This document shows positions 1 to 64,000 of a DNA stretch of 64,000 nucleotides, one piece after another. The DNA comes from Gammaproteobacteria bacterium (GTDB lineage: Bacteria > Pseudomonadota > Gammaproteobacteria > GRL18). How positions within the stretch are numbered: position 1 is the first letter of the stretch; every line of letters starts with the position of its first letter. The stretch covers positions 536,011 through 600,010 of the forward strand of contig JADGDG010000001.1 in assembly GCA_016744995.1 (NCBI GenBank), written 5' to 3'. A program made the position numbers and the translations under genes. Below the pieces are notes generated by a model. That model ran no database searches and had not been told where the DNA came from. It worked only from the letters and a program-made list of their open reading frames with translations.

Positions 1-141
1 CCCACAACAATCTTTATTGACAGTAAGGGACAGGTTCTGACAGAAAAGATTATCGGCATCACCACACCCTCTCTTTTCGGCGGCACTCTGGATGACCGTA
101 TTGATGAGGCATTTATGTTTGTCAGGAAGACTATAAAATAA
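1..141 (+). CDS. Thioredoxin-fold protein, C-terminal end (partial)
   Basis: An open frame runs from the first base of the window to TAA at 139-141, so only the last 46 residues are present. They begin with Pro-Thr followed by a beta strand and Gly, the cis-proline and following strand of a thioredoxin-like fold. A redox or thiol-disulfide role is plausible, but the CxxC region lies outside the window, so function cannot be fixed. It converges on the response regulator gene that ends at 174. Confidence 0.6.
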   Translation, partial: PTTIFIDSKGQVLTEKIIGITTPSLFGGTLDDRIDEAFMFVRKTIK

Positions 142-173
142 CTTAGAGCATGGTTGAAAAATCTCTGCCGGTG

Positions 174-1298
174 CTAATTCAGTAATTGATTAAGCTTATC
201 TACAATCCGATCAAATATTTTTTCAGATTGCTTGCCGCTTTCATAGACTTTGTCCGTTTCTATTTCTGCCTTGCTAATTAGCTGGACCAACTCTGCTTCC
301 TCCGACTCATCCAGGCCTAGCTGGAGAAATGATTTTTCGATATCATGTGCCAGCTCACCAAGAATAGAGCTATTAAGCATCCGCTGATTCTGGCTGGACT
401 TATGAACAACATCCAGTTCTTTTGAGATAGATTCAACTGTCTGCTTTAATAAGCTATAATGTTTGTTTATATTTGCATCCACAATAAATTGTAAAAGCTT
501 AACATCCAGAGAATCAATAAAGACTGCCAGATGATCTCTATAACGCCCCACTGTTTCTTCATCTGCAGGCATATTTCTAATGAGCAGGCTGGCATGTTTG
601 CCAATGATAACAGCACGCCCGGTAAACTCAATAATTTTAGAGCTCTGACCAGCAGTTTCTTTAAGAATATCCATCTCAATTGAACGCATCTTTTCATCAG
701 TGAAGTAATAAACCGGCTCATCAAGATGAGTCAGCATAACACTACCTTCCAGACCATATTTATTCAGTACACTGGCAATAAGTTCAAGCAATGCATCCAG
801 CTCATTAATAACCAGCATTGACTGCATAAAATACACCAGATGCCCTGCCTCAGAAGCACCTATCATTGATGTCATTGCCGTTTTAGTGGCAAATTCCTTT
901 TCTTCAATACCTTTATTTTTTTCAGTTTTAATTTTCAACAATAAATGTATTTTAGTAATAAGCTCTTCTTCATCAAAAGGCTTAGTAAGATAATCATCGC
1001 CTCCCGCTCCATAACCTCTCATTTTTTCTGCCGATGATGCCAGAGCAGAAACAAAAATAACAGGAATATCCTTATACACTGGATTTCCCCGTATCAGTTT
1101 ACATGTTTCCAGGCCATCAAGAACAGGCATCATTACATCAAGCAAGACAATATCCGGTATCCTTTGTTCCAGACTATCCAGACATTCCTGACCATTATCC
1201 ATAGTATGAATTTCAAACTCATCTTCAAGAATATCTCTAATAATTTGTAGATTCATGACTTCATCATCTACAGCTATAAGATAAGGTTTATCAGGCAT
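174..1298 (-). CDS. Response regulator, REC domain plus unrecognised C-terminal region
   Basis: A 374-residue cytoplasmic protein. Residues 5-125 are a receiver domain with acidic pocket D11-D12, phospho-acceptor D54 in the LLDVMMP motif, S84 and the conserved lysine of TKPF near 106. Residues 130-374 contain no HTH, GGDEF, EAL or HD-GYP motif. They look like an alpha/beta domain followed by a long helical, probably coiled-coil tail. The protein probably receives phosphate from a histidine kinase encoded elsewhere and signals by protein contact rather than DNA binding. It stands alone, with 288 bp of upstream noncoding DNA. The REC assignment is secure; the output is unknown. Confidence 0.85.
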   Translation of the reverse strand: MPDKPYLIAVDDEVMNLQIIRDILEDEFEIHTMDNGQECLDSLEQRIPDIVLLDVMMPVLDGLETCKLIRGNPVYKDIPVIFVSALASSAEKMRGYGAGGDDYLTKPFDEEELITKIHLLLKIKTEKNKGIEEKEFATKTAMTSMIGASEAGHLVYFMQSMLVINELDALLELIASVLNKYGLEGSVMLTHLDEPVYYFTDEKMRSIEMDILKETAGQSSKIIEFTGRAVIIGKHASLLIRNMPADEETVGRYRDHLAVFIDSLDVKLLQFIVDANINKHYSLLKQTVESISKELDVVHKSSQNQRMLNSSILGELAHDIEKSFLQLGLDESEEAELVQLISKAEIETDKVYESGKQSEKIFDRIVDKLNQLLN

Positions 1299-1586
1299 TA
1301 GGGAGTTTTCCAGATTAATGATTTATAAAAAGCTTACTTTATTAATAGTTGAAAAAATTAAATGCTTCAAGAAAGGTTTGTTGAATTCAGACTGGATAGA
1401 ACAGAATAATACATAAAAAATAACATTTGTAGGATTAGCTTTACACCCATACAGTCTTATAGCAATGAGCATCAATCCATAAATGGAATAAATATAAGGC
1501 GCATTTATTCAACTCTTATCAAATAGAAGTGTAACTATTTCAGCAAACCACACCGTACTGGCTAACCATCAAAGAGTAAAAATTTG

Positions 1587-2450
1587 TTACTTAGAAGTGC
1601 TTGTCTCTGGCAACAAAAGGGCATCTTTGACAAAATCAATCAACAAATGAGCATTACTTTCAAGCTTCTCTATTGAGCCATGATCAGCACCATCAACAGA
1701 CAAAAAATAACCATTGCTATTATTATTCTGAATCGCATAAGCATCTTCTATTGGTACTGTTTTGTCATCTGTACCATGTACCAGCAATGTCGGGATTGTT
1801 ATTTTTTTTATGGTATTAACCGGCGCAATTTCATCAAATTTGTGGCCTATAACCCACTGAATATATGCATTCAAAAAACAAATAAGATAAGCTGGCAATT
1901 TAAAATCCTGAAAATATCGGGTCATCAGCCATTGAGGGCTTCCAAATGCTGAAAGACTAATCACAGCTGACACATCATTTCGCCTTGATGCTGCATATAA
2001 AACCGCGCCAGCCCCCACTGAGTGGCCTAATAAAACAATTTTTCCATTAAAAGAGAGTTGTTTTTTTGCCTGCTCAATAACCGCTTCAATGTCTTCTGTA
2101 AATCGAGGCAGCGCAGAAAAGGTATCACCATCACTTTTTCCATGGCATCGAGAATCAAACAATAAGATATTATAACCTGCCTGAAAAAATTGCTCTGCAA
2201 TTGGCAGCATTTGTTCTGAATTACTGCCCCATCCGTGACTGATAATAATGAGTGGATAGGTTTCTTTATTAGGAATAAACCAGCAAAACAAGGATTTATT
2301 TTTGGCCGTTTGTATCTTAAGCTGTTCAAAATCCATATTAAAATCATTGGGGGTTTTGGATTCAATCAGACGAGGAGGTATAAATCCAATATGCAGCAGA
2401 ATCAACATAAGGATAAATACGAGAATAGGCACTAAAATAAAATATATCAT
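1587..2450 (-). CDS. Alpha/beta hydrolase with N-terminal membrane anchor
   Basis: A 287-residue protein with one hydrophobic helix at residues 2-22, then an alpha/beta hydrolase domain. Visible are the oxyanion SHGWG motif near 71-75, nucleophile elbow GHSVG with Ser144, an acid in HGTDD near 229 and the catalytic His in GADHG near 258. It is probably a membrane-anchored esterase or peptidase-like hydrolase (the BEM46/YfhR type is similar). The substrate is not deducible. It lies 54 bp downstream of the DUF389 gene on the same strand and may be co-transcribed with it. Confidence 0.8.
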   Translation of the reverse strand: MIYFILVPILVFILMLILLHIGFIPPRLIESKTPNDFNMDFEQLKIQTAKNKSLFCWFIPNKETYPLIIISHGWGSNSEQMLPIAEQFFQAGYNILLFDSRCHGKSDGDTFSALPRFTEDIEAVIEQAKKQLSFNGKIVLLGHSVGAGAVLYAASRRNDVSAVISLSAFGSPQWLMTRYFQDFKLPAYLICFLNAYIQWVIGHKFDEIAPVNTIKKITIPTLLVHGTDDKTVPIEDAYAIQNNNSNGYFLSVDGADHGSIEKLESNAHLLIDFVKDALLLPETSTSK

Positions 2451-2504
2451 ATAAACGAGTGTATTATGAGCAAAGCAACTTGTTCTGTGACTAGCCGCAC
2501 CAAA

Positions 2505-4427
2505 CTATAAGATGTATTTTATACTCATTCTTATTTGATGATCACTGGAAAATCTGTGATTAATTTTCTCTTTTAAATGTTTCAATTCAGCACCCTTTAA
2601 TGGTGTTTTAGTGACAATAGTAATATCAATAATTTTTTGATTATTTTGATATTCAATGCTGGCATTCTCTATGATAATAGCTTTATTATTAATAATAATT
2701 GCTTCATTTTGTATCGCCTGAATTAGTTGATAACGCTGCAGACTTCCCGTGTAAGAACGGTGTAGAGGGTAAGATAAAAATAGCAGAATAATAATAATGA
2801 TGCCAAAAGTCTTTTTACTTTTTACCGTGTTTGAAAACCCCAGGAACTGGAATGTCAATACAGTTGATAAGCTGATGCCAATCAAATTAGTCACAAAAAG
2901 TAAAAAAGCACCTTCAAAAACAAACATCTCACCACGCCCTATGCCGATTCCGGCAACAGCCAGTGGTGGAACCAAAGCCACAGCAATAGCAACACCTGCA
3001 ATACTGTTCAGAAGTTCTTTATGCGCCTTAGTATATGCTGCGGCAACACCTGATATAACAGCAACACCTAAATCAATCAGATTAGGATGGATGCGTGATT
3101 TTATCTCAGAACCCAGCTCAACCTGCGGCAAAAGCAGGGTTAATAATGAGGAAGCCAACACAGCCAGGCCAACACCTAATAAAATTTTAAATATTGAGCT
3201 TAACAGCAGGTTTTCATCACCTCTTAGCAATCCCATTGAAAATGAGATAATAGGGGACATCAGAGGTGCTAACAACATGGCCCCGATAACAATGGCAGCA
3301 CTATTGGCAAACAAACCAAAGCTTGCCAGCAAAGTACTCAATAGCATAAGTACAATATAAAGTGAGTTGATTTTTGCATCCACACGCAATTGTAAAAATA
3401 AATCTTTAAAACGTTCCTCTGATGCTACAGAAAAGAAGGGCAGATGCCGGTTTAAATATTTATCTCGTTCTTTTTCATCCGGCATATTATCAACGCGTAT
3501 CACTTCTTTATCAGCAACTGAAATTGGGTTGAGTATCCAGAATTCTTCCGGAGCATTTATTTTTAGCGCATTTTTAATTATTTTAAAGTGCAGCGGAAAT
3601 GACGTACTTTTTTTCTCATCCAGTATCACCGGAGGTGATTGATTATTGCCGTCATCAATTATTATTTGCCTGCTTTTTATATTTGATATCGCATGGGGCA
3701 ACTGGTTTTCTCGGTGTAAATTAAATATTAGAGAAAATAGAAAAAGAAAATATTCAATAGCAGAATAGGGAGAGATTACAACCAGAGATAAACTTTCTGA
3801 GCGCATTGAACTCTGCTGCTGTATAACTCTTGAAAGATGACTTCCCCTGTTTTGATTAACAATAAAAACCCCGCTTGCCACTGTTTTTATCTTTTTTTCT
3901 TTCTCTGTTTCTATAGTAAATTTTTCCAGTGAAAGTGAGAAAAATTGTTTTATTCCCAAGTAAATATTTTCAACCAACCCTCCCATAGATAAGCCTGACT
4001 GCCAGCTTTTAAGTAAGGGTATTTTTCCTATCACTGCTTTAAAATGGATAATTTCACCATTACATTCCAGTAAATTAATTGCCTGCACATCATCTCTTAA
4101 AGCCACTTCAATATTTTCATTTTGCCTGCTGGACAATTGATATGAACGACGTAACAAATTTTGCGAAGGCATAGGTAAAAATGCCAGAGTACACTGCTGA
4201 TCATTTTTATTATAAGTATATGCAAATGCCAGCAACTCTTCGATAAGCCTCATCTCACCACATAGAATCATATGATGAGCCACTGAAATATATTCCAGCG
4301 GCTCACTGAGAAAACAGCTTTTTTCTACTGCAGTAATTTCAGTACCATATTCATTATTTTTGATTGCATCAATCATGTCTTCCGAAGAAGCATCATAAAT
4401 TAATAGCGCTTGTTCTAGATATTTCAT
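2505..4427 (-). CDS. DUF389 (TIGR00341) membrane protein with a lipid-kinase-like N-terminal region
   Basis: A 640-residue protein. The C-terminal part (about 345-565) carries five to six transmembrane helices, including the IGAMLLAPLMSPI signature typical of the DUF389/TIGR00341 family, and ends in a soluble region of about 75 residues. The first roughly 330 residues are soluble. They have a weak resemblance to diacylglycerol-kinase-like folds, with a family-style SMGGLVENIY stretch after a linker. That architecture is known in some gammaproteobacterial homologues, but the kinase assignment is my inference. DUF389 has no firmly established transport or enzymatic role. Probably located in the inner membrane. 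Confidence 0.75.
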   Translation of the reverse strand: MKYLEQALLIYDASSEDMIDAIKNNEYGTEITAVEKSCFLSEPLEYISVAHHMILCGEMRLIEELLAFAYTYNKNDQQCTLAFLPMPSQNLLRRSYQLSSRQNENIEVALRDDVQAINLLECNGEIIHFKAVIGKIPLLKSWQSGLSMGGLVENIYLGIKQFFSLSLEKFTIETEKEKKIKTVASGVFIVNQNRGSHLSRVIQQQSSMRSESLSLVVISPYSAIEYFLFLFSLIFNLHRENQLPHAISNIKSRQIIIDDGNNQSPPVILDEKKSTSFPLHFKIIKNALKINAPEEFWILNPISVADKEVIRVDNMPDEKERDKYLNRHLPFFSVASEERFKDLFLQLRVDAKINSLYIVLMLLSTLLASFGLFANSAAIVIGAMLLAPLMSPIISFSMGLLRGDENLLLSSIFKILLGVGLAVLASSLLTLLLPQVELGSEIKSRIHPNLIDLGVAVISGVAAAYTKAHKELLNSIAGVAIAVALVPPLAVAGIGIGRGEMFVFEGAFLLFVTNLIGISLSTVLTFQFLGFSNTVKSKKTFGIIIIILLFLSYPLHRSYTGSLQRYQLIQAIQNEAIIINNKAIIIENASIEYQNNQKIIDITIVTKTPLKGAELKHLKEKINHRFSSDHQIRMSIKYIL

Positions 4428-4627
4428 AGGGGTATTTATGGGTTATTTTTAGGATAAATAAAAGGAATAATTTTGCGTGTTGAATGTTTAATGAAAGCCA
4501 AAAGAAAAAAGTCATTAAAATTGCTTGCTTGTTAACTATATCGTGAGCAGGCAGCCATCTATTACGATGATATTTCTTAATAGATGGCCACTATATACCC
4601 ATTTCAAAAAAGTATATAGATATAGAG

Positions 4628-4867
4628 TTATATGCCTCCTATTAACTCCGCATGAACACCTTTATTTTTGACATAATTTAATACCTGCAGCGAGTTAATA
4701 CTATCCGGTGCAAAATCAACCATCATTAGGTGTTGTCTGGTGGGATTAATATGCACCTTCTCTATACCATAGTCTTCACAAAGTGAGCTTTCTAACTCCC
4801 TGATATCAGGTTTACTCAGTGCCTCATCAATATGAACAATTATTTCAACATTTTGTCTGGACATCAT
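4628..4867 (-). CDS. Small HMA-like (ferredoxin-fold) protein
   Basis: A 79-residue protein with beta-alpha-beta-beta-alpha-beta periodicity like heavy-metal-associated domains, but without the CxxC metal motif; the only cysteine lies in a helix. The second of two consecutive ATG codons may be the true start. Homologues of this type are small hypothetical proteins in sulfur-oxidising and methanotrophic gammaproteobacteria. No function is assigned. It is a single gene read away from the interrupted AF1514-type gene. Confidence 0.65.
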   Translation of the reverse strand: MMSRQNVEIIVHIDEALSKPDIRELESSLCEDYGIEKVHINPTRQHLMMVDFAPDSINSLQVLNYVKNKGVHAELIGGI

Positions 4868-4982
4868 ACTCCCCTTATTTCAGCGTTTTAAGGAAAAACA
4901 GTAATCACAGGATTACTTTTTTGTGTGCATTCCTGAGTATAGTAGTCAGAAATGCGTTGTCAAATGAATAAGGAACAAAATA

Positions 4983-5466
4983 TTAGTCAAAATTGCGATA
5001 AAAAAAGACAAATCGACCCTGTTCAAAGTCAACTTTTAAACAGGCTCCATGGTAAATTCCATAATCTACATATCCGGGTATCGCTGAATCTGCATGACAT
5101 TCGCTGGAGTGCTGGGGTGACTCAAAGTCTCGATCGCGATCATACCAGGACAAAAGCATATAATCTTCGTAACTATTCAGCATATTCATCTTTTACCCGA
5201 TTTCTCCGTTATTTTCGTACTCAAATGGTCACATATACCTATATGCTCACATTTTCCGTGCGAAAAAGCCTTGAACTCGGGCAAAATCTAAACACGCTGA
5301 ATAGTTACTAATCTTCAAGCTTTTCTTCAGCAATGTTGTTTGCCTGCTGCATTGCCGCCTGATAATCTGCAACCTCAGAGCTGGCTCCAATGTCAACCAT
5401 CTCGAGATGAGAATAATCAGGCTGCTGAGGCGCACAGAAATTGCCTTCTTCTATGGGATCATTCAT
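4983..5466 (-). pseudogene. AF1514-family small protein gene, interrupted by a MITE
   Basis: The 5' part starts at ATG 5464-5466 behind an AAGG ribosome site and reads 52 codons to ...AEEKLED, then meets a stop formed by the inserted element. The 3' part resumes at YMLLSWYDRDRD and continues to the stop at 4983. Removing the 140-bp MITE and one copy of its 8-bp target duplication leaves exactly 336 bp, a continuous 111-residue frame, so the gene was intact before insertion. The rejoined protein resembles the AF1514 family (conserved SWYDRDRDFESPQH and GYVDYG blocks), whose function is unknown. It begins 17 bp beyond the end of the aldehyde dehydrogenase gene on the same strand, suggesting one operon. 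A downstream ATG could still give a 68-residue C-terminal fragment. Confidence 0.8.
5169..5308. mobile_element. 140-bp MITE with 13-bp terminal inverted repeats
   Basis: Both ends carry the perfect inverted repeat GTAACTATTCAGC (5169-5181 and, inverted, 5296-5308). The element is flanked by a perfect 8-bp target duplication, TAATCTTC, at 5161-5168 and 5309-5316. Ends beginning GTAA together with 8-bp duplications match the IS66 family, so this is best read as a nonautonomous IS66-type MITE. It contains no coding region of its own and no transposase of that family lies in the window. Confidence 0.9.
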
Positions 5467-5482
5467 GACTAAAACCTTGAGT

Positions 5483-6856
5483 TCAACTCACGACTACAGT
5501 TTTAATATTAACAAATTCATGGATACCAAACTCACCAATCTCACGACCATAACCTGATTTTTTAATGCCGCCAAAAGGCAATCTGGGATCACTTTTTACA
5601 AAACCATTAACCACACAGGTTCCAGTATCAATTACATCACGAGCAAGTTTGCGCCCTTTTTCTACATCCCGGGTAAAAATAGCACCACCCAGTCCAAACT
5701 CTGTATCATTAGCAATTGCAATGGCATCTGCCTCATCTTTGGCGGTGATAATAGTGGCAACCGGACCAAATAATTCTTCACTAAAAGCAACCATGCCTTT
5801 TTTTACCCTGGTTAGAACTGTTGATGGATACCAGGCACCCGGTTTATCCGGGATTTCACCACCCAACTTTAAGACTGCCCCCTGTGCTACACTTTGAAGC
5901 ACTTGCTGGTGTAATTCATCACGTAGCTTTACTTTAGCCATTGGCCCGAAATTAGTTGCCGTATCCAGCGGATCTCCCATGATGTAGGATTTCATTAATT
6001 CAAGAACTTTATACTCAAATTCCTCTTGTACAGATTCAACCACAATAAATCGTTTAGCAGCAACACACACTTGCCCGCCATTAAGCATTCTTGATGCTCC
6101 GCAACTGGCAACGGCCAAATCAATATCAGCATCTTCAAGAATAATATAAGGGTCACTGCCGCCCAGTTCCAGGACACTTTTTTTCAAATTTCGTCCAGCT
6201 TCAGCTGCCACCTGTTGACCTGCCTGCTCACTTCCTGTGAGCGTCACCGCTCTGATTTTAGGGTGAGCAATAATTTCAGCAGAAGTTCGAGAGCCTGTTT
6301 GCAAAGTACTAAAAACATTACCAGGAAAACCCGAGTCTTTAAATAATTTCTCAATAGCTACCGCACAACCAAAGACATTGGAAGCATGTTTAAGCACGAT
6401 GGTATTACCCGCCATAATTGTTGGTGCTGCCCCTCGAATCACCTGCCAGAATGGAAAATTCCAGGGCATAATCATATAAATAACCCCCAGAGGCTTGAAC
6501 GTCACAAAGCTTTCACTATTTTCAGTTTCAATGTACCTATCAGCCAGATAGGTCGCCGTTTGCTGTGCATAGTGATCACAAACCCATGCACATTTTTCAA
6601 TTTCAACCTCACCCTGAGTTACCGGCTTGCCCATTTCTCTAGCCATCAACTGAGCATATTCCGCCCTGCGCTCACGTAATATTTGAGCCATTTTGGTAAA
6701 AAATACAGCCCGCTCATTAAATTCTAAATGCCGCCATCTTAAATAGGCATGATCAGCGGCATCAATAACCGGCAGTATTTCACCCATATCCCAATCAGGA
6801 AATTCATTTTCTACCGCTTCATTGGCAGGATTAATTGTTTGTATGCTTCGCTTCAT
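5483..6856 (-). CDS. sad: NAD(P)-dependent succinate-semialdehyde dehydrogenase (Sad/YneI type)
   Basis: A 457-residue aldehyde dehydrogenase, the short length typical of Sad/YneI (about 460) rather than GabD (about 480). Visible are the cofactor region MPWNFPFWQV, the general-base Glu in LELGGSDP, the catalytic Cys in GGQVCVAAKRF near residue 262 and the C-terminal FGGIKKSGYGRE. The enzyme oxidises succinic semialdehyde to succinate in the cytoplasm, feeding the TCA cycle from 4-aminobutyrate or putrescine breakdown. No GABA transaminase is adjacent. The interrupted AF1514-type gene lies immediately upstream on the same strand. Family membership is sure; substrate preference is inferred from the close sequence match to the E. 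coli Sad pattern. Confidence 0.85.
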   Translation of the reverse strand: MKRSIQTINPANEAVENEFPDWDMGEILPVIDAADHAYLRWRHLEFNERAVFFTKMAQILRERRAEYAQLMAREMGKPVTQGEVEIEKCAWVCDHYAQQTATYLADRYIETENSESFVTFKPLGVIYMIMPWNFPFWQVIRGAAPTIMAGNTIVLKHASNVFGCAVAIEKLFKDSGFPGNVFSTLQTGSRTSAEIIAHPKIRAVTLTGSEQAGQQVAAEAGRNLKKSVLELGGSDPYIILEDADIDLAVASCGASRMLNGGQVCVAAKRFIVVESVQEEFEYKVLELMKSYIMGDPLDTATNFGPMAKVKLRDELHQQVLQSVAQGAVLKLGGEIPDKPGAWYPSTVLTRVKKGMVAFSEELFGPVATIITAKDEADAIAIANDTEFGLGGAIFTRDVEKGRKLARDVIDTGTCVVNGFVKSDPRLPFGGIKKSGYGREIGEFGIHEFVNIKTVVVS

Positions 6857-6947
6857 TCTTTTGCCTATTGTGTTAAAACCCTATATTATTTATAGCAATC
6901 CTCCACTTATTTTTCCAGGATTACCTTTTCTTTTAAGGAAATAATGT

Positions 6948-7580
6948 ATGCTCAAACCATTTAACATGACTTTTTTCAGAAATATTAGTTTTTACCTTGC
7001 CATCCTTTTTATCCTTGGTGCCTGCTCATCCGTGAGTTCTTTAATCGGCGGTCGACATAAACACGATTATGCACAAAATTTTGAAACTATGCAGACCTAT
7101 AATTTTAACCCAGTTCCAGACTTACTATCAGCTAATCCCGATTTTATTTTTGTGCAGAATTCAGGTTCTCGATTGGCAATTGAAAATGCCATGGCAATGA
7201 AAAAAATACGTAAGGAACGCCACCTTAAACCAGATTTCTGGTTAAATTATTACTTCACAGGAGAACAAGGCATCACCGTGAGTCAGTTAAATGAAGTTTT
7301 TAACTACAATCTGGGTCTGGCCTGGGATGATCAATATGGCACTGGAAAAGGCATTGCCAACAGCAAACATCATTTTTCAAGCCATACTTTAATCATTGAT
7401 TTTGTGTCAAAAAATAATAATCGCCTGATCTGGCGTGGTTCAGCCCCCACAAGCCTTCGCTCAGATGATAATGAGAACGATAAAAGAACCTCACTGAATA
7501 AGGCAATGGATATCATACTGGCACCATTTCCACCGGAGAACAACTTTGAATCCCTGAAAACACCTGTTTTTGATGAATAA
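6948..7580 (+). CDS. DUF4136-type outer-membrane lipoprotein
   Basis: A 210-residue protein with an N-terminal hydrophobic signal and a lipobox ending in Leu-Gly-Ala-Cys near residue 26, so it is a lipoprotein. The mature part matches the DUF4136 pattern: a YNF motif early, an IENAMAMKKI helix, and a strand ending in a Trp-Arg-Gly-Ser-Ala turn followed by a terminal helix. The function of this family is not established. It is a single gene read divergently from sad, with RBS AAGGA upstream of ATG 6948. Confidence 0.75.
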   Translation: MLKPFNMTFFRNISFYLAILFILGACSSVSSLIGGRHKHDYAQNFETMQTYNFNPVPDLLSANPDFIFVQNSGSRLAIENAMAMKKIRKERHLKPDFWLNYYFTGEQGITVSQLNEVFNYNLGLAWDDQYGTGKGIANSKHHFSSHTLIIDFVSKNNNRLIWRGSAPTSLRSDDNENDKRTSLNKAMDIILAPFPPENNFESLKTPVFDE

Positions 7581-7673
7581 AAAGAAACATCACCAGCAAA
7601 TATACACAACTCACGGTATTTTCAGGCTTTTAACTTTAATTAATCAATAAAAGCTCAACAGCTATAATTGCTG

Positions 7674-9176
7674 TCAGAGGATCGGTGACATCAGATAAAA
7701 GACACGACTTATAGCCCTGAACCAGAATGGCCTTTTTTCAAAATCACTTATTTCATCTCGATAGCAATTTTTCATGTCATATTCCAGCATATCGGCAACC
7801 TGCTGATTAAAACTCTGCTCAGCCACATAGGCCATAACTTCAAAATTCAGATGGATAGAGCGATTATCCAGGTTAACTGTACCAATACCCGCCAGACTAT
7901 CATCCACTAAAATCACTTTTTGATGACTGAAACCTTTAGTGTAACGGTAAATACTGATCTGATACCCCTGAAGTTCCCGATAGTAGGCAAATGAAGTCAG
8001 GTAGACATAATAATGGTCATATATTTCCGGTAAAATCAGACGCACATCTACACCCCTCAATGCTGCATTTTTTAGAGCATTGATTACTTCGGCATCCGGT
8101 ACAAAATACGGTGTAGCAATCCAGAGTCTTGCTTTTGCCTGATTTATCAAAGCACAAAAAAATAAAGAGCAGACAGGCTTTTGATCAGCCGGCCCAGTAT
8201 CTAAGATCATCACTTTCTGCTCACAGAGCTGGCTGTCATTTTCAAGCTTAGTATTTGACTGACAGAGACTTTTAGCTGTTTGCACCTGCCAGTTTAATTC
8301 AGGAACACAGCCAACACTCCAGTACCAGTCTTTAACAAAAATACTCTGAGTTGCCTGTACCGAAGGGCCTGACAGCATGACATGGGTATCACGCCAATAG
8401 CCCATTTTTTTATCTTCACCCAGATACTCCTGGCCCAGATTCAAGCCTCCAACAAAGGCTTTTAAACCATCTACAATAAGAATTTTACGATGGTTACGAA
8501 AATTTATATGTAAATACTTACCAACCCCCTTACGTTCATTAAACGCAGTGACATGAGCACCAGCCTCTCTAAGTTCCTGAATATACCGTGCCGACAGAGT
8601 GAATGAGCCCAGGCCATCGTAGAGGAAATAAACCCGAACGCCCTGCTGCATTTTTTTTGTAAGCACCTGACGAAAGGTTTCCCCAACATGGTCATTTTTT
8701 ATAATATAAAACTGTAATAGCACATAGTCTTTTGCCTCTTCTATAGCCTGAATCATTGCCGTATAGGTTTTTTCTCCATTAATCAAAAGCTTAACCGAGT
8801 TATGAGAGGTAAAAGGCAGGTGTTCCAGATTGTCCACGGTACAGCTGATATCCGCCATCCCCGTTATGTCTTCAACATGATAGCGCTGAAGTTCCAAAAA
8901 GGCTTTTTTTGCTGTTTTAATATCATCCAGACTGGCATTTCGAAAGCTTTCCATATAAGCATAAAAGCGGCTATTGCCAAAGATCCAATAAAGGGGCAAG
9001 ATAAGAACAGGGATAATAATTAAACTGATTGCCCAGGCAATTGCAGCCTGTGATGTTCGGGTATTCATTACTGCGTGAAAGGCGTAATAAATACCGATCA
9101 TTTCAACCATGAAATACAATATTCCAAAAATATAAAATGATTCTTCAACCAACTCAATACCCAGCATGTAATGCAC
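7674..9176 (-). CDS. cls: Cardiolipin synthase
   Basis: A 500-residue phospholipase-D superfamily enzyme. Two N-terminal transmembrane helices (about 10-65) precede two HKD motifs, HRKILIVDG near residue 229 and HQKVILVDD near 418, each followed by the expected Gly-Asn pattern (GGLNLG and GTVNLDNRS). It condenses two phosphatidylglycerol molecules into cardiolipin and glycerol at the inner membrane. Length and order agree with ClsA-type enzymes. The gene is divergent from mobA, with a short shared upstream region. Confidence 0.92.
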   Translation of the reverse strand: MHYMLGIELVEESFYIFGILYFMVEMIGIYYAFHAVMNTRTSQAAIAWAISLIIIPVLILPLYWIFGNSRFYAYMESFRNASLDDIKTAKKAFLELQRYHVEDITGMADISCTVDNLEHLPFTSHNSVKLLINGEKTYTAMIQAIEEAKDYVLLQFYIIKNDHVGETFRQVLTKKMQQGVRVYFLYDGLGSFTLSARYIQELREAGAHVTAFNERKGVGKYLHINFRNHRKILIVDGLKAFVGGLNLGQEYLGEDKKMGYWRDTHVMLSGPSVQATQSIFVKDWYWSVGCVPELNWQVQTAKSLCQSNTKLENDSQLCEQKVMILDTGPADQKPVCSLFFCALINQAKARLWIATPYFVPDAEVINALKNAALRGVDVRLILPEIYDHYYVYLTSFAYYRELQGYQISIYRYTKGFSHQKVILVDDSLAGIGTVNLDNRSIHLNFEVMAYVAEQSFNQQVADMLEYDMKNCYRDEISDFEKRPFWFRAISRVFYLMSPIL

Positions 9177-9222
9177 TCCCTTATTTCAGGATAATTTGTA
9201 ATTATTTAGAGCCAGCAATTTC

Positions 9223-9231
9223 TGGTATAAT
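9223..9231 (+). promoter_or_regulatory. Extended -10 promoter for mobA
   Basis: TGGTATAAT at 9223-9231 is a consensus extended -10 (TG-N-TATAAT). It has no strong -35 and lies 40 bp before the TTG start of mobA. It is the only good sigma-70 element on this strand between cls and mobA. Confidence 0.55.
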
Positions 9232-9271
9232 TCACCTTTTTACAACACAAACAACACAAAGGCTTAATCTA

Positions 9272-9886
9272 TTGTCTGTTCTTAACCATTCTAAGCAAAT
9301 AACGGGGCTTATTCTAGCCGGGGGTCGTTCCAGTCGAATGAATGGTAATGACAAGGGTCTGCTTAAGTTGTTTAACAGCACCATGATTGAACATGTGATT
9401 AAGCGCCTGAGCCCACAGGTTGGACCAGTTTTAATCAGTGCCAATCGACATATTGAACAGTATCAGAAATTTGGCTATGAAGTTCTGCTGGATGACTATG
9501 ATGACTATCGAGGCCCTCTTGCCGGAATGGCACGGGGACTTGCACACAGCAAAAGTGAATATTTACTTACAGTACCTTGTGACGGACCTTTACTGCCCCT
9601 GAATCTGGCCCAGAGAATGCTTGATTGTGCCTGTGGGGAAAACGCCAAAGCAGTCCTGGCTTTTGATGGTAAATACCGCCAGCCAACTTATAATCTGATC
9701 CATACTGATTTATTACCTGCTTTAGTTCTGTCTCTGGAAAGCAACCAGCATAAATTAGGTAAATGGTTAATGGATAATGGCGCAGTGAGCCTGGATTTCT
9801 CTGCTCAAAAAACAGCGTTTTTAAATGTCAACACGCCCGATGATCTGGAATTACTCAGCAGGCAGCTGCTAAAGAGTCTGCCCTAA
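9272..9886 (+). CDS. mobA: Molybdenum cofactor guanylyltransferase MobA
   Basis: A 204-residue protein from TTG 9272, chosen because AAAGG lies about 9 bp upstream and the family's N-terminal strand starts here; a longer in-frame extension back to 9137 would overlap cls. Residues 12-29 form the nucleotidyltransferase motif LAGGRSSRM with the catalytic lysine of NDKG. DDYDDYRGPLAGM and VPCDGPLLP follow. It transfers GMP from GTP to molybdopterin to make the bis-MGD cofactor, which implies DMSO-reductase-type molybdoenzymes (nitrate, formate or similar) elsewhere in the genome. The exbB-exbD-tonB genes begin 65 bp downstream. Confidence 0.9.
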   Translation: MSVLNHSKQITGLILAGGRSSRMNGNDKGLLKLFNSTMIEHVIKRLSPQVGPVLISANRHIEQYQKFGYEVLLDDYDDYRGPLAGMARGLAHSKSEYLLTVPCDGPLLPLNLAQRMLDCACGENAKAVLAFDGKYRQPTYNLIHTDLLPALVLSLESNQHKLGKWLMDNGAVSLDFSAQKTAFLNVNTPDDLELLSRQLLKSLP

Positions 9887-9951
9887 ATCAAGACAAATTT
9901 TATATGCATAAGTTAAACTCACAGACCCCTGAAAATTAAAGACCCATTATT

Positions 9952-10611
9952 ATGATTGTAACTGATATATTTGATAAAGGCGGCATTATTGTCTGGATTC
10001 TGGCAGGTTATTCCTTTATAGCCCTGACCATTTTATTTGAGCGAAGCATTCGCTTTATGTTTATGGGCCGTCCCGACAGACATTTTGAAACACAGTTTAT
10101 TGAAGCACTCAGACAATACCAGCCAGAAAATATCATCAATAATATGCGTGGCCCCGAAGGCCGTTTGCTGCAAGGAATTTTACAGGCATCTAAAGACGGT
10201 ATCCAGGATTTAAATCGTGTTGCTGTCCGACTAGGCAGTTTTGAATTAAATAAGATGGAAAAAGGTTTTAGAACTTTGTCTTTTTTGGGTAATACTGCAC
10301 CATTATTAGGGCTTTTGGGTACTATTATAGGCATGATTAAAGCTTTTATGGTCATTGAACAGGCTGGTGGACAAGTTGATGCACAGGCACTTGCCGGTGG
10401 CATATGGGAAGCAATGCTAACCACTGGAGTGGGTCTGGCCGTTGCAATTCCAGTATTACTGCTCTTACATTTGCTTGAATCAATGGCTGATAAACGCGCT
10501 CACAGCATGCGCAACTATGCCTCTTTAATGCTTGAATATCTACCTCAGTGCTGTTCAAATTCAAACAGCTCAGAAGAGCCTGAAGCAACGTATCACCGGG
10601 ACGGAATATAA
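9952..10611 (+). CDS. exbB: MotA/TolQ/ExbB proton channel protein
   Basis: A 219-residue inner-membrane protein with three hydrophobic helices (about 12-32, 112-140, 152-178). It carries the GLLGTIIGMI signature and TTGVGLAVAIP of the ExbB/TolQ family. With ExbD it forms the proton-driven motor that energises TonB. It is first of three tightly packed genes, 3 bp before exbD. ExbB rather than TolQ is inferred from the downstream tonB and the absence of tolA, tolB and pal. Confidence 0.9.
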   Translation: MIVTDIFDKGGIIVWILAGYSFIALTILFERSIRFMFMGRPDRHFETQFIEALRQYQPENIINNMRGPEGRLLQGILQASKDGIQDLNRVAVRLGSFELNKMEKGFRTLSFLGNTAPLLGLLGTIIGMIKAFMVIEQAGGQVDAQALAGGIWEAMLTTGVGLAVAIPVLLLLHLLESMADKRAHSMRNYASLMLEYLPQCCSNSNSSEEPEATYHRDGI

Positions 10612-10614
10612 CTC

Positions 10615-11061
10615 ATGCAGTTTGAAGGTCGCCGTCGAACCAGCCAGGTGCCCAACCTGACACCACTGATTGATATTGTTTTTCTATTATTAGTTTTTTT
10701 TATGCTGACTTCTCACTTTGTTCGTGATGAGGTACTTAATATTGATCTGCCTGAAGCCGAAAGTGGTGCTGCTCTGGACGAACCCCAGCAAATTGAAGTC
10801 ATTATCACAGAATCTGGTGAATATTTAATCAATAGTCGAACTGTCACTCTGGATGAACTCAAAGATCTTCTGCACAACGAAATAAAAAAACAAAAAGAAA
10901 AAGTCGTTCGGATCCGGGGTGATAAAAATGTTGATCTGGGCACTGCTATTAGCGCCTTTGATGCTGCACGTGAGGCAGGCGCATCCGGTGTTGATATTGT
11001 GACCATTGAACAAAATTCACCTGCTTCAGACACTCCCTTAACCCCTGCTTCAGCTCAGTAG
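10615..11061 (+). CDS. exbD: Biopolymer transporter ExbD/TolR
   Basis: A 148-residue protein with a short cytoplasmic N-terminus and one transmembrane helix (about 17-36) containing the essential proton-carrying Asp20 in LTPLIDIVFLL. A periplasmic domain follows with the typical ITESGEYLIN and RIRGDKNVDLG strands. It partners ExbB in the TonB motor. The gene sits 3 bp after exbB and 1 bp before tonB, so translation is probably coupled. Confidence 0.9.
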   Translation: MQFEGRRRTSQVPNLTPLIDIVFLLLVFFMLTSHFVRDEVLNIDLPEAESGAALDEPQQIEVIITESGEYLINSRTVTLDELKDLLHNEIKKQKEKVVRIRGDKNVDLGTAISAFDAAREAGASGVDIVTIEQNSPASDTPLTPASAQ

Positions 11062-11062
11062 A

Positions 11063-11833
11063 ATGTCACAAACATATCTGCATCGGCCGCCCCTGCTGGA
11101 TTCACCTTATTTAATCTGGTTTATTGCCATTGTTTTATCTATCTCAGTACATGCTCTTTTGTTATTACAAAAACAAGCCTATCACATGGCTGAACCAGCC
11201 ATGGTCATTCAGGAAACAATTACTCATGTCCGCTTTGCCAGCATTACCCCTCCACCTGTTAAGGTGATTGAGCCTGATGTCAAAGTTTCAACACCAACAC
11301 CTCCTCAACAGCAAGCTGACCCCATTATAATACCTAAACCAAAGCCCTTACCCAAAGCAAAACCAAAAAAACAAATTAAGAAAAAAAATACTCCAAAACC
11401 TATTACCAAAAAAATAAAAGTTATAGAAAAACAAATTAAAGAAAAAACGAGTCAAGTTAAACCTTCTCATTCAACAAATACAAAGCCTCAGGTCAAAAAA
11501 CTGATCAAAACATCACCCATTGTTTCAGAAGCAGATAAACGTCTGATTGAACAAACACGAAAAAATTATTATGCCTTGTTAATGCGCCATATTGAAGCAC
11601 ATAAACATTATCCCAGAGTGGCCCGAAGACGAAAAATACAAGGCAAAATATTAGTGACGTTTACCCTCTTTGCCAACGGCAGCATTAAAAAACTGATGAT
11701 AGGTGGTCAAAATAATATTTTAAAAAAAGCATCTGAAAATGCTATCAACAATGCCTTACCAATGCCGCTTCCTCCAAAAGAAATGAATTTACCATTAGCA
11801 GTTAAATTTCATATGAATTATTTTTTAAAATAG
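11063..11833 (+). CDS. tonB: TonB energy-transducing protein
   Basis: A 256-residue protein with one N-terminal anchor (about 16-36, with the conserved Ser-Val-His-Ala stretch). A Pro/Lys-rich rigid linker spans about 70-150, and a C-terminal TonB domain carries the YPRVARRRKIQGKILV pattern and a terminal beta strand. It couples the inner-membrane proton motive force to outer-membrane receptors such as the one encoded at 26325-28268. It is third in the exbB-exbD-tonB operon, starting 1 bp after exbD. Confidence 0.9.
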   Translation: MSQTYLHRPPLLDSPYLIWFIAIVLSISVHALLLLQKQAYHMAEPAMVIQETITHVRFASITPPPVKVIEPDVKVSTPTPPQQQADPIIIPKPKPLPKAKPKKQIKKKNTPKPITKKIKVIEKQIKEKTSQVKPSHSTNTKPQVKKLIKTSPIVSEADKRLIEQTRKNYYALLMRHIEAHKHYPRVARRRKIQGKILVTFTLFANGSIKKLMIGGQNNILKKASENAINNALPMPLPPKEMNLPLAVKFHMNYFLK

Positions 11834-11872
11834 CATTAGGCCTATTATTACTTTTTATTCTAAAAAAAAAAG

Positions 11873-11901
11873 TTGAAAATCCTTTATTTCCTTACTGTTA
11901 T
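11873..11901 (+). promoter_or_regulatory. Candidate sigma-70 promoter for ppk2
   Basis: TTGAAA (11873-11878), a 17-bp spacer and TGTTAT (11896-11901) lie about 65 bp upstream of the ppk2 start, just after an A10 tract that may act as an UP-like element. The match is moderate. Confidence 0.35.
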
Positions 11902-11967
11902 TAGCTATTGTAAAGGGCGATGGTAAATTTTTATATCATTTATTGATCTAAAAAAATAGGAATTGTA

Positions 11968-12789
11968 ATGACAAAGAAAAGTGAAAAAAAGAAAACCAGA
12001 AAAATAAAAAAAATTAATAATAAGATCTATGAGGATGAATTGCTTAAACTCCAGAATGAACTGATTAAACTTCAGGAGTGGGTAAGACGTGAGGGTCTGA
12101 AAGTTGTTGCCGTTTTTGAAGGGCGTGATGCTGCTGGTAAAGGCGGTGTAATTAAACGCATGACGCAACATTTGAGTCCTCGCATTTGTCGTGTGGTCGC
12201 TTTGCCGGCACCGACAGAAAGACAGCAAACAGAATGGTATTTTCAACGCTATGTTTCCCACTTACCTGCTGCAGGAGAAATCGTTTTATTTGACCGCAGC
12301 TGGTATAACCGTGCGGGTGTTGAGCGCGTAATGGGCTTTTGTACCGACGATGAATACCGTGAGTTTTTACGCTCCTGCCCGGAATTTGAACGTATGCTGG
12401 TGCGTTCAGGTATTATCCTTATCAAATACTGGTTTTCCGTGTCTGATGAAGAACAGGATAAACGCTTTCACAGCCGACTGATCGAGCCTTTAAAACGCTG
12501 GAAATTAAGTCCCATGGACTTAGAGTCACGAACTCGCTGGGCCGATTATTCTCAAGCTAAGGATGTAATGTTTGCTCATACTGATATTAAACAGGCCCCA
12601 TGGTATGTCGTTAACTCAGACATAAAAAAACATGCACGCCTGAATTGTATTTCCCACTTTCTCAGCTTAATTCCCTATGAGGATATCTCTCCGGTAAAAA
12701 TTAAATTACCGAAACGCCAGAGTGGTCAGGGTTATGTACGTCCGCCATTGAGCGATCAAACATTTGTCCCTGAAATTTTTCCAGAATAA
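11968..12789 (+). CDS. ppk2: Polyphosphate kinase 2 (PPK2)
   Basis: A 273-residue one-domain PPK2. A lysine-rich N-terminus precedes Walker A (GRDAAGKGG, residues 52-60), the lid-region RQQTEWYFQRYV and Walker B (FDRSWYNR, about 108-115). Length and single-domain form fit the class that uses polyphosphate to phosphorylate nucleotides; the class cannot be settled by eye. It acts in the cytoplasm in energy and nucleotide balance and polyphosphate turnover. Monocistronic, followed by a palindromic repeat. Confidence 0.9.
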   Translation: MTKKSEKKKTRKIKKINNKIYEDELLKLQNELIKLQEWVRREGLKVVAVFEGRDAAGKGGVIKRMTQHLSPRICRVVALPAPTERQQTEWYFQRYVSHLPAAGEIVLFDRSWYNRAGVERVMGFCTDDEYREFLRSCPEFERMLVRSGIILIKYWFSVSDEEQDKRFHSRLIEPLKRWKLSPMDLESRTRWADYSQAKDVMFAHTDIKQAPWYVVNSDIKKHARLNCISHFLSLIPYEDISPVKIKLPKRQSGQGYVRPPLSDQTFVPEIFPE

Positions 12790-12807
12790 ATATAAGGCAT
12801 ATCAAAA

Positions 12808-12881
12808 GGGTTCGGAGTCAAACAGCAATAGCAACTCTGCTTAATAAATTAAAGTGAGTTAAGCCATTTGACTCCGACCCC
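12808..12881. repeat. Palindromic REP/MITE-like element
   Basis: Inverted arms GGGTTCGGAGTCAAA (12808-12822) and TTTGACTCCGACCCC (12867-12881) match at 14 of 15 positions around a 44-bp centre. GGGTCGGAGTCAAA-type ends are commonly seen in intergenic REP-like repeats linked to Y1 (REP-associated) transposases in gammaproteobacteria. It lies between the convergent ppk2 and hcp genes and may also act as a bidirectional transcription barrier. Confidence 0.65.
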
Positions 12882-12917
12882 GGATGTTTCATATATTTAT
12901 TAGTAGTTAAACCATAT

Positions 12918-13433
12918 TTAAGATTTTAGAACCCTCCAGTCATCATGACCAGAAGTACCAGAAACTTCGTGAGTCCAGGTAATTTTACGATAAGTGAATG
13001 AAATATCTTCAAGATGAGTAAAATGTGCCTGACCTGGATCCTGGCAATTAGGCATATGTGCTTTAATATCAACAACAATGGCATCTTCAAGTTCAATTGA
13101 AAAATAATGCTCCTGAGTACCTGTTGATGAGGTTCTATACCAGTCAACTTTACACTTGCTCATACGCTCACCACTGGTTAGTGCGGCATAAAGTAGTGGC
13201 GAAGATTTATCAAAAACTTTAGTTATCTGGACCGGACCATGAACACGTTGCCCAGATGGTTGTCCACTTTGCGGATCACGCGGCAGCGTGACATTGTGGC
13301 TAAAAGCTTCCACTAAAATTTGATCTTCATGACCTTCCTGATAAACATTACCGACACTTTCTTCTGTAAAAGTACCAGCAGTAATTAAACCTTGCAGTTC
13401 ACCTTCAATCGTCATGTACGCGGGAGTTGGCAT
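12918..13433 (-). CDS. hcp: Hcp-family type VI secretion tube protein
   Basis: A 171-residue protein of standard Hcp length. It contains the AYMTIEGELQG N-terminus, the GRV/QRVHGPVQITK loop, KSSPLLYAALTSGE, and the IELEDAIVVDI and HLEDISFTYRKITW strands. Hcp stacks as hexameric rings to form the T6SS tube and can carry effectors. No sheath, baseplate or ClpV gene is nearby, so this is an orphan copy that would serve a T6SS encoded elsewhere. A ribosome site AAGGA precedes the ATG, and a strong sigma-54 promoter lies about 60 bp upstream, as is common for hcp genes controlled by VasH-type activators. Confidence 0.93.
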   Translation of the reverse strand: MPTPAYMTIEGELQGLITAGTFTEESVGNVYQEGHEDQILVEAFSHNVTLPRDPQSGQPSGQRVHGPVQITKVFDKSSPLLYAALTSGERMSKCKVDWYRTSSTGTQEHYFSIELEDAIVVDIKAHMPNCQDPGQAHFTHLEDISFTYRKITWTHEVSGTSGHDDWRVLKS

Positions 13434-13942
13434 AATTTATTTCCTTATATATGTTGTGCCGTTATCGGCTAATAGTAACTTCTCCTATGTTATAGCAACC
13501 TTAGTGCCAACAATTTAATATTGTTATTTACCAAATACTTACAATGTTTTTATTCTAACAATCATAATTCTACTCAAATAAGTGAGCAAGTTTCTGCTCA
13601 CTAAAAAGCCTTTATTTACTATTTTCTGCTCACTTTTTTAAGCCATGCTTGTATTTTTTCATCATTAGTACATCCGATACCAATATCGACCAATAATTTC
13701 ATGCAGAGCCAAATAATTATGCCATAGTGTACGGCTATGAGGTTTGAGCTTTCCCAAATCAAATGGTGTTTGGTTGAAATAGGAACAAAATAAATATTGC
13801 AGGAGGAAAGAAAAAGAGTTCAAATATCTGACTATAAATTTGGCCTACTGGTTTTAACTCTCTTCGATTTATGGAATTGTTGGCTTTAGATAGGCTATTA
13901 CAACAGTTTATTCACTAATCTTCATTTTTTAAGGTATTATTT
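13434..13942. other. Intergenic region between hcp and topB
   Basis: About 500 bp without a convincing gene. It holds the hcp sigma-54 promoter. Further out is a perfect 8-bp-stem hairpin, AGTGAGCA/TGCTCACT, at 13581-13602 with a 6-base loop. A third copy of TGCTCACT at 13627-13634 is followed by a T tract. A short minus-strand reading (about 13619-13720, ending ...EKIQAWLKKVSRK) may be debris of an old gene but has no start or family match that I recognise. Confidence 0.45.
13495..13508 (-). promoter_or_regulatory. Sigma-54 promoter of hcp
   Basis: Read on the minus strand, TTGGCACTAAGGTTGCTA carries GG (13508-13507), exactly 10 bp, then GC (13496-13495). Flanking bases are close to the RpoN consensus TGGCAC-N5-TTGC. 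Transcription would start near 13483, some 50 bp before the hcp ATG at 13433. It implies control by an enhancer-binding activator encoded outside the window. Confidence 0.8.
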
Positions 13943-15973
13943 TTGGCCGTTACAAACAAAAACACATTTGAACTTTACCTCTGCGAAAAACCATCACAAG
14001 GCCGCGATATTGCCAAAGCACTGGGACTCACTCAGCGAAATGATGGCTATATACAGGGCAAAGGTTTACTGGTTTCCTGGTGCATTGGCCACTTATTGGA
14101 AATGATGCCGCCTGATGCTTATGACAGTCGGTATAAACGTTGGTCAATCAATGATTTGCCAATCTTGCCCCAACACTGGAAACTGGAGGCAAAAAAATCC
14201 ACCAAAAAACAATTAATGGTGATCAAGCGACTCTTGAAACAATGTCATAGTGTGGTTATCGCAACCGATGCGGACAGGGAGGGGGAAACCATTGCACGTG
14301 AGGTATTGGACTATCTGAACTATGGTGGTGCAACTCGCCGCCTTTGGCTGTCTGCCCTTGATACGGTCAGTATTCAAAGAGCCCTGAATTCTATTCGTCA
14401 CAGTGGCGAAACCCTGCCACTGTATCATTCTGGTCTTGCCAGAGGGCGGGCTGACTGGTTAATCGGCATGAACCTGACACGAGCTTATACGCTATTGGGC
14501 AATGATCGACAGGTCCGTTCTGTCGGCCGGGTACAAACTCCGACTCTGGCATTAATAGTCAAACGAGATCGTGACATTGCTGGTTTTAAACCCCAACCAT
14601 ACTACGAAATCCTGGCTTATTTTCAGCCACAGAAAAACCAGAAGCTATTAGAAACCCGATGGCAGGTTCCTAAACAAAAAACTCAAGCAATCCTTGAAAC
14701 AAGCTCTGAAAAAAATTTATGCCTGGATAAACAACTGGCACAGGCTGTTATCAGTCGTTGTCAAAACCAGTATGGAACGGTGACAACCGCCAGTACTCAG
14801 AGAAAAAAACAAGCACCTCCTCTGCTGTATAACTTGTCCGGATTACAGCAGGAAGCCTCACGCCGTTGGGCTTATGGTGCTCAGGAGGTGCTCAATATTG
14901 CCCAGGCACTTTATGAAACTCATAAGCTGACATCTTACCCAAGAAGTGATTGTGAATACCTGCCTTTAAGTCAGTTTAATGATGTCAGTATTATCTTGCA
15001 GGCATTGTGTAAAAATGATCCGTCTCTTTGTGAACTGCTTTCACATGCCAATCAAAAACAACGCTCCAGAGTCTGGAATGATAAAAAAATAACCGCTCAC
15101 CACGGTATAATTCCCACTCAGGCAACACCCGGCTGCCAGCGACTCAATACTAAGGAAAAAAATATCTATGACCTTATCAGGCGCCGCTATATCGCCCAGT
15201 TTTTCCCCGACTATGAATATGATCAGAGCATTATTTTAATAACTATTGCTGAGGATCAATTTAAAGCCAGTGGCCGTATTCCTAGAATATACGGCTGGAA
15301 ACAAGTGATTAACAGCAATCCTGAACGCAATAAAAAAAATATTCAAAGCTCAGCTGAAAAAGAATTACCTGCGGTCGAAAAAGGGGAACAGTTATTATGC
15401 GATCATTTAAAACTGCAGGACAAACTCACTTCTCCTGCCAAACATTATACCGAAGGTACACTAATTAAAGCCATGGAAACCATTGGTACTCAAGTAACCG
15501 ATAAGGTAATGAAAAAAATACTCAGAGAAACGGCAGGACTAGGCACTCAGGCCACCCGTGCCAATATTATCCAGACTTTGCTGCAACGAAAATTTATCAA
15601 AAAAGATAAAAAAGTTATTAAGTCCACAGGGTTGGGTTTTTCACTATGTGATGCGGTTCCCGAAACGATAAAGGATCCATTGTTAACCGCCCAATGGGAA
15701 CAGCAGCTGGATGATATTGCCCATAAAAAAGGCCAGAATATTGACGGTTTTTTACAACAACAGGTTGATTTACTTAAAGCCATTATCAGTCATATAAAAC
15801 AACCTGCTGGAAATCATTCAAGTCATAATAAAAGCCAGTACAAACCAGGTGACCTCTGCCCGGATTGTAATCATCCTCTGGAAACTCGTCAGGCAGTACG
15901 TGGTAAAAAAATTGGTCAGACCTATATCGGTTGTAGTCATTTCCCTGATTGCCGTTTCTATTCATGGGCATAA
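13943..15973 (+). CDS. topB: DNA topoisomerase III
   Basis: A 676-residue type IA topoisomerase, read from TTG 13943 with AAGGT 8 bp upstream. The TOPRIM domain is shown by ELYLCEKPSQ at the N-terminus and ATDADREGE near 108-116. The catalytic tyrosine is in LTSYPRSDCEYL near 331, with LSGLQQEASRRW before it. GTQATRANII lies near 535. A C-terminal zinc-ribbon-like pair (CPDCNHPL ... CSHFPDC) spans about 639-672. It relaxes negative supercoils and decatenates replication intermediates. Length is usual for TopB. No mobile-element partners are adjacent, so a chromosomal rather than a conjugative-element copy is likely. Confidence 0.92.
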   Translation: MAVTNKNTFELYLCEKPSQGRDIAKALGLTQRNDGYIQGKGLLVSWCIGHLLEMMPPDAYDSRYKRWSINDLPILPQHWKLEAKKSTKKQLMVIKRLLKQCHSVVIATDADREGETIAREVLDYLNYGGATRRLWLSALDTVSIQRALNSIRHSGETLPLYHSGLARGRADWLIGMNLTRAYTLLGNDRQVRSVGRVQTPTLALIVKRDRDIAGFKPQPYYEILAYFQPQKNQKLLETRWQVPKQKTQAILETSSEKNLCLDKQLAQAVISRCQNQYGTVTTASTQRKKQAPPLLYNLSGLQQEASRRWAYGAQEVLNIAQALYETHKLTSYPRSDCEYLPLSQFNDVSIILQALCKNDPSLCELLSHANQKQRSRVWNDKKITAHHGIIPTQATPGCQRLNTKEKNIYDLIRRRYIAQFFPDYEYDQSIILITIAEDQFKASGRIPRIYGWKQVINSNPERNKKNIQSSAEKELPAVEKGEQLLCDHLKLQDKLTSPAKHYTEGTLIKAMETIGTQVTDKVMKKILRETAGLGTQATRANIIQTLLQRKFIKKDKKVIKSTGLGFSLCDAVPETIKDPLLTAQWEQQLDDIAHKKGQNIDGFLQQQVDLLKAIISHIKQPAGNHSSHNKSQYKPGDLCPDCNHPLETRQAVRGKKIGQTYIGCSHFPDCRFYSWA

Positions 15974-16063
15974 CGACTTCTCTAATAAATAGTTTATAAT
16001 ACTTTTTTCAAAACAGAGCCATTTTGCTTTACACTTTGCAGCTCTCAACATAAAGGTTTTCAA

Positions 16064-17296
16064 ATGACACTGGAAAGTATCGTTGCACTACTTATTACCT
16101 TAACCGCATTCTTTAGCTATATTAATGCCCGATTATTCAAACTGCCTAATACTATTGGTATTATGCTGGGTGCTTTAATGTTCTCCCTGGGACTTGTGCT
16201 GCTGGCTAAGCTTGGTTTTGTCGATATTGGCAATCATGTCGAAGCGATGATGGCACAGATTGATTTTAATGAGGCACTGATGCACGGCATGTTGAGTTTT
16301 CTTCTTTTTGCCGGAGCACTACACGTTAATCTTGATGATCTGGCCAAACAAAAATATGTTATCGGTGTTATGGCAACCCTGGGTGTGCTGGTCTCTACTT
16401 TTTTAATTGGTTCTATTACCTGGTACATTCTAGGGTTTTTAAATATACCCATCAGTTATATCTATTGCCTGGTCTTTGGCGCACTTATTTCTCCCACGGA
16501 TCCGATTGCTGTCTTAGGTATCCTGAAAACAGCGGGAGCCCCAAAGAGTCTGGAGACAAAAATCACTGGTGAATCTCTGTTTAATGACGGAGTGGGCGTG
16601 GTGGTTTTTATTGTATTGCTGGGTATCGCGACAGGCAGTGAAAACGTCGATGCTGCTTCAATTGCTTTTTTGTTTATTGAAGAAACCTTCGGCGGCATCC
16701 TTTATGGATTGGTCATTGGTTATATTGCCTACTCTATGATTAAATCACTTGATAACTATACCGTCGAAATCTTAATTACTCTGGCTCTGGTAATGGGCGG
16801 TTATGCCCTGGCCAGTGCCATTCATGTCTCAGGTCCAATCGCCATTGTTGTCGCTGGTTTGCTAATGGGAAATCATGGCCGCAAACTGGCAATGTCTGAT
16901 AAAACAAGAGAACATATTGACACTTTCTGGAAGCTTCTGGATGAGATATTAAATGCTATTCTGTTTGTCCTGATCGGGCTGGAAGTACTATTGCTCAGCT
17001 TCAGTTCTGATTACCTGCTGGCGGCAGTCATTATCATTCCTTTGGTATTACTATCCCGTTTTATTGCAGTCGGAATGCCAGTTAAACTACTGAGTCAATT
17101 TCGAACATTTTCACCCCATGCCATTAAAATCATGACCTGGGGCGGCTTACGTGGAGGTATTTCCGTAGCATTGGCCTTATCACTGCCGGCAGGTTTTGAA
17201 AGAGAGGTTATCCTCAGTATTACCTATATTATTGTTATCTTCTCCATCACCGTACAGGGCCTGACAATTGGCCGCTTAATCAAGATCGGGCACTAA
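16064..17296 (+). CDS. nhaP: CPA1-family Na+/H+ antiporter (NhaP type)
   Basis: A 410-residue inner-membrane protein with about 12 hydrophobic segments. Family signatures are visible: SPTDPIAVLG (about 144-153) and ESLFNDGVGVVVF (about 169-181), which hold the ion-binding Asp residues, and LIGLEVLLL and WGGLRGGISVALALSLP near the C-terminus. It exchanges sodium (or potassium) for protons for pH and salt homeostasis. TATAAT at 15995-16000 is a possible -10. There is no cytoplasmic tail beyond the core, which suits the short NhaP forms. Confidence 0.88.
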   Translation: MTLESIVALLITLTAFFSYINARLFKLPNTIGIMLGALMFSLGLVLLAKLGFVDIGNHVEAMMAQIDFNEALMHGMLSFLLFAGALHVNLDDLAKQKYVIGVMATLGVLVSTFLIGSITWYILGFLNIPISYIYCLVFGALISPTDPIAVLGILKTAGAPKSLETKITGESLFNDGVGVVVFIVLLGIATGSENVDAASIAFLFIEETFGGILYGLVIGYIAYSMIKSLDNYTVEILITLALVMGGYALASAIHVSGPIAIVVAGLLMGNHGRKLAMSDKTREHIDTFWKLLDEILNAILFVLIGLEVLLLSFSSDYLLAAVIIIPLVLLSRFIAVGMPVKLLSQFRTFSPHAIKIMTWGGLRGGISVALALSLPAGFEREVILSITYIIVIFSITVQGLTIGRLIKIGH

Positions 17297-17335
17297 ATAA
17301 CTGCTCCTGAATAGTGTCCACTGAGTATCAGCTTC

Positions 17336-17388
17336 TATTGTTTATTATGGTGTGATTTGACGTAGTCCGAGCAGCATAATAAACAATA
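17336..17388. repeat. Perfect 14-bp inverted repeat downstream of nhaP
   Basis: TATTGTTTATTATG (17336-17349) is perfectly complementary to CATAATAAACAATA (17375-17388) around a 25-bp loop. There is no T tract, so it is not a canonical terminator. It could be the end pair of a decayed mobile element or an RNA stem protecting the nhaP 3' end. Confidence 0.55.
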
Positions 17389-17420
17389 CGGTCTCTCGGT
17401 AGATAATGTTAACCATTTAG

Positions 17421-17546
17421 GTACAGTTCAGAACCCTGATGTTACTAGTCCCGGATGTTAAAATAAAAGTTGTTACCGAAGGCGTTAGATCAGAAGAGCA
17501 GCTTAACTGCCTAAAAGCAATGAAGTGCCCCTACATTCAAGTCAAT
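17421..17546 (+). pseudogene. EAL-domain remnant
   Basis: A stretch of about 40 codons reads LMLLVPDVKIKVVTEGV, then RSEEQLNCLKAMKCPYIQ. This is the segment of EAL phosphodiesterases normally reading LKVVAEGVETEEQLxFLxxxGCxxxQG, three quarters through the domain. Nothing else of an EAL protein is found on either side, and the frame runs into the 3' end of pyk on the other strand. It is therefore a gene relic left by deletion. Confidence 0.6.
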
Positions 17547-17558
17547 TATGATATATCT

Positions 17559-19010
17559 CTATGGTACAGTAATCACCCGAACCATGTTAGTACCGCCTGC
17601 TTCCTGACCTGGACCTGCTGTTACAACAATAATATCTTGTGATTTAAAAAAGCCATAACGCTTACCCTCTTCCAGGGCAAAGTCCAGTTTATCGGTATTA
17701 TTACCACCTTCTTTATAGTGCAAAGAATAAACACCCCAGTTCATGGAAGATCGCAACACAACAGATTCTGCACAGGTTACCGCAAGGATTAAAGACTCCG
17801 GACGATATTTTGAAATCTGCCTGGAGGTAAAACCTGATTCTGTTAAACTGATAATTGCCGCAGCTTTTAAATGGTTGGCCATGGTAATAGCAGCCTGACT
17901 AACGGCTTCAGTGACCACATTACTGCCATGAGGTGTGATTTTTTGCAAATAACCAAACTCTTTTAAGGACGCCTCTGCACGCACGGCCAGAGAAGCCATC
18001 ATTTCCACTGACTCAACTGGATACTTGCCCATTGCTGTTTCACCGGACAGCATAATAGCCGAGCTGCCATCAAGAATTGCATTCGCCACATCACTGGCTT
18101 CAGCACGTGTTGGTTTTGGGTTTGTTTCCATGGAAGCCAGCATTTCTGTTGCTGTTATAACGGGTTTACCACTGGTGACAGTTGAATGAATAATACGCTT
18201 CTGCATACCGGGCACATCTGCAAGAGGTAATTCAACACCCAAATCACCACGTGCTACCATGGTGCCGTCTGCCACTGCAACAATAGCCTTCAGGTTTTCA
18301 ATGCCTGCTCTATTCTCAATTTTAGCAATAATAGGGATCTCGACTCCTTTATCTTTCAGAATAGCCCGCATTTTAATAATATCTTCAGCATCCTGAACAA
18401 AAGACGCGGCAATATATTCCACGTTATTTTCTGCAGCAAAACTTAATTCACTGAGAATTTCTTCCTGATTTTCCGGGCTCACAGCACTCATCTGCAATTG
18501 AGTATCGGGTAAATTAACACTCTTATTTTCTCGTAACAAGCCACCATGGATAACCCGGCAATGTACTTCGCCGCCATGAGTCTGAATGATTTCTTCCACC
18601 ACCAGTTCTATTGCACCATCATTCAGTAAAATGGGTGTTCCTTTACTCACTTCATTGTGTAAATTAGCATAATTGACTGATACACCTTCCTGGCTACCGA
18701 CTCTGGAATAGGAATAAAGAATAAAATTATCATCTGCATGCAGTCTTGTTTTATCATCAGTCAGCTTGCCGGTGCGGATTTCAATTCCCTTGGTATCAGC
18801 CATGATCGCAATAGAACATCCCATATCCCTAGCTACCTGACGAATAGTATCGAGTCGATTTTGCTGAACCTCATCCACTCCAAATGACATATTTAAACGA
18901 GCCACATTCATCCCGGCTTCAATCATCTGTTTTAAAATTTCTGGAGAGTCACTGGCTGGGCCAATGGTCGCCACTATTTTTGTTTTACGTGGAACGGCTT
19001 TATTTGTCAT
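17559..19010 (-). CDS. pyk: Pyruvate kinase
   Basis: A 483-residue protein with the full pyruvate kinase pattern: KIVATIGPAS and MNVARLNMSFG at the N-terminus, a B domain with TDDKTRLHADD, KIENRAGIENL, the active-site MVARGDLGVELPL, and ITATEMLASM with NAILDGSSAIMLSGETA. The C-terminal allosteric domain ends ...MVRVITVP. It converts phosphoenolpyruvate and ADP to pyruvate and ATP. It is monocistronic here, with no glycolytic neighbours. Confidence 0.95.
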   Translation of the reverse strand: MTNKAVPRKTKIVATIGPASDSPEILKQMIEAGMNVARLNMSFGVDEVQQNRLDTIRQVARDMGCSIAIMADTKGIEIRTGKLTDDKTRLHADDNFILYSYSRVGSQEGVSVNYANLHNEVSKGTPILLNDGAIELVVEEIIQTHGGEVHCRVIHGGLLRENKSVNLPDTQLQMSAVSPENQEEILSELSFAAENNVEYIAASFVQDAEDIIKMRAILKDKGVEIPIIAKIENRAGIENLKAIVAVADGTMVARGDLGVELPLADVPGMQKRIIHSTVTSGKPVITATEMLASMETNPKPTRAEASDVANAILDGSSAIMLSGETAMGKYPVESVEMMASLAVRAEASLKEFGYLQKITPHGSNVVTEAVSQAAITMANHLKAAAIISLTESGFTSRQISKYRPESLILAVTCAESVVLRSSMNWGVYSLHYKEGGNNTDKLDFALEEGKRYGFFKSQDIIVVTAGPGQEAGGTNMVRVITVP

Positions 19011-19207
19011 GTTTTATGCTCTGCTTACTATTTATTAATTGGGGCTATTTTACATTATTTTTCATTTCTTCACAGGAGGGTTGAGGGTGGATATTTTTTA
19101 AAATAAAAGGATGAATTTAAAAGGATGAATGCTGAATCAACAGACACATAAAGGATAAAAAAATATCAGTATTTTGCAAATATTTTGCAAAGTTTTGTAA
19201 CAGCAGA

Positions 19208-21958
19208 CTAAGGACTACTGACTGACGACAGCCCCTCCCTTCTCTGCTCAAGAACCCTGGTCATTTCTTCGGCACAAACCGGTTTTTGAATTAAAAAACC
19301 CTGGATTTTTTCACAATTCTCAGCCAATAAAAATGCCTGTTGTTCTTTTGTCTCCACACCTTCAGCAATAACATTTAATTTCATACTTCGGGCTAAAGAG
19401 ATGATTGAACGGACAATCGCTTCATCATCTTCATCTCCAGGCACATCCCGGACAAAGGATTGATCAATCTTCAGCTCATCAACAGGCAACCGCTTCAGAT
19501 AAGATAAAGAAGAGTATCCGGTACCAAAATCATCAATTGAAATATCAAAATGAAGTGCTTTTAGCCGATTAAGTGTACTAATGGCTAGCTCTGGGTCAGT
19601 CATAATATAACTTTCTGTCACTTCAAACTGAATATACCTGGGGTTATACTGATATTCATCCAGACTTTCCAGAATTTTCTGAATAAAGTTACTTTCCTGG
19701 ATCTGTTTCACAGACAGGTTAATTGATAGGTGACCATGGCAGTAACCCGCTTCTGTCCAGTCAAGCAATTGCTGAATAACTTTATGAATTACCATCCAGC
19801 CAATTGGGACAATCATCCCGGTTTCTTCAGCAATAGGGATAAAATTTGCTGGTGAAATCAAGCCCATTTCAGGATGCTGCCATCTTAATAAGGCTTCCAT
19901 CCCTATAATTTGTTCTGTGCGACTGTTGTATTGCGGCTGATAATAGACAATAAACTCATCTCTTTCAATGGCACGACGGAGATTTTTTTCCAGCAAAACT
20001 CGCTCAAAGGCTAATTCTGTCATCTCCTGAGTGTAAAACTGATAATTATTACGTCCCTTATCCTTTGCCTGGTACATAGCTGAGTCTGCATTTCTGAGTA
20101 AAATTTCACTGTCTTTACCATCTTCAGGATAGAGACTGATACCAAGACTTGCAGTCACATACAAATCATTTTCACCATGAACAATCTTTCTTGCCAGTGC
20201 ATCAATAAGTTTCTGGGCAATTTCCATAACCACCGAGGCATGTTTAATATTAGCCAGTATAAGAGTAAATTCATCACCACCCAGGCGTGCAACCGTGTCC
20301 ATACTACGAATAGTTTTTTCCAGCCGCCGGGCAATTTCAATTAAAACTTCATCACCAACACTATGTCCAAGAGTATCATTAATCTCTTTAAAACGATCCA
20401 GATCAATAAAAAGTATAGCTATTTTGCTTTTATCACGTTCTGCTCGTTTGATGGCCTGAAGAACCCGATCAACAAATAAAATCCTATTAGGCAATCCAGT
20501 CAGCTCATCATAGTGCGCCTGATGAGCCAGTTGGTTTTTCTGCTCTTGTAATTGCTCATGAATCATAACATGGTCGGTAACATCATGACCCAGCTCAATA
20601 ATTGATTCAACTTTACCCGCTTCATTAAACATCGGTGTCGCAGTAATTTCTATAAAACAAGGTTTTCCTTCAAGTGAAATATGCTCATGAACCACCTGAC
20701 TCGTTTCCCCGGTAGCAAATACTTCATGATGAGGGCATGAATAATTACTCGAATGACAAGGCTTTTCAAGCTGATGGGAAAGCTGGTAGCATTTTAAGCT
20801 ATTATATTGTTTTAACTTGTAACCAATATTACTTTTGGCCACTTTATTCATCATAGCGACATTATAATTTTTATCAATAACAATGACAGAGCTGGAAACA
20901 CCATCCATAATACTTTGCAAAAAGGCGCCCTGTTCAATCAACTCTTTATTTTTAAGTGAGACTTTTTTCTGTAGCTGGACATTAATTTCTTTCGTTCTTT
21001 GGGCCAGATGTTTATTGGATAAATAGCGAACAATCACAAAGATAAAAATAATAATAAAAACAATCGATAGCAATAAATAATTACGCTCTCTATAGATATC
21101 ATCAACATAAATATCATCCAGTGGCTTAAATAATAAAAAATGCCCCATTGGTTTATTTTTTATATCTGACAGAGAAAAATAAACCACCAGTAAATTATTT
21201 TTTTTATCCAATTTAAACATTTTTTCAAATTGAATATAAGATTCAACTTGTGCTGTTTCCAGCAGCTTAAGATACTCTTCATCGGCATTTTGATTGGTCA
21301 CATAATAATCACCGAGAAAAGTATTGGTGAATGCTTTTGTCAATTGTTTTTTATAACTCTTATCAACCAGAAAAATCGGATAAACACCTTCACCTTCCAG
21401 TTTTTCAGCAATTGAATTAAACTTAGCAATCACTTCAAAAATACCAATAAATTCTTTATCATCATAAATGGGGACCATTGCTTTAAAGGTCAGGTCAAAT
21501 TTTCCCGTACTAATTGTATTGCTGATTTTAGGATGTTTAAGCATGGCGGCAACATCCAGCCTTGCCTGAGAAAGACTATCACCACGTTTTGTTGTCCAGC
21601 TTCGGTAAAAACTGTCACCATTATTATTTATGATCTGAAACCATAAACTTTTCAATGAAGTATGTTGATGAAACTTCTTTGATAATTGCTTCAGCATAAG
21701 ACCTGAAGGCTGATTATACTTCAGTGCTTCACGAACACTATTGTTATTACTCATTGAAAGTGCAATCAGAAGAACGGCTTCTTTTTTCTCATTAATCAGT
21801 GTTTGTATTTTTTGCTGTAGTTCATTTGCTATGGTGGCATAACGCTCTTCAAGAGGTTGATCAATTCGTCCATAATAGAGTGCTGTGGCAACAAGGCTCA
21901 TGCTTAAAACAACAATCGTGGCAATTAAATAAGTGGCTTGTCTTTGCTTTTGTTTCAT
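19208..21958 (-). CDS. Membrane sensor diguanylate cyclase/phosphodiesterase (PAS-GGDEF-EAL)
   Basis: A 916-residue inner-membrane protein. A transmembrane helix (about 9-29), a periplasmic double-Cache-like sensor (about 30-300) and a second helix (about 303-323) precede the cytoplasmic part. A short coiled coil leads to a PAS domain with a Cys-rich insert (about 360-470), GGDEF (about 490-650; intact GGDEF, I-site RSMD five residues before it) and EAL (about 665-905; EALLRW, EVTESYIM and IDDFGTGYSSLSYLK intact). Both c-di-GMP synthesis and hydrolysis motifs are complete, so net activity cannot be predicted. The ligand of the periplasmic domain is unknown. Monocistronic, divergent from the yfiR operon. 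Confidence 0.9.
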   Translation of the reverse strand: MKQKQRQATYLIATIVVLSMSLVATALYYGRIDQPLEERYATIANELQQKIQTLINEKKEAVLLIALSMSNNNSVREALKYNQPSGLMLKQLSKKFHQHTSLKSLWFQIINNNGDSFYRSWTTKRGDSLSQARLDVAAMLKHPKISNTISTGKFDLTFKAMVPIYDDKEFIGIFEVIAKFNSIAEKLEGEGVYPIFLVDKSYKKQLTKAFTNTFLGDYYVTNQNADEEYLKLLETAQVESYIQFEKMFKLDKKNNLLVVYFSLSDIKNKPMGHFLLFKPLDDIYVDDIYRERNYLLLSIVFIIIFIFVIVRYLSNKHLAQRTKEINVQLQKKVSLKNKELIEQGAFLQSIMDGVSSSVIVIDKNYNVAMMNKVAKSNIGYKLKQYNSLKCYQLSHQLEKPCHSSNYSCPHHEVFATGETSQVVHEHISLEGKPCFIEITATPMFNEAGKVESIIELGHDVTDHVMIHEQLQEQKNQLAHQAHYDELTGLPNRILFVDRVLQAIKRAERDKSKIAILFIDLDRFKEINDTLGHSVGDEVLIEIARRLEKTIRSMDTVARLGGDEFTLILANIKHASVVMEIAQKLIDALARKIVHGENDLYVTASLGISLYPEDGKDSEILLRNADSAMYQAKDKGRNNYQFYTQEMTELAFERVLLEKNLRRAIERDEFIVYYQPQYNSRTEQIIGMEALLRWQHPEMGLISPANFIPIAEETGMIVPIGWMVIHKVIQQLLDWTEAGYCHGHLSINLSVKQIQESNFIQKILESLDEYQYNPRYIQFEVTESYIMTDPELAISTLNRLKALHFDISIDDFGTGYSSLSYLKRLPVDELKIDQSFVRDVPGDEDDEAIVRSIISLARSMKLNVIAEGVETKEQQAFLLAENCEKIQGFLIQKPVCAEEMTRVLEQRREGLSSVSSP

Positions 21959-22132
21959 TTTTCTGAGGACTCTGAACGTTTAGCATTTTACAATTAAGTG
22001 AATAAAATACCTTGAATTTATCCCGCTTTTTCTTATACTTTAGTAATCTTCTACTCTTTTAGCAAATATAATGAAAAGGCTGATGCAAACTTTATCCCAA
22101 TGCACTTTAACTGCCAATAAGGCCTGCATCTT

Positions 22133-22735
22133 TTGAAATTGTTTCATCACACATTGATAAACTTATTTGTTGTCGTTATGATGATAACTTCAACATTGAT
22201 CATCATTATCTTGCCAGAAAAATCCTACGCAGAAAAAATTCTGGCTAAAGAATATTTTTTAAAAGCGGCTTTTTTATATAATTTTTCCCGACTTGTTGAT
22301 TGGCCTGAAAAAAAATATCAGTCAGCCTCTGCGCCATTTAATCTTTGCTTGATGGGCAATGATCCTTTTGGAAAAGCATTACGCTCCATCCGCAATAAGA
22401 AAGTACAGGGCCATCCTCTGATTATACGACGTTTTATCAATTTAGAAGAGATATCAGAGTGTGAAATTCTTTTTATCAGTCAGTCTGAAAAAAAGAAACT
22501 CACAAAGCTCCTTAATTCTGCCCAGAAAAACTCTGTACTAACAGTGAGTGAAATCACAGGCTTTGCACAGCAAGGAGGTCATATTCGTTTTTACTTAAGC
22601 CATGAAAAAAAACTTAAACTGGAAATTAACCCAAATAGTATTGCAAACAGTGGGCTCAAAATCAGTTCTCGTATACTCACATTAGCAACTCTGGTTTCCT
22701 CTAGCGTTTCTTCTGAGGAGACCGTTAAACCATGA
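22133..22735 (+). CDS. YfiR family (DUF4154) periplasmic protein
   Basis: A 200-residue protein with an N-terminal signal/anchor (about 8-32), then the DUF4154/YfiR pattern: KAAFLYNFSRLVDWPE, FNLCLMGNDPFG, ILFISQSEKK, GFAQQGGHIRFYL and the terminal ...SNSGLKISSRILTLA helix. In Pseudomonas, YfiR represses the diguanylate cyclase YfiN from the periplasm in response to redox or envelope stress. Here the partner appears to be the membrane histidine kinase in the next gene, which starts 4 bp before this stop codon. The start used is TTG with AAGG about 11 bp upstream; an internal ATG at 22178 is possible but has no ribosome site. Confidence 0.85.
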   Translation: MKLFHHTLINLFVVVMMITSTLIIIILPEKSYAEKILAKEYFLKAAFLYNFSRLVDWPEKKYQSASAPFNLCLMGNDPFGKALRSIRNKKVQGHPLIIRRFINLEEISECEILFISQSEKKKLTKLLNSAQKNSVLTVSEITGFAQQGGHIRFYLSHEKKLKLEINPNSIANSGLKISSRILTLATLVSSSVSSEETVKP

Positions 22736-24957
22736 TTACGCTGTCATTTAAAAATCTATCCATTGCCAATAAACTGATTATAACAATTATGGGCATTAGC
22801 AGTATCATGCTTTTATCCACTTTGAGTATCTTTATTACCAGTGAATTACTCAGCCTGAAAAAAACAATGCTTGAAGATTTATCAACGCTTGCCGATCTGG
22901 TGGGGAAAAACAGCTATGGCGCCATTATGTTTATTGATAAAAAAGCAGCCGAAGAAAATTTATTAGCGCTGGAAGCAAAACCACATATCATCAGCAGCCA
23001 TTTATATAAAGAAACTGATCAGATTTTCGCCAGCTATCACCAAAATAAGCATGCGCCGATTTCCCCACTTCCTAATGAGGTTCAGCAATTAATCAAGACT
23101 AAAACTCAAGGCCACTTCTATATTAATGATCACATTCACCTCGTTAAACGAATCATTTTTGAAACCGATCAAAGCCTGTTGGGACTCATCCATATTGAAT
23201 CTGATCGAGAAGTTTACTGGCAGCATCTCAAGCAGTATATTTACACCACTATATTCGTTATATGTATCGCTCTGCTGGTCACCTTATTATTCGCTTACCG
23301 CGCACAAAAGATATTTACAGACCCTTTGCTGAAATTATTAACATCCATCAACCATGTAACCACTGAACACCAATACACCATGACCATTCAACGCCAGCAT
23401 CATGATGAGTTTGGCGAGCTAATTGATGGTTACAATAAAATGTTGGCTCAACTTGATCAACAGCACCAACTAGCGATCCATTATCAGTCTAACCTGGAAA
23501 AACGTGTAGAAGAACGTACCCAACAATTAAAAAATGCACGAGATGAGGCCTTGTCAGCCAGCCGACTAAAAAGTATTTTCCTGGCAAATATGTCACATGA
23601 AATAAGGACGCCAATGAATGCAATTTTAGGTTATACCCAACTGTTAGAACAAAGCAAATTAAGTAATGAGCAATCACGAAAATTAAGTATTATTGGCAAG
23701 AGTGGAAATCACTTATTATCTCTCATTAATGATATTCTGGAACTTTCCAAAATTGAAGCGGGTTCTCTGGAGATCAATAATAGTGACTTTGATTTAATTG
23801 ATCTGCTACAAAACGTAGAAAACATGTTCAAAATTCGCTGTGACCAAAAAAATATTACCTGGAGAATGGATTCTTTCAGCAAAAAACCAGTCTTTGTGAA
23901 TGGTGATCAGGGCAAACTTCGGCAAATACTAATCAACCTGCTGAGCAATGCCTGTAAATTTACCGATCAGGGTGAAATTCTTTTTATCATTGAAAAGACT
24001 CTAAAGGATCATTATAAATTCACCATCAATGATACTGGTTCAGGTATCGAGGAAGAAGCACTGGATCGCATTTTTGATGCCTTTCATCAGGAAAAACAGG
24101 GGGTTATTAAAGGAGGAACAGGACTCGGCCTTAATATAACCAAACGATATGTTGAGTTAATTTCAGGCAATCTGGAAGTATCTTCCACTATGAATAAAGG
24201 TTCCCAATTTTATTTTGAAATTGAATTAGAGCCAGCAAAAGAACCATCCCTTTTAGTAGAACAAATTCCAAGTCCAACTTATACCCTTTCAACCGATAAA
24301 AAATTATCTGCCCTTGTGGTTGAGGATAATGAAGATAACACTGAACTATTATGCAATATCCTGACCCAACTTGGCTTTGATCTTGTCTGTGCTACCAATG
24401 GACAGGAAGGACTGGAAAAAATTGCACAAGCAAAACCTGATATTGTGTTTATGGATATTCGCATGCCAGTTATGGATGGCCTTGAAGCAATTAAAAAAAT
24501 CCGTCAGACATACTCTTCCAGACAACTCAAATGTATCGCGGTAACGGCATCAACATTGCAGCACTCATCTGAGCATTATATGAGCGCTGGGTTTGACCTG
24601 TTTATCTCTAAACCTTTTCGCTTTGATGAAATATATCATGCCGTTAAAGATCTACTCGACATCGATTTACAACTTCATAACCCCCCTGCTGAAAAAAATA
24701 ATTTAACAAAACAAGCTGCAAAGAAAAAAGGTAAAATCCCCCCGCTTAAACTGGAGCCTCAATTGATTCAGGATCTAATGCAAGCAGCAGAATACAGCCA
24801 GTTAAGCGAGCTTAATAAATTATTAATCAAACTAGAGGAATATGGACCTGCAGGTGAAATTGTCGCCAATCACCTGGAATTATTAATCAGCACAGCCGAT
24901 CTGGATGGCATCTTAGAATACGTGGAGGGTGTTATTTATGAACAGAAACGCAGCTGA
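22732..24957 (+). CDS. Hybrid sensor histidine kinase (CHASE8-like, HAMP, HisKA, HATPase, REC)
   Basis: A 741-residue inner-membrane kinase. Two transmembrane helices (about 14-36 and 168-188) bracket a periplasmic CHASE8-like sensor, as in YfiN. A HAMP region and coiled coil follow to about 275. HisKA has its phospho-His in MSHEIRTPMNAI near 287, and HATPase_c runs about 385-500 (NLLSNACKFT, DTGSGI, GGTGLGL). A REC domain spans about 525-640 with Asp in FMDIRMPVMDG, and a helical C-terminal tail follows. It overlaps yfiR by 4 bp and the downstream response regulator by 20 bp, so the three proteins are probably made together as one redox- or envelope-responsive pathway. Confidence 0.9.
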   Translation: MITLSFKNLSIANKLIITIMGISSIMLLSTLSIFITSELLSLKKTMLEDLSTLADLVGKNSYGAIMFIDKKAAEENLLALEAKPHIISSHLYKETDQIFASYHQNKHAPISPLPNEVQQLIKTKTQGHFYINDHIHLVKRIIFETDQSLLGLIHIESDREVYWQHLKQYIYTTIFVICIALLVTLLFAYRAQKIFTDPLLKLLTSINHVTTEHQYTMTIQRQHHDEFGELIDGYNKMLAQLDQQHQLAIHYQSNLEKRVEERTQQLKNARDEALSASRLKSIFLANMSHEIRTPMNAILGYTQLLEQSKLSNEQSRKLSIIGKSGNHLLSLINDILELSKIEAGSLEINNSDFDLIDLLQNVENMFKIRCDQKNITWRMDSFSKKPVFVNGDQGKLRQILINLLSNACKFTDQGEILFIIEKTLKDHYKFTINDTGSGIEEEALDRIFDAFHQEKQGVIKGGTGLGLNITKRYVELISGNLEVSSTMNKGSQFYFEIELEPAKEPSLLVEQIPSPTYTLSTDKKLSALVVEDNEDNTELLCNILTQLGFDLVCATNGQEGLEKIAQAKPDIVFMDIRMPVMDGLEAIKKIRQTYSSRQLKCIAVTASTLQHSSEHYMSAGFDLFISKPFRFDEIYHAVKDLLDIDLQLHNPPAEKNNLTKQAAKKKGKIPPLKLEPQLIQDLMQAAEYSQLSELNKLLIKLEEYGPAGEIVANHLELLISTADLDGILEYVEGVIYEQKRS

Positions 24958-26269
24958 TAATATCTTAATTGTTGATGACACACCTGAGAACATTGCCTTA
25001 TTATCAGAAATTTTACAACTCAGGGGTTATCAGATCCTGGCAGCCAAGGATGGCGAGCGTGCCATCATAATTGCTCAGCACACCAAGCCTGACTTAATTC
25101 TTCTAGATGTTATGATGCCTGGTATTGATGGTTTTGAAACTTGCCGGCGCTTAAAAGCCCTGGAGCAGACCAAAGATATCCCAGTTATTTTTATTTCCGC
25201 TAAAACAACAATGGATGATCTGGTGATGGGCTTTTCTGTTGATGGTGCAGACTATATAAACAAACCCTTTCAAAAGGAAGAAATTTTTGCCCGTATAGAA
25301 AATCAACTAAAAATAAAACATTTAAACCAGCAATTAACCACCTCTGAATTCAATATGCGGGAGATGATCCTTGAATACCAGCAGCAATCCGATCGCTTAA
25401 AATTAATTGTCACATTAGTCGATGATGGACTGCTGGAACTCAACCACTCTGGAGAGATTCAGCATGCGAATCCTGCCATTGAGAAATATTTCGGCTTTAG
25501 TGCAAAAGCCTTACAATCAATGAATTTTACCAGGTTATTAGCCGAACCTTTCGCCAGTCGCTACCAGACACTTTTCTCTAATAGTAACTCAGTTACCCCG
25601 TACTCACTTGAAGAGAAACGGGTAGAGCTCATAGGCAAACGATATGATGGCAGTGAGTTTCCCCTTGAATTTTCTCTGACAGAAATTCCTGATAGTCAAA
25701 ACATGTATCTGGTGACCATTCATGATATTACCAGCCAGAAGGACAAGGAGAAAGAACTTCGCAATTTATCCTATATTGATCCCTTAACCACTTTGGCTAA
25801 TCGACGACATTTTGATGAAAATTACGAAACCATCTGGATGCATGGCAGTCAAACTCGAAGTAAAATTGCATTTATTATGATTGATATTGATTTTTTCAAA
25901 CAATTTAATGATCATTATGGGCATCAGGCTGGTGACGTCTGTTTAAAAAAAGTAGCCAATGCGCTTAAGAAAAATATAAAGCGTCCTGGAGATTTGCTGG
26001 CACGAATAGGTGGTGAAGAGTTTGCGGTTATATTACCAAATTCCTCAAAAGAAGGTGCGACTCAGCTTGCCGAGCAACTCAGAAAAAGTATCCAGAGTCT
26101 ACAAATAGCACACAACAGCTCCAATTATAAGGTCATAACCATCAGCCTGGGTATTGCTATCACAACTATCACTGAAAAATGTCACTCCGCCAACATGCTG
26201 TATCAGATGGCCGATGAGGCCTTATATCAGGCTAAGAGTACCGGGCGTAATCAATATTCTGTTTTTTAA
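24938..26269 (+). CDS. Response regulator diguanylate cyclase (REC-PAS-GGDEF)
   Basis: A 443-residue cytoplasmic protein. The start is ATG 24938, set by GGAGGG 8 bp upstream inside the end of the kinase gene. REC spans residues 5-125 with phospho-Asp in LLDVMMPGIDG. PAS (about 150-270) is followed by GGDEF (about 280-440) with an intact GGEEF active site and I-site RPGD five residues before it. It is the likely output of the preceding kinase: phosphorylation would raise c-di-GMP. This replaces the direct YfiR-YfiN pairing of Pseudomonas with a phosphorelay. Confidence 0.9.
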   Translation: MNRNAADNILIVDDTPENIALLSEILQLRGYQILAAKDGERAIIIAQHTKPDLILLDVMMPGIDGFETCRRLKALEQTKDIPVIFISAKTTMDDLVMGFSVDGADYINKPFQKEEIFARIENQLKIKHLNQQLTTSEFNMREMILEYQQQSDRLKLIVTLVDDGLLELNHSGEIQHANPAIEKYFGFSAKALQSMNFTRLLAEPFASRYQTLFSNSNSVTPYSLEEKRVELIGKRYDGSEFPLEFSLTEIPDSQNMYLVTIHDITSQKDKEKELRNLSYIDPLTTLANRRHFDENYETIWMHGSQTRSKIAFIMIDIDFFKQFNDHYGHQAGDVCLKKVANALKKNIKRPGDLLARIGGEEFAVILPNSSKEGATQLAEQLRKSIQSLQIAHNSSNYKVITISLGIAITTITEKCHSANMLYQMADEALYQAKSTGRNQYSVF

Positions 26270-26324
26270 TCAGCAGCATGGATGTTCCCAGAAATGATGA
26301 ATACACTGAATAGTTGCCAAAAAT

Positions 26325-28268
26325 CTAGAATTTATAGCGAATTTCCGCATAAAAGTTACGCTCTGGCAAGGGTAGATCATCTTGTACCTGACCAATATGC
26401 TCCCGGGCATCTTCATCAAAAAGATTGCGTACCGAAGCAGCAAACTCCCATTGTTTTAAGCCGGTATAACGTAAAGTAGTATCAGTGATAATATAATCGT
26501 CCATATCTGAGCGGCTATCCCTTTCAGAACGCTCACGATCTGCTACCCAATTAGCCTGTAAATCCCAGTTCCAACCCTGAATAAACTGCCAGTCCGAACG
26601 AAAATAAGCACTTTGCTGTGGACTGGTAACATTACGAAATTCATTGTTATCCGGATTATTGTAAGCATAGTTGCCTGAAAAGGTGAGGTTATCAATAATT
26701 TGCCAATCAAGCTCAATTTCTACACCATGAATTTTGTGCCTGCCGGTATTTTGATAACGCCCACTACTGTCTTTACTGATATTATTGGTGATCTCAAGCT
26801 GATAAATATTCAAACCCAGTTGCAGATTTTTCAAAGCAGCATAGGAAAAAGCCAGCTCTAAAGTTTCTGACTCTTCAGGATCCAGATTTGGATTTGATCT
26901 GGATCTTGATGTATCAAAGTAGAGTTCCTGAAATGATGGGGCACGAAATGCCTGACCATAGAGAAATTTTGTCGTCAGATTTTCACTGCTTTGCCAGACT
27001 AATGCCAGCCGCGGGTTAACCGTACCACCAAAATCAGAGTAATGATCATAGCGGGCACCAATGGTTAATTCCCAGTCATTCGCAAACGACCAGACATCCT
27101 GAACAAAGAGGTAATAAATTTCTCTGCTTTCTTCCGGTGAAAAATTATCAGTCGCCGGATAATTTGTTTGCTGCTTAACCTCATACAAATCCTGCCAGTT
27201 ATAACCCGCTCCAATTCGTATACTATGGTCACTAATACCTGAATACTGACCAATTGATTCAAATCTTGCCTGACGTTCAGATGAGCTGATATGGTTAAGT
27301 TTGCCAACTGTATAAGTGACATCTGGATGAGTTTCACGAAAGCCATCACCAGATGAATAGTTTAAATCCTGGTAATGCAGTTTAAATTCCAGCCCCCAAT
27401 CCTGGCTAAATTCCTGATTATTATAAATTAAGTCCAGATCATAGCGCTCATCGTCCGCACGGGTCACTGGATCAAGATTACCGCCTCCAGTCATCCCGGT
27501 TTCCAGATCATCATGAGACATATAGCTGGCAAGGAACTGAAAGTGTTCACGAGCAATGGAAAAACGAATATCCTGATTATCCCAGCCATATTGAGCCTTT
27601 CCCGCAAAACCTGAAGCATCCTGGTCAATTCTGGGATCATAACCATCGGTGGTCGAAAATTCCGCAGTGATACCCAGTTTATGGCCATACCACTCACCAC
27701 CTGACTGTATAAAAGCTGTCTGGGTGTCAAAACTAGCTGCACGCATGCCCATTTCAGTTTGCTTGATCCCTGCTGCAGTTTTCGTAATTACATTGATAAC
27801 ACCTGCAACTGCATCAGCACCATAGAGTGCCGACCCAGGGCCGCGTATAACTTCAACACGCGCAATGGCACTGGCAGGAATGCCCTTCCAGAAAGCGCCA
27901 AAAGCCCAGACTAAATCTTTCATGGGATTACCATTAACCATAAGCAGAGTCTGATGACTATTAGCGCCGCGCATATGTATCAGTGGCCGAGAGCCAAAGC
28001 TATCGTACTTAATATGCACCCCGGGGACACTTTCCAGAATATCTGCCAGGTTGGTTGCACCGGTTTTTTTAATATCATCGGCATTAATAACAGTCACAGT
28101 TGCCGAGGCTTTATGAATTGGTTGTTCTGATCCGGTGGCAATGATGACTTTAACTTGTGTTAATTCTTCCCAGCTGAGATCCAGTAGAGAATCTGTCTTA
28201 TCTTCAGCGAGAGAGATAGAGTTCAGCAGCAAACAGCAACTTCCAGCGAGTATTGAGCTATTTTTCAT
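26325..28268 (-). CDS. TonB-dependent outer-membrane receptor
   Basis: A 647-residue protein with a signal peptide (cleavage near residue 21). The LLDLSWEELTQVKV region with a TonB-box-like stretch precedes the plug domain (about 55-165: VTVINADDIKKTGATNLADIL, RGPGSALYGADAVAGVINV). A 22-stranded beta-barrel ends in a C-terminal aromatic, ...AEIRYKF. It imports a large ligand (iron-siderophore, haem, cobalamin or similar) with energy from TonB. The ligand cannot be read from the sequence and no siderophore or ABC genes are nearby. An imperfect 13-bp inverted repeat lies in its upstream region. Confidence 0.9.
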   Translation of the reverse strand: MKNSSILAGSCCLLLNSISLAEDKTDSLLDLSWEELTQVKVIIATGSEQPIHKASATVTVINADDIKKTGATNLADILESVPGVHIKYDSFGSRPLIHMRGANSHQTLLMVNGNPMKDLVWAFGAFWKGIPASAIARVEVIRGPGSALYGADAVAGVINVITKTAAGIKQTEMGMRAASFDTQTAFIQSGGEWYGHKLGITAEFSTTDGYDPRIDQDASGFAGKAQYGWDNQDIRFSIAREHFQFLASYMSHDDLETGMTGGGNLDPVTRADDERYDLDLIYNNQEFSQDWGLEFKLHYQDLNYSSGDGFRETHPDVTYTVGKLNHISSSERQARFESIGQYSGISDHSIRIGAGYNWQDLYEVKQQTNYPATDNFSPEESREIYYLFVQDVWSFANDWELTIGARYDHYSDFGGTVNPRLALVWQSSENLTTKFLYGQAFRAPSFQELYFDTSRSRSNPNLDPEESETLELAFSYAALKNLQLGLNIYQLEITNNISKDSSGRYQNTGRHKIHGVEIELDWQIIDNLTFSGNYAYNNPDNNEFRNVTSPQQSAYFRSDWQFIQGWNWDLQANWVADRERSERDSRSDMDDYIITDTTLRYTGLKQWEFAASVRNLFDEDAREHIGQVQDDLPLPERNFYAEIRYKF

Positions 28269-28342
28269 ATAAAATCAGAAACCGGTTAAAATAATTTCAA
28301 ACTCAAGGATCTAAAGTACAAGTGACAATGTAGGCGTCTCAA

Positions 28343-28378
28343 AATAAAACAATATCATGAGCTTATATTGTTTTTATT
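28343..28378. promoter_or_regulatory. AT-rich inverted repeat upstream of the TonB receptor
   Basis: AATAAAACAATAT (28343-28355) pairs with ATATTGTTTTTATT (28365-28378) with one bulged base and a 9-base loop. It lies in the 300-bp divergent region between the receptor and the cytochrome gene, where an operator or RNA hairpin is plausible. It does not match a Fur box. The rest of 28269-28568 shows nothing else clear. Confidence 0.4.
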
Positions 28379-28568
28379 CAATACATTAAAGAGTAGCAGA
28401 AGCATTTCAAAATGGTAGTTTTTTTGTAACTAATCTCGCATAAAATTGACTATTAAAGAATAGTTATTCACTTGACCTGTAAAGCTTTTAATCAAGGCAT
28501 CGTGTTCAGAGATAGACAATGCACCCAAAAACGTCCATTATTAATAAAGACCAGACAAAGGATAAATT

Positions 28569-29156
28569 ATGTTTCAATTTTTTTTGATTTTTATATTAGT
28601 TATTTGTATCAATCCCCTACATGCTTCTGAAGAACTTGCCTTACCAATCGTGCAGGATAAATGTCAGCATTGCCATGGCCTTGAAGGTGAGGCATCTAAT
28701 ATACTTTATCCCCGCCTGGCAGGACAGCATAAAAAATATATTGTCAAACAACTGCATGACTTTCGTAGTGGCAGGCGTGAAGGTACAATGAATGACATGG
28801 CAAAAGGTTTAACTGACCCTGAAATTGCTGCACTGGCTGACTATTTCAGCAGTAAACCAACCCTGAAGCATCGTGTCCGAAATAAAGAACTTGCTCAGGT
28901 CGGCTGGTATATTTTTCATCGTGGTAATGAATATTCCGGCGTCCCTGCCTGTGCTTCCTGCCATGGTGAAAATGGCGAAGGTTCCGATAAACTCCCTCGA
29001 CTTGCAGGCCAACATAAACGTTATGTTATTGATCAGTTAATGGAGTTTAATAATCGCAAAAGAAACAATGATAACGCCATTATGCATTCTATTGCGGAAA
29101 AACTGACAGAGCTGGAAATCCAGGCAGTCTCGAATTATGTGAGTGGATTAGAATAG
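28569..29156 (+). CDS. Cytochrome c4-type dihaem protein
   Basis: A 195-residue protein with a signal peptide (about 1-20) and two haem-binding motifs, CQHCH (about 33-37) and CASCH (about 133-137). Each is followed by the repeated LPRLAGQHKRYV-type segment and a methionine-ligand candidate in a TMNDMAKG or IMHSIAEK context. Duplicated domains of about 90 residues are typical of cytochrome c4, a periplasmic electron carrier to cbb3-type oxidases. ATG is preceded by AAAGGA. Single gene. Confidence 0.88.
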   Translation: MFQFFLIFILVICINPLHASEELALPIVQDKCQHCHGLEGEASNILYPRLAGQHKKYIVKQLHDFRSGRREGTMNDMAKGLTDPEIAALADYFSSKPTLKHRVRNKELAQVGWYIFHRGNEYSGVPACASCHGENGEGSDKLPRLAGQHKRYVIDQLMEFNNRKRNNDNAIMHSIAEKLTELEIQAVSNYVSGLE

Positions 29157-29195
29157 TGATGGCGTTCGAATAAGTGCATATAAAACACTCTTTAA

Positions 29196-32100
29196 TTATG
29201 TCCCCAGAGGATTTAATAAATCCATTAACTCTTCCTGAGAAAACTGCAAGCCTTTTTTAGCAGGTGCATTTTTACTGGCATCAGTGGATTTTTTATCCTG
29301 ATACAATGCATCAGCGAGTTTCTGCTTTGCATTTTGCATCTGCAGAATTTTTTCTTCAACAGTTTCTTCAGTAAGCAGTTTGTAGACAAAAACAGGTTTA
29401 TCCTGACCTATTCGATAGGCTCTGTCAGTTGCCTGCCGCTCAACCGCCGGGTTCCACCAGGGATCATAATGAATAACAGTATCTGCTGCAGTGAGATTAA
29501 GTCCAACACCACCGGCTTTAAGGCTGATTAAAAATACCTCGGCATCACCTTCCTGGAAGGATTGAATCACTTCATCCCGATTTCGAGTCTGCCCGGTTAA
29601 CTTGCTATAGGTGATTTTGCATTTGATTAAGGCTTCTTCAATAAAACCCAGCATTTTAACAAATTGAGAGAATATTATTATTTTTCGGCCTTCTTCAACC
29701 ATCTCAGGTACCATTTCCATGAGCATGTCCAGCTTAGCAGATTCATGCACATCTTTGGCACTGCTTAAAGATAATAACCTTGGATCACAGCAGGTCTGAC
29801 GTAGTTTTAACAAGGCATCCAGAATCATTATCTGACTCCGTGCCAGACCTTTTTTACTGATTTCTTCACGGACTTTTTCATCCATTGCCAGGCGCACGGT
29901 TTCATATAAATCTCGTTGTTTGCCTGACAATGGAATGGTGCGGATCATTTCAGTTTTTTCTGGCAACTCAGTTGCCACCATTTCTTTGGTTCGACGCAGC
30001 ATAAAGGGTTTAATCCGCTGATGTAACTGCTGCTGTCGATCAGTGTCACCCTGCTTTTCTATCGGGTTGCGAAATAATCGATTAAAACGATCTTGAGTAC
30101 CGAGAAATCCCGGCATAAGAAAATGAAATAATGACCATAGTTCGCCCAGATGGTTTTCCATGGGTGTGCCAGTCATACACAGACGATGTTTTGCTTTGAG
30201 CTTAAAAATAACCTGGGATGTTTTTGAGCGGGCATTTTTTATATTTTGTGATTCATCAAGGATCACAAAATTATAATTTTGCTCACTATGGAATTCTTTA
30301 TCCCGCAACATCAGCGCATAGGTTGTTAATATAACATCATAATTTTCTACTTCAGTAAACCGGGCTTTTCGATCCGGGCCATGTAATAACAATACCTTTA
30401 AATCCGGTGTAAATCGTTTTGCCTCACGTTTCCAGTTTCCCATAAGGCTGGTTGGTGCCACTACCAGTGATGGAAAAACAGGTTCTGATTTTTTTTCATA
30501 AAGCAAATGTGCCAGTGCCTGAACTGTTTTTCCCAGACCCATATCATCGGCAAGAATGCCGTTAAACTGATATTCACGCATGAATTGCAGCCAGTTTAAA
30601 CCATGCTGTTGATAATCTCTTAGTTCGGTTTGCAAACCTCCAGGGGGCTCGACAGTTTCAATCCCTTTGAAGTTCTGAATTTTTTTACTTAGCGCCTGTA
30701 ACTGCTCTGCCCCTTTCCATTTTAATGTGGGATCATTCAGTAACTCTCTTAACTGCAGCCCCTGATGCTTGCTGAACTCCAGGTTACCTGAATCATTAAG
30801 AGCGTTCTTATCATAAAGTTCAACCAGGATATCAAAGATCCCCATAATTCTCGATGAAGGCAATTTAACCCAACGAGGATTATTTTCATCTTCAGAAACG
30901 GGTAAGATAATATGTTCCCGCAAGAGGATCCTTTCACGCATTTGTGCAGGATCATTTTCTAATGCCAGAAGCTCTACCAGAGAGGGTAACAAGTTAATGG
31001 TCTGACCATTTAGTTCAATACCCAGACTGATCTCAAACCATTCCTGATTGTCATTTTCTTCCAGTTCACCATACCACTCATCTGCTTCCTCAATCTGCAT
31101 ATGGAAACTCTCATCAAAGTCAAACTTCCAGCCTTGCTCTTTGAGCTTTGGGATAACATCAAATTGAAAATCATGCCAGTGCCATAAAGTTGCCGTGGCT
31201 GATTCAGATAAAATGGTTTGATCAAGTCGATTAAGATTTTTCAGATCATCTTTTGAAGCAATATCATAAACAGAGGTGAAATGATTTTTTTGTAATGTTA
31301 ATAAGCAGTCTTGTTCAAATATCTGATCACGGTTAACCTGATATTGCTGCCCATCCTTTATAAATCGGTAAGTCCGGCTGGATTTTTCAGGTCGTATTAA
31401 GTGGCCGCCATAGTTAAATCTCAAACTCAGCAAATGTACTCTACGCTGATCATGTTCTAATCCCAGAGAATGCATATAAACATCAGCCGTTGGTATTTCT
31501 TCAATGGTGATGGTTTTACTTGCCATGTCAGCCGGCATTGGCACATTATTTTCCGGCCATGCCTGCAGTAACTGTTCACTGACCTGCATTGCCATTGCTT
31601 GTGGGACAGGGGGGGCATTTAATATTTGATAAACCTGGCAGGCATCAAGATCACTATGCTGTGCCAGACCAATCTGGTTTGTCAGAGTATCAATATAATA
31701 AAAGTTATGCAGACGAAATAACTCTTGTGCTTCAGGTGAGGTGTTGGCAATAATCTGATATTTGTCATCAACCTGATGCCACTTCATTTCAAAAAAACGT
31801 GAACCTCCCGCTTGCAGAGGCTGGTTCAATTCCTGGGTCTGCCAAAAACAACGTTTTGTTTTCAGCAGCTTTTCTAAAGTCAGCTCACCAATATCACCTT
31901 TAAGTGCATAGGTATTTTGTCGGTAAAAAATTCCCCGGCCTGTCATACTGTATAATAAGCCTGAAATTTCAACATCCTGTTCATTGTGTTCAAAATTCAG
32001 ATGTGCAGTGTAGCCGTCAACCATATCTTCCAGACTCTGAGCACGCCCTTTACCAAAACCTCCCTTTTTCAAACGTCTTGCCACAATCGTGACAATCTCC

Positions 32101-32636
32101 ATATCCTGGCCATCCTCTGTCGGCTGTATTAAATAAAGCAGGACATTATTATAATTTGGTTTTGTTATAGAATCATCTGAACCAGGAAGGGCATGATCCA
32201 AGCCATCTGAACGATCTGATTTAAGGCTGTTAAGCCATTGCTCTACATTCAATTCAGCCTGACGCTCACCATCAAGGCTTTCAAGCTGGCCTTTTTCATT
32301 AATCGCCTGAGCATTGATTCGTGCAAATTCGAACAGTGTTGCAACGGCGTGTTTGCAACGAAAACCAACTGGACAATCACATTCACCAATCACACTGGTG
32401 TGATTTTTAGTCACTTTAATCGTCACAACAATACTATAAGCATAATTTAGACTGCCAAAAACATCCGCATGAATTCTGACATCTTTGCCGGTAACCGATT
32501 CTATCTCGGTAATTTCAACCCGATCACTCTCGAAGTAGTCGATACCTCGCTGCAGAGTTGCCTGACTAAAGGAATTTTCTATGATTATTTCTGAGATGCC
32601 AGCCTGAGCCAGCATCTGAAGGTACTCGTCATTCAT
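29196..32636 (-). CDS. SNF2-family helicase with SWIM zinc finger
   Basis: A 1146-residue protein. Near the N-terminus is a SWIM zinc finger (CDCPVGFRCKHAV, about 86-98). A long middle region of bacterial SNF2-associated type precedes the two-lobed SNF2 ATPase. Motif I is DDMGLGKT near 696, the DEAH-like motif is DESQN near 791, LTGTPMENHLGELWSL follows, and motifs V-VI are LKAGGVGLNLTAADTVIHYDPWWNP and QATDRAYRIGQ. It is probably an ATP-dependent DNA translocase that remodels protein-DNA or polymerase complexes; the precise role in bacteria is unsettled. It is 14 bp downstream of the thioredoxin-like gene, so the two may be co-transcribed. Confidence 0.9.
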   Translation of the reverse strand: MNDEYLQMLAQAGISEIIIENSFSQATLQRGIDYFESDRVEITEIESVTGKDVRIHADVFGSLNYAYSIVVTIKVTKNHTSVIGECDCPVGFRCKHAVATLFEFARINAQAINEKGQLESLDGERQAELNVEQWLNSLKSDRSDGLDHALPGSDDSITKPNYNNVLLYLIQPTEDGQDMEIVTIVARRLKKGGFGKGRAQSLEDMVDGYTAHLNFEHNEQDVEISGLLYSMTGRGIFYRQNTYALKGDIGELTLEKLLKTKRCFWQTQELNQPLQAGGSRFFEMKWHQVDDKYQIIANTSPEAQELFRLHNFYYIDTLTNQIGLAQHSDLDACQVYQILNAPPVPQAMAMQVSEQLLQAWPENNVPMPADMASKTITIEEIPTADVYMHSLGLEHDQRRVHLLSLRFNYGGHLIRPEKSSRTYRFIKDGQQYQVNRDQIFEQDCLLTLQKNHFTSVYDIASKDDLKNLNRLDQTILSESATATLWHWHDFQFDVIPKLKEQGWKFDFDESFHMQIEEADEWYGELEENDNQEWFEISLGIELNGQTINLLPSLVELLALENDPAQMRERILLREHIILPVSEDENNPRWVKLPSSRIMGIFDILVELYDKNALNDSGNLEFSKHQGLQLRELLNDPTLKWKGAEQLQALSKKIQNFKGIETVEPPGGLQTELRDYQQHGLNWLQFMREYQFNGILADDMGLGKTVQALAHLLYEKKSEPVFPSLVVAPTSLMGNWKREAKRFTPDLKVLLLHGPDRKARFTEVENYDVILTTYALMLRDKEFHSEQNYNFVILDESQNIKNARSKTSQVIFKLKAKHRLCMTGTPMENHLGELWSLFHFLMPGFLGTQDRFNRLFRNPIEKQGDTDRQQQLHQRIKPFMLRRTKEMVATELPEKTEMIRTIPLSGKQRDLYETVRLAMDEKVREEISKKGLARSQIMILDALLKLRQTCCDPRLLSLSSAKDVHESAKLDMLMEMVPEMVEEGRKIIIFSQFVKMLGFIEEALIKCKITYSKLTGQTRNRDEVIQSFQEGDAEVFLISLKAGGVGLNLTAADTVIHYDPWWNPAVERQATDRAYRIGQDKPVFVYKLLTEETVEEKILQMQNAKQKLADALYQDKKSTDASKNAPAKKGLQFSQEELMDLLNPLGT

Positions 32637-32650
32637 AAAAGGATCAACAC

Positions 32651-33745
32651 TTAATTACTACTTCCCTGGGGTGTATCACCCATTTTATCGGCATCTGCTG
32701 CCACATGCGGCGGTAATTTTTTACCCCCAAAAATACTGTCAAATCGCCAGCTCATAAAATCCGGTGTGGTAACATAGGTTTTTTTTACAATAAACTCTAA
32801 GACACTTTTTAAGCGATAAACATGGGCAACTGAATCAATTCGTATGATTTCATGTCCTCTCTCATCAAAAGCGATGAGTGTCGGAGCATAAAACAAATTA
32901 AGTTTCGCTGCCCATTGTTTTGCTGTCATGCGCAAACCTTCGGGTGTGATCACTGGTGTATCAGAATTCATATCCAACTGAACAATTTCAAAGTGACTGA
33001 GCAATTTTTTTGTTTCTTCAAATTCCAGTGGTTCTGAGTGAAGCACATCACAAGCGTGACAATCCTGTTGTTCAAAAAAGACCAGAAGCGGTTCCTGTGC
33101 ACGAAAACGACTGCGATCCAGTGCATAGGGCGGCGGCATAAAAAAATCTTCGGCATTCATATCAGAAATCTCAAACTTGGGAGGCGGATTAGCTCTGAAC
33201 ATATAATCTCGAAACGATTCCTCCTTGTAATAACCTCTCTCTACATACTCCATTGCAGCACGAAATTTATAAGGCGGGTAAAAGCCACGCAGCATCAGTG
33301 CTTTTTGTCCCTGAGCATTATAAAAAATTAATGACGGGGTAAAGTTGGCATTTTCCCGAAGTGCAAATTCACGTTCAGTCATAACCTGACCATCCAGAGT
33401 CACCACCTCATTACTGCCCCAGATATTAATGGGGATCACATCAAAATTTTGTCTTGTATAGGTTTCAATATCTTTCTGACCAAAATCTTTATCAATGAGA
33501 GCCTGACAATAAGCGCAGTGTTTTTGACCAAAGTAAACAATTATCCCTTTTTTACCTGCATCGACGGCTTCCTGAATATCATCTGACAATTCTAAAAAGC
33601 TATTCTTAAACCAGTCCGGATAAATAATTTCAGGGATGACAGGTTGATCATTAAAACCATTCTCCCAGTCGTCATCCCAATTATCGTCTGCGGCAAAAAG
33701 ACTCTGGCAGCAGACACACATTAAAAATATTATAATTTTATGCAT
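32651..33745 (-). CDS. Periplasmic double-thioredoxin-domain protein
   Basis: A 364-residue protein with a signal peptide (about 1-19). Two successive thioredoxin-like domains have redox motifs CAYC (about 79-82) and CHAC (about 229-232), each followed by the cis-Pro region (FTPSLIFY and YAPTLIAFD). It resembles SoxW/thioredoxin-like thiol proteins acting in the periplasm, possibly to reduce disulfides. The duplicated form with acidic N- and C-terminal tails is less usual. It precedes the SNF2 gene by 14 bp. Confidence 0.8.
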   Translation of the reverse strand: MHKIIIFLMCVCCQSLFAADDNWDDDWENGFNDQPVIPEIIYPDWFKNSFLELSDDIQEAVDAGKKGIIVYFGQKHCAYCQALIDKDFGQKDIETYTRQNFDVIPINIWGSNEVVTLDGQVMTEREFALRENANFTPSLIFYNAQGQKALMLRGFYPPYKFRAAMEYVERGYYKEESFRDYMFRANPPPKFEISDMNAEDFFMPPPYALDRSRFRAQEPLLVFFEQQDCHACDVLHSEPLEFEETKKLLSHFEIVQLDMNSDTPVITPEGLRMTAKQWAAKLNLFYAPTLIAFDERGHEIIRIDSVAHVYRLKSVLEFIVKKTYVTTPDFMSWRFDSIFGGKKLPPHVAADADKMGDTPQGSSN

Positions 33746-33762
33746 TAAGATTTACCCTCTAG

Positions 33763-33799
33763 AGCACATTCAGGCAGATAAATCGCCGCTCAATGTGCT
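33763..33799. repeat. Inverted repeat upstream of the thioredoxin-like and GGDEF-EAL genes
   Basis: AGCACATT (33763-33770) and AATGTGCT (33792-33799) are perfectly complementary around a 21-bp loop, in the divergent region between the genes at 33745 and 33928. Possibly an operator; no T tract. Confidence 0.35.
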
Positions 33800-33927
33800 G
33801 CTCCCCCCCTGATTATTCGAAAACTCATCTATTATAGAACAAATTAACAACGATGTGATGCACTAACTTGATATTCTTCAAGCTCTCGGCGATACTTAAT
33901 TAAATGTAACAAAAAGAATAAGATATC

Positions 33928-35946
33928 ATGGAATACAGCTCAGAATTACTGGCAAAAAAACAAACGCAGTACCTGTATCAGTCTACAAATTTGTCAGTCA
34001 TGAGTCTTTTTTTTGCTATTTCGATGACTTTATACTTATTCTGGGATCTGCTGCAGATTAGAGAACAATTAATACACTGGTATATTACCAATTTTTTTAT
34101 ACTGTCATTACGAGTTATTCTCTCTATTTTTTATCAGCGCTCAAAAACCACTCACAATCCGCATGCCTGGTCCTATTTATTTGTTTTTGGTGCCTGCCTT
34201 AACGGCACCCTCATCAGTCTGATTATTTTTCTTGCACCAGAAAATCAGAACTACTACTACACCTATGTCTTGCTGCTGCTGGGCACTATGTCTATTGCTT
34301 CTATTGCATCACTTGGGATCCTCAAACGAGCTTTTATTACTTATCTTGCCTCATTAACCCTGCCGCTTATTATTTTTTTTCTCACCCATAGCAACGAATT
34401 ACATTCATTTCATTTTTATGGTTATTTAATTATTTTTCTTTTCGCCAGCAGTGCCATGATACACATCAATAAGAGCCTGCTGTCTGCCTTCACTATGGAA
34501 ATTGAGAATGCCGAACTCAAACAAAAATTGACCATTGAAACAGATGAGAGGATCCATGCTGAATATAAATTACGAGATAAGGCACTGGAATTACAAAGCC
34601 TCAATGAAAATCTGGAAGACACTGTTAATAAAAAAACATCTGAACTTGAAACTCTGGCATTTTATGACACTCTGACCCAATTACCCAATCGTCACCACTT
34701 TTATGATTATCTGGCACGAACTTTATCCAGAAATAAAATTACTCGGGAGTCTTTTGCTTTATTTTTTATTGATCTCGATGAATTTAAAACTATTAATGAC
34801 ACTTTAGGACATGATTTTGGTGATGCATTGTTAAAAAAAGTAGGCTCACGATTACGTGACTACACCCGTGTTGATGACTTTGTTGCCCGTATCAGCGGCG
34901 ATGAATTTATTGTTATTCTAAAAGGTAATCTGAACGAAAGTCAGATCGCAGAAATCGCTAATAATATCGTCAAAGCCATCGCACAGCCCTACACTTTCTC
35001 AGGCTCTCAAACCTTTATCAGCTGCAGCCTGGGAATTTCACTTTACCCAAATGACGGTGAAACGAGCAATACACTGATTAAATATTCAGATCTCGCCATG
35101 TATGCAGCCAAAGAAAGTGGTAAAAATTCTTTCCGCTTTTACAATAATGAACTTTATGAGAAAAAAGCAAAAAAGTTTATTTTAGCTACAGCACTTAAAA
35201 CCGCTATCACAAAAAATGAGCTCTACCTGGTATATCAACCTCAGGTTTCCACTAAAAATGGCAAAGTGTCCAGCATAGAAGTGTTATTACGTTGGAACAG
35301 CCCTAAATTTGGCCTGGTTCCTGTGGAAAAATTTATTTCAGTTGCAGAAGAAACCAATCAAATTGTTGAGTTAGAGGATTTTGTACTCAAAACTGCTTTG
35401 ACACAGGTTAAATTCTGGAATGAACAAACACGGGAAAAATTTCGTATCGCAGTTAATATTTCAGCTCTTCATTTTAAGCATAAAAAATTCGTCGATCAAA
35501 TTAAATCAATACTCACCAAAACAAATTTCGATCCCAGATATCTAGAGTTGGAACTTACTGAATCTGCACTGATGCATGACACTCAGGAGGGCATTGATAA
35601 ACTGGCCTATCTGAAATCATTCGGGATTAAAATAAGCATTGATGATTTTGGCACTGGCTACTCTTCCATGAGTTACCTCAAACAACTCCCTGTTGATGCC
35701 TTAAAAATTGATAAAAGTTTTATTGACGGCATCCCGGAGGATCACAATAATAATGCCATCACCCGAGCAATTATTGTGCTGGCCAATCAATTTCATCTGG
35801 AAACCATTGCCGAAGGAGTTGAAGATGAAGAGCAGTTGAAATTTTTAAAAGCAGCAGGCTGTCATCTAATTCAGGGATACTATTATTACCGCCCCCTGAC
35901 TGCAGAGCGTTTTGAAAAAGAATTTAAACTAAAGTCATTGGATTAA
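33928..35946 (+). CDS. Membrane-bound GGDEF-EAL protein
   Basis: A 672-residue protein. Residues 20-190 hold five to six transmembrane helices forming an integral membrane sensor without a large periplasmic loop (MASE-like). A coiled coil (about 190-235) leads to GGDEF (about 240-400; active site SGDEF, a tolerated variant, with RVDD I-site five residues earlier) and EAL (about 415-660; EVLLRW, ELTESALM and IDDFGTGYSSMSYLK intact). It may be bifunctional in c-di-GMP turnover. It lies 79 bp before the RpoN-regulated gene at 36026. Confidence 0.88.
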   Translation: MEYSSELLAKKQTQYLYQSTNLSVMSLFFAISMTLYLFWDLLQIREQLIHWYITNFFILSLRVILSIFYQRSKTTHNPHAWSYLFVFGACLNGTLISLIIFLAPENQNYYYTYVLLLLGTMSIASIASLGILKRAFITYLASLTLPLIIFFLTHSNELHSFHFYGYLIIFLFASSAMIHINKSLLSAFTMEIENAELKQKLTIETDERIHAEYKLRDKALELQSLNENLEDTVNKKTSELETLAFYDTLTQLPNRHHFYDYLARTLSRNKITRESFALFFIDLDEFKTINDTLGHDFGDALLKKVGSRLRDYTRVDDFVARISGDEFIVILKGNLNESQIAEIANNIVKAIAQPYTFSGSQTFISCSLGISLYPNDGETSNTLIKYSDLAMYAAKESGKNSFRFYNNELYEKKAKKFILATALKTAITKNELYLVYQPQVSTKNGKVSSIEVLLRWNSPKFGLVPVEKFISVAEETNQIVELEDFVLKTALTQVKFWNEQTREKFRIAVNISALHFKHKKFVDQIKSILTKTNFDPRYLELELTESALMHDTQEGIDKLAYLKSFGIKISIDDFGTGYSSMSYLKQLPVDALKIDKSFIDGIPEDHNNNAITRAIIVLANQFHLETIAEGVEDEEQLKFLKAAGCHLIQGYYYYRPLTAERFEKEFKLKSLD

Positions 35947-35960
35947 ACTTCTTATTTTTT

Positions 35961-35974
35961 GGCATATTTCATGC
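35961..35974 (+). promoter_or_regulatory. Sigma-54 promoter of the NlpC/P60-like gene
   Basis: TTGGCATATTTCATGCTT has GG at 35961-35962, exactly 10 bp, then GC at 35973-35974. The predicted transcript starts near 35986, with a 40-base leader to ATG 36026. The -24 element is good; the -12 element (ATGCT) is slightly off consensus. Confidence 0.65.
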
Positions 35975-36025
35975 TTCTTTATATACGAAAGCTCATTTAA
36001 CGAGCCCGATATAAAGAGAACTATC

Positions 36026-37348
36026 ATGCTAATTGCAGATACAAATAAACAGCCTGTTTCTATTGAGAAAAGCCACAAAACACCTTCTAAAACAATAACT
36101 TCAGCCTCAGCCTCTGAAGCTAATAGCGCATTTAATTTTTCCAGTATACTTAAAAACCAGACTAATATTAGTGCACAGGTCAGTCAAAAAATCGACACCA
36201 TGTCCATAAGTCCAAAGATTAACGAACAGGCAATTCAGCCAACAACTTCCGCTGTTTCTGATACCATGACACTGGGAAGCTTATCCAGTAAGAATACAAC
36301 CGTAGCACAATTACTATTGAACAATCCGGAATTAAAAGCAAAGACCTGGGCTATAATCCATGATCCGGTCAATCGTAACAAAGCATTCAATCAAATCGCT
36401 ACTGGAAAAACTATTTATTACAACCCAAAAACTCAGGAGCTGCATTGGTCCGACTCTAACAATACCCGATTCACCAATCATGCTTTGATGGACAACACTC
36501 TTGCAGTGAGATCAACCATTCAGGCAAAACAATTTTCCTCTTCTGAAACAGGAGATAAGGTTGTTTTAGGGCAAATAAATCAGACTAATCCAACTATTTC
36601 AAATTTGCTCTCCCAGAAAAGTGATTATAAAACACAGCGTTGGACAATCATTCACTCTGAGGTGAACAAAAATAAAGAATTTACCAAAATTCCCACTGAC
36701 ACAACCATTTATATTGACAAAAAAACTAAAGAGCTTTCCTGGAAACACAGCTCTCAAAACAACATTGCAGAGCAGAACAATAAGAAAAACATTTTAGCTC
36801 AAAAGCTGGATGATGCCGTTAAACCCTTTATGGGCACTGAATACAAAAATCTGGATTGTTATACGCTGGTCGTTAATGGCCTGGAAAATATGGGTATTCG
36901 CTATAGGGGGAAAGGCAGTATTAGTTCACAACTGCTGCAGAGAGCTCAATTAGACGGTCGCTCCAGCCATGCTTATTTTACTGGTGAAGGGCTGACTGAA
37001 GCTCTGGGTAATAAAGTTTACACCAAAGCAATTACTCAAATTGATAATATTTCTCAGCAAAGCCAGTCAGTTTTTCAAGAAATGAAAAGCTTGATGCAAA
37101 AAGGTGACATTTTATCCTTTTCACTGGAAACCAGAGGTCATACAGGCATTATTTCACACAACAAGGAGCAGTGGACCTATATCAATTCAGGACGCATGGA
37201 TCATTCCATTACAAACAATGTTCCAAGACATGGTGTCGGCGAAGAGAGCTTATTAAGCGAAATTAATAACTGGATAAAACTGGCTCAAAAAAACAATGAG
37301 GCTTTAAAAATCACTGTTGGCAGGCTGGATAAACAAAAATTTGCCTGA
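36026..37348 (+). CDS. Two-repeat protein with putative NlpC/P60-like cysteine peptidase domain
   Basis: A 440-residue protein without a signal peptide. A Ser/Thr-rich, low-complexity N-terminus (1-85) precedes two repeats of about 60 residues (about 87-145 and 178-240). Both share a pattern of LLxxxPxxKxxxWxIIHxxxNxNKxF, then TIYxxxKTxELxW, like the LysM-related repeats found near flagellar or cell-wall enzymes. The C-terminal domain (about 265-430) has a candidate catalytic Cys in LDCYTLVVNGL near 278 and His in GHTGII near 371, as in NlpC/P60 or CHAP amidases. Its promoter is sigma-54. Absence of a signal peptide suggests export by the flagellar or another dedicated apparatus, or a cytoplasmic role. 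The assignment is inference. Confidence 0.55.
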   Translation: MLIADTNKQPVSIEKSHKTPSKTITSASASEANSAFNFSSILKNQTNISAQVSQKIDTMSISPKINEQAIQPTTSAVSDTMTLGSLSSKNTTVAQLLLNNPELKAKTWAIIHDPVNRNKAFNQIATGKTIYYNPKTQELHWSDSNNTRFTNHALMDNTLAVRSTIQAKQFSSSETGDKVVLGQINQTNPTISNLLSQKSDYKTQRWTIIHSEVNKNKEFTKIPTDTTIYIDKKTKELSWKHSSQNNIAEQNNKKNILAQKLDDAVKPFMGTEYKNLDCYTLVVNGLENMGIRYRGKGSISSQLLQRAQLDGRSSHAYFTGEGLTEALGNKVYTKAITQIDNISQQSQSVFQEMKSLMQKGDILSFSLETRGHTGIISHNKEQWTYINSGRMDHSITNNVPRHGVGEESLLSEINNWIKLAQKNNEALKITVGRLDKQKFA

Positions 37349-37381
37349 AGCCTTAAGCCAGAACAAACAAAAAACCACTCT

Positions 37382-37663
37382 TCAGTTTTTCAGTTCATTC
37401 TCTAAAGCTTTATTAGTTATCTCTTTGTAAAGAGATAAAGCTTTCATAATAATTTCTTTAAGCTGATCATCAGAAATTTTCATATAGTGCTCATTTTTTT
37501 TCGCATCACTAAACACTTCTTCCAGAAACTCCAGTTCATACTTATCCAGTTTATTACCAAGCTCTACTTTTTTCTTAATATCTAATAATCGAGGCAGGCG
37601 CTGTTTTTCAAAGCGCTCCAATAATGCTTCCAGAATGATTTTGTCTTTTATATCGTTACTCAT
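37382..37663 (-). CDS. Small charged helical protein, unknown
   Basis: A 93-residue protein from ATG 37663, which has AGGA 9 bp upstream; a 14-codon extension is possible but lacks a site. It is highly charged and almost wholly helical (DKIILEALLERFEKQRL and DKYELEFLEEVFSDAKKN), with no cysteine or membrane segment. It lies 57 bp downstream of rubrerythrin on the same strand. I do not recognise the family. Co-transcription hints at a link to the oxidative-stress gene, nothing more. Confidence 0.6.
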   Translation of the reverse strand: MSNDIKDKIILEALLERFEKQRLPRLLDIKKKVELGNKLDKYELEFLEEVFSDAKKNEHYMKISDDQLKEIIMKALSLYKEITNKALENELKN

Positions 37664-37720
37664 TTCTTTTCCTAATGTTATGTCTGGAGCATAGGGGCAG
37701 TTCACCCATGCTCCAGAAAA

Positions 37721-38299
37721 TTACCAGTTTTCCCCTAAGAGTTCAAAATGAGCCTGAGGGTGCAGACAGGCTGGACAAAGTTCAGGAGCATCTTCTGACT
37801 CATGCAGGTAGCCGCAATTTCTACAACGCCAGACAACTTTTCCTTCTCGCTTAAATACTTTTCCAGCCTCAAGATTATCAGCCAGATCCTGATAACGTTT
37901 ACCATGCTGTTTTTCTGCAATGGAGATAGCATCAAAAGCATCTGCCACTCTATCAAAACCTTCTTCACGAGCAGTTTTTGCAAAGCCCGGATACATTTCT
38001 GTCCATTCATGTTCCTCACCTGCTGCTGCATCTCTGAGATTATCAAGAGTTGAGTTCAGCTTTCCTGCAGGAAATGTTTCTGTAATTTCTACTTCACCGC
38101 CCTCAAGAAATTTAAAAAAACGTTTGGCATGTTCCTTTTCCTGATTGGCTGTTTCTTCAAAGATGGTTGAAATTTGCACCAGACCTTCTTTTTTTGCAAC
38201 ACCCGCATAATAGGTGTAACGATTTCTGGCCTGTGATTCACCAGCAAAGGCAATTAATAAATTTTTTTCAGTTTGCGTATTTTTAATACTTTTAGTCAT
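37721..38299 (-). CDS. rbr: Rubrerythrin
   Basis: A 192-residue protein. The N-terminal ferritin-like di-iron domain has Glu ligands in AFAGESQARNRY, EETANQEKEHAKR, GEEHEW and the SIAEKQHGKRY helix. The C-terminal rubredoxin-like domain has CxxC pairs, CRNCGY and CPACLH. It reduces hydrogen peroxide in the cytoplasm with electrons through the rubredoxin centre. The length is typical. Together with oxyR/ahpCF at 42.6-46 kb it shows a strong peroxide defence. Confidence 0.93.
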   Translation of the reverse strand: MTKSIKNTQTEKNLLIAFAGESQARNRYTYYAGVAKKEGLVQISTIFEETANQEKEHAKRFFKFLEGGEVEITETFPAGKLNSTLDNLRDAAAGEEHEWTEMYPGFAKTAREEGFDRVADAFDAISIAEKQHGKRYQDLADNLEAGKVFKREGKVVWRCRNCGYLHESEDAPELCPACLHPQAHFELLGENW

Positions 38300-38346
38300 T
38301 TTTTCTCACTCCCATGATTTTCTTATCGTAACTATTTCAGTGTATC

Positions 38347-39321
38347 TTATTGGTTTATTCTCTCGAGCTGCTGTGTTCGTATTTTATCTGAAACAGAGTA
38401 AAATCCTGCCCTTTTAATGAGCAATTGTGTCGCATCTGCCATTAAAAACGCTAACAACTGCTTATTTTTTAGTACTAATTTAGTTCCTGGTTTCTGATTT
38501 ATATATAGGTATAAATACCGACTTACAGGGTATTTAAAACTACTGATCCATGGTTGTACCGGCTCATAAAATTGGCCATCCTTCCCTTCCAGAGCAACAA
38601 ACTGAGTTCGTCTGGTTTTATAAAAACTGCTTGCAAAGGTAATTCCTCCGGGATTAACACCAACAGACTGAACTACTGAGCTTGAAGTCGGCTCACTGAT
38701 CGCACTAATTTTATATCCTGCTTTTTTTAACATTCGCTTATTAAAGAGTGAATATGCACCAGCAATTTTTGGCAAAGTATAAACTTGTATCAGCTGTTTT
38801 TCCCAATTGGGTGTCATAAGCTGGTCTGATTTTAACTCACCCCAGTAGTTAATATGATGGCTATCTGAAAAAAGATCGAGTAACTGCGTGCTGGTCAGCT
38901 TATCAACTGGATTTTTTTTATTCACATAAACAGCTAATGCATCTACTGCAATTTTAAACTCAACAGGCTCATAACCATAGTGTTTAACAAAAGCATCCCA
39001 CTCCTTTTGTTTCATTGCTCTTGACATCTGACCAATGGTTGCCGAATTATTAAGCATTGCTCGAACAGCACTGGATGACCCTCCTCCTGAAATCTTAATC
39101 TGAATATTTTTGTAATTCTGCTCAAATTTATCCGCCAGCAGGTTCAGCACATTTGATACAGTCGTTGAGCCAGATATATTTATAATCTGTTTATTTTTAT
39201 TTGAACTCATATTTTTTAAAGTTATTGGTACTTGTGTTGCTGCATCTACATTCCAAAAACCATTATCAGAATAAGAAAATTCTGCAATAAAAAAGCTGAA
39301 CAGTAGCAATAACAGCCTCAT
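38347..39321 (-). CDS. PstS-like periplasmic solute-binding protein
   Basis: A 324-residue protein with a signal peptide (about 1-18). It has a phosphate-binding-protein-like fold: ISGSTTVSNVLNLLADKF, the GGGSSSAVRAML loop that would hold the oxyanion, and a SSSVVQSVGVNPGGITFAS hinge segment. It lacks PstABC transporter partners. It overlaps the upstream membrane coiled-coil gene by 4 bp (ATGA), so the two are translationally coupled. The role may be sensing of phosphate or another oxyanion rather than uptake. Confidence 0.8.
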   Translation of the reverse strand: MRLLLLLFSFFIAEFSYSDNGFWNVDAATQVPITLKNMSSNKNKQIINISGSTTVSNVLNLLADKFEQNYKNIQIKISGGGSSSAVRAMLNNSATIGQMSRAMKQKEWDAFVKHYGYEPVEFKIAVDALAVYVNKKNPVDKLTSTQLLDLFSDSHHINYWGELKSDQLMTPNWEKQLIQVYTLPKIAGAYSLFNKRMLKKAGYKISAISEPTSSSVVQSVGVNPGGITFASSFYKTRRTQFVALEGKDGQFYEPVQPWISSFKYPVSRYLYLYINQKPGTKLVLKNKQLLAFLMADATQLLIKRAGFYSVSDKIRTQQLERINQ

Positions 39322-40769
39322 ACTTCACCCCTATTCCTGGCAAATAGTTTGCGGTAAAAAACCATCAGTGAAAAGGCTAAAACAAGTGTTAGTGCAATAT
39401 AAAGAAAAAGTGTCTGAATCATTTTTTTACTTTGTTCCGTTGCATGTTCAACCCGATCACGTGCTGCACTATTAAGTTGTTCAATACGATAGGTTAATTT
39501 ATCTGAATTGATCATATTTCCTGAAGCCCCCATCAGACCAGTCAGCTCTTCAGCAGCACTATCCACTTTCGCCAAAGCTTCTGTATATTCATTGATATTA
39601 AATGGTTTTGACTTATCTCTGGCTTTTTCTTCCTTCGATAGTGCAGGGAAATGATGACTCATCATGCTATCAAAAGTTATTAATGTAGTATTTAAGGATT
39701 CAGATGTGACTCTAAGTTCGTGCAGTATGTTATTGCCAGAATCTGACAGCTTGTCAACGGTCACCACCAAATGTTCTGTTTCATTAATAGTTTGTCTTAC
39801 TTCTGCCAGGACTTTGCTGATAGAAGTTTCTCTTTTATCCAGTTCCGATGAAATAAAGACCCGTTCTTCTCTTATTAATCCAGGTAAATTTTTCATCACT
39901 TCACTCACCCTCTCTATGGCCAGAGTTGAACGCTTTATACCCTCAAGTAATTGCGCGATTTCTGGTTTAGCGAGTATATTTGTGGTTAAATTTTCTGCCT
40001 GCCATGTGTAGATTAGTGGTGCTCGTTTGGCATAAAAGAAAGAACGTTCAGCTAACAGCCTTGTTTCATTAATGGCTTTTTTAGCTTCATCAACTGGCGC
40101 TAAAAATCCAGAGCCTATTTTCACATCTGAAACAATAGACTTCACTCTGGAAGCAGAAACATCAGAAAAACGAGTAAAGATAACAAAGTTAATATCTGGG
40201 TTTTGTCTTCTCCAGTCAAGGATCAACCAATCTAGTATATAAAGTTGCTCTGGTTTCATAGCCTTAGCCGCTAGTTTCCATATTTCTTTTCTATTTTGGT
40301 GCATCGCATCTATTAAAATTTTTGCTGAGTGACCAAATATTTTTTCAGCTCTGTCCTCATCAATCCAGACATAACTTTGTAATGTCACCACCAGCAGCAT
40401 ATCTAACAGCTTGGTAAAAGGCTCTGAACTACTGGCAATATCATAAATAGAATTAACAGAGCCCACACGCAGCAACATGGCGTCGCTGCGTTGTTGTGAA
40501 GACTCAGCCTGTCTGCTGATTTCCCGGGTTGCCGAAACAATCTGAGTCATATAACTATCAGCATAAGCGTATATCATACCGTCAAGTTCTTCTGCAGTAA
40601 TGGTATATTGAGCAGATAATTTTTTATTTTCAGACGAATTTAAATTGTCCGCCCAGCTGCTGGATGCACTTGAATACACAGGTATCATTAGAAATATAAT
40701 CAAAAAAGATGGAATCAGGCAATAATGACAGCCGGAATAGAAATTTTTCTTAGTCAAATATTTTTTCAT
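39318..40769 (-). CDS. Membrane-anchored periplasmic helical protein coupled to a PstS-like protein
   Basis: A 483-residue protein with an N-terminal signal/anchor (about 16-36), a long helical periplasmic domain and one transmembrane helix near the C-terminus (about 450-472) followed by a short basic tail. Residues 290-440 contain coiled-coil heptads like those of chemoreceptor signalling or sensor stalks. No HAMP, kinase or MCP tip is present. It ends 4 bp inside the PstS-like gene. I do not recognise the family; the context suggests a two-part periplasmic sensing or scaffold system. Confidence 0.6.
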   Translation of the reverse strand: MKKYLTKKNFYSGCHYCLIPSFLIIFLMIPVYSSASSSWADNLNSSENKKLSAQYTITAEELDGMIYAYADSYMTQIVSATREISRQAESSQQRSDAMLLRVGSVNSIYDIASSSEPFTKLLDMLLVVTLQSYVWIDEDRAEKIFGHSAKILIDAMHQNRKEIWKLAAKAMKPEQLYILDWLILDWRRQNPDINFVIFTRFSDVSASRVKSIVSDVKIGSGFLAPVDEAKKAINETRLLAERSFFYAKRAPLIYTWQAENLTTNILAKPEIAQLLEGIKRSTLAIERVSEVMKNLPGLIREERVFISSELDKRETSISKVLAEVRQTINETEHLVVTVDKLSDSGNNILHELRVTSESLNTTLITFDSMMSHHFPALSKEEKARDKSKPFNINEYTEALAKVDSAAEELTGLMGASGNMINSDKLTYRIEQLNSAARDRVEHATEQSKKMIQTLFLYIALTLVLAFSLMVFYRKLFARNRGEV

Positions 40770-40897
40770 TATCTTTTATTAATTTATAAAATAATCGTAA
40801 CTATCCAGCTTAACAGAATTTTCATCAGCTTTGCAGAGACAATCTGTAATGATATCGTAATTGTCGAGGTTCAGGTACTATCACCCATAATTAAATT

Positions 40898-42064
40898 TTA
40901 AGATTTATTGACTTTTATTAAATTCATTTTGAACAGATTTGATATTAATTTTTTTACTAAGACAGCTGTATTATTCATCGCATATTCCAGGGTCACTGGT
41001 GCCTGACAAAGGCTGAATGCACTAATATAGTGACTGATTTTTTTCATATCCAAATCATCACCAATGCTGCCGCAGATCACAATGAGTGGAATATTATATT
41101 GAACCGCCCTTGCACTTAATCGTCCAACTAACTTTCCCTGCAGACTCTGATCATCAAAACACCCTTCAGCAGTAATAATTATATCAGGCCGGGTTTCATT
41201 GGATGCTAATAATTCATCCAGTCGAGTCAGTTCAGCAATCAGTTCAAAGCCACTTTTCATAGTTGCCTGACAATAAGCCATTAACGCAAAACCCATACCA
41301 CCTGCCGCACCTGCCCCGTAAACCCCGCTGAGTTCTTTATTACTTTCTGCATGGACAAAAACAGCTGTTTTATCGGCAAAATTCTTCATCCCTGAGTCAA
41401 GCTCTGCCAGCATTTGTTTATCTGCACCTTTTTGTGGGCCGTAAATATAAGTCGCTCCCAATTCACCACATAATGGGTTCATCACATCCCCGGCAATGAT
41501 AATTTCACTTTCTTCAATTCTGGGATCAAAATCTGACATATCAACTGAGCTAATTTTATTAAGAGAAGCACCGCATGCTTTGAGTAATTGTTGTTGCTTA
41601 TCAAAAAACCGGACACCTAATGCCTGTAGCATTCCACTACCGCCGTCATTAGTTGCACTGCCGCCTAAACCAATGATAAAACGCCGACACCCCTGATCCA
41701 GCGCATGATGAATTAATTCACCTGTGCCATAACTTGATGTTTTCATTGGATTTTGTTCATCAGGTTTCAGTAATGGCAATCCAGATGCCTGAGCCATTTC
41801 TATCACTGCAGTATTATTTGAGGATAATATTGCATAACTGGCAGCAACCGACCTGCCCACAGGATCTTCAACATTGACTGAATAAATTTGCCCCGGCTCA
41901 TTAGCAAGAATAGCCTCAATCGTCCCTTCACCACCATCAGCCAGGGGGAGTAATTTTATTCCTGCCTCAGGCCTGACTCGTTGAATTTGTTCTGCTGCAA
42001 TATGACAGAATTCAACAGCACTCATGCTGCCTTTGAGAGAATCGGGTGCAATTAAAATTTTCAT
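40898..42064 (-). CDS. garK: Glycerate 2-kinase
   Basis: A 388-residue protein of the GarK/GlxK family: N-terminal IAPDSLKGSMSA, LADGGEGTIEA, the conserved GLGGSATNDGGSGMLQALG block (about 151-169) and GVYGAGAAGGMGFAL. It phosphorylates D-glycerate to 2-phosphoglycerate, feeding lower glycolysis. Glyoxylate made by the lyase operon at 55-61 kb could reach this enzyme via tartronate semialdehyde, but no glyoxylate carboligase is in the window. The C-terminus is slightly extended. Confidence 0.88.
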   Translation of the reverse strand: MKILIAPDSLKGSMSAVEFCHIAAEQIQRVRPEAGIKLLPLADGGEGTIEAILANEPGQIYSVNVEDPVGRSVAASYAILSSNNTAVIEMAQASGLPLLKPDEQNPMKTSSYGTGELIHHALDQGCRRFIIGLGGSATNDGGSGMLQALGVRFFDKQQQLLKACGASLNKISSVDMSDFDPRIEESEIIIAGDVMNPLCGELGATYIYGPQKGADKQMLAELDSGMKNFADKTAVFVHAESNKELSGVYGAGAAGGMGFALMAYCQATMKSGFELIAELTRLDELLASNETRPDIIITAEGCFDDQSLQGKLVGRLSARAVQYNIPLIVICGSIGDDLDMKKISHYISAFSLCQAPVTLEYAMNNTAVLVKKLISNLFKMNLIKVNKS

Positions 42065-42268
42065 ATTATTTAAGTATATAAGTTATTATTATCATTTACA
42101 GCACATTACTCCTTAAAATTCATAAACTTGTCAAAAAGATAAACTGCATCCAATTACAATCCTTTGATTAAATATTATATTTGCCTTTTTAAAAATCCTG
42201 CCTATACTTAAATTAATACCATAGTGTTTTGCTTGGTTATTAAGTCCCGTTATTTAAGGAGAATTACA

Positions 42269-42589
42269 ATGTATGATACGCTCAATATGGTCAGAGTTGT
42301 AAATTGTGACCGGCAGGCGGTTGAAGAACGAGCAAAGGAGACAGGAGTTCATTTAACCGATAAGCATTGGGAAGCCATAGATTTTATCCAGAAATTTTAT
42401 GATTATCATGAAAACGAAGCATTGAAAGTGAGTGATTACAATAACGCCCTGCAGGGAAAGTACTCCCTTCAGGGTGGATTAAAGTATCTTTACACCTTAT
42501 TTCCTCATGGCCCGGTCAAAACCATCACAGAACTGACTGGTATTTCAGTGAATAATATCCAGGATCAGTCAATGGGCTCCGTACATTAA
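42269..42589 (+). CDS. DsrC/TusE-like protein lacking the redox cysteines
   Basis: A 106-residue protein from ATG 42269, which has AAGGAG upstream. It follows the DsrC/TusE fold: the LTDKHWEAIDFIQKFYDYHE helices and GGLKYLYTLFPHGPVK. The C-terminal arm, which in DsrC ends in a conserved Cys with a second Cys about ten residues before, reads ISVNNIQDQSMGSVH with neither cysteine. It therefore cannot carry sulfur as DsrC or TusE does, and resembles the cysteine-less paralogues thought to be regulatory. It is a single gene with no dsr or tus neighbours. Confidence 0.75.
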   Translation: MYDTLNMVRVVNCDRQAVEERAKETGVHLTDKHWEAIDFIQKFYDYHENEALKVSDYNNALQGKYSLQGGLKYLYTLFPHGPVKTITELTGISVNNIQDQSMGSVH

Positions 42590-42634
42590 TAAAGGTTCAA
42601 TACCCGAAAGACAGCAATCATCTGCCTGACAAGT

Positions 42635-43543
42635 TTAAGACTTTCTCTTGAGCTGCCGGCTTAGTTCTTTGCCAAATAAGTTAATCAATAACTCAATATT
42701 TTTTACTGCCGGATAATTGGGCCGAACTATAAAGACAATTTCCCGGTGCGGCCCCGCTTCCGCCAGTGGTACTCTGGCCAATGCCGGGTTTAAGTCAACT
42801 AATTGTGCCAGGGCCATTTCCGGCACCAGAGTTGAACCCATCTTGCCTGCTACCAGTTGTACCAATGTGGTCAGACTCGTGGCACTAAGACTATGCACAG
42901 GTGAGCCACTAAGCTTACAGACTGCCAGCGCATGATCTTTTAGACAGTGCCCCTCATTCAACAACATCAGTGCAGAAATATCGATTTCACTGGCATTAAT
43001 TTCAGATTTCTTTGCCAGCTCATCACCTGCATAAGTCACCCAGTAAAAGTTTTCCTGCCAGAATTTAAATGCTAATAAACCTTCTATATCAAACGGCAAA
43101 GCAAGCACAGCAACATCAATATCACCCCGTTTTACCTGATCAACCAGCACATGTGACTGTTCTTCATGTACACCCAGCTCAAGATCAGGGTAACAAGTCT
43201 GAAGTGACGGTAGAACAATCGGCAGAAGGTAGGGACTAATGGTTGGAATGATACCAATAGACATGGGCGAGCTGAGTGGCTTTTTATGTATATCAGACAA
43301 GTGGTTCAAATCATCCATCTGTAACTGAATGACTCTTGCCTGTTCCAGCATCCTGTGCCCCAATGGGGTAATGAGCACATTCTTATTATTGCGTTCAAAT
43401 ACCTGAAAGCCAAGCTGCTTTTCCATTTCTGACAAGGCCATACTAAAGGCTGATTGAGAAATAGAGCACGCCTCAGCAGCTTTTCTGAAATGCAGCGTTC
43501 TTTCCAGAGCCAGTGCATAATTAATTTGTTTAAATGAGATCAT
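42635..43543 (-). CDS. oxyR: LysR-family peroxide regulator OxyR
   Basis: A 302-residue protein if started at ATG 43543, where the typical ISFKQINYALALERTLHFRKAAEAC helix-turn-helix begins; an upstream ATG at 43597 would add 18 atypical residues. The substrate domain keeps the two redox cysteines of OxyR, in GHCLKDHAL and AVCKL, nine residues apart. Oxidation to a disulfide activates transcription of peroxide-defence genes. It is divergent from ahpC-ahpF, the expected target. Confidence 0.92.
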   Translation of the reverse strand: MISFKQINYALALERTLHFRKAAEACSISQSAFSMALSEMEKQLGFQVFERNNKNVLITPLGHRMLEQARVIQLQMDDLNHLSDIHKKPLSSPMSIGIIPTISPYLLPIVLPSLQTCYPDLELGVHEEQSHVLVDQVKRGDIDVAVLALPFDIEGLLAFKFWQENFYWVTYAGDELAKKSEINASEIDISALMLLNEGHCLKDHALAVCKLSGSPVHSLSATSLTTLVQLVAGKMGSTLVPEMALAQLVDLNPALARVPLAEAGPHREIVFIVRPNYPAVKNIELLINLFGKELSRQLKRKS

Positions 43544-43572
43544 ATTAAAAGTATAGCTCAAAAAGCATCTTA

Positions 43573-43591
43573 TGTTCAGTTTTTTTGAACA
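43573..43591. promoter_or_regulatory. Inverted repeat in the oxyR-ahpC divergent region
   Basis: TGTTCA (43573-43578) and TGAACA (43586-43591) form a perfect palindrome with a 7-bp T-rich centre. It sits about 20 bp upstream of the proposed ahpC -35. It is a candidate binding site for OxyR or another regulator, though it is not the canonical ATAG-based OxyR motif. Confidence 0.4.
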
Positions 43592-43611
43592 CAACATTCT
43601 ATTTTATCAAA

Positions 43612-43640
43612 TTTACTGAAGCATAATTCTTCGCTATCCT
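43612..43640 (+). promoter_or_regulatory. Candidate ahpC promoter
   Basis: TTTACT (43612-43617), a 17-bp spacer and TATCCT (43635-43640). Both hexamers are below consensus, as expected for an activator-dependent (OxyR) promoter. The start would be near 43647, just before two 18-bp leader repeats. Confidence 0.4.
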
Positions 43641-43649
43641 AGCTCCAAT

Positions 43650-43685
43650 GTTTAAAAACAAACAGAAGTTTAAAAACAAACAGAA
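43650..43685 (+). repeat. 18-bp tandem duplication in the ahpC leader
   Basis: GTTTAAAAACAAACAGAA occurs twice head to tail, at 43650-43667 and 43668-43685, in the 5' untranslated region of ahpC. The A-rich, C-containing unit could act as an RNA-binding or translation-enhancing site; it may also be simple slippage. Confidence 0.8.
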
Positions 43686-43717
43686 AATTAACTTTTACTT
43701 AACATTGGAGAAACAAC

Positions 43718-44281
43718 ATGGCTTTAATCAATACACACATCAAACCATTTCAAAGCAGCGCTTTTAAACAAGGTGAATTCATTGACATCAGTGATGAAGA
43801 TCTGCAAGGCAAGTGGTCAATCTTTTTCTTTTATCCTGCAGACTTCACCTTTGTTTGTCCAACAGAGCTGGGTGATCTGGCTGATCATTATGAAGAGTTT
43901 CAATCTCGCGGTGTAGAAATTTACTCCGTTTCTACCGATACCCACTTTACTCATAAAGCATGGCATGACTCGTCAGATACCATCAGCAAAATACAATACA
44001 CCATGGTTGGTGATCCAACTGGTGAAATTACCCGCAATTTTGAAGTGATGCGTGAAGGACAGGGCCTTGCTGACCGCGGTACTTTTGTAGTTGATCCCGA
44101 TGGCGTAATTCAGGCAATGGAAATTACCGCAGAAGGCGTAGGTCGTGATGCAGAAGATCTATTACGAAAAATAAAAGCAGCACAATATGTTGCAGCACAT
44201 CCAGGTGAAGTCTGCCCGGCAGCCTGGAAAGAAGGTGAAGAAACACTGGCTCCTTCTCTGGATCTGGTCGGTAAGATATAA
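43718..44281 (+). CDS. ahpC: Alkyl hydroperoxide reductase subunit C (peroxiredoxin)
   Basis: A 187-residue typical 2-Cys peroxiredoxin. The peroxidatic Cys is in [10 protein letters not shown] (about residue 48) and the resolving Cys in [11 protein letters not shown] (about 167). It reduces hydrogen peroxide and organic peroxides with electrons from AhpF, encoded next. GGAG lies 8 bp before ATG. Its stop codon lies inside the first unit of a 15-bp tandem repeat. Expression is probably activated by the divergent OxyR. Confidence 0.95.
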
Positions 44282-44314
44282 ATAGGTAAGATATAAATAG
44301 GCAAGATATAAACA
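44270..44314 (+). repeat. Three 15-bp tandem repeats spanning the ahpC stop
   Basis: GGTAAGATATAAATA at 44270-44284 and 44285-44299, then GGCAAGATATAAACA at 44300-44314. Each unit carries an in-frame TAA (frame GGT AAG ATA TAA), so repeat gain or loss cannot change AhpC but lengthens the ahpC-ahpF spacer in 15-bp steps. Confidence 0.85.
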
Positions 44315-44322
44315 GCCGAGAG

Positions 44323-44340
44323 TATGGGCTGACACCCATA
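44323..44340 (+). promoter_or_regulatory. Small hairpin between ahpC and ahpF
   Basis: TATGGG (44323-44328) and CCCATA (44335-44340) pair perfectly around CTGACA. There is no T run, so it is not a terminator. It may stabilise the ahpC message or partly attenuate ahpF. Confidence 0.4.
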
Positions 44341-44389
44341 GTAAGCCTATATTTTATGAGCAAACAAAAAACAATACAGGAGCATCAAC

Positions 44390-45952
44390 GTGTTAACTAA
44401 CGATTTATTAAATGCATTAAAAAACTATACCCAGTCGATGCAGAAACCGGTGACCCTGGTATTACAGACTGGTGAGCACACCAAACGTGCTGAACTGCAC
44501 AAATTTTTATCCGATATCGCTAACGTTTCTGACAATCTGATTTTTGCAGAGCGGGATATGCCGAATGTACTGCGCAGCCCCATGAGCTTTACCCTGGAGG
44601 TAGAAGGTCAGGCAACCGGCATTATTTTTTCCGGAATACCAGGCGGCCATGAATTCAATTCTCTGGTACTGGCAATTTTGCAGGCTTCCGGCAGTGAGAT
44701 CAAGCTGGATGATTCCCTGAAAACAATGATTGCTAATATCCAGGAACAATTAAAATTTGAAGTCTATATCAGTCTGAGCTGTCACAATTGTCCGGATGTA
44801 GTACAGGCTTTAAATCAGTTTACTTTATTAAACCCGAACCTATCAACAGAAATGATCGATGGCGGACTCTATCCTGAATTAATTAAGGAACGGGATATAC
44901 AGGGTGTACCCAGTGTTTATCTCAATGGCGAACTATTTGCCAATGGCAAAGTTGATGCCGGGCAATTAATTGAGAAGCTGATTGAGAGAAGCCCTGAAAT
45001 CACACAGGCGAATAAACAAAAAGCCTTACCTTTACAGGATGTTACCATAATTGGTGGTGGTCCGGGTGGTGTGAGTGCGGCCATTTATAGTGCCCGTAAG
45101 GGACTAAAGGTCACACTGATTGCTGATCGTTTTGGTGGGCAGGTAAAAGATACCATGGCAATAGAAAATCTTATTTCAACACCCTCAACCACAGGGCCAG
45201 AACTTGCTAGTGCCCTGAGTGAACACATGAAACAATATGATATTACTTTCAAGGAACACCTGCGTGTCACGGATATTGAAAAAGGCGATATAAAAGTTTT
45301 GCATTTATCTTCTGGTGAAACCATTAAAACCAGAACATTAATTATTTCAACCGGTGCACGTTGGAGAGAATTGGGAATACCCGGTGAAAAAGAGAATATC
45401 GGCAATGGCGTTGCCTATTGTCCACATTGTGACGGCCCTTTCTTTAAAGGCAAAGATGTTGCAGTCATTGGTGGTGGTAACTCCGGCATTGAAGCCGCAC
45501 TTGATCTGGCCGGTCTGGTGAAATCCGTCACCGTATTTGAATTTATGCCGGAACTGAAAGCTGATAAGGTCATAGTGGATCAGGCTTTGGCACGGGATAA
45601 TATTAACATCTTGAAAAATGTTGCCACCAGGCAGATTTTAGCTACAGACAACAAGGTCAATGCCATTGAGTATGAAGATCGCAGTACCGGTGAAACACTT
45701 CAACAATCCCTGTCCGGTGTGTTTGTTCAAATCGGACTAGTGCCCAATAGTCAGTTCGTCAAAGATGTCGTCGATACCAATGATTATGGTGAAATTATTA
45801 TTGATGAAAAATGCCGGACTTCAGAAGTGGGTATTTATGCCTGCGGAGACGTCACCACTGTCCCCTACAAGCAGATTGTTATTGCCATGGGTGAAGGTGC
45901 CAAAGCTTCATTGGCCGCATTTGAGTACTTATTAACTCAACCGATGGAATAA
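44390..45952 (+). CDS. ahpF: Alkyl hydroperoxide reductase subunit F
   Basis: A 520-residue flavoprotein starting at GTG 44390 with AGGAG upstream. The N-terminal double thioredoxin-like domain has a CHNC redox pair (about 128-131). The FAD/NAD(P)H thioredoxin-reductase module has [17 protein letters not shown], the CPHCDG redox pair (about 344-347), [15 protein letters not shown] and the terminal [15 protein letters not shown]. It passes electrons from NADH to AhpC. Follows ahpC after 108 bp and ends at a terminator. Confidence 0.95.
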
Positions 45953-45989
45953 ACAGACTACAAAAAACTGTGAACCATTATTCACTTAA

Positions 45990-46030
45990 GGGCTCTTCTT
46001 TCAGATGAGAGAAGAACCCCTGTGTTTTTC
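45990..46030 (+). terminator. Intrinsic terminator after ahpF
   Basis: GGGCTCTTCT (45990-45999) pairs with AGAAGAACCC (46010-46019), one mismatch, 10-base loop, followed by a CTGTGTTTTT tract. It lies 38 bp after the ahpF stop. The rest of 45953-46270 holds no convincing gene. Confidence 0.75.
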
Positions 46031-46270
46031 CAGTCGCAGGCTGAGCCTTATATAATGTTTTTGTTCATCAGTTCACAATTTTTCTCAGGGCTTTCTTCAC
46101 ACCTTTCCTCATGGTTCAGTACTTGCCTTTCGCTAGTAGTTAGGGTCATAATATCCGTAAACATTTATTGCGATAACCGTGATCTTCCTATAGGAAAACT
46201 GTTTGTAGAGCTGCGAGAGAATAGGGTCAATGATAACAAAGCATAATGAGAGTATGCACTGGATAGAAAA

Positions 46271-46543
46271 ATGATTCTGGAAAAAATACCGGACAAGTAC
46301 TATGAGCTAATGGGTATAATTATTGGCCTTTTTGCTTCAGTGAGCATAGGAACACAAGTTTTTGCTGAGTATTCCACTGACACCCCATCAACAATGTCGC
46401 CATTCTATGCCATTGGATTCCTGTGCATATTTATATTTTGGACCATATATGGGATCAGATTTCGCAGAGTGGCACTTTGGCTAACGAACGGGATGGCGGT
46501 TTTAATGCAAACCCTGCTATTAGTGATCATATATTTGAAATAA
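46271..46543 (+). CDS. SemiSWEET-like small membrane protein
   Basis: A 90-residue protein with three transmembrane helices (about 12-30, 42-61, 66-88). The pattern STMSPFYAIGF, then IFWTIYGI, then LTNGMAVLMQTLLL matches the SemiSWEET/MtN3 (PQ-loop) family, which dimerises to move small sugars or other small molecules. The usual first-helix PQ is replaced (IGTQV). The ribosome site is weak. A hairpin GTAGATTT/AAATCTAC follows at 46579-46610. The family call is from pattern only. Confidence 0.6.
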   Translation: MILEKIPDKYYELMGIIIGLFASVSIGTQVFAEYSTDTPSTMSPFYAIGFLCIFIFWTIYGIRFRRVALWLTNGMAVLMQTLLLVIIYLK

Positions 46544-46578
46544 AGATAAGAAAGGCTCTAATCAGGACAGTCTGAAGT

Positions 46579-46610
46579 GTAGATTTTTCCTGGTATCATT
46601 ATAAATCTAC
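46579..46610. terminator. Hairpin between the SemiSWEET-like gene and the PAS-GGDEF-EAL gene
   Basis: A perfect 8-bp stem, GTAGATTT (46579-46586) with AAATCTAC (46603-46610), and a 16-base loop, between two convergent genes. The T tract is poor, so terminator function is tentative. Confidence 0.4.
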
Positions 46611-46657
46611 CCGTTCGAGGCTTTAAAAATTCCTGTCAACATCTTCTTTATTCAATC

Positions 46658-48442
46658 TCAGTCTTTGATATTTTTTCTTAAATATTGGGTCATGTCTTTT
46701 TCTGAGAGAGGGCGGGAATAGAAATAACCTTGTATTAATTTACAATTATTTTCAACTAAAAATTCTTTTTGCTCTTGTCTCTCTACACCTTCAGCAATCA
46801 CATCTAAATTTAAATTTTCACATAAATTTATAATAGTTTTTGTAATAGCACTATCTTCTGAATTATCTGGTAGATCATCTATAAATGACTTATCTATTTT
46901 TAATTTTTTTATAGGTAATTTCTTTATATATGTTAAAGATGAGTAACCAGTTCCAAAGTCATCAATGGCTATAGAAAGACCTAAATCATTTAATCTTTGT
47001 AAGACCCTTATTGATTTATCTGGATTACTCATAATCTGACTTTCTGTCACTTCAAGCTCTATATTTTTATAATCACAATTTTCACTAATTAATAGAGTCT
47101 CAAAAAAGTCTATAAAATCATTACTCTCTATCTGTTTTATTGCTAAGTTCATAGCTAACTTACCTGGATTTAGCCCAGCTTTGCGCCACTCGTTAAACTG
47201 TAATAGTGCTTTCTTCATAACAATTCTATCAAGCGCTACAATTATACCTGTAAGCTCTGCCAGGGGTATAAATTTATCAGGAGATATAAGACCTAAAGAT
47301 GGATGCTGCCATCTGACAAGAGCTTCCATGCCAACTAATTTATTTTCTTTGGCATCCATTTGAGGCTGAAAATAGACAACTAGTTCATCTTCAACTAAAG
47401 CTTTCCTCAGTGCTGTTTCTAAAGAAACTCTATCTAAAGCTTTTTGTGTCAACTCCTCATTATAAAAACAGTAGGTATTTCTACCACTCTCTTTTGCCTT
47501 ATACATAGCCGCATCAGAATTTTTTAGAAGAGTGTTTACACTCTCTCCATCATTAGGATACATAGAGATGCCGATACTCATCCCAACATAAAGCTTTCTT
47601 CCATTAATTATAAATGGCTTTTGAGTAATCTTCATACTATCTGTAATAAAACTGGTTACATGATTTACATCATCTGCATCATTTAAAATGATACAAAACT
47701 CGTCACCACCAAGCCTGGAAATAGTATCAGATTTGCGTATCTCTTTTTTTATTCTATTTGAGAACTCTAATAATATTTTATCGCCTATATGGTGGCCTAA
47801 AGAGTCATTTATCTCTTTGAAATGATCTAAATCTATGAATAGTACTGCTATTTTTTTATTGTATCTCTCTGCTAAATTTATTGATTGCTGTAACCTGTCT
47901 ACAAATAAGATACGATTGGGTAAATCTGTTAAGGAATCATGATTAGCCTGGTACTCTAACTGTTTTTTTTGCTCATCAAGAATTTTAAAGCTCTTTTCTA
48001 AATCTGTCTGTATTTTTTTTAGCTCTGTTATATCTCGTCCAGCACCAACGGTACCGATAATTATTCCATCTTTGTCATAAAAGGGAGCCTTATATACCTC
48101 CAGAAACATAAACTTGCCTTTGATATTACCTTGCTCTTCAAACTTCATAGCCTTATCTTTGGCTATTACATCTAAATCACTACTAAAACACAGCTCCCCA
48201 AAAGTATGCCAGTCAGGTATATCCTTATGTAATTCTCTCTCTCGATGAGCAAAAAAGACATCTCCTTTACCTACAGGTTCATGAATATCCTTTGCCATGA
48301 GAACTCCATCACATAGAGCTTTATTCGCATATACATAAAGACCCTCTAAATCTTTAACCCAGAGCATATCAGGCAGATGATATGTCAAAAGGTTCAATAA
48401 ATCAGAATTTTTCTCTTTTAATTCTTCAAGTGTAAATGACAT
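46658..48442 (-). CDS. PAS-GGDEF-EAL signalling protein, possibly acquired
   Basis: A 594-residue cytoplasmic protein. PAS with PAC spans about 10-140, GGDEF about 165-325 (GGDEF intact, I-site RKSD five residues before) and EAL about 335-580 (EALVRW, EVTESQIM, IDDFGTGYSSLTYIKKLP intact). Codon use is visibly more AT-rich than in the other two GGDEF-EAL genes (many AAA, TTA, ATA codons). The Lys/Ile/Asn-rich style resembles Campylobacterota signalling proteins, so horizontal acquisition is likely but unproven. It sits next to accessory DNA. No membrane segment is present. Confidence 0.88.
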   Translation of the reverse strand: MSFTLEELKEKNSDLLNLLTYHLPDMLWVKDLEGLYVYANKALCDGVLMAKDIHEPVGKGDVFFAHRERELHKDIPDWHTFGELCFSSDLDVIAKDKAMKFEEQGNIKGKFMFLEVYKAPFYDKDGIIIGTVGAGRDITELKKIQTDLEKSFKILDEQKKQLEYQANHDSLTDLPNRILFVDRLQQSINLAERYNKKIAVLFIDLDHFKEINDSLGHHIGDKILLEFSNRIKKEIRKSDTISRLGGDEFCIILNDADDVNHVTSFITDSMKITQKPFIINGRKLYVGMSIGISMYPNDGESVNTLLKNSDAAMYKAKESGRNTYCFYNEELTQKALDRVSLETALRKALVEDELVVYFQPQMDAKENKLVGMEALVRWQHPSLGLISPDKFIPLAELTGIIVALDRIVMKKALLQFNEWRKAGLNPGKLAMNLAIKQIESNDFIDFFETLLISENCDYKNIELEVTESQIMSNPDKSIRVLQRLNDLGLSIAIDDFGTGYSSLTYIKKLPIKKLKIDKSFIDDLPDNSEDSAITKTIINLCENLNLDVIAEGVERQEQKEFLVENNCKLIQGYFYSRPLSEKDMTQYLRKNIKD

Positions 48443-48764
48443 AAAATACTCCTGCTAAATCCAGTGTACTATAATTACTATAAACTAATAGTCTAGACCA
48501 CCCATCATTTAAAAAACCTAAAAAATCAAATTGCTTGCGTTAAAGATATTTTTTTTAGGTTTTTATCTGCTCTGTACTGCAATGGAATAATGGCTATTGT
48601 GTAACTTTCGCCATTGAATTTCCTATCTTTTTACCTGATTCTATTGTGTTTGTAATGCCAGTTTTTTTGCACTTTATATTATTTATGTCAATTTATTTTA
48701 CAATAAAATATTTAAAGATCATATTAACTACGTTAATAATGTTGTTTATAGCCTCTTTTTTATT
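48443..48764. other. AT-rich intergenic region upstream of the micro-ORF
   Basis: About 320 bp between the PAS-GGDEF-EAL gene and the sigma-54 promoter. It is very AT-rich, with no long frame, no tRNA and no repeat of note. It could contain the binding site of the RpoN activator, which normally lies 80-150 bp upstream of the promoter, and the promoter of the divergent PAS-GGDEF-EAL gene. Confidence 0.4.
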
Positions 48765-48778
48765 GGCATATTAATTGC
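48765..48778 (+). promoter_or_regulatory. Sigma-54 promoter of the micro-ORF or small RNA
   Basis: TTGGCATATTAATTGCTA has GG (48765-48766), exactly 10 bp, then GC (48777-48778), close to the consensus at both elements. Predicted start near 48790, only about 15 bases before the ATG of the 17-codon frame. Confidence 0.75.
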
Positions 48779-48804
48779 TATTTTAATTAAGGGTATACTT
48801 TATT

Positions 48805-48858
48805 ATGAAAATTAAACAAGCACCAGCTAAAGCAGAAGGCGTTGCTCAACATAGCTAA
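48805..48858 (+). CDS. 17-residue micro-ORF within a short RpoN-dependent transcript
   Basis: ATG 48805 to TAA 48858 encodes MKIKQAPAKAEGVAQHS, a basic, Ala- and Gln-rich peptide without hydrophobic stretch. AAGGG lies 11 bp before the ATG. The frame sits between a near-consensus sigma-54 promoter and a GC-rich terminator, so a transcript of about 140 nt is predicted that contains nothing else. It could be a regulatory peptide, a leader frame or simply a chance frame in a small RNA. Translation is unproven, and I know no homologue. Confidence 0.45.
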   Translation: MKIKQAPAKAEGVAQHS

Positions 48859-48896
48859 CGGGGAAACTGACTCTTTAAGAAAGGGATGTCTCATCA

Positions 48897-48930
48897 GGGG
48901 CATCAGACTGATAGCCCCCGGTTTTGTTTC
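48897..48930 (+). terminator. GC-rich terminator of the small transcript
   Basis: GGGGCATC (48897-48904) pairs with GAT-A-GCCCC (48910-48918, one bulged A) around a 5-base loop, followed by CGGTTTTGTTTC. The stem is strong but the U tract is interrupted. It also lies just beyond the stop of the membrane-protein gene ending at 48930 and may serve both strands. Confidence 0.6.
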
Positions 48931-50132
48931 TATTGACTCACTGTAGTAATAGGAAATTCTATTGATTCAGGCTTATCTACAAGATGCTCCCTGACAAGTC
49001 GGAATAATAACCAGATGACCATTAACTGCAAAACAATTAGAAAAAATGAAAAAACTATGTAAAAGATTCCAAATTGACTAATAATACCGCTGGCAACAAT
49101 TACCTTATTCAAAACAAAATGTCCCATAACAACTAAAGCAACACCAGGGCAAATCAGAGCAAATGTGACTGGCGTCTTTTCTTCATGTTTAAACACTGAT
49201 TGAAAATAATTCATCCGCTTCATTACTGCCCACCCCATTAAAGCAAACATGATCTGCAGAGAAAAAATTCCCGTCAATAAGACATAGTTTGAAGCACCAT
49301 GACCGAGTTCCAGGGTATGCAGGCCATGACTTAAACGCATTATGGCGATACCTGATATTGTTAAAATTGGTATAACCACCCACAATGTCGGTAAAGTGGC
49401 TCTTGAAGCACCTTGTTTAAACATATCATTAAAACCAATTATAAGTTTTATAAAACCCATAAAAAGAGCACTGCTTATAAAAAAAATAGCGAGCAAATAA
49501 CTGATCCCTATTATCACCTCGTTATGGCTCATTGCTGCAGGAGCAGAAAGTCCCACACCAATCATAACAAAAGCAAAGCTGGGTAATAGCTGAGCTAAGG
49601 AGTTATTGGCAGTGTTATCAAAACTGCCACGGTGGAGCACATGGCTGAAAAAATTTAAATAGATGCGACTAGCCCAGATACCCAATAAAACAAATACCAG
49701 TATTGATACAGGAAATAACCATTCAATAACATTCCATAACCCTGGAATGAACACAGCTGCGATAATAAAAGCCGTGTTAATACTCATTGCAACAGTCAAA
49801 GGCATGGCCATTAACTGGGTATGAGCATTTGTACCAGTAATTTTTTCAACACCACCACTTGCTTTAAATTGATGATATTGTTTAAAGTTCAGAAACAACC
49901 AGTGGAAATGTAAGCTGCCAAAGATAATAATGCCTGCCAAAGCACTTACAACCATAACTTGCCCAACAGGACCTGCTGTTTGCAAATATGAAAGCCAGTC
50001 ATCAAACACCGGGATTGGTTGTCCCGGATGAGGGATCCAGAATAACAAGTACATAAAAAAGCTGACCGCAATGCCTCCGGCCCCAAGAGCCGCAAGAAAA
50101 TGCAGCGGAGACCAATTGCTAAATTGTTTCAT
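48930..50132 (-). CDS. Polytopic inner-membrane protein, unknown function
   Basis: A 400-residue protein from ATG 50132 (GAGG 8 bp upstream; an 8-codon longer start has no site). About ten hydrophobic helices are spread evenly, with His-rich loops (SHVLHRG, HGLHTLELGHGASN) and a single cysteine near the C-terminal third. The layout recalls TDT/SLAC1-like carriers and families annotated TsoY in proteobacteria, but I cannot confirm either. It lies directly beside the 56-bp direct repeat and converges on the RpoN-driven small transcript. Confidence 0.55.
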   Translation of the reverse strand: MKQFSNWSPLHFLAALGAGGIAVSFFMYLLFWIPHPGQPIPVFDDWLSYLQTAGPVGQVMVVSALAGIIIFGSLHFHWLFLNFKQYHQFKASGGVEKITGTNAHTQLMAMPLTVAMSINTAFIIAAVFIPGLWNVIEWLFPVSILVFVLLGIWASRIYLNFFSHVLHRGSFDNTANNSLAQLLPSFAFVMIGVGLSAPAAMSHNEVIIGISYLLAIFFISSALFMGFIKLIIGFNDMFKQGASRATLPTLWVVIPILTISGIAIMRLSHGLHTLELGHGASNYVLLTGIFSLQIMFALMGWAVMKRMNYFQSVFKHEEKTPVTFALICPGVALVVMGHFVLNKVIVASGIISQFGIFYIVFSFFLIVLQLMVIWLLFRLVREHLVDKPESIEFPITTVSQ

Positions 50133-50166
50133 AGTAAATACCTCAATTATAAACATATTGAGAGTA

Positions 50167-50222
50167 TCATATATAAATAGTCAGGTATTATCTGTGCGTC
50201 TGGTTACATAGTGGTCAAAAAA
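50167..50222. repeat. 56-bp direct repeat, left copy
   Basis: TCATATATAAATAGTCAGG onward through GGTCAAAAAA is repeated at 53325-53380 in the same orientation with a single mismatch (G at 50211, A at 53369). The copies are 3158 bp apart and flank the toxin module, as left and right junctions of an inserted or excisable segment would. Confidence 0.9.
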
Positions 50223-50402
50223 CAGACAATTTTAGAAGTATCGATACTAGCGTTCAGGATCCAAAACCGCCATCAGTCACATAATTGGCTGCAGCCCTGT
50301 AAGCACAAGATTTTCAGGGACGGTATACTTCTTGAGCTGCAATATTTTCAAAGGTGGTAACTTCTTTAGTAATTTTATTTTATATGAGCAGCCATAACCG
50401 AG

Positions 50403-51341
50403 TTAAATCTCAGCCTCTGGCAAAGCCTTCCGAACAATGTCCAGCAACTCATTCACCTGTGCTATTTCTGGCTTATCCAATGGCGTACCCTCTATGAATT
50501 CAGCCAGTGGTTGATTCATCAAGGGGTGGCTGAATTGAGTGGGATTTGATAAGCCTATATGCTCCCGTAATTTCAGCCAGGCCATAATTTCATAGGGGTA
50601 AAGTTGATTATAAGTATTGTTAAATTCAAAATAGTCTTCATCGGGATTCTGTTCTTCTTGAGTTTGACTAAGGTGGTAGTCAGACATTTGATTCACATAT
50701 TCATCAACTTGAGCTAAATCCGTTGTTTGCCAATTTTTAAGAATGTCATCATATATGAATGGTGTATCTTCTCCATCAAACAAAGGATGATCAAACGCTT
50801 CACGTTTAAAAGCAATATCTTGCCAAAGGCAATGAAGTTCAAGCAGGAAAAAACTGGCGGTATCAAATGAATAACCATCTTTAATAACGCCACCACCTTT
50901 TTCGGGTGATTTGAGGCAAAGCCTGCCAATTTCACTTGCTTCATTAAACCAACCCGATAAAATACAATTTGCCCATATCAGCAGAACGTCACCTGAAAGG
51001 AAAAAGTCTGGCCTGCGAAAACGATTAAACTCACCTTTTACTTTTACTGCCAGATAGCCACACCAGGCTGATTCAGCAAAAGTGGATGTTTGAATGAGTT
51101 TACTGTCTAAATGAGCACAAGCATATTGACTGTAATCTAAATTCCATTCACTTAACGACTTTAAATAATCATCAGCCATATAGTATTCATCAGGCTCATC
51201 GATAACTTCCTGAATATTTTCTTGTTCTGAATCCAGCAAACCACATTGACCTAAATCATCAGGATATAACCAACCTTTTTTTTCTATATAATCCTGATTG
51301 GTTTCTTTAATTAATTTTGATAGTATATTATTGGTACTCAT
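50403..51341 (-). CDS. Presumed immunity protein to the adjacent nuclease toxin
   Basis: A 312-residue acidic, soluble protein (many Asp/Glu; helical, no signal or membrane segment). GAAGGG lies before ATG 51341. The FFLSGDVLLIWANCILSGW segment followed by a helical bundle resembles the all-helical DUF1911-like immunity proteins paired with PoNe-type nucleases, but that is pattern recognition only. It follows the toxin gene by 60 bp on the same strand, the usual toxin-then-immunity order, which is the main argument for its role. Confidence 0.55.
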   Translation of the reverse strand: MSTNNILSKLIKETNQDYIEKKGWLYPDDLGQCGLLDSEQENIQEVIDEPDEYYMADDYLKSLSEWNLDYSQYACAHLDSKLIQTSTFAESAWCGYLAVKVKGEFNRFRRPDFFLSGDVLLIWANCILSGWFNEASEIGRLCLKSPEKGGGVIKDGYSFDTASFFLLELHCLWQDIAFKREAFDHPLFDGEDTPFIYDDILKNWQTTDLAQVDEYVNQMSDYHLSQTQEEQNPDEDYFEFNNTYNQLYPYEIMAWLKLREHIGLSNPTQFSHPLMNQPLAEFIEGTPLDKPEIAQVNELLDIVRKALPEAEI

Positions 51342-51401
51342 ACAATTTCCCTTCTTTACAGTCTTTATCTATTATCATTTTCTTACGTGGATATGATGAT
51401 G

Positions 51402-52748
51402 TCAGGCATTCCAGTCATTGCACCTTATTTCAGTTCCATATTTTTTATTGCACTTCCCTGATAGTTTGCCTGACGAGGATAATTTTCCTTGTGGGTTGAC
51501 TCTTTGCCCATAACAGCCTGTCGAATCTTTTTCCAATTGGATGCGGCAAACTTTGTAAGTGATGTTATTACTGGCTTTTTTAATTTCTTTTTTTAATTCT
51601 TTGAGTTTTTTTCGATAAACCTGATCACTATATTTTGCCTTCCACTGGCCTTTTCCTCTTATATTTCCGGCCTCCATTGCTTTGATTCGATCTTTTGTAT
51701 ATTTTTCTCCACCTTTTTTCTGAAGCTTGGATAACGGCATTCGGCCACTGTCCGTTGCAGTACTCTTGGACTCAACAAAGACAAGTTCACCACTTTTTCT
51801 GTCTTTAAATGCATGGTCTATACCATTGCCACTGCCATTTTTTAAACTGTTGGTATCAAAGGGCTCAAAATCTTTGCCATAATGCTTTTCAATCAGTTGC
51901 TCACCACAATTGCCCTTAGGCTGTTGACCTCGACACTTTATTGGGTCTTTATTGTCATCATTCTTGTCGTTATTACCGCCATTGTTTTCATTACCACTGT
52001 TATTATTCTTCTTGCCTTTTCCTTTGCCGCCAGAGGGCAAATCACCATTTAAGACCTCTTCTGCATCGTCTGATTTTTCATCAATCTCCATCCCTTTTTT
52101 GATCGCCTTAACTTTGCCCAAAGGGGTTAATTGTTCAACAATAGCCGCCCCTGCCGCAATAGCCGCTTGTCGGTAGTCACCCTCATGATAGTGTTCTTTT
52201 ATTTCTTCAATGCCTTCTTCTGCATCCTTAAGCATCGAATCTAATATTTTGGTATTTGTTTTTCCTGCTCCACGACTCCAGTCTTCCACTTTTTCAAAGG
52301 TGGTTTTTTCAGCTCCAGGGGGAGAGGGTTGATTAATGATTGAAATGTCTGGCACATCATCGTCTTGGTCTGGCACATCCTGTTGAACGGCAACTGGTTT
52401 TTTCATACTATTAGGCGTTCGCCAATGGATGCTTAAAAGTATATCCTTTAGCCATGCGTCATAATTTTCAACGACACCAGGGTATGAGACCCATTGACCT
52501 TTTTGTGGATTATCTGGATCTTTTTTCCATGTAAAAAGAGGCAATGAAGGGGTATCTGAACCACTATAGACGACAAAAAGATTGCCTCTCTTAAACTCAT
52601 CACAATAGTCTTCAAAAGCATCAATGTTGCCACTACTTCCATAGCCTCTACCGCTAAAACTATCTCTTACCGCATAGCAAGCAAAGTCAGGGGCTTCAAT
52701 ATTGCCTAAATCATCTAAAGTTAACTCGTCACGTCTTTTAATTTCCAT
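51402..52748 (-). CDS. Polymorphic toxin with C-terminal PD-(D/E)XK nuclease domain
   Basis: A 448-residue protein with RBS AAGGAAG before ATG 52748. The N-terminal part (1-160) is unrecognised. A helical segment (160-235) carries a glycine/alanine hydrophobic patch. Residues 239-268 are a low-complexity Gly/Asn/Lys linker, and the C-terminal domain (270-448) has nuclease hallmarks: GNCGE (E283), GID (D311) and VESKS (E326, K328) in PD-(D/E)XK spacing, plus four late cysteines. Linker plus compact nuclease is typical of secreted polymorphic effectors such as PoNe-type T6SS toxins. There is no signal peptide, PAAR or VgrG domain. The orphan hcp at 12.9 kb shows the genome carries T6SS parts. 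Confidence 0.65.
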   Translation of the reverse strand: MEIKRRDELTLDDLGNIEAPDFACYAVRDSFSGRGYGSSGNIDAFEDYCDEFKRGNLFVVYSGSDTPSLPLFTWKKDPDNPQKGQWVSYPGVVENYDAWLKDILLSIHWRTPNSMKKPVAVQQDVPDQDDDVPDISIINQPSPPGAEKTTFEKVEDWSRGAGKTNTKILDSMLKDAEEGIEEIKEHYHEGDYRQAAIAAGAAIVEQLTPLGKVKAIKKGMEIDEKSDDAEEVLNGDLPSGGKGKGKKNNNSGNENNGGNNDKNDDNKDPIKCRGQQPKGNCGEQLIEKHYGKDFEPFDTNSLKNGSGNGIDHAFKDRKSGELVFVESKSTATDSGRMPLSKLQKKGGEKYTKDRIKAMEAGNIRGKGQWKAKYSDQVYRKKLKELKKEIKKASNNITYKVCRIQLEKDSTGCYGQRVNPQGKLSSSGKLSGKCNKKYGTEIRCNDWNA

Positions 52749-53094
52749 ACTGTCTTCCTTAACTTGTTTGTTGCATCCTTAAAATAGGTATCCAGCCCCA
52801 CTGTACTGGACGTATCAATTTTATCCATCAGGCTGATAAAATGAATTCCACGTTCTTCAAATTGCTTAATGATGTTGACCCATTCTTTAACATTGCGACC
52901 TAAACGATCCAATTTCCAGACCACCAGACTGTCTCCTTTACAGAGGACTTCCAGGGCCAACTCTAGTCCTTCTCTGATGGCGTTGCTGCCACTGATTTTA
53001 TCTTCGTATATTTTATGGCAATTAGCTTTTTCTAATAATGCCCTGTTTGTAGGCTTAGATCTTTGGTTGAAACACGAGCATAGCCGATTAACAT
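52721..53094 (-). pseudogene. Serine recombinase (resolvase/invertase) remnant
   Basis: From ATG 53094 the reading is MLIGYARVSTKDLSLQ with the catalytic serine, then a frameshift near 53040. The other frame continues TNRALLEKANCHKIYEDKISG, then VVWKLDRLGRN and GIHFISLMDKIDTSSTVG, the resolvase N-terminal domain. After that the sequence departs from the family and stops at 52721, so the long helix and DNA-binding domain are gone. Its last 28 bp overlap the toxin start. It is a broken copy, probably what is left of the element that moved this module. Confidence 0.8.
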
Positions 53095-53338
53095 GCAGGT
53101 GATCTCAATTATTCTTAAAACTCATATTATTATGAGTGAAATATCAGTCAAAGTAAAACTACTACAAGCCAGTTCTTTATTAAATCTGTTTATTGATGAA
53201 AGCATTGATGATCTAACCCCTTTTAGAGATATACGAAAAACAGCTTTCTCTCTTGTCAATAAGAAAGATATTTTATTGAACAGTGATTATATGGCAGATA
53301 TTAAATGGGATGTCACACTCTATGTCATATATAAATAG
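53093..53338 (+). CDS. Small hypothetical protein, doubtful
   Basis: An 81-residue frame; a start at MSEISVKVKLLQ (ATG 53132) is more likely and gives 68 residues. The composition is protein-like (KLLQASSLLNLFIDES, DIRKTAFSLVNKKD) but there is no clear ribosome site. Its last codons lie within the right copy of the 56-bp repeat, so its 3' end is probably a product of the insertion. No family recognised. Confidence 0.3.
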   Translation: MQVISIILKTHIIMSEISVKVKLLQASSLLNLFIDESIDDLTPFRDIRKTAFSLVNKKDILLNSDYMADIKWDVTLYVIYK

Positions 53339-53380
53339 TCAGGTATTATCTGTGCGTCTGGTTACATAATGGTCAAAAAA
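53325..53380. repeat. 56-bp direct repeat, right copy
   Basis: Same orientation as 50167-50222 with one mismatch. Just beyond it, at 53411-53443, lies a segment closely matching the right end of the 140-bp MITE (CTCAGGCAAAATCAAAACACGCTG), an IS66-type terminus relic. Several mobile events have therefore met at this junction. Confidence 0.88.
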
Positions 53381-53410
53381 GGATAGGTTCAGCAAGATGC
53401 TTTATTTGCC

Positions 53411-53443
53411 CTCAGGCAAAATCAAAACACGCTGACTAAGTTA
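53411..53443. mobile_element. Relic of an IS66-type element end
   Basis: CAGGCAAAATCAAAACACGCTG followed by ACTAAGTTA differs at only a few positions from the right terminal region of the MITE (5278-5307, CGGGCAAAATCTAAACACGCTG followed by AATAGTTA). No matching left end is found nearby, so only one end survives. Confidence 0.6.
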
Positions 53444-53458
53444 TGATTTTTGAAGCTA

Positions 53459-54844
53459 TTAATTTAATCGGTTCCAGGCATCCAGAGCAGCAATCTTATA
53501 GGCCTCAGCTAAAGTCGGATAATTGAACACATTCTCAAGAAAATAATCAAGTCCACCATTAAGCACCAGAGCCGCCTGACCGATATGAATAAGTTCCGTG
53601 GCACCACGACCAATGATATGAACACCAAGAAGCTCTCGATCCTCCAGACTAAAAATGAGCTTCAGGATCCCATCCTCAAGTCCCATGATCTGTCCCCGTG
53701 TTGTCTCACGTAAACGTGCGACACCCACTTCGTATGGAATGCTCTTTTTGGTCAATTCCTGCTCTGTCGCACCAACCATACTCATTTCAGGAACTGCAAA
53801 TATACCAAAGGGAAAGTTTTCCAGTTTACTATTTATTTTCTGTCCAAAAGCATGGCAGGCTACCTGACGTCCCTGCTCCATCGCGGTCGAGGCAAGACTG
53901 GGAAAACCAATAATATCACCCGCTGCATAAATATGAGGCTGACTCGACTGGTAGCACTCATTGACCTGAATAATATGGCGGCTATTCTGCTCAACACCAG
54001 CAGCATCCAGTTTAAGACTTCTGGTGCAGCCTGAACGCCCTGCTGCCACCAGCACCACATCAGAATGAATCTGCTTACCACTTTTGAGCATGGTACACAC
54101 TGATCCATCTTCCTGACAAGTAATTGCATCAACCTGTTCGCCAAGCCGCACAACCATTCCCTGCTCACGAAACTGATGGATCAACTCATCCGTCAGCTCA
54201 CTATCCATAAAGCCCAAAAGTGTGTCACGACCATCAATCAGATTGACTTCAACATCCAGCGCACTATAGATAGACGCATATTCAACCCCAATGACTCCAG
54301 CCCCGATAACGGTCATAGAACGTGGCAATTCTTCCAGTTCCAATATATTGTCACTATCAATGACTTTGCCTGAATCAAAAGGGTAATTTTCAGGATGCGC
54401 AGGATAGGTTCCGGTGGCAATTAAAAAGTAATCAGCCTGAATTTCAATTACCTTCCCTTTCTCGTCTTCAACCTGGACATGATGAGCATCAGTAAAAGTT
54501 GCCGTGCCGCTAAAAACCTGGATACCATTGCGATTCAACTGGTGAAGTATCACTTCTTCTTCACGTTTTATGGTGGTGTGCAGCCGCTGCTTAAGATCAG
54601 CCATGGTCAAATCATTTTTTAATCGATAGCCTTGCCCATAGAATCCTCGCTGGCTGTAACCACTGAGATAGAGCACTGCCTCCCGTAATGTTTTACTGGG
54701 CACTGTACCCGTGTGCAGGCATACGCCGCCAACATCGGCACGACGATCAACAATGGCAACTTTTTTTCCCAGTTTAGATGCCTGAATCGCTGCTTTTTGA
54801 CCCGCAGGGCCCGAACCAATGATTAGAAAGTCAAAATTATGCAT
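53459..54844 (-). CDS. sthA: Soluble pyridine nucleotide transhydrogenase
   Basis: A 461-residue flavoprotein disulfide-reductase family member. FAD motif GSGPAGQKAAIQASKLG lies at the N-terminus. GGVCLHTGTVPSKT shows the hallmark replacement of the second redox cysteine by Thr, which separates SthA from lipoamide dehydrogenase. The NAD(P) motif GAGVIGVEYASIY and AAGDIIGFPSLAS follow. It equilibrates NADPH + NAD+ with NADP+ + NADH in the cytoplasm. Its upstream region is shared with the lyase operon. Confidence 0.93.
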   Translation of the reverse strand: MHNFDFLIIGSGPAGQKAAIQASKLGKKVAIVDRRADVGGVCLHTGTVPSKTLREAVLYLSGYSQRGFYGQGYRLKNDLTMADLKQRLHTTIKREEEVILHQLNRNGIQVFSGTATFTDAHHVQVEDEKGKVIEIQADYFLIATGTYPAHPENYPFDSGKVIDSDNILELEELPRSMTVIGAGVIGVEYASIYSALDVEVNLIDGRDTLLGFMDSELTDELIHQFREQGMVVRLGEQVDAITCQEDGSVCTMLKSGKQIHSDVVLVAAGRSGCTRSLKLDAAGVEQNSRHIIQVNECYQSSQPHIYAAGDIIGFPSLASTAMEQGRQVACHAFGQKINSKLENFPFGIFAVPEMSMVGATEQELTKKSIPYEVGVARLRETTRGQIMGLEDGILKLIFSLEDRELLGVHIIGRGATELIHIGQAALVLNGGLDYFLENVFNYPTLAEAYKIAALDAWNRLN

Positions 54845-55253
54845 AAGTAGATCTCCCCATGAAACAGTGTGTTTTTATAATTATAAAACAAAAAAATCAA
54901 AAAAAGACATCCATCATTTCAGCCCTTCATGATCTGCGCAAAAATACATATTATACCATTGAACCTACAAACACATCTTCATTCCAGATTTCATATTTTC
55001 CACTTCATGATCTTCAAGTAAGTCGCTACACCCAAGCAACTTAGGCCACAATTACTTTTAAAATCAATAATATACACAATTAATTAATTAAAGGCCACAT
55101 AACCATTGAAAAAATAAATAATTATTATTGAAATAAATATTAAATTATTTTAAATCAATAACTTATAAAACAAATATGATTTATATCAATTACTTAATGC
55201 TAATATTCAATTAAATACCCATTAAAAACACAAAATACCCTCCGATGTCATTC
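54845..55253. other. AT-rich intergenic region between sthA and the lyase operon
   Basis: About 410 bp of strongly AT-rich DNA (long A/T runs from 55050 to 55240) with no convincing frame, repeat or RNA gene. Such DNA is a natural target for H-NS-like silencing or an UP-element region for the promoter that follows. Confidence 0.4.
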
Positions 55254-55282
55254 TTGACCTAATTACCGGGTTATCATATAAA
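55254..55282 (+). promoter_or_regulatory. Sigma-70 promoter of the lyase operon
   Basis: TTGACC (55254-55259), a 17-bp spacer and TATAAA (55277-55282), near consensus at both boxes. Predicted start near 55289 gives a 26-base leader to ATG 55315, with AAGGAAA as ribosome site. Confidence 0.65.
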
Positions 55283-55314
55283 TTAATAACACCTGATAAA
55301 TAAACCAAGGAAAT

Positions 55315-56448
55315 ATGATGGCCTCAATCATAGACTTCTCAAAGATCTCTGATACTGATGATTTGACTCCAATCCTTGGAGACTACTGGCCTGGCATCCA
55401 GTTTTACTACCCGCCCATCAAATACAACCCATTAGACGGCAGTTATGAAAACATGGAACAGGCCAGGCTGCGTCTGCAAAAACATGCTTATAGAACTAAT
55501 GCACATACCTTGCTGTTTGATTTAGAAGATGGCTGTCGAAAAAAAGCCATGAGCCGGGAATTATTACTCCAGGAACTGCCCCGTTTTCCTGAGCGAAATT
55601 TTCAGATTGCGGTACGAATCAATCAGTTTCGAACTGAAGAATATGAAGCTGATCTAAAAATGATAAAACAGATCCATCAATATATTGATGTTATTGTTTT
55701 ATCAAAAGCAGGTGAGGTTTATGGTGATGCAGAAATTCGTGATCTGTCATCCTGGCTGGTTTCAATTAATAGCAGCATTACTATACAACCGATTATTGAG
55801 CATCCCAAGTCACTGCAAATTGTCTCTAATATGATGAAGTATTCAACTGTAAAACATGTTGTTTTCGGCATCCATGATTTCTCAAAAGCAATGGCGTATA
55901 AGATTACACCGGAAAATTGGATCGTTGAACTCAAAACATTTTTTAATATGCTCACCATGGAAGCCCGTATTAATGGCACTGGAGTGATTGGTGGAGTAGA
56001 AGTGATGTTAACACCACACAATATGCCTGAACAATGTGTTGAACAGAAAGATATCCGACGATGGTTGGATTTGCATGGTGATAAAGCCTCACGCTGTGTA
56101 TATGACCATGCGAAAACTGAAAATTCCATGGGCCTGACTGGTAAGCAGGTCATTCATCCCAATCATATTAATTTATGCAAAGTGGCATTTACGCCCTCCC
56201 CTAAAGAAATTGATCACAATGTTTCAGTGTTAAAGGCTGCTATTGATGCAGATGCCTTATTAGGTGGAGCGATTCGCTATGATGGTGAAATGCTGGATCC
56301 ACCCATGTTTGGTAAGGCCTTACAAAACATTTTAAGGGCCTATGCACTCAGAACTCTACCACTCAAAGAGCAAATGTTTGCCATGGAAGTTTTAAGTAAA
56401 CTCCCCATTCATACCATTAGAGAAAACTGGCCCTATGGTCAAATATAA
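55315..56448 (+). CDS. HpcH/HpaI-CitE family lyase
   Basis: A 377-residue protein (either of two adjacent ATGs may start it) of the CitE-like TIM-barrel lyases. The FDLEDG motif (D69-E71-D72), metal-ligand Glu162 in PIIEHPKSL and Asp188 in FGIHDFSKAM are present, and the barrel closes with GKQVIHPNHI and AFTPS. Members cleave malyl-CoA, methylmalyl-CoA or citramalyl-CoA-type substrates to glyoxylate or pyruvate plus acyl-CoA. It is longer than Mcl1 or CitE (about 290-320) by an N-terminal 40 residues and a C-terminal extension. First gene of a four-gene operon, 12 bp before the next. Confidence 0.8.
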   Translation: MMASIIDFSKISDTDDLTPILGDYWPGIQFYYPPIKYNPLDGSYENMEQARLRLQKHAYRTNAHTLLFDLEDGCRKKAMSRELLLQELPRFPERNFQIAVRINQFRTEEYEADLKMIKQIHQYIDVIVLSKAGEVYGDAEIRDLSSWLVSINSSITIQPIIEHPKSLQIVSNMMKYSTVKHVVFGIHDFSKAMAYKITPENWIVELKTFFNMLTMEARINGTGVIGGVEVMLTPHNMPEQCVEQKDIRRWLDLHGDKASRCVYDHAKTENSMGLTGKQVIHPNHINLCKVAFTPSPKEIDHNVSVLKAAIDADALLGGAIRYDGEMLDPPMFGKALQNILRAYALRTLPLKEQMFAMEVLSKLPIHTIRENWPYGQI

Positions 56449-56460
56449 AAGGAACTCATC

Positions 56461-58983
56461 ATGGAATTAGCAGCATACCCGGATTGGAAAATTGAAGTGC
56501 CTGAATTTTTGAATATTGGTCAGGCTTGCACTTCAAAGTATATGGGAACTGATAAAGAACACAGAATTGCCATGATCATTGAAGACAGTGACCTGGGCAC
56601 TTTTGAGCTGTCCTATAAAGATCTCTCAACACAGTCTGATCAATTTGGCAATTTTCTTATCTCAATTGGTCTGGAAGTGAGAGACAGGACATTGATTTGT
56701 CTTAAAAACTCACTGGCTTATCCCATTGCTTTTTTTGGTGCAATTAAATCCGGCATTATAGCCGTGCCCACCTCAACCTTATTAAGTGGTTCTGAGGTTA
56801 AATATTTAGCCAATGACTCACAGGCTAAAGCACTTGTAGTCTCAGCATCTATTTATAAAGATTTACTGCCTTATGTGGAAAATCTTGTTAATCTAAAACA
56901 CATTATTGTTGCCGGCCTTGAGAATGATTTGGAACTGACACAGCCGGATGGTGTGAGTGTTTATGACTTAAATGAGATACTCAATGACACGGACAAAACT
57001 CCCCATCATTATAATTCAAAATCAGGCGAGCCAGCCTATCTGGTTTATACTTCAGGGACTACAGGTTTTCCAAAAGGTGTTTTGCACTCTCATCGTTCTT
57101 TAGTGGGACGTGAACCAGCCAGCGAATACTGGTTTTCTTTAGAAGGCAATGATCGCATTATGCATTCGGGGAAATTTAACTGGACCTATGTACTGGGTTC
57201 AGCATTAATGGATCCGCTATATCATGGACAAACTGTAGTCGCCTATGAAGGAAAGAATGAACCGGGTTTATGGATCGAGTTAATACAACGTCATAAATGT
57301 ACGATCTTTATTGGTGTGCCGACAATTTATCGTCAGATCATTCAAAAAACAGAATGTACCATTAAAGATGTTCCCAGTTTACGCCATTGTATGAGTGCCG
57401 GTGAACACCTGTCCAGTGAGATGGTCATTGCCTGGCAGGAACGCTTTAAACAAAATATTTATGAAGCAATTGGCATGAGTGAATTTTCCTATTACATCTC
57501 TCATTCTCTGCATCGTCCTATACGTCCAGGTTCAGCAGGATTTGTACAGCCTGGGCATAAAGTTAAAATACTTAACCCGGAAACTATGCAGGAGGTTGGC
57601 ACTGAAGAAGAAGGAATGATCTGTATCAGCATGGATGATCCCGGACTGTTTCTGGAGTATTGGCAACTGGAAGAAGAAACCCGGCAGGCAAAACGTAATG
57701 GTTACTTTTTTACCGGTGATTATGCCAAGCGGGATGAAGATGGTTATATCTGGTTTTTAGGGCGTAAAGACGACATCATTAATACCTTTGGCTATCGGGT
57801 CTCTCCCCATGAAATAGAACGGGTTATGAAAACCCATGAACTAGTGGCAGATTGTGTGGCTTTTGGTCTGGATGTGGGTGCTGGAAAAACCATTGTGGCA
57901 ATAGCAATTATTGCCCATGGTGAAATTAGCAATGAGAATGAAGAACAAATTCTACAATACGGTCAAAATAATCTGGCCCGTTATAAGTGCCCAAAACAGC
58001 TGTATATAATTGATGAATATCCTAAAACAAAAAACGGCAAGGTGTTACGTAAGGAATTAGTCAAAAATATTGTCAATCAGAAAGCCCGTAAAGACGCCTA
58101 TAGACCTGAACCGTACCGGGCCAGACGCTCAATGTTATTTCTACCAGCCAATAATAAACGTTATATTCAAAAAGCCCGGACTGTGCTGGCTGATGCTATT
58201 ATTTTTGATATGGAATATATTTTACCCAAACATAAAGCAGAAGCTCGAAAATTATTGCTTGAAGAATTCAAAAGAGACAGTTCTTTTGGTCATTCTGAGA
58301 GAGTACTTCGGGTCAATGATCTGGGCAGTAAAGAACTCCAGAAAGATCGGGAAATGCTCAAAGAGCTGGAAGTTGATTCATTACTTTTTCCTCATATTGA
58401 AACACCGGAACAGGTTCTGGAAGCACAGGCTATTATTGATTCTATTGATCCTGAGCTGGAATTTATGATCAATATTGAATCACCCTTAGGTGTTTTAAAT
58501 GTGCAGCAAATTTGTGCCGCCAGTGGCTCCTTAAAGTGTATTGTGATCGGTACCAATAAACTGGCAGATCGGATGCAAATTAATATTAAAAAATCTAATC
58601 AGGCAATACTCTGTCATCTATCGCAAATTGCCCTGGCTGCCAGAGCATATAATAAAATTGTTATTGATGGGCCGCATAATGATGTCATGGATGAATTTTC
58701 ATGTGAGGCATCAACTAAATCTGCATTTCAGTTGGGTTTTGATGGCAAGGCATTAATTCATCCGATTCAGATTGAATATATTAATGATATCTTTACACCG
58801 AAAAAAGAAGATGTTGAAAAAGCGATCAAAATGCTTGACGCTTATGAGCTTGCCCAAAAAGAAGGGCATGAGGTGATCCTGTTTGAAGATGAACTGGTGG
58901 ATAAATATCAGGTGAAATGGTCACAACGTATGATTACTTTATATGATAAATATAAAGAATTAGGTCAGGATAATTTTCTTTAA
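56461..58983 (+). CDS. Acyl-CoA synthetase fused to a CitE/Mcl-like lyase domain
   Basis: An 840-residue fusion. Residues 1-540 are an ANL-superfamily acyl-CoA ligase: P-loop YTSGTTGFPKG (about 196-206), FTGDYAKRDEDGY, GRKDDIINTFGYRVSP and catalytic Lys527 in TKNGK. Residues 550-840 form a CitE/Mcl1-like domain starting RRSMLFLPANN and ending GKALIHPIQI, FTPKKEDVEKA and the Mcl-type C-terminal helix. In this domain the usual DLED motif is DMEY (583-586). Metal-ligand Glu673 is kept, but the second ligand Asp is replaced by Lys700 in GTNKLADRM, so lyase activity may be lost or altered. The ligase probably activates a dicarboxylate (mesaconate or similar) for the hydratase and lyases next to it. 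Confidence 0.8.
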   Translation: MELAAYPDWKIEVPEFLNIGQACTSKYMGTDKEHRIAMIIEDSDLGTFELSYKDLSTQSDQFGNFLISIGLEVRDRTLICLKNSLAYPIAFFGAIKSGIIAVPTSTLLSGSEVKYLANDSQAKALVVSASIYKDLLPYVENLVNLKHIIVAGLENDLELTQPDGVSVYDLNEILNDTDKTPHHYNSKSGEPAYLVYTSGTTGFPKGVLHSHRSLVGREPASEYWFSLEGNDRIMHSGKFNWTYVLGSALMDPLYHGQTVVAYEGKNEPGLWIELIQRHKCTIFIGVPTIYRQIIQKTECTIKDVPSLRHCMSAGEHLSSEMVIAWQERFKQNIYEAIGMSEFSYYISHSLHRPIRPGSAGFVQPGHKVKILNPETMQEVGTEEEGMICISMDDPGLFLEYWQLEEETRQAKRNGYFFTGDYAKRDEDGYIWFLGRKDDIINTFGYRVSPHEIERVMKTHELVADCVAFGLDVGAGKTIVAIAIIAHGEISNENEEQILQYGQNNLARYKCPKQLYIIDEYPKTKNGKVLRKELVKNIVNQKARKDAYRPEPYRARRSMLFLPANNKRYIQKARTVLADAIIFDMEYILPKHKAEARKLLLEEFKRDSSFGHSERVLRVNDLGSKELQKDREMLKELEVDSLLFPHIETPEQVLEAQAIIDSIDPELEFMINIESPLGVLNVQQICAASGSLKCIVIGTNKLADRMQINIKKSNQAILCHLSQIALAARAYNKIVIDGPHNDVMDEFSCEASTKSAFQLGFDGKALIHPIQIEYINDIFTPKKEDVEKAIKMLDAYELAQKEGHEVILFEDELVDKYQVKWSQRMITLYDKYKELGQDNFL

Positions 58984-59020
58984 GCAGTTTAATAATCTAA
59001 ACAATCAACAGGAGTCCGGA

Positions 59021-60079
59021 GTGTCCAGTTCAAAAATAAATATGGGTAATTTTTTTGAAGACTTTAAGCTGCATGAAAAAATTATTCATCCCTTGCCGCG
59101 TACTATCAGCAATGGTGATGTGTCCTTTTATATTGCCTTGACCGGCAGTCGCTTTGCGCTGAACTCCAGCGTAGAAATGGCAAAAGACATGGGCTATATG
59201 GATCGACCCATTGATGATTTATTATTATTTCATATGATTTTTGCAAAATCGGTTACTGATATATCCTTAAATGCACTGGCTAATCTGGGCTATGCAGAAG
59301 TTCGTTTTTTAAAACCAGCTTTTATCGGTGATACCATAAGACTGGAATCAACAGTGATTGGTTTAAAAGAAAACAGCAATGGTAAGTCAGGTAATGTGTA
59401 TGTGCATTCTCAGGCTTATAATCAGCACAACGAACAAATTTTAACTTTTAAACGCTGGGTAATGGTGCATAAATCAAATTCTTCTATTAACTCGGGTATT
59501 AAAGAAATACCCGAATTAGAAGCAGTGATGCCCATCAGTGATGAGCTGAATATTCCAGAGGTTAAGGCACTGGATATCAGTCAAACAGGCAGCCCCTACC
59601 TCTGGGAGGATTACATCAAAGGCGAGCGTTTAAATCATCCTGAAGGCATGACTATTGATAATAGTGATCATACCCTGGCAACCAAACTGTATCAAAATAA
59701 TGCCAAACTGCACTTTGATGATCACTTGATGAAATCAGGAAAAATGGGACAACGTCTTATGTATGGCGGTCATGTGATATCTATTTGTCGAAGTCTTTCA
59801 TTTAATGGTCTTGGAAATGCTCTGTGGCTGTACTCCATTAACTCAGGAGCACATGTGAATCCATGCTTTGCTGGTGATACTCTTTATTGTTATAGCGAGA
59901 TCCTGGATATCATTGAACATCCTCGAAAAGATATTGGTCTGCTGCGTATACGTACCATTGGATTAAAAAATATTAGTCCGGAAGAAGTCTCTCAGGCTAA
60001 GAATGAAGATAATAAGTACCACTCTTATGTTGTATTAGATCTGGACTATACCGTTGTAATACCCAGGCGCAATCAATAA
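59021..60079 (+). CDS. mch: Mesaconyl-CoA hydratase-like double MaoC protein
   Basis: A 352-residue protein with two MaoC-like hot-dog halves (about 10-160 and 195-345), from GTG 59021 with GGAG upstream. NFFEDFKLHEKIIHPLPRTI, ALTGSRFALNSS, NALANLGYAEVRFLKPAF and VIGLKENSNGKSG closely follow the pattern of Rhodobacter and haloarchaeal mesaconyl-C1-CoA hydratase (beta-methylmalyl-CoA dehydratase). The second half has the MTIDNSDHTLATKLYQN and YGGHVISICRSLSFNGL blocks of that enzyme. It interconverts mesaconyl-CoA and methylmalyl-CoA. Third in the operon, flanked by lyases, which fits the sequence of reactions. Confidence 0.8.
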   Translation: MSSSKINMGNFFEDFKLHEKIIHPLPRTISNGDVSFYIALTGSRFALNSSVEMAKDMGYMDRPIDDLLLFHMIFAKSVTDISLNALANLGYAEVRFLKPAFIGDTIRLESTVIGLKENSNGKSGNVYVHSQAYNQHNEQILTFKRWVMVHKSNSSINSGIKEIPELEAVMPISDELNIPEVKALDISQTGSPYLWEDYIKGERLNHPEGMTIDNSDHTLATKLYQNNAKLHFDDHLMKSGKMGQRLMYGGHVISICRSLSFNGLGNALWLYSINSGAHVNPCFAGDTLYCYSEILDIIEHPRKDIGLLRIRTIGLKNISPEEVSQAKNEDNKYHSYVVLDLDYTVVIPRRNQ

Positions 60080-60117
60080 ATCAATTGACTTAAGTTTAAA
60101 TCTGTTAAGGAACCAAA

Positions 60118-61101
60118 ATGACACATCCTAATGAAGCATTATATGAATCTGGTAAAAACCTTCCTATTATACCCAGTTGTGAACACTTTGCCGGTAGTGA
60201 AAAGTTAATAGGTAAAGCCTTCCAGTTACAGGAAAAATTAGGCCCTGTGTTTGATATTACCTGTGATTGTGAAGATGGTGCTGAAACAGGGAAAGAAGTT
60301 GAACATGCCGAGATGATAGTTCGTATGGTTAATTCAGATGCCAATAAATGCACAATGGCTGGAGTACGGATACATGATTTTTCTCATCCTGACTGGCAGC
60401 AGGATGTGGATATTTTAGTGCCTGGAGCTGGGCAGAAATTAACTTATATCACGATACCAAAAACTGAATCATATGATGATGCTCTGGTAATGATTCAATA
60501 CATACAGGAAGCAGCAAAACAGGCTGGTATTGAGCGTGAAATTCCTATTCATGTACTAGTTGAGACACATGGAGCATTAAACGATGTGCATAAATTAGCC
60601 ACCTTACCCTGGCTGCAGGTATTAGATTTTGGTTTGATGGATTTTGTCAGCGGTTATCAAGGGGCTATTCCTGCTATTTGTATGCGTAGCCCGGGGCAGT
60701 TTGAACATAAACTGCTGGCAAGGGCAAAAGCAGAAATTACTCAAGCAGCCTTATCTAACCATATCATCCCGGCCCATAATGTGACTCTGGACTTAAAAAA
60801 TCCATATCAAACCTATTCTGATGCATCACGGGCACGTAATGAATTTGGTTTTATGAGAATGTGGAGTATTTATCCCACACAAATACAAAGTATCGTTGAT
60901 GCCATGAAGCCTGATTTCTCTGAACTGGAAAGTGCCCAGAATATTTTATTAAAAGCCCAGGATAATAACTGGGGACCCATACAATATGATGGTGAATTAC
61001 ATGACAGGGCTACCTATCGATATTTTTGGGAGCTCCTGCAACGTGCTCACTTTAGTGGAACTCAGCTTAAAGAAGAAATACAAAATAAATTCTTTGCTTA
61101 A
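60118..61101 (+). CDS. Second stand-alone CitE-like C-C bond lyase
   Basis: A 327-residue TIM-barrel lyase. CDCEDGAETGKE (D50-E52-D53), Glu149 in VLVETHGAL and Asp174 in FGLMDFVSGY give a complete metal site. The end of the barrel (NEFGFMRMWSIYPTQIQ) differs from the GKxxIHPxQ of classical CitE and is nearer to the C-C_Bond_Lyase group. Likely a beta-methylmalyl-CoA or malyl-CoA lyase acting after the hydratase. Last gene of the operon, 38 bp after it. Which of the two intact lyases takes which substrate is open. Confidence 0.8.
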   Translation: MTHPNEALYESGKNLPIIPSCEHFAGSEKLIGKAFQLQEKLGPVFDITCDCEDGAETGKEVEHAEMIVRMVNSDANKCTMAGVRIHDFSHPDWQQDVDILVPGAGQKLTYITIPKTESYDDALVMIQYIQEAAKQAGIEREIPIHVLVETHGALNDVHKLATLPWLQVLDFGLMDFVSGYQGAIPAICMRSPGQFEHKLLARAKAEITQAALSNHIIPAHNVTLDLKNPYQTYSDASRARNEFGFMRMWSIYPTQIQSIVDAMKPDFSELESAQNILLKAQDNNWGPIQYDGELHDRATYRYFWELLQRAHFSGTQLKEEIQNKFFA

Positions 61102-61479
61102 TAACAGGATAACTTAATAGCCATACTGTCTTCAGAATAGAAAATATTTTATATAGAAAACTTAATGCCGGATCCACTCCAAAGTATTAGTGATATCGGG
61201 CATTAATCTTGATAGTAATTTCTGGCCTTAGAAAACAATATTAAGCATTACCCAGCAAATACTCTACTTCCAACTAATAATTCTAAACAACTTGTAAATC
61301 TCATCAATATATTGCGATGCAATATGCAAACAGGCTTTTATTATAATCTGAACATTACTTTTTCTAAATAAAAAAACACTCAGCTTTTAATTAGATTAAA
61401 AATAATACTCCTTCAATATCAATATATTAAAAATATATTTTCAAATATTTAATTCTTCTTCTCTCAACTAAAAACATCT
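61102..61479. other. Intergenic region upstream of the polysaccharide operon
   Basis: About 380 bp, AT-rich, without a gene or RNA that I can support. Its far end carries the sigma-54 promoter at 61480-61493. The remaining stretch is the natural place for enhancer sites of an RpoN activator. Confidence 0.4.
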
Positions 61480-61493
61480 GGCATACATTCTGC
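61480..61493 (+). promoter_or_regulatory. Sigma-54 promoter of the polysaccharide export operon
   Basis: CTGGCATACATTCTGCTA has GG (61480-61481), exactly 10 bp, then GC (61492-61493). It lies 43 bp before the first possible start codon of the lipoprotein gene. RpoN control of exopolysaccharide genes is known in other gammaproteobacteria, for example syp in Vibrio fischeri. Confidence 0.7.
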
Positions 61494-61536
61494 TAAATAG
61501 ATACTAACAACTGAATTTAGGATAAATCACACCACG

Positions 61537-62367
61537 TTGAAAATAATTAGTATGAGCAAAATTATGATGGCACTAATAAGGAACACAATTACAAAGAAAA
61601 CACTTATAAGCACCCTGTTCTTATTTGTTTTATTATCAACAGGATGTGCATCTCTGCCGGGTCCAATCACTCCAATGCCGCGCAGTGATGACTATCGACA
61701 TAAAATTAGTGTGCCTTTATTCAAACCAATTCGTATAGATAGTAAGCCCCAGCAACAAAAAACAAACCATCTGGTCATTTTGTCCGATGATGGCATAAAT
61801 GATCAAAATAGTGTCAAGCAAACATTGAACCACTTGCTAGCGACACTACCAAAAACAATTAATTACAAAAAAACTCATGTTCTGTTCAGTGAAATAGAAG
61901 GAGCACAGAAACATCCAAATACACTGGCCTCTATCCTCAATCATTACAGCAGCCAGGATACAAATTACAACAAAACAACATTTGTAATTCTGACTCAATG
62001 GAATGAAATCAATAAAGCATCAATAACAGAAGCAGAACGTTTATTGACTACACAAAATAAGTCTTTTTGTTTATATATGATTGGCATCAACAATATTCAT
62101 AACAATAAACGTCTTATAGCACCTCAACATTGTGGTGAAACAGTCAGTTCAGAAAGTCTTAAAACACCCAATACAATGGCCAGTCTTGTTAAAAAAATAT
62201 TTTTTTCACCACCAAAAGACAGTGATGGCGATGGTATTTATGATCAACATGATCAATGTCCTGGAACAAAAAAAGAGACCTTAATCACATGGAATGGATG
62301 TCCCAGAAATAGTAAAACCAGCAATCCTCGTTATCTGATCCTAAGCAGTCATTCTGAAACTGACTAA
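61537..62367 (+). CDS. Lipoprotein with a calcium-binding TSP3-like repeat
   Basis: A 276-residue protein if read from TTG 61537; ATG 61552 is an alternative, and neither has a close ribosome site. A signal sequence ends in a lipobox with Ser-Thr-Gly-Cys near residue 37. The mature domain is alpha/beta (HLVILSDDGIND; TFVILTQWNEINKASI), resembling the uncharacterised N-terminal part of OmpA-like lipoproteins. The C-terminus has one thrombospondin-type-3-like Ca-binding motif, DSDGDGIYDQHDQCPG, but no OmpA peptidoglycan domain follows. First gene behind the RpoN promoter, 36 bp before the SLBB export gene, suggesting an envelope role in polysaccharide export. Confidence 0.65.
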   Translation: MKIISMSKIMMALIRNTITKKTLISTLFLFVLLSTGCASLPGPITPMPRSDDYRHKISVPLFKPIRIDSKPQQQKTNHLVILSDDGINDQNSVKQTLNHLLATLPKTINYKKTHVLFSEIEGAQKHPNTLASILNHYSSQDTNYNKTTFVILTQWNEINKASITEAERLLTTQNKSFCLYMIGINNIHNNKRLIAPQHCGETVSSESLKTPNTMASLVKKIFFSPPKDSDGDGIYDQHDQCPGTKKETLITWNGCPRNSKTSNPRYLILSSHSETD

Positions 62368-62403
62368 ATGATGCCTTTAAAAAGAAGAAAAGAGAACAAG
62401 AAC

Positions 62404-64000
62404 ATGAAAAAATCAAATATTATAAATCTTATCTCAGGCTCAATATTAATTTCGAGTCTTTTATTAAGTATTAATGTACAGTCTGCTGAACCACTCCCCC
62501 TACTTGATTCATTATCTCTGGAGCAGCAAAAAATCTATCATCGGGCATCTCCATCCGGGCAGGATTTACAACCAGTATCACCCGAAGTTTCTCAACCTGT
62601 ATCAACATTAGATACAGTAAGAATATTAAATTCAATACCCTCTGAACTTGAGAAAAATATTGCTGAAAAATTAACAACCATTTCTTTAGAAGAAAAAATT
62701 CAAAAACAGGTTATTCAACCAAGGCTTGAACAATTTGGTTACGATCTTTTCAGCAATGTACCCACTACCTTTGTTCCTGTCACCAATATTCCTGTACCGC
62801 CCGATTATACAATTGGCCCGGGAGATGCCATTGTGGTCCAGCTTTATGGGAAAACAAATGTCGAATACAAACTAATTGTCACCAGAGAAGGCAAGATACT
62901 GGTGCCAAATATCGGTCCCGTTTTAGTCTCAGGACTGAGTTTCCAGGAAGTCAAAGAAAACCTGAAGAGTAAATTTGAAAAACAAATCTTTGGCACCCGG
63001 GCAGCCATTACAATAGGAGAAATAAGAACCATCAATATAATGATTGTTGGTGATGTGGTTAACCCCGGTCGCTATACAATTTCCGGACTCACTAATTTAA
63101 TGAATGCCCTATTAGTCAGCGGCGGTGTTAAACGTACTGGCAGCCTGAGAAATATTCAGCTTAAACGCAATGGCAAGATTATTTCCCACTTTGATTTGTA
63201 CAATGTATTACTTCATGGAAATACCCGTTCTGATACAAAACTGGCTCATGGTGATGTCATTTTTGTTCCTGCTATTGGTCAGACTGTCGGTGTCGGTGGT
63301 GATGTGCAGCGACCTGCTATTTATGAGTTTAAAGGTCAGGCTACTTTTTCAGAAATAATTAAACTGGCAGGTGGTTTGTTACCAACAGCATCATTAGAAT
63401 CATCACATATTGAGCGTATAAAAAATGGTCAATACCATACCCTTATCAGTCTGTCTGAAGTAACTAATAATGTACAGAATATTCGTATCAAGTCCGGAGA
63501 TCTTATCAGAATTTTCCCTGTAAAAGATTTAATTGATGATGTGATCCTGTTAAGTGGACATGCAACACAACCTGGCGGCTATCAATTTAAAAACAATATG
63601 CGGCTATCTGACATTCTCACATCATCAGCACAACTACAGCATAATGCCGATACACAATTTGCTATTTTGCGTCGGGAATTACGCCAGCAGCGCCGCATTG
63701 AATCCCGATATATTGATTTACAAAAAGTATTAAATAAACCTGGTTCTAAAGCCGATCTGAAATTAAAGCGCAGGGATGAAATCATTCTTTTTAATTTATC
63801 AGAAAACCGTGAAAAAAGAGTTTCCCGACTGGTTCATGATCTACGAGTTCAAAGCACACCTGAACACCCACCTATGGTTTTCAGCATCAAAGGTTATGTT
63901 AGAAACACCGGAACATTCCCCTTGCAATATGCAGCCCGTTTACTCGATATTTTAAAAGTTGCTGGCGGCATACAAGCTGGAACTGATTTAGCTTATGTAT
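62404..64000 (+). CDS. SLBB-domain polysaccharide export protein (partial)
   Basis: Starts at ATG 62404 and stays open to the end of the window, at least 532 residues. A signal peptide (about 1-28) is followed by a Poly_export domain: PPDYTIGPGDAIVVQLYG (about 137-154), with GKILVPNIGPVLVSGLS. Repeated SLBB-type segments follow (VGDVVNPGRYTI, VGGDVQRPAIYEF, LSGHATQPGGYQF, IKGYVRNTGTFPL). It is a Wza-like outer-membrane/periplasmic exporter of capsular or exopolysaccharide, of the long multi-SLBB kind. More of the operon presumably lies beyond the window. Confidence 0.88.
   Translation, partial: MKKSNIINLISGSILISSLLLSINVQSAEPLPLLDSLSLEQQKIYHRASPSGQDLQPVSPEVSQPVSTLDTVRILNSIPSELEKNIAEKLTTISLEEKIQKQVIQPRLEQFGYDLFSNVPTTFVPVTNIPVPPDYTIGPGDAIVVQLYGKTNVEYKLIVTREGKILVPNIGPVLVSGLSFQEVKENLKSKFEKQIFGTRAAITIGEIRTINIMIVGDVVNPGRYTISGLTNLMNALLVSGGVKRTGSLRNIQLKRNGKIISHFDLYNVLLHGNTRSDTKLAHGDVIFVPAIGQTVGVGGDVQRPAIYEFKGQATFSEIIKLAGGLLPTASLESSHIERIKNGQYHTLISLSEVTNNVQNIRIKSGDLIRIFPVKDLIDDVILLSGHATQPGGYQFKNNMRLSDILTSSAQLQHNADTQFAILRRELRQQRRIESRYIDLQKVLNKPGSKADLKLKRRDEIILFNLSENREKRVSRLVHDLRVQSTPEHPPMVFSIKGYVRNTGTFPLQYAARLLDILKVAGGIQAGTDLAYV

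Follow-up and report, generated by a model that had tools for sequence, protein, structure and literature searches.

In the 2007 genome paper on Arcobacter butzleri, a pathway was proposed for the genes ab1917-ab1921; the organism grows on neither acetate nor propionate, and the authors favoured the direction from glyoxylate and propionyl-CoA to acetyl-CoA and pyruvate (PMC2147049). A 'methylcitric acid cycle' cluster of Methylophilaceae comprises prpCBD, cyl1, maoC, cyl2, gntR, mdh, sdhABCD, cyl3, prpE, fum and can, with its role given as unknown (PMC4109929, PMC3728764). For Rhodospirillum rubrum, a citramalate cycle has been put forward (Ivanovsky 1997, reviewed in PMC8307300), the genes of which are not fully identified (PMC8490811). 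Here, we characterize a related operon within a 64,000-nucleotide stretch of a gammaproteobacterial genome (the window). A first-pass annotation of this DNA knew of no described operon with this composition, yet ab1917-ab1921 (PMC2147049) and the Methylophilaceae genes (PMC4109929) had already been described, and the composition is therefore not new. What is new here is the co-occurrence of the operon with the methylcitrate cycle gene prpB, together with the lack of isocitrate lyase and crotonyl-CoA carboxylase/reductase in operon genomes and the lid-Glu signature of unfused lyB.

Layout and distribution of the operon

Reading the window again recovered four open reading frames on one strand, separated by spacers of 12, 37 and 38 bp, in the order lyase, ligase-lyase fusion, hydratase and lyase that had been noted before:

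55254..55284, plus strand: possible weak promoter, TTGACC-17-TATAAA, read by eye from the sequence
55315..56448, plus strand: lyA, 377 aa, C-C lyase of the CitE superfamily, putatively an (S)-citramalyl-CoA lyase (acetyl-CoA + pyruvate), from PF03328, conserved residues and fold
56461-58983, plus strand: ligase-lyB fusion gene (gene 2), 840 aa
56461..58080, plus strand: ligN, ligase part of the fusion, an AMP-forming acyl-CoA ligase with mesaconate or citramalate as its proposed substrate, from PF00501 and PF13193
58096..58980, plus strand: lyB, CitE-type domain of a malyl-CoA-thioesterase-like clade, active site degenerate in the window copy
59021..60079, plus strand: mch, 352 aa, GTG start, predicted double-MaoC mesaconyl-CoA hydratase, from PF19315, identity and pocket residues
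60118..61101, plus strand: lyC, 327 aa, CitE-superfamily lyase, proposed beta-methylmalyl-CoA (perhaps malyl-CoA) lyase, from PF03328

Of the sigma-70 promoter claimed earlier, only a possible weak match can be made out by eye, at about 55255; a consensus promoter scan returned no plus-strand site upstream of 55315. The operon itself is real: among 80 independently fetched loci, collected by lyC similarity, most share the gene set and cluster the orthologues of all genes, which is beyond chance. These loci belong to Campylobacterota, Gammaproteobacteria and Betaproteobacteria. Arcobacteraceae loci show exactly the window's order of CitE, ligase-CitE fusion, hydratase and CitE; in most Proteobacteria, a stand-alone gene encodes the ligase orthologue. 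In Methylophilaceae and their relatives, a GntR gene separates lyB-mch-lyC-prpB-prpC-prpD from lyA-sdh-maeB, which lies on the opposite strand. In many Campylobacterota loci the operon is followed by a class I fumarase gene, of which the window's genome has a 58% identical copy, located on another contig. Homologues of lyC also occur on Cupriavidus and Azoarcus plasmids with no mch or ligase nearby, and lyC alone is therefore no marker of the pathway; a plasmid search with lyA retrieved distant CoA ester lyases only, with no orthologue among them.

Active sites of the encoded enzymes

The mch product carries MaoC and MC_hydratase domains (PF19315, 43.8 bits against a cut-off of 26.5), and is 49% identical to Chloroflexus 4e3e and 48% identical to Methylorubrum 8hgn, which was solved as the structure of M. 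extorquens Mch (PMC10164722). All eight residues of the substrate site (F71, S79, N85, R142, N226, H231, Y248 and G249 in 8hgn numbering; PMC10164722) are kept in the window, and across the orthologues seven of them are invariant in 84/84, with Y248 present in 83/84. The protein groups with true mesaconyl-CoA hydratases with its whole substrate pocket intact, in agreement with the first-pass annotation, and its sequence predicts a mesaconyl-C1-CoA hydratase (Mch, EC 4.2.1.148).

Both flanking lyases contain the HpcH_HpaI domain (PF03328). In lyA it scores 36 bits, with PF15617 slightly below cut-off, and the family alignment shows the catalytic CitE set (E71, D72, R101, E162, D188 and D328) in 66 of 66 sequences. 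The predicted lyA fold (pLDDT 70.6) has both malyl- and citramalyl-CoA lyases among its matches, human CLYBL included, and therefore gives no substrate. In the tree, lyA stands as a clade by itself, with a branch as long as 2.86, outside every characterised citramalyl-CoA lyase clade, which leaves its substrate to be assigned by elimination; against the RipC_Ccl model it reaches 57.9 bits, the cut-off being 375. The closest solved relatives of lyC are 3qqw and 3r4i, and its E-D pair (E52, D53), arginine (R84), metal ligands (E149, D175) and lid aspartate (D296) are found in 87/87. It joins the Mcl proteins at 95/95 support, but through a branch of length 3.43 (inner fork 80/73). All Mcl catalytic residues are retained in it, which supports the Mcl-type lyase expected in the operon.

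Gene 2 encodes AMP-binding (PF00501, 241 bits) and AMP-binding_C (PF13193) domains in residues 46-527, followed by an HpcH_HpaI domain in residues 556-768. Since no family III CoA-transferase (PF02515) was detected in the window's genome, the ligase is a plausible activating enzyme in place of a CoA-transferase, as had been suggested. The lyB domain of the window keeps the Mg2+-binding Glu, whereas the Mg2+-binding Asp is replaced by Lys (codon 58558-58560) and a second acidic residue is lost too. A lid Glu in place of Asp is the signature of (3S)-malyl-CoA thioesterase (PMC3832036); it occurs in 47/81 members of the lyB family, namely the unfused lineages, whereas the window has Asp (ELVDKY) and thus departs from the Mcl2-like thioesterase at both the lid and the Mg2+ position. 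Unfused lyB clusters at 99/96 support with lid-Glu proteins, including the one encoded in the Ruegeria locus mdh-CoA lyase-MaoC-sdh, in a tree that left out the authentic R. sphaeroides Mcl2. The three CitE-type lyase domains announced earlier are therefore present as folds, but the middle one is degenerate and, having lost its Mg2+ Asp, probably leaves two working lyases rather than three. The fused-lineage lyB has probably lost catalysis and may be structural. Where it is unfused, lyB probably hydrolyses a CoA ester, which would be malyl-CoA or, to draw the condensation forward, citramalyl-CoA.

Pairing with the methylcitrate cycle and direction of flux

Among 41 genomes carrying the operon, prpB scored above cut-off in 38, and two related genomes (G107 and G230) hold operon genes without it. 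In an unselected, even draw of 249 Campylobacterales genomes, prpB was found in 21/21 operon-positive genomes versus 19/228 others (Fisher 7.6e-20). Because this draw contains no operon without prpB, the earlier view of a self-contained route is doubtful. PrpB, PrpC and PrpD of the methylcitrate cycle are all encoded in the window's genome, as GntR-prpB-prpC-prpD (prpB by model, prpC and prpD by reading of open reading frames) on a contig other than that of the operon, together with a PrpE-like ligase and mdh.

Several known routes were considered and rejected. The glyoxylate shunt fails on isocitrate lyase (ICL), found in 0/41 operon genomes, where the PF00463 matches are stretches of about 95 residues within PrpB-sized open reading frames; within Gammaproteobacteria alone the difference (0/6 operon genomes versus 71/268) is not significant (p 0.16). 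The ethylmalonyl-CoA pathway fails on crotonyl-CoA carboxylase/reductase (Ccr), likewise 0/41. The 3-hydroxypropionate bi-cycle and the methylaspartate cycle, whose succinyl-CoA:mesaconate CoA-transferase we take to belong to family III, were set aside as the window's genome lacks PF02515.

We give even chances to a bypass that resembles the citramalate cycle and is coupled to the methylcitrate cycle, in which the operon interconverts acetyl-CoA plus pyruvate and propionyl-CoA plus glyoxylate via a C5 relay. In this scheme, lyA would join acetyl-CoA and pyruvate into citramalyl-CoA, which would then give citramalate; class I fumarase, encoded outside the operon in the window's genome, would act as mesaconase and form mesaconate; the ligase would convert this to mesaconyl-C1-CoA, mch would hydrate it to beta-methylmalyl-CoA, and lyC would release glyoxylate and propionyl-CoA. 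The latter would enter the methylcitrate cycle (PrpC, PrpD, PrpB), which returns pyruvate and yields succinate, so that the net conversion would be acetyl-CoA to glyoxylate. The strict pairing suggests an overlooked replacement of the glyoxylate shunt. A wider reading, which we hold to be somewhat less likely, is that a citramalate-methylcitrate cycle provides a widespread ICL- and Ccr-independent passage from acetyl-CoA to glyoxylate and C4 acids in Campylobacterota, Methylophilaceae and several gammaproteobacteria. Against the proposed scheme stand the lyA substrate, reached by elimination, and the fused-lineage lyB, which lacks a metal site and hence offers no pull for condensation; the direction is least certain in this lineage, that of the window. 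Moreover, as malate synthase is encoded in only 7/41 operon genomes, the scheme does not account for the use of glyoxylate unless malyl-CoA is formed and then hydrolysed. The two genomes with the genes but no prpB (G107 and G230), the failure of A. butzleri to grow on acetate or propionate and its authors' preference for the other direction (PMC2147049) also speak against it.

Scarce malate synthase and a degenerate thioesterase-like domain would both fit flux in the reverse direction, an unlikely but serious alternative in which lyC joins propionyl-CoA and glyoxylate, mch dehydrates the product, mesaconate is freed and turned into citramalate, and the ligase and lyA lead to cleavage into acetyl-CoA and pyruvate. 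CitE-type cleavage to these products is generally favourable, which agrees with such a course. It would assimilate glyoxylate or propionyl-CoA, as the second loop of the 3-hydroxypropionate bi-cycle does, though with no Mct or Meh involved, and is preferred by the A. butzleri authors (PMC2147049). However, it leaves prpB in every operon genome of the Campylobacterales draw unexplained, because in that case the methylcitrate cycle would act as a rival sink, and it would need a further step to release mesaconate from mesaconyl-CoA.

Catabolism of a C5 acid from outside the cell (mesaconate, citramalate, 3-methylmalate or itaconate), towards which the first-pass annotation leaned, is improbable. 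A ligase for the free acid is present and IclR or GntR regulators adjoin the operon in relatives, but no transporter recurs beside it in the compared loci, which argues against uptake from outside. The itaconate models RipB/Ich and RipC/Ccl match weakly, at 91, 58 and 46 bits, far below their cut-offs of 340-375, and the itaconate pathway was rejected; furthermore, the operon genes are kept in a 1.3-Mb methylotroph genome and are interwoven with sdh, malic enzyme and prp genes in relatives. Metabolite repair, in which the lyases and hydratase clear stray C5 CoA esters or methylcitrate-cycle by-products, is very improbable: the repair-type citramalyl-CoA lyase CLYBL is among the structural matches of lyA and the operon is linked to the methylcitrate cycle, but the operon spends ATP on a dedicated ligase that forms CoA esters rather than removing them, and five conserved genes are elaborate for repair.

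The wider citramalate-methylcitrate reading, if true, would provide the citramalate cycle, hypothesised long ago, with genes and would account for the unexplained methylcitrate cluster of Methylotenera. Two questions meet here, namely whether the citramalate cycle exists in any organism and what role is played by the methylcitric acid cluster that environmental Methylotenera transcribe at a high level. Both become testable with this gene set, which hundreds of genomes carry, to which almost all C5 steps can be assigned, and which is strictly partnered with the methylcitrate cycle.

Comparison with known systems

The ethylmalonyl-CoA pathway (Mcl1, Mch, Mcl2) shares an Mch homologue with the operon, and unfused lyB shares its clade and lid Glu with the Ruegeria mcl2-like locus protein, but that pathway needs the Ccr missing from all 41 operon genomes. 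The glyoxylate loop of the Chloroflexus 3-hydroxypropionate bi-cycle has a homologous Mch, an Mcl-type lyase and the same end products; it uses Mct, Meh and one trifunctional Mcl, whereas the operon has separate lyA and lyC in a genome devoid of family III CoA-transferase. The R. rubrum citramalate cycle, like the proposal made here, leads in ICL-lacking bacteria from acetyl-CoA and pyruvate through citramalate, mesaconate and methylmalyl-CoA to glyoxylate and propionyl-CoA; there a CoA-transferase activates mesaconate and propionyl-CoA is carboxylated, whereas in the present scheme these roles would fall to an ATP-dependent ligase and to the methylcitrate cycle. In Methylophilaceae, lyB, mch, lyC and lyA have their counterparts, by position and homology, in cyl1, maoC, cyl2 and cyl3, and prpE is presumably the ligase, but the cluster lacks the fusion, is interrupted by sdh and malic enzyme, and adjoins prpBCD, which in the window's genome lies on another contig. 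A. butzleri ab1917-ab1921, for which the interconversion was proposed on paper, differs from the window in the class I fumarase gene that directly follows it, located on another contig in the window's genome, and has the same order of CitE, ligase-CitE fusion, hydratase and CitE.

Operon structure and enzyme assignments

The first-pass annotation had described four genes here, and the operon is sound as observed: domain searches agreed with the assigned domain content, and all genes lie on the plus strand at the expected positions, with intergenic gaps of 12, 37 and 38 bp (gene names are working labels).

55315-56448 (+), lyA, CitE-type lyase
56461-58983 (+), AMP-forming acyl-CoA ligase fused to the CitE-type domain lyB
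59021-60079 (+), mch, double-MaoC mesaconyl-CoA hydratase
60118-61101 (+), lyC, CitE-type lyase

The upstream sigma-70 promoter also proposed there is less secure: TTGACC-17-TATAAA can be seen by eye, but it is weak, and a consensus scan finds no plus-strand site ahead of lyA. Elsewhere in the window, adjacent genes for 448-aa and 312-aa proteins (50403-52748, minus strand) resemble a toxin-immunity pair; the C-terminal region of the 448-aa protein looks nuclease-like by eye, and a Pfam search of this protein gave no match. A lipoprotein-like ORF (61537-62367, plus strand) carries a DxDxDG calcium-binding-type repeat and weakly matches a peptidoglycan-anchor lipoprotein family.

The hydratase is the best-founded enzyme assignment. 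Mch scores over the PF19315 profile cut-off, and its nearest solved structures are 4e3e (49% identity) and 8hgn (48%), the latter being the Methylorubrum extorquens mesaconyl-CoA hydratase, whose substrate site is lined by eight residues (PMC10164722). All eight are present in the window's Mch; among orthologues, seven are invariant in 84/84 and the eighth is kept in 83/84. Two further loci (L041, L042) encode Mch proteins ~50% identical to the window's in a different context, next to an acyl-CoA dehydrogenase-like gene; in the genome of L041, malate synthase and a true isocitrate lyase are also present.

LyC retains the full CitE catalytic set in all 87 sequences, and its best structural relatives, 3qqw and 3r4i, are both uncharacterised. 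LyA is divergent, yet its catalytic set is complete in 66/66; its predicted model is matched by malyl-CoA and citramalyl-CoA lyases alike. Some lyC homologues stand alone, without mch or ligase (L127, 5992-6987; L128, 5989-6981), and that of Cupriavidus pinatubonensis, from the same species group as 3qqw, adjoins pyruvate carboxylase.

Two forms of lyB

CitE-type enzymes carry a lid Asp, except the malyl-CoA thioesterase group, which has Glu (PMC3832036). Unfused lyB has Glu and groups in the tree with lid-Glu proteins (support 99/96), including one from a Ruegeria locus in which mdh is followed by a CoA lyase gene, two small genes, MaoC and sdh. This is presumably the counterpart of the mcl2/mch locus of Rhodobacter. 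The fused clade (window, Campylobacterota and one Chromatiales genome) has lid Asp, and its Mg2+ Asp is replaced by Lys, Asn, Thr, Gln, Arg or Ser; its lyB domain is therefore probably not catalytic, judging from these residues. A second, separate degeneration (lid Gln, metal position Asn) occurs in genomes G107 and G230, which have the operon genes and lack prpB.

Methylcitrate cycle pairing and the proposed pathway direction

We assembled 41 related genomes, picked by similarity, in which a single locus carries the gene set (for four of them the ligase would fall past the sequence end). Model searches placed the methylcitrate cycle gene prpB over cut-off in 38/41 and found malate synthase in 7/41. 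Crotonyl-CoA carboxylase/reductase and isocitrate lyase were each found in 0/41, the isocitrate lyase model matches being short PrpB cross-matches. Because this set was similarity-chosen and its members are related, we also examined 249 evenly drawn Campylobacterales genomes with lyA as operon marker: prpB occurred in 21/21 operon-positive genomes versus 19/228 others (Fisher 7.6e-20, kinship ignored). Among gammaproteobacterial operon genomes, isocitrate lyase was found in 0/6, not significantly different from the base rate of 71/274.

In the proposed pathway, acetyl-CoA and pyruvate would form citramalyl-CoA, which would pass through citramalate, mesaconate, mesaconyl-CoA and beta-methylmalyl-CoA to yield glyoxylate and propionyl-CoA, and the methylcitrate cycle would convert the latter to pyruvate and succinate. 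In the window's genome, a gene for a PrpE-like ligase shares a contig with GntR-prpB-prpC-prpD and mdh; the genome also encodes a class I fumarase that shows 58% identity to the copy adjoining the Malaciobacter operon, and no family III CoA-transferase was found in it. From this inventory a gene can be assigned to every step except, in the fused lineage, the one that would free the C5 acid from CoA.

The dependence of the operon on prpB favours propionyl-CoA production. The same pathway running in the opposite direction, as guessed for Arcobacter butzleri (PMC2147049), is a serious rival, and part of the case against it falls away in the fused lineage, where the thioesterase-like site has been lost.

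Distribution and earlier descriptions

A lyC scan returned >580 relatives, and in most of the 80 taken for locus comparison the same genes are clustered. Campylobacterota loci have lyA, ligase-lyB, mch and lyC, frequently plus class I fumarase; Kangiella and relatives have the set unfused; in Methylophilaceae the cluster is split and also takes in sdh, malic enzyme, GntR and confirmed prpBCD. The operon has a patchy occurrence among members of the window's genus and family (4/24 genomes), and lyA and lyC of the window are nearer those of Campylobacterota than of other Gammaproteobacteria, which suggests horizontal transfer. Downstream of the operon in L049 (10656-11492) and 18 more Campylobacterota loci lies a conserved ~280-aa protein, provisionally labelled DUF5718, for which an NCBIfam search gave no match. 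Immediately upstream of lyA, several Arcobacteraceae (L055, L056, L058, L061, L068, L072) have a bioD-like gene where others have an IclR regulator.

Although the first-pass annotation knew of no described operon of this composition, the window's operon belongs to a cluster already reported, with the same proposed pathway, in A. butzleri in 2007 (PMC2147049); the open-licence literature searched yielded no biochemical test of the gene set. Methylophilaceae are stated to possess neither a glyoxylate shunt nor the EMC pathway (PMC6794327); papers on the family name the genes cyl1, maoC, cyl2, cyl3 and prpE and give their role as unknown (PMC4109929, PMC3728764). R. rubrum has been suggested to run a citramalate cycle, not all of whose enzymes were ever identified (PMC8307300, PMC8490811). 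Relative to these systems, what is new here is the breadth of distribution, the strict pairing of the operon with the methylcitrate cycle and the interpretation of lyB.
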